Of a stretch of 32,356 bases of DNA, positions 1-32,356 are shown piece after piece. The first letter of the stretch is position 1. Every line of letters starts with the position of its first letter. Under the pieces are notes generated by a model. The model was not told the DNA's origin. It saw nothing but the letters and a program-made list of their open reading frames with translations, and did not search any database. Made by a program: the position numbers and the translations under genes. This DNA comes from a virus: positions 1-32,356 of IMG/VR virus record IMGVR_UViG_3300001419_000025. One strand, written 5' to 3'.

Positions 1-30
1 GGCAAGGCAGCGCAAGGCAATGCATGGCAA

Positions 31-101
31 GGCATTTCAAAGAACAGCGTTTAGCCAATTAGCAATAGTTGGTTAAGCGAAGTTTTTTAAACTTCAGAGC
101 A
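31..101. repeat. 71-bp direct repeat, copy A, with two hairpins
   Basis: This is identical to 138-208 over 71 bases. It contains a dyad made of TTAGCCAA and TTGGTTAA (one G-T pair) and, at 79-95, a perfect 7-bp hairpin GAAGTTT-TTT-AAACTTC. There is no U-tract after the hairpin, so it is not a typical intrinsic terminator. The edges of the repeat run straight into pentamer units. Confidence 0.9.
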
Positions 102-137
102 TGGCAAGGCAGGGCAAAGCAAGGCATTGCAATGCAT

Positions 138-208
138 GGCATTTCAAAGAACAGCGTTTAGCCAATTAGCAATAGTTGGTTAAGCGAAGTTTTTTAAACT
201 TCAGAGCA
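138..208. repeat. 71-bp direct repeat, copy B, with two hairpins
   Basis: Second exact copy of the 31-101 repeat, 107 bp downstream in phase. The 7-bp hairpin is at 186-202. Perfect identity between copies means recent duplication, gene conversion or strong constraint on the structure. Confidence 0.9.
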
Positions 209-308
209 AGGCAAAGCAAGGCAGGGCAATGCAAGGCAATGCAAGGCAGAGTAGATCAAAGCAAAGAAACGACTTTTATAAACAATTTTAAAAGGTGTAA
301 ATAAAAAA

Positions 309-761
309 ATGGAAAATAAATCATCAACACAGATAGGCAAGGAATTACTAGCCTATCTCAGATCAAAAGGGCTGACAGATTATGGATCTGTAATTCCAGC
401 TCTGGAAATCCACGGTGTTATAGGAGTGGAATATCCGGAAGTTGGAACGCATCAAGAGTTTAAAGATATTGACTTACGGATGCTTTCTGTTACTGATTAT
501 GTAAGAAATATCCTACTCGATGAAGGTAAAGCGTTCACTCAATATAAAGGTGATTACAAAATTTTATTGCCGAGTGAAAACGCCAAGTATATAGAATCTT
601 ACATGAACTCCGCTGATAAAAAATTAAAGCGTGCTTTGAAATTAAGTAAAAATCAACCGATTAATGAATCAAAAAACAATGAATTGGAATCGGCGCGCAT
701 AGTCATGAAAAGACAATCTTTAATAAATGAAAAACAAAAGCAAAAAAAAATACGGGAATAA
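309..761 (+). CDS. Phage protein of unknown function (150 aa), first early gene
   Basis: A 150-residue soluble protein without membrane segments or a signal peptide. The first ~110 residues look like a compact mixed alpha/beta domain; from about residue 100 onward the protein is strongly basic and Lys/Asn-rich, which would suit nucleic-acid contact. I do not recognise the family, and no function should be assigned. The ATG is preceded by an AAGGTG-like ribosome-binding site about 11 bases upstream. It is the first gene after the repeat arrays, and the helicase remnant starts 3 bases after its stop, so it seems to head the early replication operon. Confidence 0.8.
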   Translation: MENKSSTQIGKELLAYLRSKGLTDYGSVIPALEIHGVIGVEYPEVGTHQEFKDIDLRMLSVTDYVRNILLDEGKAFTQYKGDYKILLPSENAKYIESYMNSADKKLKRALKLSKNQPINESKNNELESARIVMKRQSLINEKQKQKKIRE

Positions 762-763
762 AT

Positions 764-888
764 ATGGACTTTAAAAACTATCAAGAGTTTCTAAATAAAA
801 AATCATTTGATGATGTCGTTTCAGGAAAGGCAGAGCCGCCATATTTGCAGATACAGGATTAGGAAAGACCGCTAGGACTGAAAAATGA
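764..888 (+). pseudogene. Remnant of a phage SF2 helicase gene (start plus Walker A motif, frameshifted)
   Basis: From the ATG at 764 the frame reads MDFKNYQEFLNKKSFDDVVSG and then runs out at a TAG (860-862). Near 823 a different frame takes over and reads KGRAAIFADTGLGKT, an unmistakable Walker A region of phage DEAD/SNF2-type helicases, before stopping at 886-888. In the phage helicases I know of this type, a start resembling the first piece and a Walker A region resembling the second are separated by roughly 20-30 residues and followed by several hundred more. The simplest reading is an out-of-frame internal deletion plus loss of the rest of the gene. The second stop overlaps the ATG of the clamp gene at 885. 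The intact helicase at 1816 may have made this gene dispensable. Confidence 0.75.
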
Positions 889-1814
889 TAAATCAAATTA
901 AATTAGCTGCTAAATTTGCACATAAAGACAAAAACAACGCTGCCAGTAATATCTATGTTAACGATGGGCTGATGCAAAGCCATGATCTGGTATGTGGGAT
1001 CACTTTACAAGTGGATTCAGATTTTAACTTCTGCTGCAATGCTGCAAAATTAAACCAGGTCGTTTCAAAGTGCGATCCTGATAAATTGAAACTGACATTA
1101 AAAAATGGAAAACTGGAAGTTAAGTCAGGCAGAATTAGATCTAAAATAGATACAATGCCATTGGATAGCTACCCATATTTTGAGCAGATGGAAGCATATT
1201 CAGAATATGAAGCTAACATACTTGAGGATTTAAAAGATCTATCTAAATTTACTGATCCGGATGATGTTAGGTTGTTTATGCAAGGAGTTTTAATCCATGA
1301 TAATGCAATTGTAGCGACTAATGGCCATGTGGCTGTTAAGAAAACGATAGAACTGCCAGTTATGGATGCTTCAAATATCCCAACTAAATCAATCATAAAA
1401 CTGTCTTCTGCAAAATTAGAGTGTAGCAAATTATCGGTTGCTGAAAATTCAGTGGAGTTTATTTTTAACGGAGGAAGGATGTTCACTAAAAAAATATCAT
1501 CACCTTATCCTGATGTTGATAGAATTATAAGTGATATTGAAAATCCAACTGTTATTGAAAGTTTTATTGATGATCTTAAAACAATTAACTCTATGTGTTC
1601 AGACGATAAAACAGTCGTTATTGGCGATAATTTAGAAACAAGGGATGGATCAACAAAAATAGAAGGTGTTAATCTTCCCGAGTGCTGCTTTAATTCTGAT
1701 TATTTAATCAATATAGCTAGTGTTGCCCACTCCATAGATTTATCGACATTTCCTGCTCCGTGTCCGTTTGAAGGCGACAATATCAAAGGTGCTATTGTCG
1801 GAATTAGGATTTAA
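885..1814 (+). CDS. DNA polymerase III beta-subunit-like sliding clamp
   Basis: 309 residues with the pattern of a bacterial beta clamp: an N-terminal domain with alternating strands, a middle domain containing GVLIHDNAIVATNGHVAVKK (the usual 'G..l......aTDghRla' region of DnaN), and the YPDVDRII motif matching the conserved 'yPdy.r.iP' element. It is shorter than cellular clamps (about 365 aa), as phage versions often are. It would form a ring that tethers polymerase or repair proteins to DNA. The start ATGATAA overlaps the end of the helicase remnant, and the helicase gene begins 2 bases after its stop, so the three are one operon. It may recruit host polymerase, since no polymerase is visible in this window. 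Confidence 0.8.
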   Translation: MINQIKLAAKFAHKDKNNAASNIYVNDGLMQSHDLVCGITLQVDSDFNFCCNAAKLNQVVSKCDPDKLKLTLKNGKLEVKSGRIRSKIDTMPLDSYPYFEQMEAYSEYEANILEDLKDLSKFTDPDDVRLFMQGVLIHDNAIVATNGHVAVKKTIELPVMDASNIPTKSIIKLSSAKLECSKLSVAENSVEFIFNGGRMFTKKISSPYPDVDRIISDIENPTVIESFIDDLKTINSMCSDDKTVVIGDNLETRDGSTKIEGVNLPECCFNSDYLINIASVAHSIDLSTFPAPCPFEGDNIKGAIVGIRI

Positions 1815-1815
1815 A

Positions 1816-3603
1816 ATGCTCAGAGACTACCAGCAAGCCGCCTATCAATCTATAATCAACAGCATAAAAAAGTCTACTGACAAGATTATGATTGAGGCGG
1901 CAACTGGCGCGGGAAAGAGCCATATAATTGCTCATGTGTCTCATTTCATCGCTAATCGAAGTAGTAAAAAAATAATCTGCCTAGCCCCAAGTAAAGAATT
2001 GGTGGAGCAAAATTATCAGAAATACATAGCTATTGGAGAGAAAGCAAGCATATATTCAGCATCGGCAGGATCAAAATGTATGCGCTATCCTGTTGTATTT
2101 GCCACTCCAGTTACTCTTAACAATAACATTAAAAGATTCATTGGTAAAGTTTCTGCTGTAATCATTGACGAATGTCATAATATGGGCAATACAATTAAAT
2201 CCATTGTATCAACCCTGGCAGATAACAATAAAAATCTAAGAGTTATAGGAATGACAGCAACTCCATACAGAACTAAAAAAGGGTATATGTTTTTAGAATG
2301 GCCAGATGGCAAATTAAATACTGCAGAAAACTCTATCGATCCTTATTTTAAAAAATTAGTTTATAGAATAACGGCAGATGAGTTAATTAATAAAAACTAT
2401 TTAACCGCCCCAACGGTTGAGGACGTTAAAGATCATTATGATACTAGCGAGTTGAAATTAAATAGTATGGGAAAGTTCGACTCAAAATCTATCGACAAAG
2501 CATTTATAGGCCAGGGGAGATTAACGTCACAAATAATATCGGATATTATAGATAGGTCCTGTAATAGAAATGGAGTGCTTATATTTTGTGCAACAATCCA
2601 ACACGCAAATGAAGCAATGGAGAGTCTTCCGCCTCAACTGTCTGCTATAGTGACCGGGAAAACAAAAAAAGCAGACAGAGAGTTATTATTAAAAAGATTT
2701 AAAGCAAAAGAGATTAAATACCTTGTTAATGTAGCAGTTTTAACGACTGGATTTGATGCGCCTCATATTGATGTTGTTGCCGTATTAAGAGCAACTGAAA
2801 GCCCAGGGTTGTTCCAGCAGATCATAGGCAGGGGATTAAGACTTTCCGATGGTAAAGATGATTGTTTAATATTGGATTACGCAGAAAATATAAAAAGACA
2901 CAGCCCCGATGGAGATATATTTAATCCCGATTTAACTGTTCATCAACCTGGCAGCGGCGAGCGATTCCAGATCCTGTGCGAAACTTGTGAGCAAATAAAT
3001 AATGTTGTGCCAGTTAAAGATATAGATGATTTAAAATATAACGAATACGGATACCTGGTTGATCTAAATGACAATGAAATAACAGACGATAACGGCGATA
3101 AAATAACAGTGCATCACGGGAGAAGATGTCAAAATTATATAGAAGTAAATAAAGAGTTTAAGCAATGCCCGCAACGATGGAATACAAAGGAATGCCATGA
3201 GTGCGAAATGCCAAACGATATAACAGCCAGGCATTGTGTCCATTGCGGCAATGAAATGATTGATCCGAATGAAAAACTAACACTGGACTTTACTAAATTT
3301 AAAGCAGGCGCCTATAATTTACAAACTGATGAAGTAATAAAATTTACTATATCTAAAAAACTGAGCATGAAAGGCAATGAAACCTTAATGATTGAATGGA
3401 TAACTCCATACCGGAAGTTTAAAAGCTATCATACGCCCTCTTATAAACAGAAGTGGCATGATCTATTTGAAGACTATGATATAAATTATATTGCTGAAAA
3501 TTTAACCAATATTAATACAGTCACATACCAGAAAAAACAATCTGGTTTTTTTGAAATATATGGATTTAACAGGCCGAAAGATGAACTTAAAAAAGCTGAG
3601 TAA
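1816..3603 (+). CDS. SF2 DNA helicase, RadD/YejH-like
   Basis: 595 residues from the ATG at 1816, chosen over an upstream in-frame ATG at 1768 that lies inside the clamp gene. Helicase motifs are complete: Walker A AATGAGKS (28-35), DECH (118-121), motif III MTATP (146-150), VLTTGFDAP (308-316) and motif VI QQIIGRGLR (334-342). After the motor come cysteine pairs (C388/C391, C460/C463, C474/C477) that should form zinc ribbons. Length and layout match RadD/YejH, an ATPase involved in bacterial recombinational repair; whether it is a true RadD orthologue cannot be decided here. The end overlaps the VRR-NUC gene by 23 bases. Confidence 0.88.
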   Translation: MLRDYQQAAYQSIINSIKKSTDKIMIEAATGAGKSHIIAHVSHFIANRSSKKIICLAPSKELVEQNYQKYIAIGEKASIYSASAGSKCMRYPVVFATPVTLNNNIKRFIGKVSAVIIDECHNMGNTIKSIVSTLADNNKNLRVIGMTATPYRTKKGYMFLEWPDGKLNTAENSIDPYFKKLVYRITADELINKNYLTAPTVEDVKDHYDTSELKLNSMGKFDSKSIDKAFIGQGRLTSQIISDIIDRSCNRNGVLIFCATIQHANEAMESLPPQLSAIVTGKTKKADRELLLKRFKAKEIKYLVNVAVLTTGFDAPHIDVVAVLRATESPGLFQQIIGRGLRLSDGKDDCLILDYAENIKRHSPDGDIFNPDLTVHQPGSGERFQILCETCEQINNVVPVKDIDDLKYNEYGYLVDLNDNEITDDNGDKITVHHGRRCQNYIEVNKEFKQCPQRWNTKECHECEMPNDITARHCVHCGNEMIDPNEKLTLDFTKFKAGAYNLQTDEVIKFTISKKLSMKGNETLMIEWITPYRKFKSYHTPSYKQKWHDLFEDYDINYIAENLTNINTVTYQKKQSGFFEIYGFNRPKDELKKAE

Positions 3604-3997
3604 TATCAAAGTTTACGGAGATACAAAATACAGGAATAAGAATTGCCCCACTGAATCGCAAGAGCAGATGACTTTTTTTAATATGATTAGATCTATTTTC
3701 CCTGCTACCTATGGAAGAATAGCCTTTCACCAGCGAAACGAATCCAAAAGAAGTTATAAACAGGCATCTTTTCACAAGGCTGAAGGACTGACAAAGGGAG
3801 TTCCAGATATAGTGATCCCTGGGAAAGCTACGTTTCTATGTGAATTAAAAAGGCAGGATCATACTTTATGCAGAATTGGAGAGGAACAAATAGAATACCT
3901 GGAAGCCGCTCAAAAAATGGGATCGTTCTGCTGCGTTGCTCTTGGATGGGAGGCAGCCATGGGAGCATTCGGAGTTTATTTTAAAAATAATGAATAA
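3581..3997 (+). CDS. VRR-NUC domain nuclease
   Basis: 138 residues from the ATG at 3581. An upstream in-frame ATG at 3551 would overlap the helicase gene even more. The centre carries the signature KGVPDIVIP (72-80) followed by FLCELKR (85-91), which gives the PD-(D/E)xK active site of VRR-NUC proteins (Asp76, Glu88, Lys90). An upstream ESQEQ segment near residue 25-29 supplies the conserved acidic helix. Family members are compact nucleases that commonly sit beside phage helicases, and some cut branched DNA. Translational coupling to the RadD-like helicase suggests they work together in replication or recombination. Confidence 0.9.
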   Translation: MNLKKLSNIKVYGDTKYRNKNCPTESQEQMTFFNMIRSIFPATYGRIAFHQRNESKRSYKQASFHKAEGLTKGVPDIVIPGKATFLCELKRQDHTLCRIGEEQIEYLEAAQKMGSFCCVALGWEAAMGAFGVYFKNNE

Positions 3998-4002
3998 AAT
4001 AG

Positions 4003-4031
4003 TTGTATTATTATAAACACTATGTTATTAT
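4003..4031 (+). promoter_or_regulatory. Sigma70-like promoter for the 4067 gene
   Basis: TTGTAT (4003-4008), a 17-bp spacer, then TATTAT (4026-4031). The spacer and -10 lie within an imperfect direct repeat of ATTATAAACA. The gap between 3997 and 4067 and the terminator at 4351 suggest a separate one-gene transcript. Confidence 0.5.
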
Positions 4032-4066
4032 AAACATACTGATTAAATAAACACAGGGGAAATAAG

Positions 4067-4360
4067 ATGGCTGACATAAGAGAAGAAAAAGGGGTTGCTG
4101 GTGATGGGGTTGTTTACTTTAGGGACAAATCTGTCACTGGAAGGTATCAACTTGAAGCTGAACAGGCCGTAAAGGCCGCAGCATATAAGGCCCAGATAGA
4201 AGAAGCAGCCAAAGCTCAGAAAAAGCCCGTATGGGAAATTCAATGGGAACAAGACGGGCGGCCGCAGATTAATGAAGCTATAGATGGCTCGGTATATTAC
4301 TGCACCATGTTCGGTAAAACAGCCCTGCCAAGGGCTGCTAGGAGATTATTAAAATCTTGA
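4067..4360 (+). CDS. Small phage protein of unknown function (97 aa)
   Basis: 97 residues, start at ATG 4067 with AGGGGA upstream. The central part (about 25-55) is a charged, Ala/Glu/Lys-rich helix likely to be a coiled coil; the C-terminus ends in basic PRAARRLLKS. I do not recognise it. It has its own candidate promoter and is followed immediately by a strong terminator whose left arm includes the last codons and the stop, so it appears to be a monocistronic unit, which for phages often means a highly or separately expressed early gene. No function can be assigned. Confidence 0.75.
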   Translation: MADIREEKGVAGDGVVYFRDKSVTGRYQLEAEQAVKAAAYKAQIEEAAKAQKKPVWEIQWEQDGRPQINEAIDGSVYYCTMFGKTALPRAARRLLKS

Positions 4361-4391
4361 ATATTAGCAATCTCTAATATTCAAGATTTTT
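4351..4391 (+). terminator. Intrinsic terminator, 17-bp perfect stem
   Basis: 4351-4367 pairs perfectly with 4374-4390 around a 6-base loop; the 3' arm ends in a run of T. The stop codon of the preceding gene (4358-4360) lies inside the stem. The A-rich left flank means it could also act on the opposite strand. Confidence 0.85.
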
Positions 4392-4482
4392 AGTTTTATA
4401 AAACTATTCTCAGTTCTTATTTTATTCACTTTTCTGAGTTAAAAAGTGCAATATTTTCTTTAAAAACAACAAGATAAAAGAG

Positions 4483-4553
4483 AATAAGAGTTCTTTTTAT
4501 GTTATAATCAAAGCGACCAAACCATTGATTATAAACATTAAAAGACTCTTATT
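4483..4553. repeat. Large imperfect inverted repeat (29-nt arms)
   Basis: The arm 4483-4511 is nearly the exact reverse complement of 4525-4553, differing by one substitution and two single-base indels, around a 13-base centre (4512-4524). The inner 10 bp (TTATAATCAA/TTGATTATAA) are perfect. It could form a cruciform or a long RNA hairpin, or be a compound operator or the end of a mobile element. A tiny ORF starts two bases after it. Confidence 0.8.
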
Positions 4554-4554
4554 T

Positions 4555-4626
4555 ATGACCATTCTACATGACATTTTAATCCCATTGCAAAACTGTTTTT
4601 CCAAGACCTCATTAGGTCAATCGTAA
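4555..4626 (+). pseudogene. Possible start of a decayed transposase (23 codons)
   Basis: The frame from ATG 4555 reads MTILHDILIPLQNCFSKTSL and stops after 23 codons. From memory it resembles the N-terminus of some IS4-like transposases, but this could not be checked. No visible ribosome-binding site stands before it. If correct, this would be an insertion-sequence relic with the large dyad as upstream or terminal sequence. It could equally be a chance ORF. Confidence 0.2.
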
Positions 4627-4642
4627 AATCATTTATCCCCAC

Positions 4643-4676
4643 GCTACTGCGCATGGTAGCTTAAAGGAAAGCTTTA
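4643..4676. repeat. Pair of adjacent short hairpins
   Basis: GCTAC (4643-4647) pairs with GTAGC (4656-4660) around a TGCGCA-containing loop, and TAAAG (4662-4666) pairs with CTTTA (4672-4676). They stand directly after the DnaA-box-like TTATCCCCA. Another small hairpin, GACCT-catt-AGGTC, is at 4605-4618. Function is not known. Confidence 0.45.
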
Positions 4677-4745
4677 TATTTTTAAGAAACTTCAGTAAAT
4701 ATAAAAGAATTTATTGATTTTTATTTAATTATGTTATATCGTGAT

Positions 4746-4783
4746 AGATAGTGATTTTGCAATACGTTTGCAAGTCACTATCT
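4746..4783. repeat. Interrupted hairpin beside the iterons
   Basis: The outer 9 bp, AGATAGTGA (4746-4754) and TCACTATCT (4775-4783), are perfectly complementary. Inside, TTGCAA (4757-4762) and TTGCAA (4768-4773) form a second stem. It ends 7 bases before the first 10-bp tandem repeat, so the two may form one protein-binding complex. Confidence 0.75.
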
Positions 4784-4790
4784 AGCATAC

Positions 4791-4834
4791 TAAGTATAGC
4801 TAAGTATAGCTAAGTATAGCTAAGTATAGCTAAG
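4791..4834. repeat. Four tandem 10-bp repeats (TAAGTATAGC), iteron-like
   Basis: Four exact copies of TAAGTATAGC at 4791-4830 followed by a partial TAAG that runs into the palindrome TAAGCAGCTTA (4831-4841). The 10-bp period puts each copy on nearly the same face of the helix, as for cooperative protein binding. Confidence 0.9.
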
Positions 4835-4895
4835 CAGCTTAACATATACAAAAAAATCCTTACAAATCAAAAGCATAACTAAATATAGAGTCCCC

Positions 4896-4936
4896 TATAC
4901 ATATATTTTAAATCAAATATTTAAAATATATGTATA
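4896..4936. repeat. Perfect 18-bp inverted repeat
   Basis: 4896-4913 pairs with 4919-4936 without mismatch around a 5-base loop. Arms are almost pure A/T, so this is an easily melted or cruciform-prone element. It lacks a GC stem and T-run, so it is a poor terminator. Confidence 0.85.
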
Positions 4937-4964
4937 TCTATTCTTCTAACCTACTATGTTATGT

Positions 4965-5022
<58 letters not shown>

Positions 5023-5086
5023 ATCTCTAAATCACTTTAGAATAGTCAAAAAAAAATAAATTTACTAAGCTAAACTATGCTATTGT

Positions 5087-5109
5087 AAAATCAATCACTT
5101 ACAAAACTT
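5087..5109. repeat. 23-bp diverged direct repeat, copy 2
   Basis: Second copy of the 5000-5022 element, with C at the three variable positions. It may be a binding site related to the putative origin. Confidence 0.7.
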
Positions 5110-5158
5110 GCTTTATTTTTATAGTTAAAATCTATAATAACTACATTTGTCTTATCTA

Positions 5159-5187
5159 TTGATATTAGAATAATTAAAATGTATGAT
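5159..5187 (+). promoter_or_regulatory. Strong sigma70-like promoter for the 5223 operon
   Basis: TTGATA (5159-5164), exactly 17 bp, then TATGAT (5182-5187). It is the best promoter match in the window, and places the transcript start near 5194, about 30 bases before the 5223 ATG. Confidence 0.7.
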
Positions 5188-5197
5188 TTATTCTAAT
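5164..5197. promoter_or_regulatory. Operator dyad covering the 5159 promoter
   Basis: ATTAGAATAA (5164-5173) and TTATTCTAAT (5188-5197) are perfect 10-bp inverted repeats. They touch the -35 element on one side and the -10/start region on the other, so a protein bound there would block RNA polymerase. The product of the next gene, which has a ribbon-helix-helix-like start, is a plausible autorepressor (inference). Confidence 0.6.
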
Positions 5198-5222
5198 TAA
5201 TTTAATATTAAGCGAGAAAGAA

Positions 5223-5612
5223 ATGAATAGAAGCATGACCTTTGTGATCCCGGAAGATTTAAAAAAGCAAATCAATATATTTTGTGCGAAAGAAGATATA
5301 AATAAAACAGAGTTTTTTATTAACACTGTATCAAATTATTTAGATGTAGATAAATCCAAATTTTATGAAGAAAAAAAAATAAATGAAAATGAATTAATAA
5401 AAAAAACAATTATGAGATGCTGCAATAATAAGTTTGAAAAATTAGGAACTATAAAAAATAGGCTTAGAAATAAAAAAATAGATGGCGACTTAGAGTTAAA
5501 AATATTAAATATTGCAAGAAGTATGGATAATGTGATTATCAATACCAGGGTACATAAAGTCAACAAAATGAATTTTTATTCAATCAAGTGGAATACGAAA
5601 TGGAAAAAGTAA
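5223..5612 (+). CDS. Putative small DNA-binding protein (129 aa), paralogue of the next gene
   Basis: The N-terminus (RSMTFVIPEDLKKQINIFC... then a KTEFFINTVSNYL helix) has the strand-helix-helix pattern of ribbon-helix-helix repressors, about residues 3-45. The C-terminal half contains GTIKNRLRNKKIDGDLE and ILNIARSMDN, which align with VKNKMRGLNATEEEILNGAKALN in the following gene, so the two share a C-terminal domain. The start is ATG 5223 after AGCGAGAAAG. It lies behind a promoter covered by a dyad, fitting autoregulation. No catalytic motif is seen, and I do not recognise the named family. Confidence 0.65.
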   Translation: MNRSMTFVIPEDLKKQINIFCAKEDINKTEFFINTVSNYLDVDKSKFYEEKKINENELIKKTIMRCCNNKFEKLGTIKNRLRNKKIDGDLELKILNIARSMDNVIINTRVHKVNKMNFYSIKWNTKWKK

Positions 5613-5932
5613 CAATAGAACTACAGAAAGATAAAGCGATAAAGCTTTATAAATATTTGTATGAGAATAAAAAAACAATGAATGAGTATTTTAATTCTTG
5701 CATTGATAATGTAGATTATCAAATCGATCCAGATAGGAATAAAATAATCATAGATAAAATGGCAAGCCTTTCTAGCGGCAAAAAGACATCAATCGGGGTA
5801 GTAAAAAATAAAATGCGAGGATTGAATGCAACCGAAGAAGAAATATTAAATGGAGCCAAGGCATTAAATTTAACGATTTCTGAATCACTCCATCCTAGCA
5901 ACAATAAAATTATCCGATGGATTACCTTGTAA
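5600..5932 (+). CDS. Paralogue of the preceding gene (110 aa), unknown function
   Basis: 110 residues from ATG 5600 (a GTG at 5588 is an alternative that adds 4 residues). It overlaps the 5223 gene by 13 bases, so translation is coupled. The C-terminal region, with GVVKNKMRGLNATEEEILNG, matches the neighbour's C-terminal domain in spacing and hydrophobic pattern; the N-terminus is again a short strand followed by helices. Tandem duplication followed by divergence is the simplest explanation. Possibly a heteromeric partner of the neighbour; no function is assigned. Confidence 0.65.
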   Translation: MEKVTIELQKDKAIKLYKYLYENKKTMNEYFNSCIDNVDYQIDPDRNKIIIDKMASLSSGKKTSIGVVKNKMRGLNATEEEILNGAKALNLTISESLHPSNNKIIRWITL

Positions 5933-5976
5933 ATTTATAATAATATGTTATTGTTAATCTTATTTGAGAGGTTGTT

Positions 5977-6123
5977 ATGACAAATAATGAAAGACAACGA
6001 AAATTCGCAGAAAATCAGAAAAAAATTGGGCGGAGTCAAAAGATATTCTGGCTGACAAATGCCGAATGGGAAAAGGTAAAGATTTTTATTAAGGAAGTAT
6101 TGCGGCCTGATGAACCTGGCTAG
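5977..6123 (+). CDS. Tiny phage protein (48 aa), unknown
   Basis: Begins MTNNERQRKFAENQKKIGRS and continues QKIFWLTNAEWEKVKIFIKE. The pattern of a basic start, a short strand and then a 'W.T..E...v..fi' helix resembles tiny phage proteins of ribbon-helix-helix type, but that is weak evidence. GAGAGG stands 6 bases before the ATG. The next gene starts inside its last codons (6110). Confidence 0.6.
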   Translation: MTNNERQRKFAENQKKIGRSQKIFWLTNAEWEKVKIFIKEVLRPDEPG

Positions 6124-6286
6124 AAGCTATGCCAGGGTTTATAAGGCAAAGATAAAAGCGGATATAAAAAAATACGGCAAAGAAAAAGCTATGGCCATGT
6201 GGGACGAGTTTAAAAAAGAACTACCACAAGTCCATACCAGTAAGTTTATAAAAGATATTGAGAGAGAATTTAATGGGAAACAATAA
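6110..6286 (+). CDS. Tiny basic protein (58 aa), unknown
   Basis: 58 residues, start MNLARSYARVYKAKIKADIK, highly Lys/Arg-rich and predicted to be helical throughout. It overlaps the previous gene by 14 bases and the MazG-like gene by 14 bases, both in other frames, which is a typical compact phage operon arrangement and supports it being real. Family not recognised. Confidence 0.5.
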   Translation: MNLARSYARVYKAKIKADIKKYGKEKAMAMWDEFKKELPQVHTSKFIKDIEREFNGKQ

Positions 6287-6602
6287 AGTAGAAGATTTAG
6301 AAATACTGATTAGAAAATGGGCCGATGATAAAGGCATCCCTGAAAAGTCCACCGCCGTTAAACAATTAAAGCTGACCGCTGAGGAGGTTGTAGAGGCCAT
6401 TGTTGAAATAGAAATCCAAAAGAAAGGCATGTCAGGCCGCAGTGATGTCTGTTCCGAATTGGGGGATATATTGGTAACTGTCATTAATGCTATTTATTTA
6501 TTTGACAAAAGTTTAACTGTCAATGAATGCTTGACAGTTGCTTACGACAAAATAAAGACCCGCAAAGGCACTATGATTAATGGGAAGTTCACAAAAGAAT
6601 AA
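6273..6602 (+). CDS. MazG-like nucleotide pyrophosphohydrolase
   Basis: 109 residues from ATG 6273, with AGAGAG about 8 bases upstream; the longer TTG start at 6258 is less likely. The all-alpha MazG fold is signalled by LTAEEVVEAIVEIE (the EExxE metal-binding helix) and later ELGDILVTVINAI (the ExxD helix), with metal held by these acidic residues. Such enzymes hydrolyse NTPs/dNTPs to monophosphate and pyrophosphate; phage copies are thought to shape nucleotide pools or lower the alarmone response. The true substrate cannot be told from sequence. Confidence 0.85.
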   Translation: MGNNKVEDLEILIRKWADDKGIPEKSTAVKQLKLTAEEVVEAIVEIEIQKKGMSGRSDVCSELGDILVTVINAIYLFDKSLTVNECLTVAYDKIKTRKGTMINGKFTKE

Positions 6603-6613
6603 TTGGAGGAAAG

Positions 6614-6802
6614 ATGTATACAGCAATAGTCGATGAGATACAGCATAAAAAAGGAATGGGCAAGGTGTTAAACACCGGACTCAAGCGAATCACAATAGGT
6701 AAATTTGAAACTTTAGCGGAAGCGGTAAAAGCCAGAATGGATTACCTTGAGAAAAACACGCTGATACTGGACAACAACTATATTCACAGGAATAATATTT
6801 AA
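6614..6802 (+). CDS. Small phage protein (62 aa), possibly AP2-like DNA-binding
   Basis: Strong ribosome-binding site GGAGGAAAG. The segment KRITIGKFETLAEAVKARMD followed by YLEK looks like the 'iGtF.t.eeAv.Ar' ending of AP2-type DNA-binding domains seen in phage endonucleases, but the protein has only one such element and no nuclease. It could be a free DNA-binding domain. The stop overlaps the next ATG (TAATG). Confidence 0.55.
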   Translation: MYTAIVDEIQHKKGMGKVLNTGLKRITIGKFETLAEAVKARMDYLEKNTLILDNNYIHRNNI

Positions 6803-6993
6803 TGTATTACGCCAAGCCAGGGGATGTTTTTTGCAGCGGTAAAGACTGCATGGATAAATACATGGTTCCAGGCTGCACCTGTCCACCAGATAGCGTGATA
6901 AAGCATATGGGCAAGATTGGCTGTAAACCGCAGTCTCCAAGAAAAAAGATTTGTTTTAAAGACAGTAATGCCAGACTCAATAATGGGGGATGA
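6802..6993 (+). CDS. Cys-rich small protein (63 aa), unknown
   Basis: 63 residues with six cysteines (CSGKDC, PGCTCPP, IGC, KKIC), which could bind zinc. The start overlaps the stop of the preceding gene. Its last codons contain the GGGGGAT that serves as ribosome-binding site for the helicase at 6995. Not recognised; moderate confidence it is translated. Confidence 0.5.
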   Translation: MYYAKPGDVFCSGKDCMDKYMVPGCTCPPDSVIKHMGKIGCKPQSPRKKICFKDSNARLNNGG

Positions 6994-6994
6994 T

Positions 6995-7726
6995 ATGACA
7001 ATAAATATTATCAAAGGCAAGGACTATGACGAGGCAATAAAATTATTTCAGCAGCACTGTGAATATATTATTCAAGATGAAAAAGAAAGACATATATTTT
7101 TAAATTTTTTAGGTTTTATTATTGCTAGACCTGATAAACGAGTTAACTGGGCGGTCTTGCTACAAGGGGATGAGGGTAATGGTAAATCCTTCTTTGAAGT
7201 AATGATGAGAGAGATACTTGGGGGAAATAATATGAAATCTGTCAGTAATACCGTTGTTAAGACAGATTTTAATGATTGGGCTTATGGTTCACGATTTAAC
7301 GTATTATCTGAATTAAAAATAGCTGGAGAGAGTAGATATAACATCTATAATAATATTAAAGCTTATGTTACAGATGAGGAGTATGGACTAAATCGTAAAG
7401 GGTTAGGTTATCGACTAATACCCAATACTGCTAGTTATATGATAACCACTAATTATAAAGATTCTGCACCTATCACAGATAAGGATAGAAGATTATTTGT
7501 TATCTTTACTAATAATGATAAAAAATCAGATGCGTATTATGATAAGTTATTTTCAATATGTAAAGCTAATCCATATAGCATCAAACAATATTTAACTGAA
7601 TATCCTACTCATTCAGAATTTAATCCTTATGGTAAAGCAATTAAAACTGAACATCACAAGTTAATGTCCAGTTTTAATACAGATGCAATAGAAATAGTGA
7701 TTAACGAAGCTATTAATTTTGTATGA
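6995..7726 (+). CDS. SF3 / D5-type phage helicase, helicase domain only
   Basis: 243 residues from ATG 6995, with GGGGGA just upstream; in-frame ATGs at 6983 and 6917 are less likely. Walker A is GDEGNGKS (58-65), the acidic Walker B position lies in FNVLSEL (Glu106), TTN at 151-153 resembles sensor 1, and DRRLF (164-168) gives the arginine finger. This is the DUF5906/D5-like ATPase that normally forms the C-terminal part of large phage primase-helicases (roughly 600-800 aa). Here the N-terminal primase part is missing, so the gene is either a 5'-truncated relic or a stand-alone helicase. The ORF itself is intact. Confidence 0.8.
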   Translation: MTINIIKGKDYDEAIKLFQQHCEYIIQDEKERHIFLNFLGFIIARPDKRVNWAVLLQGDEGNGKSFFEVMMREILGGNNMKSVSNTVVKTDFNDWAYGSRFNVLSELKIAGESRYNIYNNIKAYVTDEEYGLNRKGLGYRLIPNTASYMITTNYKDSAPITDKDRRLFVIFTNNDKKSDAYYDKLFSICKANPYSIKQYLTEYPTHSEFNPYGKAIKTEHHKLMSSFNTDAIEIVINEAINFV

Positions 7727-7737
7727 ATTAAATTAAG

Positions 7738-7766
7738 TTGATAAAAGGTTGCCTATATTTTAAAAT
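7738..7766 (+). promoter_or_regulatory. Sigma70-like promoter for the terminase genes
   Basis: TTGATA (7738-7743), 17-bp spacer, TAAAAT (7761-7766), in the 73-bp gap between the helicase and the small terminase gene. Position suggests it starts late transcription. Confidence 0.55.
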
Positions 7767-7799
7767 GATGGTAATAAATAATTTTACAGGTATTGTTAT

Positions 7800-8171
7800 A
7801 TGGGTAAACGAGGGCCAAAAATTTTTAACCCAGATTGGAAGCAGGTTGATAATATGTGCATGATACATTGTACTGGAGAGGAAATTGCTGCCATTCTCGG
7901 TGTTGATTACAAGACTTTAGAAAGAGCGTGTAAACGTGATCATAAGATAAAATTTGGGGAGTATATCAAGCAAAAGAGCGCTGGCGGCAAGATGAGCCTT
8001 AGAAGAAGGCAATATTCCACTGCTATGGATGGCAATGTGTCGATGCTTATTTGGCTTGGTAAAAACTGGCTTGATCAGACAGATAAAACGGAAATAGATC
8101 AATCAGTCGAAGTTAAAAAACCTGTACAAATATTAATAAATCCTGTCGATGGAAGAAAAGACCGAGATTGA
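7800..8171 (+). CDS. terS: Terminase small subunit
   Basis: 123 residues. A helix-turn-helix is visible in CTGEEIAAILGVDYKTLERA (24-43), followed by the family-typical KMSLRRRQYSTAMDGNVSML and then IWLGKNWLDQTD. These elements match phage small terminases, which recognise the packaging site and load the large subunit on DNA. The gene lies directly upstream of, and overlaps by 23 bases, the large subunit gene, which confirms the assignment. The ribosome-binding site is weak (ACAGG). Confidence 0.85.
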   Translation: MGKRGPKIFNPDWKQVDNMCMIHCTGEEIAAILGVDYKTLERACKRDHKIKFGEYIKQKSAGGKMSLRRRQYSTAMDGNVSMLIWLGKNWLDQTDKTEIDQSVEVKKPVQILINPVDGRKDRD

Positions 8172-10308
8172 TTTCCCTGCTAAAATATCTGATATTTTAG
8201 TAATACCAAGGGGAGATGTTCAATACAGAGCTGCTTTCGGTGGTAGGGGCTCAGGAAAGTCTTTCTCTTTCGCTTTAATGGCAGCTGTTCATGGATACGC
8301 TGAACCTATCAGAATTTTATGTGTTAGAGAGTTCCAGACTTCAATCAAAGAATCTTTCCATGCTGAATTAAAAGCAGCAATTGACTCTTATGATTTTCTC
8401 AAAGATCATTATAATGTTGGAGTTGACTATTTAAGAGGTTCTAATGGCACTGAATTTATTTTTAGAGGCCTACATAGAAATACATCAGCAGTTAAGTCTT
8501 TAGCAAATATTGATTTAACTATTATTGAAGAAGCAGAAGATGTACCAGAGCAAGCATGGTTAGATTTAGAAGCAACTATTTTCAGACAACCTAAATCAGA
8601 ATGCTGGGTGATATGGAACCCTAGAACAAAAGAGTCACCAGTTGATAAACGATTCAGGATTAAACCACCAAAAGATTTAGCTATAGCCGAAGTTAATTGG
8701 TACGACAATCCATTTTTTCCTACAGGGTTAGAAAAACTACGAAAAAGAGAGCAGGAAAGATTAGATCCTAATACTTATAGCCATATCTGGGAAGGAGCGT
8801 ACTTAGAAAACTCTAATGCTCAAGTCCTACATGGTAAAGTTGAAATAAAAGAATTTAAATCAAGTGATCATTGGGATGGACCCTACTATGGAATGGACTT
8901 CGGTTTTTCTCAAGACCCCACAACAGTGGTCAGATGTTGGGTATTTAATGATAATCTTTATATTGATTATGATGCAGGTAAAGTTGGATTAGAATTAGAT
9001 GATACAACAGAATTTTTTATTAAGAAAATCCCAGATATAGTCAATCACACTATCAGAGCAGATTCAGCAAGACCAGAATCTATAAGCCATTTAAATAATA
9101 AAGGCAAGTTAAATGTCAGGCCAGTTAAAAAGTGGGCTGGCAGTGTTGAAGACGGTATTTCACATTTGCGATCATATAAAAAAATATTTATCCATCCCAG
9201 GTGCGAAGAAACGATAAAAGAAACTCGATTATATTCTTATAAAGTTGACCGGCTAACTGGTGATATACTTCCCCAAATTATAGATGCTAACAATCATTGT
9301 TTTAGTGGGGACACTGAAGTAATTGTTAATGACAAATTAATGCGTTTTGATGAGATACCAAAAACTGGATTTATACGAGGTTATGACGGGAGCAATAAGT
9401 TTTACTACAATGGTGGGGTAGTTAGATGCGATAAGTTACTTGATTTAATACTTGATGATGATACAATAATAAGCGTGACCGAAGACCATGAATTCCTGAC
9501 TAAAGATGGTCAATGGGTTCAAGCAAAGGATTTAAAAGGGCAATTATTATGCAAATCAATGTTATTTCAGGGACAAAACAGGAATTTAATGGAAGAATAT
9601 ACACAAAACATGAAGGAGAAAAATACTACTCATTTGGGACTAATTACGGATGCGACAGAATACATAGAAAAGTATGGGAATATCATCACGGAGAAATACC
9701 AGAAGGATTCCATATTCATCACCGAGATCATAATGCGGATAATAATGAGATTGAAAATCTTATTATACTCACAGCTGGCGAACATATCGCATATCATACA
9801 AAATTATATCATGCAAACAATCCGGACGCTGCAAGAATTAATCTTGCTAAGAATCAAGACAAATGCAGAGAGTGGCATAAATCAAATGATGGCCACGAAT
9901 GGCATAAGCAACATTATCAAAAACACAAAGACAAATTATTTGCCAGGGAATACAGAAATTGCAAGCAATGCAGAGAAACATTTTATGCCCAAGTCGATAA
10001 AACCAATGTATTTTGCTCAAACAAATGTAAATCCAAATGGAGAAGGGATTCAGGAGTCGATGACATTAAAAAAACATGTGAGTTCTGTGGCGAAATATTT
10101 AAATCAAATAAATACGCCAAAAAAATATATTGCGGTAAAGGATGTTCAGCAAAAGGGAATGCAAGAAAAAGAAACTTATTGCGTGACGGTTCCCGGTGAC
10201 GGGTGTTTTTCTCTTGCCAATGGGGTGGTTGTTTCAAACTGTATTGATGCATTACGCTATTCTCTGGAGCCGATTATAAGAAATAGCACTGATGTATTTG
10301 TAGGATAA
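8149..10308 (+). CDS. terL: Terminase large subunit precursor with intein
   Basis: 719 codons; removal of the intein (residues 384-697) leaves a 405-residue terminase of the PBSX/Terminase_3 type. ATPase motifs: Walker A GGRGSGKS (31-38) and Walker B LTIIEEAE (123-130). Nuclease motifs: YYGMDFGFSQDPT with Asp250, ADSARPE with Asp305, and the C-terminal DANNH joined after splicing to CIDALRY. The protein would pump DNA into proheads and cut it. Inteins commonly settle in such catalytic motifs because precise loss is hard to select against. The start overlaps terS; another gene (HNH, 9549-10199) is read from the intein part in the -1 frame. Confidence 0.93.
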   Translation: MEEKTEIDFPAKISDILVIPRGDVQYRAAFGGRGSGKSFSFALMAAVHGYAEPIRILCVREFQTSIKESFHAELKAAIDSYDFLKDHYNVGVDYLRGSNGTEFIFRGLHRNTSAVKSLANIDLTIIEEAEDVPEQAWLDLEATIFRQPKSECWVIWNPRTKESPVDKRFRIKPPKDLAIAEVNWYDNPFFPTGLEKLRKREQERLDPNTYSHIWEGAYLENSNAQVLHGKVEIKEFKSSDHWDGPYYGMDFGFSQDPTTVVRCWVFNDNLYIDYDAGKVGLELDDTTEFFIKKIPDIVNHTIRADSARPESISHLNNKGKLNVRPVKKWAGSVEDGISHLRSYKKIFIHPRCEETIKETRLYSYKVDRLTGDILPQIIDANNHCFSGDTEVIVNDKLMRFDEIPKTGFIRGYDGSNKFYYNGGVVRCDKLLDLILDDDTIISVTEDHEFLTKDGQWVQAKDLKGQLLCKSMLFQGQNRNLMEEYTQNMKEKNTTHLGLITDATEYIEKYGNIITEKYQKDSIFITEIIMRIIMRLKILLYSQLANISHIIQNYIMQTIRTLQELILLRIKTNAESGINQMMATNGISNIIKNTKTNYLPGNTEIASNAEKHFMPKSIKPMYFAQTNVNPNGEGIQESMTLKKHVSSVAKYLNQINTPKKYIAVKDVQQKGMQEKETYCVTVPGDGCFSLANGVVVSNCIDALRYSLEPIIRNSTDVFVG
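9531..9537 (+). promoter_or_regulatory. Possible -1 frameshift heptamer leading into the HNH frame
   Basis: In the intein frame the codons GAT TTA AAA present T TTA AAA, a valid X XXY YYZ slippery heptamer. A -1 slip would continue as AGG GCA ATT ATT ATG, which is the HNH frame. A clear downstream pseudoknot was not identified, and the DNA is AT-rich, so chance is possible. The nearby AAAAGGG offers internal initiation as an alternative. Confidence 0.35.
9549..10199 (+). CDS. HNH homing endonuclease nested out of frame inside the intein
   Basis: 216 residues from ATG 9549, with AAAAGGG 8 bases upstream; an in-frame ATG at 9513 is possible but lacks such a site. An HNH_3-type nuclease domain is complete at 37-71: RIHRKVWEYHHGEIPEG, then the HIHHRDHNADNNEIENL core with His57/His58 and Asn70. 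Two zinc-finger modules follow: C138/C141 with C156/C160, and C177/C180 with C195/C199. The reading frame is -1 relative to the terminase/intein frame, and both stay open for all 651 bases. It would probably cut intein-less terL alleles, making the intein mobile. It ends inside intein block F. Confidence 0.88.
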   Translation: MQINVISGTKQEFNGRIYTKHEGEKYYSFGTNYGCDRIHRKVWEYHHGEIPEGFHIHHRDHNADNNEIENLIILTAGEHIAYHTKLYHANNPDAARINLAKNQDKCREWHKSNDGHEWHKQHYQKHKDKLFAREYRNCKQCRETFYAQVDKTNVFCSNKCKSKWRRDSGVDDIKKTCEFCGEIFKSNKYAKKIYCGKGCSAKGNARKRNLLRDGSR

Positions 10309-10316
10309 TCATTTCA

Positions 10317-10325
10317 TGCTATAAT
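10317..10325 (+). promoter_or_regulatory. Extended -10 promoter before the tail-fibre genes
   Basis: TGCTATAAT fits the TGnTATAAT extended -10 element; the upstream -35 region (near 10298) is weak. It lies between the terL stop and the next ATG. Confidence 0.4.
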
Positions 10326-10343
10326 TGACAAGAGGTTAATTAT

Positions 10344-10511
10344 ATGCTCATGAATTTAGAAACACCTGAAAATAAAGAACAAGCCAATGAAACAGCTGAG
10401 TCTTTATGGGCTAGTATGTACGCTGAATCATTTAAGTTAAATGGTAGTGACTCAAAAGCTACTAAAGACGCTGATAAAGCAGTAAAGAAATTTAGAGAGA
10501 GGTTCAAATAA
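10344..10511 (+). CDS. Small phage protein (55 aa), unknown
   Basis: 55 residues, acidic first half and basic helical C-terminus (DADKAVKKFRERFK). AGAGG stands 8 bases upstream of ATG 10344; a second ATG at 10350 is possible. The stop overlaps the next start (TAATG), which supports its reality. Small proteins of this shape commonly follow terL in phages, but I cannot name a function. Confidence 0.65.
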   Translation: MLMNLETPENKEQANETAESLWASMYAESFKLNGSDSKATKDADKAVKKFRERFK

Positions 10512-10855
10512 TGGGATGCCCACGAATTGCTAGTTTCCCTGATTGTAAAGACCCTGATAGTAACCTGCCCTATTCATTTAATTGGGCAGATTGGATAGCC
10601 GCAGAGGGTACATCTTTAGTTGATAACGTAGCTAATAGAGAAGTTATTGTCAGTGTTACAGATGATTTTGATGCTAGTGAAGATACTTCACCAATAGTCG
10701 TAGGTACGATAAGTGTTGATGTACCTAACTCTATTGTTTATGTTTGGTTAAGCGGTGGAACAGCTGGATTGAAATATAACATTACATGTAGGATAACAAC
10801 CGCTAATGGGATTATTGAGGATAAAACCGCAGTTTTAACCTGTAGCGAGAAATAA
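10511..10855 (+). CDS. Putative virion structural protein with Ig-like fold (114 aa)
   Basis: Starts near YSFNWADWIAAEG and contains VYVWLSGGTAGLKYNIT followed by a strand-rich end. This 'W.DWL..EGd...' to 'vWLSGGtaG..Y.vt' pattern is frequent in short phage proteins linked to fibres or connectors, often described as fibre-tail adaptors. The protein is mostly beta-strand. Precise position in the virion is not shown by the sequence. It begins the tail-fibre cassette and is coupled by TAATG to the preceding gene. Confidence 0.65.
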   Translation: MGCPRIASFPDCKDPDSNLPYSFNWADWIAAEGTSLVDNVANREVIVSVTDDFDASEDTSPIVVGTISVDVPNSIVYVWLSGGTAGLKYNITCRITTANGIIEDKTAVLTCSEK

Positions 10856-10856
10856 A

Positions 10857-11645
10857 ATGAATATTGATGCATTAAACAGTGATGCCCTAAATGTAATAAA
10901 TAATGTTCCAGTTAATATTATTACAGCAACTAATAACTTAGTTATAACTGAACAGCAAGCTGCTATTGCAAACCCATCAGTTATAGGTAGTAGTACAGCA
11001 AATTTAGTTCTTGTTGAACAATCAGCAGCTGTGAGTATTGATGTTGCTATAGCTGCAAACACAGGGAGTTTAAACGTAACAGGTAGTCAAGCATCAGTTG
11101 TTGTACTTCAAGGGGTATCAACTGCAACTACTAGTTTAGTTATTACAGAACAGAGTGCAGTAGTAAAGAGAAATGTTCATGTAGCAGCAACAACGGGTAC
11201 TCTATTACTAAGTGGTCAACAAGCCTTTGTTGAAACAAATGGGGTAATTATTACCAATACATCTAACCTGAGTATCGCTGGACAAAATTCTACTGTTAGA
11301 GTTAATAAACATATAATTGGTTCTACAGGTTCATTGAGCATTGTAGAGTTTAGTGCTGAAATTATAACAAACACTAATATCAATGCTACTACAAGTAACC
11401 TCAGCGTTAATGGGCAAAACACAGATGTAAGCCTAATACAAGGTATAACAACAGTACCGACTAGTATTACTTTAACTGCTAACACATCGTCTGTGGTTAT
11501 AAGTCTAAGTATTAACGCAGCTACCAGGCAATTATTTATTGCTGAGCAGCAAGCAGTTATTCAAGGAGGTAACAATACACCAACGATTTTAGCGTATCGT
11601 AATGTTGCGGTTACTGCTAAAGATAGAAATGTAGATGTTATGTAG
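10857..11645 (+). CDS. Repeat-rich beta-structured virion/adhesin protein (262 aa)
   Basis: Almost the entire protein consists of about ten degenerate repeats of 21-23 residues with the form T-x-x-L-x-(I/V)-x-x-x-Q-x-(A/T)-x-V plus a variable linker, for example TNNLVITEQQAAIAN and TGSLNVTGSQASVVV. The alternating hydrophobic pattern and lack of charged residues suggest a beta-solenoid or stacked-strand fibre. The DNA repeats have diverged, so repeat number is probably stable. It lies among tail-fibre genes, so a shaft or adhesin role is a reasonable inference, unproved. Confidence 0.65.
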   Translation: MNIDALNSDALNVINNVPVNIITATNNLVITEQQAAIANPSVIGSSTANLVLVEQSAAVSIDVAIAANTGSLNVTGSQASVVVLQGVSTATTSLVITEQSAVVKRNVHVAATTGTLLLSGQQAFVETNGVIITNTSNLSIAGQNSTVRVNKHIIGSTGSLSIVEFSAEIITNTNINATTSNLSVNGQNTDVSLIQGITTVPTSITLTANTSSVVISLSINAATRQLFIAEQQAVIQGGNNTPTILAYRNVAVTAKDRNVDVM

Positions 11646-11669
11646 TATAATTTTTAAGGAGAAATAAAA

Positions 11670-12119
11670 ATGGCACAAGGTGACGTAACTGTATTTAACT
11701 CAGCTAAGGAGTATTTAGCTGATGGTACATTTGATTTAGACACACATGTTTTTAAAATTGCTTTAGTTAGTAACTCAAGCCTATTAGCTACTCAGGCAGA
11801 TTTAGCTTTAGCTACTGGGTTTACGCAAGTTACTGGTGGCACCAGCTATACAGCAGGTGGGGAAACCTTAACCTGTACTTGGGTTGAATCTGCTGGAACA
11901 GTAACTTTTGATAGCTCTGTAAATCCGTCATGGGTTCAAGATGCATCAGGCCCAACTGATATACGCTACGGTATTATCTATGATGATACTGATGCTTCAG
12001 ATACAGCATTAGCATTTGTTGACTTAACAGCTGGTGGAGATGGTACAACTGCTATCAGTCTACAAACTGGTGATATTTCTATTACATGGGCTGGGACAGG
12101 TATTTTTACTTTAGCATAA
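11670..12119 (+). CDS. Putative virion protein (149 aa)
   Basis: A beta-rich protein starting MAQGDVTVFNSAKEYLADGT, with TFDLDTHVFKIALVSNSSL, a SYTAGGETLT stretch and RYGIIYDDTDASDTALAFVD near the end. I recognise the general type (short phage structural proteins with 'd.d.fKvaL......Y.aGG..L' and '..Ry.viYnDt') but not a firm function; they usually accompany tail or fibre genes. Ribosome-binding site AAGGAG is clear. Confidence 0.65.
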   Translation: MAQGDVTVFNSAKEYLADGTFDLDTHVFKIALVSNSSLLATQADLALATGFTQVTGGTSYTAGGETLTCTWVESAGTVTFDSSVNPSWVQDASGPTDIRYGIIYDDTDASDTALAFVDLTAGGDGTTAISLQTGDISITWAGTGIFTLA

Positions 12120-12129
12120 TAGGTGATGC

Positions 12130-14523
12130 ATGTATAAAGCAGGTGATTGGGTTAAAGAGGATACAGCAACTGCCGGTACAGGTACGGTAACGCTTACTCA
12201 AAAAACAGGGTTTAGTCGCTTCTCCGATGTCTTCACTGTTGGGGATATTGTTTATTACACTATTCAAGACGGTGACAATAGAGAAACAGGTATTGGTACT
12301 GTCTCCGCTGGAAATACGTTAGCAAGAACGACTATTCAAGCAACACTGGTATCAGGAGTATATGACGATACTTCCCCTACAGCTATAACTTTATCTGGCA
12401 ACGCTACAGTTTACGCAACAGCTACAGCGAGTATGATAAATGGCAAGTTACCTAAGTTCGATGGAGAGCCTAATGGGTTCCCTGATAGAACAGAGTTTAC
12501 TATTGGGTGGTCAGATGTTACTAGGACATTATCTTTAACGCCTGTAGGAGCATCTTTTCAAGCCTGGTCAAATGGTAATTTGTACGTCTATACATCAGCT
12601 GAGTCTATAGCTATTTCAGATGTTGAAGGCAGTCATTATATCTATTTTGATTCCAATGGGGTTATTCAAGAAATTACTAGCTTTAACCCTGATATTATCA
12701 ATACATGGTGTTTTATAGCTTATGTCTATTGGGATGCTACTAATAAAGAGGCTATTACTGGAGGGGTAACGAATGAGACTCATAGTTCAGCTATGCCTCC
12801 ATCTGTACATAGTTATTTACATAATGTAATGCAAACACAATATATTGATGGGTTAACTATTGGTGGTATAACAGCAGATGGTAATGGTAGCTTAGATAGC
12901 CATGCTCAGTTCACTATGACTACAGGTACAATATATGATGAAGATATCCCTCACACTATAGCAGCTAAAACTAATTTAACAGATACTTTTCATGTAATTT
13001 ATAAGGATGGTGCTGCTGGTAATTGGAGGCAGGGAGCTGCATCTAGTTTCCCAGTTCTTACAACTGGAACAGGTCGTGCTGCTTATAACCAATGGACTGG
13101 GACAACATGGCAATTAACAGAAGTATCTAATAATGATTTTGTATTAGCCCATGTTGCTGCTTTAGGTAACGATGGAGGCCCAGCTGATTTTGTTGTCATT
13201 ATGGGTGAAAACGCATATTCAACATTAAATGTAGCTAGAACAGGAGCTACAACTGAATTAGCGGATTTAAACACAACAGGCATACCCTCAACAGAATGGG
13301 TTTTTGTTGCTACTATAATCCTTCAAACTAGTAACACCTATGTCAATACGGTTAAATCTGCGATTGTTAGTACAGAAAATGGAAATGATTATGTAGATTG
13401 GAGGCTTGCTTCTTCTAGAGATTTAATTTCTTCAAGCACTTCACCAGCTGACCATAATTCTTTAGCAGGATTACAAGGGGGTGGAGCCAATGAGTACTAC
13501 CATTTAACTGCTGCTGAAGGAACAAAGATAGACAATATTACTGTTACAAACCCTGTTAATCTGGATAATATAACTAACACTGCAACAGCTACTTTAACTA
13601 ATAAAACTATTGATGATTTAACTAATTTAGTTCACGCTAATGCTGTCCACAAGAAAGTAGAAAATGTTACTGCTTCAACAATGCCAGCAGGTACTGCTGT
13701 TGCATTTAGTGATTATGATATAGTTAATTCAAGAACAGAAGTTGTCTTAGCTGATAACACAACTGGCGTATCTATAGGGTTAGTTGATAACGGTGGTATT
13801 CTTGCTGGAGCAGAAGGCACTATTATTGTCAACGGTGTTGTAACGGATGTTGACACAAATGCTTGGACTGAAGGTACTATTTTGTATGTTTCAACAGGTG
13901 GTGCTTTAACTGCAACGGAACCAACAACTGGATTCCAACAGCCAATAGCTTTTGTTATTAAGCAGCATTTAACTGAAGGTATCCTACAAGTTAATGCTTC
14001 ATACCCTAAACAAGATGCTAGTGATGTAAGATTTACTGCTGCTGGTGATATAGTAGCTACAGATGTACAGGCTGCTATAGTTGAGTTAGACAATGAGAAA
14101 GTCGCTTTAACCGAAGCCAACCAAACTATTACAGGTAATTTAAATATTACAGGTAGTTTAGGCATGCAGGACAACCTATTAACAAGGGCTATCTTAAAAG
14201 ACACAGCAGAAGAACTGCAAGCACATGGAAACATGGGAGCAACAGAAACTTTTGACTGTACTACAGCTAATGTACACACAGCAACAGCAGACGCAACCGT
14301 AACAATTACTTTTAGTAACCCACCAGCCACAGGCGATGCAGGATACCTTGTTATCTTCTTAACTAACGGTGGTTCTCAGACGATTACCTGGCCCACTTCA
14401 GTAGACTGGCCAGCAGGTACAGCACCTACGTTAACTACAGCGGGGTTAGATATTCTAGTGTTTGTTACTTATGATGCTGGAACTACATGGCTCGCCAAGA
14501 CACCAGAGTTGGATGTGAAATAA
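12130..14523 (+). CDS. Tail fibre / receptor-binding protein (797 aa)
   Basis: Large, Thr/Ala/Gly/Asn-rich, strand-dominated protein. The N-terminal 110 residues (MYKAGDWVKE...) look like a virion-attachment domain. Around residues 440-465 is the hallmark HNSLAGLQGGGANEYYHLTA of many tail fibres. A later section (about 515-625) resembles fibre modules with 'gtaVafsdyd...v..Adn....siGlvd.gi..g..G.iiv.GvvtdvdT'. The last 100 residues form a compact beta domain ending in FVTYDAGTTWLAKTPELD. It likely contacts the host surface. Stop and next start overlap (TAATG). Confidence 0.8.
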   Translation: MYKAGDWVKEDTATAGTGTVTLTQKTGFSRFSDVFTVGDIVYYTIQDGDNRETGIGTVSAGNTLARTTIQATLVSGVYDDTSPTAITLSGNATVYATATASMINGKLPKFDGEPNGFPDRTEFTIGWSDVTRTLSLTPVGASFQAWSNGNLYVYTSAESIAISDVEGSHYIYFDSNGVIQEITSFNPDIINTWCFIAYVYWDATNKEAITGGVTNETHSSAMPPSVHSYLHNVMQTQYIDGLTIGGITADGNGSLDSHAQFTMTTGTIYDEDIPHTIAAKTNLTDTFHVIYKDGAAGNWRQGAASSFPVLTTGTGRAAYNQWTGTTWQLTEVSNNDFVLAHVAALGNDGGPADFVVIMGENAYSTLNVARTGATTELADLNTTGIPSTEWVFVATIILQTSNTYVNTVKSAIVSTENGNDYVDWRLASSRDLISSSTSPADHNSLAGLQGGGANEYYHLTAAEGTKIDNITVTNPVNLDNITNTATATLTNKTIDDLTNLVHANAVHKKVENVTASTMPAGTAVAFSDYDIVNSRTEVVLADNTTGVSIGLVDNGGILAGAEGTIIVNGVVTDVDTNAWTEGTILYVSTGGALTATEPTTGFQQPIAFVIKQHLTEGILQVNASYPKQDASDVRFTAAGDIVATDVQAAIVELDNEKVALTEANQTITGNLNITGSLGMQDNLLTRAILKDTAEELQAHGNMGATETFDCTTANVHTATADATVTITFSNPPATGDAGYLVIFLTNGGSQTITWPTSVDWPAGTAPTLTTAGLDILVFVTYDAGTTWLAKTPELDVK

Positions 14524-16397
14524 TGAGTAACTTAGCCAAACATTTAATGCAAGGTGCGACAACAAGCAGCACTACTGCCATAGTAGAAGATAACTTCAGT
14601 ACTTATCTTTATGAAGGCAACAGCAGTACCCAGACGATTACTAACAATATTGATTTAGCTACTGATGGGGGTATGGTTTGGATAAAAGATAGGGACACAG
14701 CATATAATCATATCTTATCAGATACAGAAAGAGGTGTAACTAATAAATTATATAGCAATACTACAGATACCGAGTCTACTTATTCAGGTGCAATTACCGG
14801 ATTTAATACCGATGGTTTTACTATTGGAGATTATACATTAATCAATGGCAGTGGTGACGACTTCGTATCCTGGACATTCAAAAAAGCATCTAACTTCTTT
14901 GATGTTCAAACAGCAACACTAGGCACAGGTAATACAGTTGTATCATTCCCTGATTTAACAATACTAGGTATGGTTGCTGTAAAACGCACAGATTCAACAG
15001 GCTCATGGTATGTATGGCATAGGAGTGCAACAAGTGGCGATTTATTATACTTAGAGCAAACAGCAGCAGAAACATTAGATGGTTCTATAACAGTATCAGG
15101 TACTGATGTAACTCTGGTTGATGGCACGTTAGCTGATGGTGATTATGTGGTTTATGCGTGGAGTCACGACACCTCAGAAGATGGGATGATACAGTGTGGG
15201 AGTTATACTGGTAATGGTCTTGCTGATGGGCCAGAGGTTAATCTGGGATGGGAGCCTCAGTGGGTGTTGATTAAATCTGCTACATCAATTATTGAATGGC
15301 AACTGGTCGATAGTATGCGCGGTATAAATACTTCCGACACGATTATTTTAGAACCAGATACAACGAGTGCTGAAAAAAATACTGGCAACTCAAGGATACA
15401 ACTTACACCAACTGGATTTAAATTGCTTCTTAACACAAATGAGATGAATTCCCCCAGTGACACCTACATATACATAGCAATCCGCAGACCCATGGCGACC
15501 CCCAGTATATCAAGCGAGGTTTTTGCTATAGCAACTAGAGATGGAACAACCCTGCCAAGTCATACCACGACATTTCCTGTTGATTTTCTCATTCAGTCTT
15601 ACACAACCTCATCGAATGTTGATGTTTCTGCCAGATTGATTCAAGGTAATCTCTTAAAAGCAAATAACACAAATGCTGAATCTGCTGATTCACAATATCA
15701 ATTTGATTATATGGATGGTGCGATAGAGAGAACAGGTATTAATACTGCTGATTATGCTTGGATGTGGAAACGAGCCACAGGGTTCTTTGATGTGGTCTGT
15801 TATACAGGTACAGGAGTCGCACACGCTGAAGATCATCAATTAGGTGTAGTGCCTGAGATGATTTGGATTAAGTGCAGAAATGATATATTTAACTGGGTGG
15901 TTTATCACAAAGATACTGGGAATAACTATTTCAATATACTTAATTTACCAAATGCGAAAATATCTACTGCTAACATCTGGAATAGCACATCTCCTACTGA
16001 TTCACAATTCACGATTGGTACAACGGATGAAGTTAATAAATTATCCAGTGACTTCATAGCCTTCCTCTTCGCAACCCTAGCAGGAATATCTAAAGTAGGC
16101 TCATACACAGGCAACGGCACAACTCAAACGATAAACTGCGGATTCTCAGCGGGGAGTAAGTTTGTACTCATCAAGCGCACAGATAGTACAAGCAACTGGA
16201 ATATGTTTGATAGCACCAGAGGAATTATAGCGGGCAATAGTCCACGCTTAGAACTCAATACCACAGATGTAGAAGATACAGGTGATGATGGACTTGACCC
16301 TGATAACAGCGGGTTTTCGGTAAATTATATAGCTACCAATGATGATGATGTGAACGTATCAGGAGCAACATATATTTATTATGCGATTAGTGCATAA
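14523..16397 (+). CDS. Tail-fibre-like protein with repeated DUF7483-type modules (624 aa)
   Basis: The start is ATG 14523, overlapping the preceding stop, rather than an in-frame ATG at 14487. Several related modules are visible, each with a glycine-aromatic start such as SYTGNG, a 'WVLIK/MVWIKDR' strand, an 'N....DtmRGi.....l.p' loop and a Thr/Asn-rich end: near residues 46-115, 233-328, 425-520 and 528-624. This is typical of phage proteins annotated as DUF7483, thought to be fibre or decoration parts with a lectin-like beta fold. Function in host binding is inferred. Confidence 0.7.
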   Translation: MSNLAKHLMQGATTSSTTAIVEDNFSTYLYEGNSSTQTITNNIDLATDGGMVWIKDRDTAYNHILSDTERGVTNKLYSNTTDTESTYSGAITGFNTDGFTIGDYTLINGSGDDFVSWTFKKASNFFDVQTATLGTGNTVVSFPDLTILGMVAVKRTDSTGSWYVWHRSATSGDLLYLEQTAAETLDGSITVSGTDVTLVDGTLADGDYVVYAWSHDTSEDGMIQCGSYTGNGLADGPEVNLGWEPQWVLIKSATSIIEWQLVDSMRGINTSDTIILEPDTTSAEKNTGNSRIQLTPTGFKLLLNTNEMNSPSDTYIYIAIRRPMATPSISSEVFAIATRDGTTLPSHTTTFPVDFLIQSYTTSSNVDVSARLIQGNLLKANNTNAESADSQYQFDYMDGAIERTGINTADYAWMWKRATGFFDVVCYTGTGVAHAEDHQLGVVPEMIWIKCRNDIFNWVVYHKDTGNNYFNILNLPNAKISTANIWNSTSPTDSQFTIGTTDEVNKLSSDFIAFLFATLAGISKVGSYTGNGTTQTINCGFSAGSKFVLIKRTDSTSNWNMFDSTRGIIAGNSPRLELNTTDVEDTGDDGLDPDNSGFSVNYIATNDDDVNVSGATYIYYAISA

Positions 16398-16406
16398 GGA
16401 GAAACA

Positions 16407-17054
16407 ATGAAATTCTTAACTAACGACACACAGGAAATACTCACTCAAGGCCAAGTGCGCAAGAGATTTTCTAACGTATCAATACCTAAAGTATTCACAC
16501 AGGATACTTATGATGCTTTGAACATAACACCTATTCTTGAGACACCTAAGCCTACTCCAAGTAGCGATGCTAAAGTAGTTGTCCAGAATGGTACTACGGT
16601 AGATGCTCAAGGTAACACTGTCTTTAACTGGGTAGAACAGGATATGTTCACCACAGACGAGAACGGCACTAAAGCTGAGAAAGAAGCAGCTTACAGAGCA
16701 GAACAATTAGCCAAAGCTAAAGAGTCTAAACTAGAGCAATTAAGCAACTTAGCACTAGAAAAAGAACAAGCTGGTATCACGGTAGCATCCTTGGATATAT
16801 CTACGAAACGTGAAGACCAATTTAGGATTACCCAGGCACTTAACCTGATGGGTAGAAAGTCTGGAGCTACTCAGCGATTCAAAGCTAAGAATGGATGGGC
16901 TACAGCAAATAAGGCAACACTGGAAGCTATAGAAGATGCTCTGGAAGCTCATATTGATGCAGTATCAACACAGCACGAAGCACATGAAAATGCTATTAAC
17001 GCTCTTACAACAGTACAAGAGGTACAAGATTATGATTTTCAAATTGGCTGGTAG
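16407..17054 (+). CDS. Tail-fibre-associated protein with DUF4376-like domain (215 aa)
   Basis: N-terminal ~75 residues are beta-rich, then a long helical region (about 80-130, EKEAAYRAEQLAKAKESKLEQ) and a C-terminal part with GATQRFKAKNGWATANKATL and a helical end. The arrangement and position right after fibre genes match DUF4376 proteins, which act as fibre-tip parts or fibre assembly chaperones. The ribosome-binding site AAGGAG is clear. Its last 23 bases overlap the lipoprotein gene. Confidence 0.6.
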   Translation: MKFLTNDTQEILTQGQVRKRFSNVSIPKVFTQDTYDALNITPILETPKPTPSSDAKVVVQNGTTVDAQGNTVFNWVEQDMFTTDENGTKAEKEAAYRAEQLAKAKESKLEQLSNLALEKEQAGITVASLDISTKREDQFRITQALNLMGRKSGATQRFKAKNGWATANKATLEAIEDALEAHIDAVSTQHEAHENAINALTTVQEVQDYDFQIGW

Positions 17055-17709
17055 TATTCTTATATTATCCCTGGCGGGATGTGCAAACCAAGCAGAGCTC
17101 ACACAATTATCCAATACCAGTGTGGCTATAGCATCATTACAGTATCAGGCGTTGCAATCACACAAAGACACACTAAATATAGACTGCACAAAAGGCTGTG
17201 GCAGTGCAATAATTAGCTATACCGACCCAAGAGATTTACCGAAAGTTACTGGAATGAGGGTTAGAGGAACCAATGATGTTATTGTTGAGGCTATACCACC
17301 ACTAACCAACGCTTTCACTTCGGCTGTTATCGGGGTGTCAGCTATCAGAATTATGGATGATGCTTTCCATGCAGCAGGTGGTAACAATACAGAGGTACAT
17401 AATAACTCTATCATTAACGGTGAGAACAACTCTAATGATATGAGTGCTACTACTTCTAAGTCTACAGCAGATAACAACACTTCAAGCAATGATAATAACC
17501 AAGACAATGACGTAGCTAATACTGATTCATACAACAGTAACGACAATAACCAAGCTGATAGTAATAATGATAACTCGCAAGTAGATAGCAACGACAATAA
17601 TTCATCACAAGATGATAACTCGCTAGTTAATCAAGATAACAACTCACAGCAGAACCAGACAGCTACACCGACTGTAGTTAATCAACCAGAACCTGTGGTA
17701 GTGCAATAA
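17032..17709 (+). CDS. Phage-encoded lipoprotein with Asn/Asp-rich tail (225 aa)
   Basis: Start ATG 17032 with AAGAGGT upstream; longer starts would bury the signal peptide. MIFKLAGSILILSLAGC is a textbook lipoprotein signal with lipobox LAGC, so Cys17 would be lipidated. Residues 17-130 form a small domain that includes DCTKGCG; from about 140 onward the protein is a low-complexity run of Asn, Asp, Ser and Gln. Its place beside lysis-type genes suggests an envelope role. It could be an outer-membrane spanin-like, superinfection-exclusion or moron protein; the sequence does not decide. Confidence 0.75.
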   Translation: MIFKLAGSILILSLAGCANQAELTQLSNTSVAIASLQYQALQSHKDTLNIDCTKGCGSAIISYTDPRDLPKVTGMRVRGTNDVIVEAIPPLTNAFTSAVIGVSAIRIMDDAFHAAGGNNTEVHNNSIINGENNSNDMSATTSKSTADNNTSSNDNNQDNDVANTDSYNSNDNNQADSNNDNSQVDSNDNNSSQDDNSLVNQDNNSQQNQTATPTVVNQPEPVVVQ

Positions 17710-17798
17710 TGGACGATAAACAATTAATCATATTGGCAACATTATCCATCCTAGGAATAATGGCAACATTGGGCTTGATGACAATGGTGGTGTTGTAA
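17709..17798 (+). CDS. Tiny single-span membrane protein (29 aa)
   Basis: After MDDKQ the rest is hydrophobic: LIILATLSILGIMATLGLM and MVVL. It starts at the TAATG overlap with the lipoprotein gene and ends at another TAATG (17796-17800). Coupling on both sides supports translation. It could belong to the lysis apparatus, but nothing beyond one membrane helix can be claimed. Confidence 0.5.
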   Translation: MDDKQLIILATLSILGIMATLGLMTMVVL

Positions 17799-17806
17799 TG
17801 TATAAG
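17798..17806. repeat. 9-bp direct repeat ATGTATAAG, left of the endonuclease gene
   Basis: Identical to 18663-18671, which is the start of the DUF1353 gene. The two copies bracket the antisense endonuclease gene (period 865 bp). They probably mark the edges of the inserted element. Confidence 0.7.
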
Positions 17807-17812
17807 GGCGAT

Positions 17813-18616
17813 TTAATTGGTATGAGGATTCCAACGTCCAAACGAATGAGCAGCAAACAGTTTATCAGTGGGCCATCCACGCCTATATCTGGACCTAGTT
17901 CTGTTTTCAGGGAGGTTAAGATACTTAATCCATTCTCCAAGTGTTTTTGTTTCTCCTTGGTATTCTATGTGTACTGCTTGCTTTCTTACTGGGGTGGTAA
18001 GAATTTTTTGTGGACTCCATCTTTTGTCAACCCTGGAAGAAATAACCTCTGTAGGGATGCTGGTTTCCTTGGACCATTCAAGAATATTCATGGATTTCCC
18101 ATTAAACTCTATAATTCTTGTGTTAGTTTTATTGTAAGCTTGCTCTTGGTTGGTGGCCCAGCGGCAATTTTCAGGGGTATAGTTGCCGTTAACGTCGATT
18201 CTATCAAGAGTATGTTCAGGAGATGGTCTGCATCCAAGGTCTTGAATAAAATCGCCAAAAGACTCTCTCCATCTATCACAGACCTTAATGCCTCTGTCTT
18301 TATAGGCCTTAGACATTTTGCTGTAACCATGGCATCTATTTATCATCCCGCGCCAAACAGAATAATCAGGATGGCAATTTTCTCTTTGAGCATAGCCATG
18401 TTTTGTATTTCTTTCTTTGATTTTTTTGAGGTTATAGCAACCACAGGACTTTTTATGGCCACTTTTGAGTTCATGGCTTTCGGCGACAGTGGTTGTGCCG
18501 CATCTGCATTCACAAATCCACTGAGTATCTCTTCTGCCGTGTTTTTTAGGGCCTATGCCAACGACAGTAAGATAATTAAAAGTCATTCCTGTTATATCGA
18601 CAAACTTACTGCCCAT
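17813..18616 (-). CDS. Free-standing homing-endonuclease-like protein (267 aa), antisense
   Basis: The only convincing minus-strand gene. ATG at 18616 (minus) has GGAG 6 bases upstream. Residues 5-60 are the N-terminal module of phage homing endonucleases: GMTFNYLTVVG, then WICECRCG and SGHKKSCGC, with C35/C37/C39 and C58/C60 probably binding zinc. Residues 87-155 hold the nuclease-like core: VWRGMINRCHG, YKDRGIKVCDRW, TLDRIDVNGNYTPENCRWAT. Two C-terminal repeats (about 166-209 and 217-253; 'G...ti.eW....i......R...gW....l') look like tandem helix-turn-helix DNA-binding units. The exact nuclease family (HNH-like or EDxHD-like) is unsure. Confidence 0.8.
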   Translation of the reverse strand: MGSKFVDITGMTFNYLTVVGIGPKKHGRRDTQWICECRCGTTTVAESHELKSGHKKSCGCYNLKKIKERNTKHGYAQRENCHPDYSVWRGMINRCHGYSKMSKAYKDRGIKVCDRWRESFGDFIQDLGCRPSPEHTLDRIDVNGNYTPENCRWATNQEQAYNKTNTRIIEFNGKSMNILEWSKETSIPTEVISSRVDKRWSPQKILTTPVRKQAVHIEYQGETKTLGEWIKYLNLPENRTRSRYRRGWPTDKLFAAHSFGRWNPHTN

Positions 18617-18638
18617 AGCACACTCCAAAATAAAAGTA

Positions 18639-18647
18639 ATTATACCA
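18639..18647 (-). promoter_or_regulatory. Extended -10 promoter for the antisense endonuclease
   Basis: On the minus strand this reads TGGTATAAT, an extended -10 element, 23 bases before the ATG. No good -35 is seen. It lets the endonuclease gene be transcribed independently and against the surrounding late operon. Confidence 0.5.
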
Positions 18648-18662
18648 TGCAGGAGGTTTTTT

Positions 18663-18671
18663 ATGTATAAG
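18663..18671. repeat. 9-bp direct repeat ATGTATAAG, right copy
   Basis: The first nine bases of the DUF1353 gene, identical to 17798-17806 on the far side of the endonuclease gene. Confidence 0.7.
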
Positions 18672-19010
18672 ACCGAGCTAATGGTTAAGTCAAATAAGGA
18701 CTTGACTTGGGAATTGTTAGAGGATTTTATTGCTATGGTGCCGCCGTATGGGGAGATTACTGTTCCTGCTGGTTTTATTACAGACTTTGCCTCTATACCA
18801 TCATTATTTCACTGGTTTGCGACGCCGACAAAAGGAAAGTGGAGGAAAGCTTCTGTCATTCATGACTACTTATACTTCTTAAAAGAAGGCAAGAGAAAAA
18901 AAGCAGACGATGCTTTTCTTTATCTCATGGAACAAGATGGTGTTCCTTATTTTAAACGATACGCCATGTACTGGGCTGTCAGAATCGGAGGCCCAAGATG
19001 GAAGAAATGA
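18663..19010 (+). CDS. DUF1353 phage protein (115 aa)
   Basis: Contains the family pattern ITVPAGFITDFASIPSLFHW (about 34-53), then ASVIHDYLYF and a C-terminal RYAMYWAVRIGGPRWKK. DUF1353 proteins occur widely in phage lysis or tail regions; their function is not known. A very strong AGGAGG lies 6 bases before the start, apparently supplied by the inserted endonuclease element. The 9-bp ATGTATAAG at its start is repeated at 17798. Confidence 0.85.
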   Translation: MYKTELMVKSNKDLTWELLEDFIAMVPPYGEITVPAGFITDFASIPSLFHWFATPTKGKWRKASVIHDYLYFLKEGKRKKADDAFLYLMEQDGVPYFKRYAMYWAVRIGGPRWKK

Positions 19011-19432
19011 GTTGTGGTTTAGAAGACCATAAAACTTGCGAGTTGAAAACTATGTTTATAAATATGGCAGAAAGACAGGAATCATTTGAGTTAAGACAGA
19101 AGTCATTTGAAGACAGACAAGCTAAGAATGAGATAAGTATAGCAAACACAGAGCGAAACATAGTTTTACTACAGAAAGATATGTCTGAAAGTAATCTTGA
19201 ACTTAGGGCATTAGGGGGTAGAGTAGATGTGAACACAGAACAACTGCTTGAGATTAAGAACGATATTAAGCCTATAACAGATGGGGTCAATGAGATTGGT
19301 ATAGCGCTTAAACCTTGGATATGGGTGGTGCGCAAAATCAAGTGGATAGCAACAACAATACTTGCAGGATGGGTGTTGTTCATGGATGGGTTAGAACACT
19401 TCTTAGATTTTATCGGTAAGGGACATCACTGA
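18998..19432 (+). CDS. Coiled-coil protein with one membrane span (144 aa), possibly holin-related
   Basis: A long charged coiled coil (about 20-100, including RQESFELRQKSFEDRQAK) is followed by a single hydrophobic segment IKWIATTILAGWVLFMDGL near the end. The plan recalls XhlA-type and other phage membrane proteins that assist holins. It overlaps the DUF1353 gene by 13 bases and stands just before the endolysin-like gene, supporting a lysis role by position only. Confidence 0.6.
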   Translation: MEEMSCGLEDHKTCELKTMFINMAERQESFELRQKSFEDRQAKNEISIANTERNIVLLQKDMSESNLELRALGGRVDVNTEQLLEIKNDIKPITDGVNEIGIALKPWIWVVRKIKWIATTILAGWVLFMDGLEHFLDFIGKGHH

Positions 19433-19614
19433 TGAGTTTAAGTTCAAAGCAAACAACTGATTTAATTGGTAAGAAGTTTGGAAGATTAACAGTTATCTCT
19501 AAAACAGATATGGGAGATAAAAAGCTTGCTCTTGGTTTGTTTAATGACTGGTTTGATGCCGTATGTGCCAGAAATTCGGCAGAAAATAAGTATCATTTAC
19601 CTGTCTTGAGGTGA
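19432..19614 (+). CDS. Hybrid ORF: homing-endonuclease N-terminus joined to another fragment (60 aa)
   Basis: The first ~28 residues include DLIGKKFGRLTVISKT, the same kind of start as the endonuclease at 17813-18616 (VDITGMTFNYLTVVG). After DMGDKK the sequence changes to LALGLFNDWFDAVCARNSAE and ends HLPVLR, with no zinc ligands or nuclease core. It is best read as the leftover N-terminus of a second homing endonuclease fused, after a deletion, to the tail of some other gene. It starts at a TGATG overlap, so it may still be translated. Confidence 0.5.
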   Translation: MSLSSKQTTDLIGKKFGRLTVISKTDMGDKKLALGLFNDWFDAVCARNSAENKYHLPVLR

Positions 19615-19617
19615 CTT

Positions 19618-19935
19618 ATGATAATCATTAATGATGGAGTAGATGTAAGGAATTTGCATATTAAAATGTGGGACGCTCTCTACACTATTTTACCTCTGTT
19701 TGAAAGCAAAGGTAAGAATTTGATTGTTACGTCAGCATTAGACGGGAAACATGGGTGGGGTAGTCTACATTATGTTGGTTGTGCAGTAGATATTAGAAGA
19801 TGGGGTATAGATTTAATTAACGAGTTCGTGAATTTAATTAAAGACATTCTACCAAGTGGATTTGATGTCGTCTTAGAGGATACACACATTCATATTGAAT
19901 GGCAACCGAAAACACAAGATGAATCGAGAGGGTGA
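19618..19935 (+). CDS. M15-type peptidase / endolysin-like (105 aa)
   Basis: The family's zinc-binding pattern is clear: SALDGKHGWGSLHYVGCAVDI with His and Asp ligands, and LEDTHIHIEW near the end with the H-x-H ligand. Such D-Ala-D-Ala carboxypeptidase/endopeptidase-type domains act in phage endolysins that cut peptidoglycan cross-links. At 105 residues it is a bare catalytic domain without a cell-wall-binding part or signal peptide, so release would need a holin. GAGGTGA stands before the ATG. Confidence 0.8.
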   Translation: MIIINDGVDVRNLHIKMWDALYTILPLFESKGKNLIVTSALDGKHGWGSLHYVGCAVDIRRWGIDLINEFVNLIKDILPSGFDVVLEDTHIHIEWQPKTQDESRG

Positions 19936-20012
19936 TGAGTATACTGGGTGGTGCTGAAAGAATTGAGGGTGATTTAAATCATTATAGTTTTGAGTACAAA
20001 GGGATTAGATAA
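19935..20012 (+). CDS. Tiny ORF (25 aa), possible gene remnant
   Basis: Starts at a TGATG overlap with the peptidase gene and encodes MSILGGAERIEGDLNHYSFE plus YKGIR. The end is reminiscent of the beginning of a common short phage protein ('..hY.yKGI.ldPy'), which suggests truncation by a later event, but this is a memory-based impression. Low confidence that it is functional. Confidence 0.3.
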   Translation: MSILGGAERIEGDLNHYSFEYKGIR

Positions 20013-20039
20013 AAAGTTTTATTTTGACTAAAAACAGTA

Positions 20040-20045
20040 TATAAT
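20040..20045 (+). promoter_or_regulatory. Possible -10 element before the head genes
   Basis: TATAAT at 20040-20045 stands 28 bases before the portal ATG. The nearest good -35 (TTGACT, 20024-20029) is only 10 bp away, too close, so the promoter is uncertain. Confidence 0.3.
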
Positions 20046-20073
20046 AAACAATAGGTTATTTTAATTAAAAATT

Positions 20074-22047
20074 ATGTTCAATATTCGTAATTTAGCAAAG
20101 AGTGTAGAAACTGCTTATGTATCCACGGCAGATACCCAGTGGACTACATGGACACTCGATAAAGCTGTCACTGACGGCTATGTATCCTGTGGATGGGTAC
20201 ATAAAGCTGTTTCGTTAATTGCTAGAAATGCTTCAACGGTTCCTTTTGTAGTCAAGAACTCAGATAATGAAATTGAATACGGACATCCACTCACTAAATT
20301 ACTGTTAAATCCTCACCCATTTTTAAACAGATTACAATTCTATGAGCTATTACACCAGTGGTTACAATTAAGCGGAAATGCTTATTTATATAAAATTACT
20401 GATAGCCGACAACTAGCAGAACTGTACCCAATAAGTCCTGATAGAATTAAACCAAAAGAAAGTACTGATAATTTAACTTTCACAGAGGGTTATGTGCTCA
20501 AAAAGAATGGCATCTATTCAAAGAGTAGTGATTTTGAAAATGATGAAATTATTCATTTCAATTTGACTAATCCAGCCAATCCAATAATGGGTATTTCTCC
20601 ATTAGAAGCTGCAAGTAAATCAGTTGATTTAGATAATGCTCAGCAAAATTGGAACACTGGTACTATGCAGAATAGAGGTGTTGTTGATAGTGTCTTTACT
20701 TTTGATAGAGATTTAGATAAACAACAATCAGAGTCTATAATGGCTAGAATAATGAGTAAGTTTTCATCTACATTCTCAAGAAGGCAACCATTAGTTTTAG
20801 GCAGCGGTGCTAAATATACCAGATTAAGTTTAACCCCTGCTGAAGTTGACTTTATTGAAAGTAGAAAATTCAATATGTCAGAGATATTTATTATATTTGG
20901 CATCCCACCTCAGCTAGGAGGAAGTGAAGCAGCAAGCACTTATAATAATTTTAGCTGGGCACTAAGAGTATTCTGGGAGACAACGTTAATACCATTAATT
21001 AATGGAATGGCGACACAGTTTAATAACTCTTTTAAAGATGTACTGGAAAACGGCTATTATATTGCAGCAGACTATACCAATGTTGAAGCATTAAAAGATA
21101 ATGAGCAAAGTAAAGCAGATACGGCTAAATCTTATTATGATATGGGTGTACCTGTATCTCAGTTGAATACTAAATTTGAAATGGGCTTAGAAGAGTATGA
21201 TGGGTGGGATAAGCCGTTCAATGGCTTAAAACAATCTGGGATGTCTGAACCTCAAACAACCGAAGAAAGAAAGCAATGGAAGTTAATACCTAACGAGAGA
21301 AGGTCTGCTAAAAGTGAAGCTAAAAGACGAGATAAAATAGCTGAAGGACCAGTTAAAAATGCTTTTTCAGATTTCCTAAAGAAGCAGCAAAAAGAAGTTT
21401 TAAAAAATATTGATCTTGATGAGCATGTAAGTATAACTCAAGAAAGGGTTAATACTTCAATTTTAAAATATGATACTGAACTACAAGATTTAATACAGAA
21501 TACTGCTTTAAGTGTCGCTGCTGATTTTAGTAAAACGGTTATAGTTGACCAACGTGGAAATAAACCAGATTTTGAAACACGAGGTGAAGAAGAAGATTTG
21601 TTGCTTGATGAATTTATTAATGACGCTAGTTATATTTTAGCTGAAAAGTCACTAATACAAGAAGCAACGGTCAAGGTTGTACTTGAACAGGTTAGAGAAG
21701 CCTATGAAAACAACTGGACTGTTGAAGAATTAAGACAAGCTCTCGAAGATACAGGGGTATTCAGTCCTGAAAGAGCTTTAAGAATTGCTAGAACAGAAGT
21801 AGGATCAGCTGCATCTATTGGTCAAATGGTATCCGGTAAAGTTGCAGGTGCTCAGAAGAAAGAATGGAATACTGGTGGGTTTGAGATACGAGAAATACAC
21901 TCGGCAAGGGATGGGGAAGTGGTTGGGATTGATGACCGCTTTAGTATTCAATCTGGATCAATAGGACCAAGGTTCCCAAGTGACCCTCATGTTTCAGCGG
22001 AAGATAGAATTAATTGTAAGTGCTTCCTTTCGTTTTACGAGGAATAA
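20074..22047 (+). CDS. Portal protein fused to a Mu F-like minor head domain (657 aa)
   Basis: Residues 1 to about 400 are an HK97-family portal: WVHKAVSLIARNASTVPFVV, PLTKLLLNPHPFLN, LSGNAYLYKI, and the typical FGIPPQLGG followed by TYNNFSWALRVFWETTLIPL. After a Lys/Arg-rich linker, residues ~440-657 are a Phage_Mu_F/SPP1 gp7-like domain, with RALRIARTEVGSAASIG (about 570) and EDRINCKCFLSF at the end. These are usually two adjacent genes; here one uninterrupted frame joins them. The portal is the dodecameric DNA gate; the Mu F part is an internal head protein that may be ejected or aid assembly. Confidence 0.9.
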   Translation: MFNIRNLAKSVETAYVSTADTQWTTWTLDKAVTDGYVSCGWVHKAVSLIARNASTVPFVVKNSDNEIEYGHPLTKLLLNPHPFLNRLQFYELLHQWLQLSGNAYLYKITDSRQLAELYPISPDRIKPKESTDNLTFTEGYVLKKNGIYSKSSDFENDEIIHFNLTNPANPIMGISPLEAASKSVDLDNAQQNWNTGTMQNRGVVDSVFTFDRDLDKQQSESIMARIMSKFSSTFSRRQPLVLGSGAKYTRLSLTPAEVDFIESRKFNMSEIFIIFGIPPQLGGSEAASTYNNFSWALRVFWETTLIPLINGMATQFNNSFKDVLENGYYIAADYTNVEALKDNEQSKADTAKSYYDMGVPVSQLNTKFEMGLEEYDGWDKPFNGLKQSGMSEPQTTEERKQWKLIPNERRSAKSEAKRRDKIAEGPVKNAFSDFLKKQQKEVLKNIDLDEHVSITQERVNTSILKYDTELQDLIQNTALSVAADFSKTVIVDQRGNKPDFETRGEEEDLLLDEFINDASYILAEKSLIQEATVKVVLEQVREAYENNWTVEELRQALEDTGVFSPERALRIARTEVGSAASIGQMVSGKVAGAQKKEWNTGGFEIREIHSARDGEVVGIDDRFSIQSGSIGPRFPSDPHVSAEDRINCKCFLSFYEE

Positions 22048-22062
22048 AATTTTTTACAGATA

Positions 22063-22081
22063 AATTAAACAGTGTTTAATT
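22063..22081. promoter_or_regulatory. 19-bp palindrome, operator copy 1
   Basis: AATTAAACAGTGTTTAATT is a perfect palindrome around a central G. It is repeated at 22097-22115 within a longer 25-bp direct repeat (22062-22086 and 22096-22120). Twin operator-like sites 34 bp apart fill the 89-bp gap between portal and protease genes. Confidence 0.65.
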
Positions 22082-22096
22082 AATTTTTTGTGTTAA

Positions 22097-22115
22097 AATT
22101 AAACAGTGTTTAATT
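22097..22115. promoter_or_regulatory. 19-bp palindrome, operator copy 2
   Basis: Second perfect copy of the 22063-22081 palindrome, ending about 10 bases before the protease ribosome-binding site. A TAAAAT sequence (22094-22099) overlapping it might be a -10 element, but no good -35 is seen. Confidence 0.65.
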
Positions 22116-22136
22116 AATTTAAACAAGGTGATTTAT

Positions 22137-23180
22137 ATGACTAAATTAGAACTACGAAAAAATGAACAGGACTTCCAGCATCTAAATTTAGTCCGTGAAT
22201 TAAGAGCTGATGAAAGCGAAAAAGGTATTATAGAAGGTTATATAGCTGTCTGGGAACAGGTTGATAGTTATAACTCACGATTCCAAAGGGGTTCTTTTAA
22301 AAAGACTATTCAGAATCGCACAGATAAAATTAAAGTGCTTTATAACCACGATATTGAAAAGCCTATTGGCAAACTTTTAGAAATAAAAGAAGATGATCAT
22401 GGAGTGTTTGTTAGAGCGCAATTAGTTATGGAAGTTGAAAATGCCAAAGACACTTTCAACTTGATTAAAGGCGGGGCAATCAATGCTCTTTCCTTCGGTT
22501 TTAGAACTGTAAAAGATAAGTTTGAAAATGGTATACAAGTTATAACCGAAGTTCAATTAGGGGAGATAAGCCCTGTTGTATTTCCAGGGGGTGAAGCGTG
22601 TTTAATTACTGGTGCAAGGTCTACTGATTTTAATGAGACCGACAAGATTAGTGAAATGCACAATATGAGATATAGACTTATAAACTCATTAGCTGAAACT
22701 TTAGAAGATATTTATTGGTTGGATGATAACACTGAACCTTTAAAAATGACTGAAGATACTATTGATGCTTTTAGGGCATCATATTTAAATTTAGCAAAGG
22801 ATTTATATCCTACCGATGCACGTTCAGATAATGAGCTAATTAACGAGTTTAGAAAATACCTTGATGGTAAAGAATTAGAAACTATTGCTTTAACAACTAG
22901 CTTAACCGTTGATGAATTGAAGCAATTAAAAAGAGGTTCTTGTATAACCAATAAATCTAAATTAATAGATTTACCAGATGAAGTACAGAAAGCACATGAA
23001 CAAATAAGAAGCAAAGCCGTTATAACACTTTGTGATGAATTACGAGCCGGATTAAGTTCTGCTGAATCCACTCGAATAGAAGGTTTATTAAAACGTTCAC
23101 TCCCCGAAGTTATACCAACTTCAGACGGAGCCGAAAGTTTAGCAGAATATTTTGATACATTTAATGCAAGTTTAAAATAG
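22137..23180 (+). CDS. HK97-type prohead protease with long C-terminal extension (347 aa)
   Basis: Start ATG 22137 with AAGGTGA upstream (a GTG at 22128 overlaps that site). Residues 20-170 are the S78 serine protease: EGYIAVWEQVDSYNSRFQRGSF, catalytic His71 in LYNHD, Ser119 in NALSFGF. It cleaves scaffold/delta segments during head maturation. The remaining ~175 residues are helical and charged, and are much longer than in the minimal enzyme (about 170-220 aa); they may serve as an internal scaffold, but no family is recognised for them. Confidence 0.88.
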   Translation: MTKLELRKNEQDFQHLNLVRELRADESEKGIIEGYIAVWEQVDSYNSRFQRGSFKKTIQNRTDKIKVLYNHDIEKPIGKLLEIKEDDHGVFVRAQLVMEVENAKDTFNLIKGGAINALSFGFRTVKDKFENGIQVITEVQLGEISPVVFPGGEACLITGARSTDFNETDKISEMHNMRYRLINSLAETLEDIYWLDDNTEPLKMTEDTIDAFRASYLNLAKDLYPTDARSDNELINEFRKYLDGKELETIALTTSLTVDELKQLKRGSCITNKSKLIDLPDEVQKAHEQIRSKAVITLCDELRAGLSSAESTRIEGLLKRSLPEVIPTSDGAESLAEYFDTFNASLK

Positions 23181-23191
23181 GAGATTTTAAA

Positions 23192-24397
23192 ATGCCTGAA
23201 GATAATATGAATGTTGTTCTTGATTCAATCAAGAAAACAACCGAGGAAATGCGTTCTTATGTTGATCGCAAAGTTGAAGAAGCGGCTAAAGGTAAGAATG
23301 ACCCTTTAATTCAAGAAGCTATTGATAAAGCTAATGCTGATATTGACCAGCTTACAAAACGCTATGATGAGTTAGTGGTTGCTAGTAAACGCCCTTCACT
23401 TGATGATAGCGGTAAAGAAGTTGATGAAAAAGCAGAGCTTAGAAAATCAGCTTTCTTAAAGTTCTGTCGCTATGGTAATGGTGAAACCTCAAGTGAAGTT
23501 ATGTCACAGGATGAAAAACGCGCTTTACAAGAATCATCCGATGCTGAAGGTGGTTTTTTAGTACCAATCGACTTCACTAATGAGCTAATAATGAACGCTT
23601 ATGACATGGCTGAAATACGTCCTGTTGTTGGTGCTACTCCTACAGGCCGTGATACTGTTTTCTTTGGTGCTTTAGCCAAGCCAACAGTTGCATGGGGTAC
23701 TACTGGAGTTGCTGTTACTGCTCAGGATTTGGATGTCGGTGGTCACACTATGACAATTCATGATCTTAAAGCGTTAACTTTAATTCATAACAACACCCTG
23801 GAAGACGCTGAAGCTGATATCTGGGCTGAGTTAAATATGGCGTTCAGTGATGCTATTGCAGAAGCTGAAGATGATGCTTTTGCTGTTGGTGCAGGTAGTC
23901 ACAGTCCACAGGGTATTATGACCAATGCTTTAGTTCAAGCAAATGTCACTAACTCTGGTGTTGCTGCTGATGTTATTGACGCATCAAATGACGGTGTTAC
24001 TGCTTTAATTACTGCTTATTACAAGTTGAAAAAGACATACCGTAGAAATGCAACGATTGCCATGAACTCAACTTTAGAAGGCAAGTATAGAAATTCTAAA
24101 GATGCTGATGGACAATATTTATGGCAACCTCCTGTCCAAGCTGGAGACCCTGCTACATTATTAGGACGCCCAGTTATTAACCCCGAAGGGATGCCTGATG
24201 TTGCTGCAAATGCGTTTCCAGTGGTTATTGGTGACTTCAGACGTGGTTATAGAATCAAAGACAGAAGTGGTATTGCTGTTCAGCGTTTATCAGAGCGTTA
24301 TGCAGAATATGACCAAACTGGATTCTTAATTAAGAAGCGTGTTGGTGGTCAGGTAGTATTACCAGAAGCATTCCAAGTTATTAAATGCTCAACTTAA
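23192..24397 (+). CDS. Major capsid protein, HK97 fold (401 aa)
   Basis: Residues 1-110 are a charged coiled coil, the delta/scaffold domain normally removed by the protease. Then follows the mature start region, with SSDAEGGFLVPIDFTNELI (about 112-130), a typical HK97 opening. Later elements fit the family: VAVTAQDLDVGGHTMTIHDL (E-loop/P-domain area), AFAVGAGSHSPQGIM, ATIAMNSTLEGKYR, and the terminal RVGGQVVLPEAFQVIK. Ribosome-binding site AGGAGA. A hairpin follows the stop, which may raise its expression relative to its neighbours. Confidence 0.93.
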   Translation: MPEDNMNVVLDSIKKTTEEMRSYVDRKVEEAAKGKNDPLIQEAIDKANADIDQLTKRYDELVVASKRPSLDDSGKEVDEKAELRKSAFLKFCRYGNGETSSEVMSQDEKRALQESSDAEGGFLVPIDFTNELIMNAYDMAEIRPVVGATPTGRDTVFFGALAKPTVAWGTTGVAVTAQDLDVGGHTMTIHDLKALTLIHNNTLEDAEADIWAELNMAFSDAIAEAEDDAFAVGAGSHSPQGIMTNALVQANVTNSGVAADVIDASNDGVTALITAYYKLKKTYRRNATIAMNSTLEGKYRNSKDADGQYLWQPPVQAGDPATLLGRPVINPEGMPDVAANAFPVVIGDFRRGYRIKDRSGIAVQRLSERYAEYDQTGFLIKKRVGGQVVLPEAFQVIKCST

Positions 24398-24406
24398 TTA
24401 ATTCAG

Positions 24407-24426
24407 GTGCTGATTAAGTTCAGCAC
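24407..24426 (+). terminator. Intercistronic hairpin after the major capsid gene
   Basis: GTGCTGA (24407-24413) and TCAGCAC (24420-24426) pair perfectly around a 6-base loop, 9 bases after the capsid stop. No U-run follows, so it is more likely an mRNA-stabilising or attenuating hairpin than a full terminator. Confidence 0.5.
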
Positions 24427-24453
24427 TAACTCATATTTTAGGAGATTATAAAA

Positions 24454-24852
24454 ATGAGACGAGATATAGGAAGTTCATATACAGCAGCTACAGGTACAGC
24501 TTCTGGATTAACAGGAATTGCAGCAGGTGCCAATAACAGTGCCTCTGTAGACCATAGCTTAGGCCAAACAGCAATGTTTATTATTGAAGTCGGTGATGAG
24601 GGTGTAGCTGGAACTGTTGATGTTAAATTGCAGTTTAGTGATGATGACTCAACATTTACAGATGCTACAGCTGGACTGGGTAATGATGCAACTTTACCAC
24701 AGATCACAGCAGCGGGTATTTATACTGTTAATGTTGGCAATCCTGAGAAGCGTTATAGCCGAGTAGTTTCAACTGTTGCAACTAATGCAGTTGCCATGAG
24801 TGTTGTTAGCTTGGTCGGACCTTTAAGAACTATTGTTCCTGCTGACGCTTAA
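24454..24852 (+). CDS. Putative head decoration protein (132 aa)
   Basis: A small beta-rich, Ala/Thr/Val-rich protein with few charges, directly after the major capsid gene and with its own AGGAGA site. The pattern VDVKLQFSDDDSTFTDATA, then AGIYTVNVGNPEKRYSRVV, resembles short phage structural proteins that form a jelly-roll or beta-sandwich. Position between two intercistronic hairpins suggests an abundant product. Decoration/cement function is inferred from position. Confidence 0.6.
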   Translation: MRRDIGSSYTAATGTASGLTGIAAGANNSASVDHSLGQTAMFIIEVGDEGVAGTVDVKLQFSDDDSTFTDATAGLGNDATLPQITAAGIYTVNVGNPEKRYSRVVSTVATNAVAMSVVSLVGPLRTIVPADA

Positions 24853-24863
24853 TTAAAAAGATT

Positions 24864-24895
24864 TCCAGTCCTGTTAATTCCCCAGCAGGGCTGGA
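24864..24895 (+). terminator. Hairpin after the decoration-like gene
   Basis: CCAGTCCTG (24865-24873) pairs with CAGGGCTGG (24886-24894) with one G-U pair, plus an extra T-A pair outside. ATTTTA follows, so it could terminate weakly or act as a processing/stability structure. Confidence 0.55.
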
Positions 24896-24913
24896 TTTTA
24901 AAAGGAGTTTATT

Positions 24914-25120
24914 ATGCCTTTATGTAGAGCAAAAGTTGATTGTCGATTATCACTTGATGGTGTAACAGCAATATCATTATCAAAGGGTGAAGAGAAAGAG
25001 TTGCCTGAAAAAGCATTAATTTCTTTTGGACAATATATAGAAGAAGTTAAAGCAAAGCCAGTTGCAAAGAAGAAAACAACACCAGTTAAAAAGAAACAGG
25101 TTAAGACTGAGAAAGAATAA
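24914..25120 (+). CDS. Small basic protein between head genes (68 aa)
   Basis: N-terminal ~45 residues contain a small beta-structured part (CRLSLDGVTAISLSKGEEKEL), then a Lys-rich tail (AKPVAKKKTTPVKKKQ). Short proteins with a Lys-rich end are common between capsid and connector genes, but their task is unknown. AAAGGAG is a strong ribosome-binding site, and the stop overlaps the next ATG. Confidence 0.65.
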   Translation: MPLCRAKVDCRLSLDGVTAISLSKGEEKELPEKALISFGQYIEEVKAKPVAKKKTTPVKKKQVKTEKE

Positions 25121-25656
25121 TGCCAACGATATTAGATTTCTCTGATATAAAGAATATGCTGGAACTTGAAAATACAAGTTTTTCAGACTACCCAGATTTA
25201 GAATTAATGGCTGATAATGTTCATGCAGCCCTGGAAAATTATTGTGGACGCATGCTGGATTTTAAACAAAAGAAAACTGAAACAGGTTTTATAAGAGATG
25301 CTACCTATATTGATTTAACTTCATTACCATTGAACAGTATAACTTCTTTAGTTGTTGGTGATGATACATTAACCAGTGATGATTATACAGTAACAGATTA
25401 TGAGATTATGTTTAATAAGTCTTTTACAAATAAGATTTATACACTAGTTTGTAAAGGCGGATGGTCAGAAATACCTGAAGATGTTTATAGAGCTGAATTA
25501 TCACAGGTAGTTTATGAATACCAGCAAAAGAACAATATAGGAACAACTAATTTTAGTAATGATGGTGGCACAACCACAAGTCCAGGATTTAGATTATTAC
25601 CTGAAGTAAAACGGTTATTAAACCCTTATACCCATCCAAAGAAGGTAGGGTTTTAG
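25120..25656 (+). CDS. Head-tail connector protein (gp6-like, 178 aa)
   Basis: Helical N-terminus LDFSDIKNMLELEN... with DLELMADNVHAALENYCGR, then a beta region (YIDLTSLPLNSITSLVVGDD) and VYRAELSQVVYEYQQ near the end. This is the layout of HK97 gp6/SPP1 gp15-like connectors, which form a ring below the portal. Its position after capsid genes and before a gp10-like protein agrees. Confidence 0.8.
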   Translation: MPTILDFSDIKNMLELENTSFSDYPDLELMADNVHAALENYCGRMLDFKQKKTETGFIRDATYIDLTSLPLNSITSLVVGDDTLTSDDYTVTDYEIMFNKSFTNKIYTLVCKGGWSEIPEDVYRAELSQVVYEYQQKNNIGTTNFSNDGGTTTSPGFRLLPEVKRLLNPYTHPKKVGF

Positions 25657-26238
25657 ATGGCTATTAATGTTTCTGTTAATGATGACGAAACAAGGGCTTT
25701 ATTAGACACATTGCCAGAGGATATGTTTGACAATGCTAAAACTATTTTATCACGGTCTTTATTTAATATCCAAAGAACTATTACTGGTAGATTACAGAAT
25801 GGCCCGATGTTCAGCAGGACTGGGGCATTAGCAAGAAGCATTAAGTTTAAGACTAGCGGTACGAAAATAGATAATTTGAAAGGCGAGGTATTTACTAAAA
25901 GCAAATACGCACCTATCCATGAAGTGGGGGGAGATATAAATGCCATAGATAAATATGTGAATGTTCCCGGCGGGCCTTATTTGAATATACCTCTATCGTA
26001 TAACAAAACAGCCGCAGGAGTAATGCGTAAAAACGCAAGAGACGTATTTCAAGAAGGCGGTTATATAGGTCAGTCACAACGTGGAAACTGGATTGTATTT
26101 GCAAATGATGGGCTACCGATGTTTGTACTTAAAAAGTCTGTAACAATACCAGCAAGATTGGAAATGGTTAAAACTGCTGAGGATGAGATACCTACATTTT
26201 TAAGCAATTTAAGAAGTGAGCTTTTAGATAATATATGA
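25657..26238 (+). CDS. HK97 gp10-like head-tail joining / tail completion protein (193 aa)
   Basis: Contains FSRTGALARSIKFKTSGTKI followed by GEVFTKSKYAPIHEVGG, the classic gp10-like pattern '..R TG.LrrSi......... .....yA.yvE.Gt'. It should complete the head-tail interface or tail end. It begins right after the connector stop and ends in an ATGA overlap with the next gene. Confidence 0.8.
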   Translation: MAINVSVNDDETRALLDTLPEDMFDNAKTILSRSLFNIQRTITGRLQNGPMFSRTGALARSIKFKTSGTKIDNLKGEVFTKSKYAPIHEVGGDINAIDKYVNVPGGPYLNIPLSYNKTAAGVMRKNARDVFQEGGYIGQSQRGNWIVFANDGLPMFVLKKSVTIPARLEMVKTAEDEIPTFLSNLRSELLDNI

Positions 26239-26732
26239 GCACTCCAGTACAGACACAGATATTAGATGAAATAGGTAATAGACTTGCTTTAATAACTACA
26301 GCGAACGGTTATTTAGCAAGAACACCTAAGAAGATTGAACGGTCAAGAATGACACCGTTTAAAGCTGGTGATTTACCTTTCATAAATTATTATTCCACTG
26401 GTGATACACTAGTTGGAAAAGAATATGGAACATTTGAAAAAAGAGTTATGTCTGTTGTTATAGAATGCTATGACCAGACTCGTGATCAAGTATTTGATGA
26501 TTTAGCACAGAAGTTAGGTGCTAATATTTTAGTGGCAATAAACAGAGCTGTTTCTGCTCCTGCTGTTAGCGATAATCCTTCTGTTAGACTAGGGGATTTA
26601 GTAACACAAGTTGAAGCGGTATCGATAACACCAGCAATAAGCGAAGGTCAAAAGCCTTATGTTGGAATAGTAATAGTTTTAGATATAACGTATAAAGTGG
26701 ATAAACTTAATATGTTTACATTAGTATATTAA
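26235..26732 (+). CDS. Putative tail terminator protein (165 aa)
   Basis: Starts with a helix (QTQILDEIGNRLALI), followed by LPFINYYSTGDTL, KRVMSVVIECYDQ and a final strand-rich part GIVIVLDITYKV. This is the alpha/beta pattern of gpU-like tail terminators, and the gene lies just before the tube gene, the expected place. It would stop tube polymerisation and join tail to head. Overlaps the gp10-like gene by 4 bases. Confidence 0.75.
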   Translation: MSTPVQTQILDEIGNRLALITTANGYLARTPKKIERSRMTPFKAGDLPFINYYSTGDTLVGKEYGTFEKRVMSVVIECYDQTRDQVFDDLAQKLGANILVAINRAVSAPAVSDNPSVRLGDLVTQVEAVSITPAISEGQKPYVGIVIVLDITYKVDKLNMFTLVY

Positions 26733-26747
26733 CAAGGAGATTTAAAA

Positions 26748-27731
26748 ATGCCTACAGCAGAAAATGGAAAACTTGAGTTTGAAGCTGGACAGACCAGTTA
26801 TGCAATGTCCGCTTTAACAGATTCAGGCGATAATACAACGTTTACTAGTTCTGCTAGTATATTTTCAAATGCAACAGGGAAAAGCCCTGATATTAGACCT
26901 AATGGCGTAATTACAGGTGGAGCTGTATCCGTTGCTGCAAGCGGTTCAAATGATGTAGTGGATGTCGCTGCTTTAACTTGCTATCTAGCAGGGGTTAATA
27001 CTTCAGTCAGTGCAGGAACAGATTTAGCAATTACAAGAGCTGTTTCTACTGATACACACATGATTAATTCAATCACTGTTACAAGTGCTGGAGCATTGGC
27101 TGTTGTTACAGGAACAGACGGAACTGCTTTTGTTGATACACGAGGAGCAGCTGGCGGACCTCCATATATTCCTACTGGCTCAATTGAGATTGCACAAGTA
27201 AGAACAACCTCTTTTACTGCTGCACCTATTACCGCATCAGAGATATTTCAAGTTTCGAATGTTCACCTTGAGCGTTATGATGAAGTTCTTTGGAATGTAG
27301 ACTATGTGAATGGTGAGGTTGATTTTGTTGGTGCTTTAAGAGCGATTCATACGGGCGATGTAGTTAAAGAAGTTTATGCTAGTTATGCAAGCCCTATTTT
27401 TACTGAGCAACAAAATGCCGCCGATGTAGTGTTACCAGAAAATAGTCATAGTGTTAGTTCTACTCAGGTTTATAATAATACACTAGGTTCAACCTCTAAA
27501 ACATTGAATCAGGGTTCATTCACAGCATATCTAAACGATGGTATTACTGATCCATTAGTTAAACAAAAAGATGATACTTTATGGTTCAGATTCTATCCAG
27601 ACCGTTATAAAAGCCCATACTCTTTAGCTCAAGGCGTATTGGGAATTACTCGCTCATTCCCAGCGGGAGATAATATTCAGGCATCTTGTACTATATCGGC
27701 AGAGTCTGAAGCAACTGACGTTGAAGCATAA
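26748..27731 (+). CDS. Major tail tube protein (327 aa)
   Basis: Beta-rich with a strong AAGGAGA site. The N-terminus PTAENGKLEFEAGQ and the later VHLERYDEVLWNVDYVNGEV, LWFRFYPDRYKSPYSLAQGV and GNIQ-like end fit tail tube proteins. It is longer than a minimal tube protein, probably through an inserted Thr/Ser/Ala-rich domain. The following chaperone pair and tape measure fix its identity by synteny. It ends in a TAATG overlap. Confidence 0.8.
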   Translation: MPTAENGKLEFEAGQTSYAMSALTDSGDNTTFTSSASIFSNATGKSPDIRPNGVITGGAVSVAASGSNDVVDVAALTCYLAGVNTSVSAGTDLAITRAVSTDTHMINSITVTSAGALAVVTGTDGTAFVDTRGAAGGPPYIPTGSIEIAQVRTTSFTAAPITASEIFQVSNVHLERYDEVLWNVDYVNGEVDFVGALRAIHTGDVVKEVYASYASPIFTEQQNAADVVLPENSHSVSSTQVYNNTLGSTSKTLNQGSFTAYLNDGITDPLVKQKDDTLWFRFYPDRYKSPYSLAQGVLGITRSFPAGDNIQASCTISAESEATDVEA

Positions 27732-28192
27732 TGTTCAGTCCTGATAAGTTTTTAAAATCTAAACTCGAACCCAGAACAGATGAAGTGGAAGTAACTGCCT
27801 TGTCTGCTTGGTTCGATAAAGATGAAAAGCCTTTATGGAAAGTTCGGGGATTATCTGGGGAGGAAATGACTAAAGCAACCGAGGCAGCTACTAAGCAGAA
27901 AAACTTGATGGCTGTTGTTGATGCTTTATCCTCTAATGTCCGAAAAGATAAAGTAGACGCTTTAAAAGATTTACTCGGAACAAATGATTCTACTCCTGTT
28001 GAACTTGCTAAACGAATGGAGCAATTAGTTTATGGCTCAATTGAGCCTGAGGCTGATTTACAATTAGCAGTTAAACTTGCTGAACATTTCCCTGTCGAGT
28101 TTATGTTGATTACTAACAAAATAATTGAACTAACAGGTTTAGGTAGTGTCGATGTGGGAAAGTCCGTGCCCTCTACCAAAAAGCAGAAATAA
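27731..28192 (+). CDS. Tail assembly chaperone G (153 aa)
   Basis: Helical protein with VRGLSGEEMTKATEAATKQK and a helical C-terminal half (LAKRMEQLVYGSI, LAVKLAEHFPVEFMLITNKI), the usual form of lambda gpG-like chaperones that coat the tape measure before tube assembly. In-frame translation ends at TAA 28190-28192; a fraction of ribosomes should shift to make G-T. Confidence 0.85.
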   Translation: MFSPDKFLKSKLEPRTDEVEVTALSAWFDKDEKPLWKVRGLSGEEMTKATEAATKQKNLMAVVDALSSNVRKDKVDALKDLLGTNDSTPVELAKRMEQLVYGSIEPEADLQLAVKLAEHFPVEFMLITNKIIELTGLGSVDVGKSVPSTKKQK

Positions 28193-28335
28193 AGAATGTT
28201 CTGAAATTAGGTGATATAAGAGGGCAGTTTTTATACCAGATCAGACCTGATATATTTCCACAGGGCTTACTAACTGATGAAGAAGTCTATTTATGGTCTT
28301 TATACTATGGAGACCAAAATAAAAAGAGTAAATAA
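27731..28335 (+). CDS. Tail assembly chaperone G-T, made by -1 frameshift (about 201 aa)
   Basis: The same start as G; after the slip at 28156-28162 translation continues for 57 codons as VRALYQKAEIKNVLKLGDIR and on through FPQGLLTDEEVYLWSLYYGD, ending at TAA 28333-28335, which overlaps the tape-measure ATG. This explains the apparent 142-bp gap after the G stop. In lambda the T part binds the tube protein while G binds the tape measure; the same division is inferred here. Confidence 0.88.
28156..28162 (+). promoter_or_regulatory. GGGAAAG slippery heptamer for the G-T frameshift
   Basis: In the G frame, GTG GGA AAG gives G GGA AAG, the same heptamer used by lambda G-T. The T frame downstream is open from here to 28335. 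Confidence 0.9.
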
Positions 28336-31043
28336 TGGCTGATTTAAGACGTACAATAGAAATAATATTTAATGGTGTTGACAATGTTTCTGATGAGATT
28401 GGGGATATTGATAATTCCATTGGCGGATTCGCAGGAAGTATAGAATCAGCAACTCAACCACTCGCTGATTTATCAAAAAATATTCTACAAGTTGAAGCAG
28501 CCCTCGGAGCATTAGGTGTTGCGCTCTTAACTTATACCGCTAGCGTTTCTATAGATTTTGAAGCTGCTCAAGCAGGACTTCAAAAAGTATTAGGGGATTC
28601 TGAAGGTTCAGTTGCTGATTATACTAATACACTGGATAATTTATCTTTACAATTTGGTGTTGCTGGCGACTCTACCCTTGATGCTGTAACTAATTTTAAG
28701 CAAGCTGGTTTTTCTATAAATGAATCGTTAACGTTAACTGAAACGGCTTTAACCGCTGTTAAAATTGCTGAATTAGAATCCAATGAAGCCGCTGGTTTAT
28801 TAGTAGCTACAATTAAAGGTTTAGGGTTAGAAGCCGAAGATGCTACACATATCTTAGATGCTTGGAATGAAGTGTCTAATAAGAATGCAGCAACAGCAAA
28901 AGAACTAGCAATAGCAACATCAAGCCTTGCACCAGTTGCCAGAAATGCAGGGCTTAGTTTTAATGAGGCTGTTGGTTTAGTTACTCCAATTATTGAAGTA
29001 TTTGGCTCAGGAAGTGAAGCAGCTAATGCTTTAAAAACGGGGCTCGCTAACTTAATATCAGATACTCCAAAAGTTACAGATTCACTGGCTGAATTAGGTA
29101 TAGCACAACAGGATGCCAATGGTGAATTGAGATTGGCAGGCGATATACTAGCTGATTTGGGGGCTGTTTGGCCGACATTAACAGATTCACAGAAAGCTAA
29201 CTTTGGTATTCAGTTATTTGGAAAAGAGCAATATGCTAGGATGTCAGCAACGCTTAACGAATATTCTAAAGTAGTAGATGTTACTTCACAAGCGGAAACC
29301 GCAGCAGGGTCTGCTAAGAAAGAATTGGCTAGTGTTACTTCAACAACTAAATTTGCTATAGAGCAATTTGCAGCTGCATTTCAACTTGCATCTAAAGCCG
29401 TAGGAGATCAGTTCTTACCGAGTATTAATCCTGCTGTAAAAGCAATGACTTCTTTAACTAAGTCATTTGCAGAAGTTGTTAAGGATGGCGGGTTAAAGCC
29501 TTTATTTGATTTGCTTAATCCTTTGTTTGATGAGTTTACAAAGAACATAGAAAAGATAGCAGAAAACTTACCAGAGGCATTTGAAGGAGTAGACTTTAAT
29601 GGACTGGCTGATTCCTTTAGAAACTTAGGTGGAGAAGTTGGTGATTTATTTGGGGGAATTGATTTAACTACAGCAGAAGGATTGCAAGATTTTATACAGG
29701 GTATAGTTGATGCTTTAGCTGCATTAAATAATACAGCAGCAGGCATACTTGATGGTCTTTCACCTGTAATTGATGCAATCAAAGCAATAGCCACTTCAGC
29801 AGGTTCGGCAGAAAACAGCACTGCTACATTTGCTGGTCAATTACTGGGATTAGGCACAACGATAAATGTCTTTAGCGGTTGGATAAGCGGATTAACAGAC
29901 GTTTTTAGTGCTTTATCTGATGCTTTAATAATCGTATTAAGCGTTAATGCTTTAGGTGGATTGCCTGCCAGTTTAACCAATATAGCACCGGCTGCAACAA
30001 ACGCTATTAGTTTGCTTGGAAAAGGTGGTCTTGTTGGTGCGGTTGGATTGCTAAGTTATGAAGTCACTAAATGGGCAGCAGAAGAAAGCGGTTTAACAGA
30101 AACTCTCGCAGATTGGGCTTTAGAGTTAACAGGGGTTAATGATGATTTACGCGAAAATCAAAAGATATTAGAAGATCAAGCTAGAGCAGCACACGAAAAT
30201 GCTGCAGCTAACTTAGAAACAAAAGAGGTTTTTGAAGAACAGAAACAACCGATAAAAGAAACAGATACAGCAACAGAATCTTTAATTCAAACTAGTGATA
30301 GATACGCTAATCTGTTAGAACACATGGGGTTAAATCTTCAAGGCATTAAAGAGGAACAAGAGAAATTAAAAGATACTGTTGATGACTCTGTTGAAACTTT
30401 TGATAATGCATCTGATGTTAACGGTGCTTGGATAGAGATAATAAAAGATGGAAAAGTACAATTTGCTAGATATGAAGATGTAGTTGGCAAGACAAAAGAC
30501 ACCACTAAAGACCTTGCAAAAGCAGAAGAAGAAGCAGCAAACAAAGCTCAGAAATTAGCAACCGATGCTTTAAAAGCGGAAACAGCCCTTGAGAAAATAG
30601 CATCTAATGAAAGAATTAAAAACCTTGAGTTTGCTGTTGAATTTAAAACAGCACAGATAGAAGCTGAAACTAAACGGATTGAAGCTGCATTTGAAAGTCT
30701 AACTGAAACAACAACAGCATCAGCAGGATTAATAGGTGAACTATTTGGAGTTTTAACAAGTACAGATGACAGGTTTAAAGAGTTAGAGATAGAAAGCGCA
30801 ATTGACAAAGTGCAAGACTTAATGAAGCAACAAATAGACAAACAAGGCGAATTGATAGATGCTCAGATAGCACAACTAGAAGCAGCAGCAGAAAGAATGG
30901 CGTCAGGGGACGCTTTATTAACTGTTGATGGTGGGGATTTACAACCTGAATTACAAGCTATAATGGAGTCTTTGTTTAAGTCTATACGGATTGAGATGTC
31001 AGCTTCTTACGAGGATTATTTACTGGGACTTGGTACAATATGA
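28335..31043 (+). CDS. Tape measure protein, TP901-1 type (902 aa)
   Basis: The longest ORF, mostly helical. Residues ~70-350 are the TP901 core: SIDFEAAQAGLQKVLGD, AGFSINESLTLTETAL, IKGLGLEAEDATHILDAWNE, and LFGKEQYARMSATLNEYSK. Hydrophobic stretches occur at about 50-73 and 510-590, and a long charged coiled coil lies near 740-870. The protein sets tail length and is threaded through the tube; 902 residues would predict a tail of roughly 130 nm using about 0.15 nm per residue. No peptidase domain was seen. Confidence 0.92.
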   Translation: MADLRRTIEIIFNGVDNVSDEIGDIDNSIGGFAGSIESATQPLADLSKNILQVEAALGALGVALLTYTASVSIDFEAAQAGLQKVLGDSEGSVADYTNTLDNLSLQFGVAGDSTLDAVTNFKQAGFSINESLTLTETALTAVKIAELESNEAAGLLVATIKGLGLEAEDATHILDAWNEVSNKNAATAKELAIATSSLAPVARNAGLSFNEAVGLVTPIIEVFGSGSEAANALKTGLANLISDTPKVTDSLAELGIAQQDANGELRLAGDILADLGAVWPTLTDSQKANFGIQLFGKEQYARMSATLNEYSKVVDVTSQAETAAGSAKKELASVTSTTKFAIEQFAAAFQLASKAVGDQFLPSINPAVKAMTSLTKSFAEVVKDGGLKPLFDLLNPLFDEFTKNIEKIAENLPEAFEGVDFNGLADSFRNLGGEVGDLFGGIDLTTAEGLQDFIQGIVDALAALNNTAAGILDGLSPVIDAIKAIATSAGSAENSTATFAGQLLGLGTTINVFSGWISGLTDVFSALSDALIIVLSVNALGGLPASLTNIAPAATNAISLLGKGGLVGAVGLLSYEVTKWAAEESGLTETLADWALELTGVNDDLRENQKILEDQARAAHENAAANLETKEVFEEQKQPIKETDTATESLIQTSDRYANLLEHMGLNLQGIKEEQEKLKDTVDDSVETFDNASDVNGAWIEIIKDGKVQFARYEDVVGKTKDTTKDLAKAEEEAANKAQKLATDALKAETALEKIASNERIKNLEFAVEFKTAQIEAETKRIEAAFESLTETTTASAGLIGELFGVLTSTDDRFKELEIESAIDKVQDLMKQQIDKQGELIDAQIAQLEAAAERMASGDALLTVDGGDLQPELQAIMESLFKSIRIEMSASYEDYLLGLGTI

Positions 31044-31396
31044 TAACCATTAACACTAAGAATTATAATACAGCAGGTTCTTTTGTATTCTACGATAAAG
31101 ATATGTTATCCCCTCCTGCTGAATACAAGAATATTGAGCGAAGAGTTAACAGAACTAAAACTTTAGACGGTGGTGTTTATATTTCAGATAACGGTTATGC
31201 GGTTGGCGATAAGACTTTAATAATTACACTGAATCAACCTGATAAAGATTTAATAGCCTCTTTAGAAACTATATTTTCAACCAATTCAGAATATATAACC
31301 AGTACTGATATCGGGGTCTATTTAAGTGTTTTAAAAGATGTGAAATATTCAGGTGGAAACGCAACAATAACATTTTTAATTAAGGAAGAAGCATAA
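31040..31396 (+). CDS. Putative minor tail / tail-tip protein (118 aa)
   Basis: Starts at an ATGA overlap with the tape measure gene. It is a beta-rich protein with SFVFYDKDMLSPPAEYKNIE and GGVYISDNGYAVGDKTLIIT. Position right after the tape measure suggests a tail-tip part, but I do not recognise the family. The stop and next start overlap. Confidence 0.65.
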   Translation: MITINTKNYNTAGSFVFYDKDMLSPPAEYKNIERRVNRTKTLDGGVYISDNGYAVGDKTLIITLNQPDKDLIASLETIFSTNSEYITSTDIGVYLSVLKDVKYSGGNATITFLIKEEA

Positions 31397-31821
31397 TGGC
31401 GAACGTAAGATTAGCAAACGCAAGTCAGCAAGCAGCCGGAGATGCTGTTGTTGATTTAATTGATGGAGGAACAACTGCTGGAACTATTAAGATCTATGAT
31501 GGTACTCAACCGGCTGATGCTAATACTGCAATCACGACTCAAGTTTTATTAGCTCAATTAACTTTTAGTGATCCGGCATTTGGAGCAACTGCGACAAGTG
31601 GAATTGCTACGGCAAGTGCAATCACTGGTGACACTGATGCAGATGCCACAGGGACAGCTTCATGGGCTAGAATAGAAGATAGCAATGGTAATACTATATT
31701 TGATTGTGATGTCGGTGAGGTGGCTGACAGTGCAACTATAACGCTAGATAACAAGTCTATTATAGCAACAGGTACAGTGAACATGACCTCGTTTACAATT
31801 ACTATGCCTGATGGAACCTAA
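31396..31821 (+). CDS. Putative tail/virion protein (141 aa)
   Basis: Starts MANVRLANASQQAAGDAVVD, then GGTTAGTIKIYDGTQPADAN and LLAQLTFSDPAFGATA. This 'A..D..vdl.D.G...G.i.iY.G..Pa......t....LLa.l.fs.PaFg' pattern recurs in short phage proteins beside tail-fibre genes; the function is not known. Ala/Thr-rich, beta-strand dominated. Coupled by TAATG overlaps on both sides. Confidence 0.7.
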   Translation: MANVRLANASQQAAGDAVVDLIDGGTTAGTIKIYDGTQPADANTAITTQVLLAQLTFSDPAFGATATSGIATASAITGDTDADATGTASWARIEDSNGNTIFDCDVGEVADSATITLDNKSIIATGTVNMTSFTITMPDGT

Positions 31822-32356
31822 TGAGTTACTCATCACGTGTCAACTCTTTATCACCTGTTGGATATTGGAGGCTAGGAGATACCAGCGGGCCAACTGCAAC
31901 AGATGAAACAGGGTCATTCGATGGAACTTATACAGGTACATCATCCCCTACATTAAATGTAACTGGGTTATTAACTGGCGACTCTGATAAGTGTATTACT
32001 TTAGATGGTATTGATGCTTCTGTAGAAATCCCAAATGTAGGATTAACCACTGCAACTGGTGGAACATTCACACTATTATTTTCAACAACAACACCAGCAA
32101 CCAATAACTTCAATGAGATATTATTTTCCTCTTACGGTACAGATGATTCAAATATAATAAAAGTCAGTGTTTCTAATTCAGGTGGAATTGCTATACAAGT
32201 TGGTTCAGAATCCACTGATATATTTGGGTCAGGTTATGATGACGGAAATGCTCATCATTTAGTTCTATTATCCAGTGGAGCAGTTTATGTAGATGGTTCT
32301 TTAATAGGTACATTTACTAGGTCTGCTCCAAACTTTGATGTAGCAAACAGTTATTC
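31821..32356 (+). CDS. LamG/concanavalin-like tail fibre protein, N-terminal part (runs off the window)
   Basis: 178 codons are present and no stop occurs before the window edge. The start is MSYSSRVNSLSPVGYWRLGD, followed by a DETGSFDGTYTG segment and CITLDGIDASVEIPN, typical of LamG-like lectin domains ('p..yWrl.e.sg..a.D.sG....gty...........g..f.G.....v'). Later come DDGNAHHLVLLSSGAVYVDG and SLIGTF, the second half of the fold. Likely a receptor-binding or fibre component. The end is outside the window. Confidence 0.8.
   Translation, partial: MSYSSRVNSLSPVGYWRLGDTSGPTATDETGSFDGTYTGTSSPTLNVTGLLTGDSDKCITLDGIDASVEIPNVGLTTATGGTFTLLFSTTTPATNNFNEILFSSYGTDDSNIIKVSVSNSGGIAIQVGSESTDIFGSGYDDGNAHHLVLLSSGAVYVDGSLIGTFTRSAPNFDVANSY

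Follow-up and report, generated by a model that had tools for sequence, protein, structure and literature searches.

Architecture of the terL locus

The window, meaning the whole stretch of DNA analysed, is a virus record of 32,356 bases. Its large terminase gene, terL, runs through 719 codons without interruption (8149-10308) and contains an intein, within which a putative HNH homing-endonuclease gene is written in the -1 frame. The features of the locus are as follows.

8149-10308, + strand: terL, large terminase ORF including the intein, 719 aa (Pfam Terminase_3, 2.2e-26; Terminase_3C, 2e-15)
9298-10239, + strand: intein, 314 aa, in the TerL nuclease domain at DANNH|CIDALRY (Cys1, TEDH block B, SN|C end; PF14890, TIGR01443)
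9298-9561, + strand: N-terminal splicing domain of the intein, residues 1-88 (AlphaFold pLDDT 79-95 in 10-residue blocks)
9534-9540, + strand: putative Shine-Dalgarno sequence AAAAGGG, within the intein coding sequence, 8 nt before the HNH ATG (sequence; duplex energy)
9549-10199, + strand: putative overprinted HNH homing-endonuclease gene, 216 aa, -1 frame relative to terL (PF13392, 1.2e-14; phrog_15471, 1.8e-40; AlphaFold; fold match)
9562-10125, + strand: intein-frame linker, the out-of-frame reading of the HNH gene (AlphaFold; open in 55 of 55 non-redundant relatives)
9660-9785, + strand: HNH_3 domain, HNH residues 38-79 (Pfam; H57, H58, N66, N70 and H79 invariant in alignments of 32 and 38 sequences)
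9960-10028, + strand: Cys4 zinc-finger-like module 1, HNH residues 138-160 (C138, C141, C156 and C160 invariant in the 32- and 38-sequence alignments)
10077-10145, + strand: Cys4 zinc-finger-like module 2, HNH residues 177-199 (C177, C180 and C195 nearly invariant in the alignment)
10126-10239, + strand: C-terminal splicing domain of the intein, residues 277-314, blocks F and G (AlphaFold; TIGR01443)

The intein is bounded by Cys1 at 9298 and by Asn314, which ends at 10239 and is followed by Cys+1. Its match to the Pfam Intein_splicing model (PF14890, 5e-7) falls under the curated cut-off of that model, and its match to the NCBIfam model of the intein C-terminus (TIGR01443) exceeds the cut-off there. 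The closest solved splicing domain by profile is the gp41-1 intein (6qaz, E 3.3e-21 against the intein family profile), and Foldseek assigns the model to the Hint fold (probability 1.00 to DnaE, gp41-1 and other inteins). The motifs expected of a class 1 (Hint) intein are present: T61 and H64 of block B (TxxH) are invariant, the terminal Asn precedes Cys in the window (N314|C) and Cys or Ser in the delimited relatives (40 and 4, respectively), and Cys1, itself part of the pattern used to delimit these relatives, is present in the window intein and in all of them. The penultimate residue is Ser, not His, as in about one third of the delimited relatives, which counts against the explanation favoured below. 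Structurally, the strands of the C-terminal domain begin at residue 277, with a pLDDT of 92-95 from residue 291, and the linker is predicted to be mostly unstructured (pLDDT <50 at intein residues 94-131 and 192-272).

The borders of the intein are exact, because an intein-less homologue, the TerL of Vibrio phage 1.178.O, shows the uninterrupted site: it reads DAYNHYIDAIRY there, giving the empty site DAYNH|YIDAIRY. The position after the insertion point is Tyr in the empty allele and the splicing-required Cys in the intein allele. Phage BP10 was dropped as an empty-site comparison, its terL not being comparable at that site. Two other architectures do not describe the locus. A fractured gene would consist of two ORFs around a nuclease, and terL is a single continuous ORF. 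A group I intron was rejected, given that window positions 8000-10600 have no Rfam match at E up to 1, that the host frame is open and that protein splicing motifs are present.

The HNH frame is complete at both ends, from the ATG at 9549 to the TGA at 10197-10199, and lies between intein blocks B and F. Unlike the nuclease of a classical large intein, it occupies the -1 frame rather than the intein frame. The protein combines an HNH domain with putative DNA-binding modules, the second of which is missing from the HNH of Rhodobacteraceae phage LS06-2018-MD07. Its AlphaFold model is confident (pLDDT 94.7), and the PDB structure closest to it in fold is I-HmuI, a homing endonuclease, in a match of modest significance (E 0.016, probability 0.87); searching PDB sequences with the HNH profile returned nothing. 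Across the class, a median of 18 residues separates the HNH stop from the intein end that follows it. The stop often falls among the block F codons that encode VY(N/D)L, in which TAT AAC and TAT GAT contain a -1-frame TAA or TGA. Both elements had been proposed in an earlier note on this DNA, and both are borne out: the 314-residue intein in one frame by its motifs, PF14890, TIGR01443 and the Hint fold, and the full HNH gene with two zinc-finger modules by its HNH_3 match and Cys4 modules.

Elsewhere in the window, an ORF with DUF5906 (6917-7726) lies immediately upstream of the terminase genes, an ORF at 10857-11645 carries a repeated motif like TSNLxITEQxAxV with no Pfam match, and a large ORF at 14487-16397 contains DUF7483 (2.7e-89).

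Recurrence among phages

A tblastn search of named phages with the HNH protein recovered the same layout in Tetrasphaera phage TJE1, Acinetobacter phage Highwayman and Rhodobacteraceae phage LS06-2018-MD07. At each of these loci the annotation covers terL only, and the HNH gene is unannotated. The window intein frame used as a tblastn query against named phages gave one weak match, because the intein core is not conserved as a protein. In IMG/VR, scans with a single protein (the window HNH or the intein) matched only the same virus, so alignments were required; these brought out dozens of contigs with the overprinted arrangement. One further record, IMGVR_UViG_3300005512_000066, carries the element and is 100% identical to the window over 7.9 kb; it is therefore the same virus and adds no independent support.

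Two surveys define the class. The first, based on HNH-alignment scans, found ∼58 loci where a longer terL ORF fully encloses the HNH gene, with the same frame used each time. Homology revealed both intein halves, N and C, flanking the HNH gene in 57 of 60 flagged loci, and all ten divergent host ORFs that were checked are terminases. The second chose loci by the intein C-half and the terL C-extein only (n=79): 76 carry an HNH gene, in every case in the -1 frame and with an open intein frame; the other three (L131, L134 and L151) are mini-inteins that occupy this terL site but lack the HNH; and an in-frame nuclease was found at none of the 79, as is also the case among the first-survey relatives. 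Four of the 76 loci are truncated by contig ends, and a few have partial HNH matches. Since a few contigs occur in both surveys and the C-halves of the second were taken from overprinted members, the fraction 76/79 applies to this intein subfamily, not to all terL inteins. Comparing nuclease-in-frame, nuclease-free and overprinted terL inteins, as the earlier note had advised, thus yields 0, 3 and 76 loci, and its central observation, a continuous intein ORF with a separate overprinted HNH gene, extends to many independent relatives with a signature of selection in both frames.

Two loci stand apart. L161 has two separate HNH-family matches (223-447 and 1957-2493) in one terL region, possibly two elements. 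L095, on a contig assigned to an archaeon (Thermoplasmatales archaeon MAG, CP070724.1), is an overprinted terL intein, which suggests either that the element spans a wide range of hosts or that a provirus is involved.

Evolution and probable mobility

The same HNH family also occurs outside the overprinted arrangement. At ∼20 further loci it lies between the halves of a fractured terL intein, with the N-half and the C-half on separate ORFs; these natural split-intein candidates include L006 (Brochothrix phage BL3, 727-2607), L013, L023, L032, L050, L054, L066, L091, L093, L094, L099 and L101. In five other loci (L007, Pseudomonas phage PAE1, 2265-2882; L036; L069; L074; L080) a free-standing family member immediately follows an intact terL with an unbroken insertion motif, possibly a case of homing without splicing. 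In an HNH tree built by a quick method and containing many weak forks, overprinted members fall on both sides of the midpoint root, and well-supported branches force at least five changes of state. The branch of the window HNH is long, and its nearest neighbour is only a free-standing relative; this placement counts against the explanation favoured below.

Between loci, identity is 39% for the HNH proteins, 32% for the intein halves and 19% for the TerL hosts; with TerL controlled for, the distances of HNH and intein remain correlated (partial r 0.39). These sequence comparisons are consistent with HNH and intein travelling as one unit between unrelated terL genes. Some relatives (L147, L148, L190, L194 and L182) retain the intein with the HNH gene deleted or partial. 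Such loss had been named in advance as a possible refutation; it does occur, in a minority of loci, and fits what a homing cycle predicts. The further suggestion that the locus is an intermediate toward a classical intein finds no support: the overprinted arrangement is old, widespread and dominant at this terL site, no in-frame relative was found, and fractured split inteins, mini-inteins and free-standing HNH genes are its better-supported neighbours in evolution.

The association with terL admits a different function. Some phage HNH proteins encoded beside terminase genes assist packaging, and the free-standing members of this family adjoin terL, so that the HNH protein could be a packaging accessory of the terminase rather than a homing enzyme. 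However, the family is of the HNH_3 type with Cys4 modules and an I-HmuI-like fold match, the gene lies inside an intein and is lost from some relatives that retain terL and the intein, and conservation of both HNH and intein exceeds that of the host TerL. A packaging role is accordingly unlikely, and homing is the favoured function.

HNH start signals and selection in two reading frames

Upstream of the HNH start, pairing with the Shine-Dalgarno sequence is stronger than expected by chance. Class starts have a mean energy of -4.8 kcal/mol, against -2.7 kcal/mol for a null of random starts upstream within the same ORFs; the window duplex has -4.4 kcal/mol, with medians of -4.6 for the class and -2.9 for the null. 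The ribosome-binding site of the window, earlier rated good, is thus better described as moderate (AAAAGGG, 8 nt spacing), and those of some relatives are weak, which counts against the explanation favoured below.

Alternatively, programmed -1 frameshifting might produce the HNH protein as a fusion with the intein. In favour of this, the HNH gene occupies the -1 frame at every overprinted locus, and a correctly phased TTTAAAA heptamer occurs in the window at 9531-9537. Most relatives, however, have no slippery heptamer near the start, and the heptamers are not conserved; at many loci the HNH frame is open for just 0-30 nt ahead of the start, being closed by a stop further upstream; and the strength of the Shine-Dalgarno pairing exceeds the null. 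The frame preference has another explanation, stop density: HNH genes generally contain ∼5 stops in the intein-equivalent frame and ∼22 in the other, and overprinting always uses the same frame because that frame has few stops. Frameshifting is very unlikely, and internal initiation is preferred.

When the synonymous codons of each HNH gene were shuffled, with protein and codon usage unchanged, the window intein frame, which has 0 stops, acquired a mean of 5.8, and 0 of 400 shuffles reached 0. Over 55 non-redundant loci, 0 stops were observed against 140.4 expected. The unused third frame of these loci shows 21.7 stops per locus (21.5 expected), and non-overprinted HNH relatives show no stop avoidance (5.10 observed, 5.01 expected). 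Because the overprinted set of the first survey was partly defined by openness of the intein frame, the second survey is the fair stop test. Among close relatives, substitutions fall at HNH codon positions 1, 2 and 3 in proportions of 31, 24 and 46%, and close pairs are 65% identical in the HNH frame versus 48% in the other. Stop avoidance and third-position substitutions together indicate selection on the HNH protein, with codon choice keeping the intein frame free of stops. The HNH is therefore the constrained protein, and the intein core is held open while its residues matter little.

These data also bear on the possibility that the HNH gene is a relic in decay and that the intein frame merely happens to be open. 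The partial or deleted genes described above (L147/148, L182, L190/194) are what such decay would leave, but the catalytic residues and cysteines of the HNH are invariant, substitutions are biased to third positions, and stops are absent where 140 are expected for the class and where none of 400 window shuffles avoids them. The relic reading is refuted for the class and very improbable overall. A sequencing or assembly frameshift, raised at the outset as a possible refutation, can be dismissed with near certainty: nothing was found in its favour, the layout is shared by dozens of contigs and independent genomes including the three named phages, and the HNH gene has both an intact start and an intact stop.

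A probable mobile intein with a dual-coded core

The locus is very probably a mobile terminase intein with a dual-coded core, in which the ORF splices and the HNH initiates internally and drives homing. Architecture, conservation, frame consistency, stop avoidance and position-specific selection are observed across the class; from the sequence evidence we infer splicing, internal initiation, cleavage and homing. The whole terL ORF would be translated as a single precursor, and the splicing domains on either side of the linker would associate into one fold, cut the intein out and ligate the TerL exteins at DANNH|CIDALRY; splicing would be in cis, because the window intein is one continuous ORF. 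On the same mRNA, ribosomes would start internally at the ATG at 9549, after the Shine-Dalgarno-like AAAAGGG, and translate the -1 frame into a free HNH/zinc-finger nuclease. This enzyme would cut intein-less terL at the insertion site, and repair would copy intein and HNH gene jointly. The intein-frame core would then be a mere linker that must lack stops, with HNH synonymous codons chosen accordingly.

The overprinted intein is probably a third, previously unrecognised architecture of terminase inteins, dominant at its site, old, with two selected frames and linked to split inteins. Its age is argued from its span across a diverse HNH tree. If this is correct, the link to split inteins would consist of the loss or gain of stops in the linker frame, suggesting a simple route among mini-inteins, fractured split inteins and nuclease-bearing inteins. 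Splicing would be decoupled from homing at no cost in extra DNA, since the nuclease gene uses the linker codons, and the two functions could be tuned separately. The element is also a striking case of overlapping genes in which two-frame selection can be measured, and it exposes an annotation blind spot, with an unannotated HNH gene under terL in three public genomes.

Comparison with known systems

Fractured genes, which Dassa et al. reportedly described in 2009, combine split inteins with a nuclease gene between the halves. The likeness is close, as a separate nuclease gene lies between intein N and C halves and ∼20 terL cases involve the same HNH family, whereas the window intein is one continuous ORF. 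The gp41-1 intein, naturally split and located in a helicase, differs in the same respect; we know of no overprinted HNH for inteins of the gp41-1 type. Group I introns with I-HmuI-type HNH genes likewise place the gene in a self-removing element and express it separately, as is inferred here; in contrast to them, the window has no Rfam intron match, an open host frame and protein splicing motifs.

Classical large inteins with an in-frame endonuclease, among them the mycobacteriophage TerL inteins (PMC5050341), share the Hint splicing domain and a nuclease between blocks B and F, and in the mycobacteriophage case also the TerL host. Unlike theirs, the window nuclease is out of frame and outside the precursor, and the mycobacteriophage inteins sit in the ATPase domain, whereas the window insertion is at the nuclease-domain DNH|xDAxRY motif. 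No description of an overprinted nuclease within a continuous intein was found in the literature covered, outside of which lies a preprint on non-canonical phage inteins (doi 10.1101/2025.01.02.630785).

The only out-of-frame precedent found in the literature is the ShiLan work and its citations. The ShiLan domain (2025; PMC11855218) is an out-of-frame HNH insertion in a phage gene. As in the window, an HNH with zinc-finger modules occupies another frame of a host gene that stays open, its occurrence is sporadic and apparently mobile, and I-HmuI is the best fold match. ShiLan has neither intein nor intron and is predicted to stay in the methylase, whereas the window HNH is enclosed by a complete, putatively splicing intein, has terL as its host and is preceded by a Shine-Dalgarno-like site.
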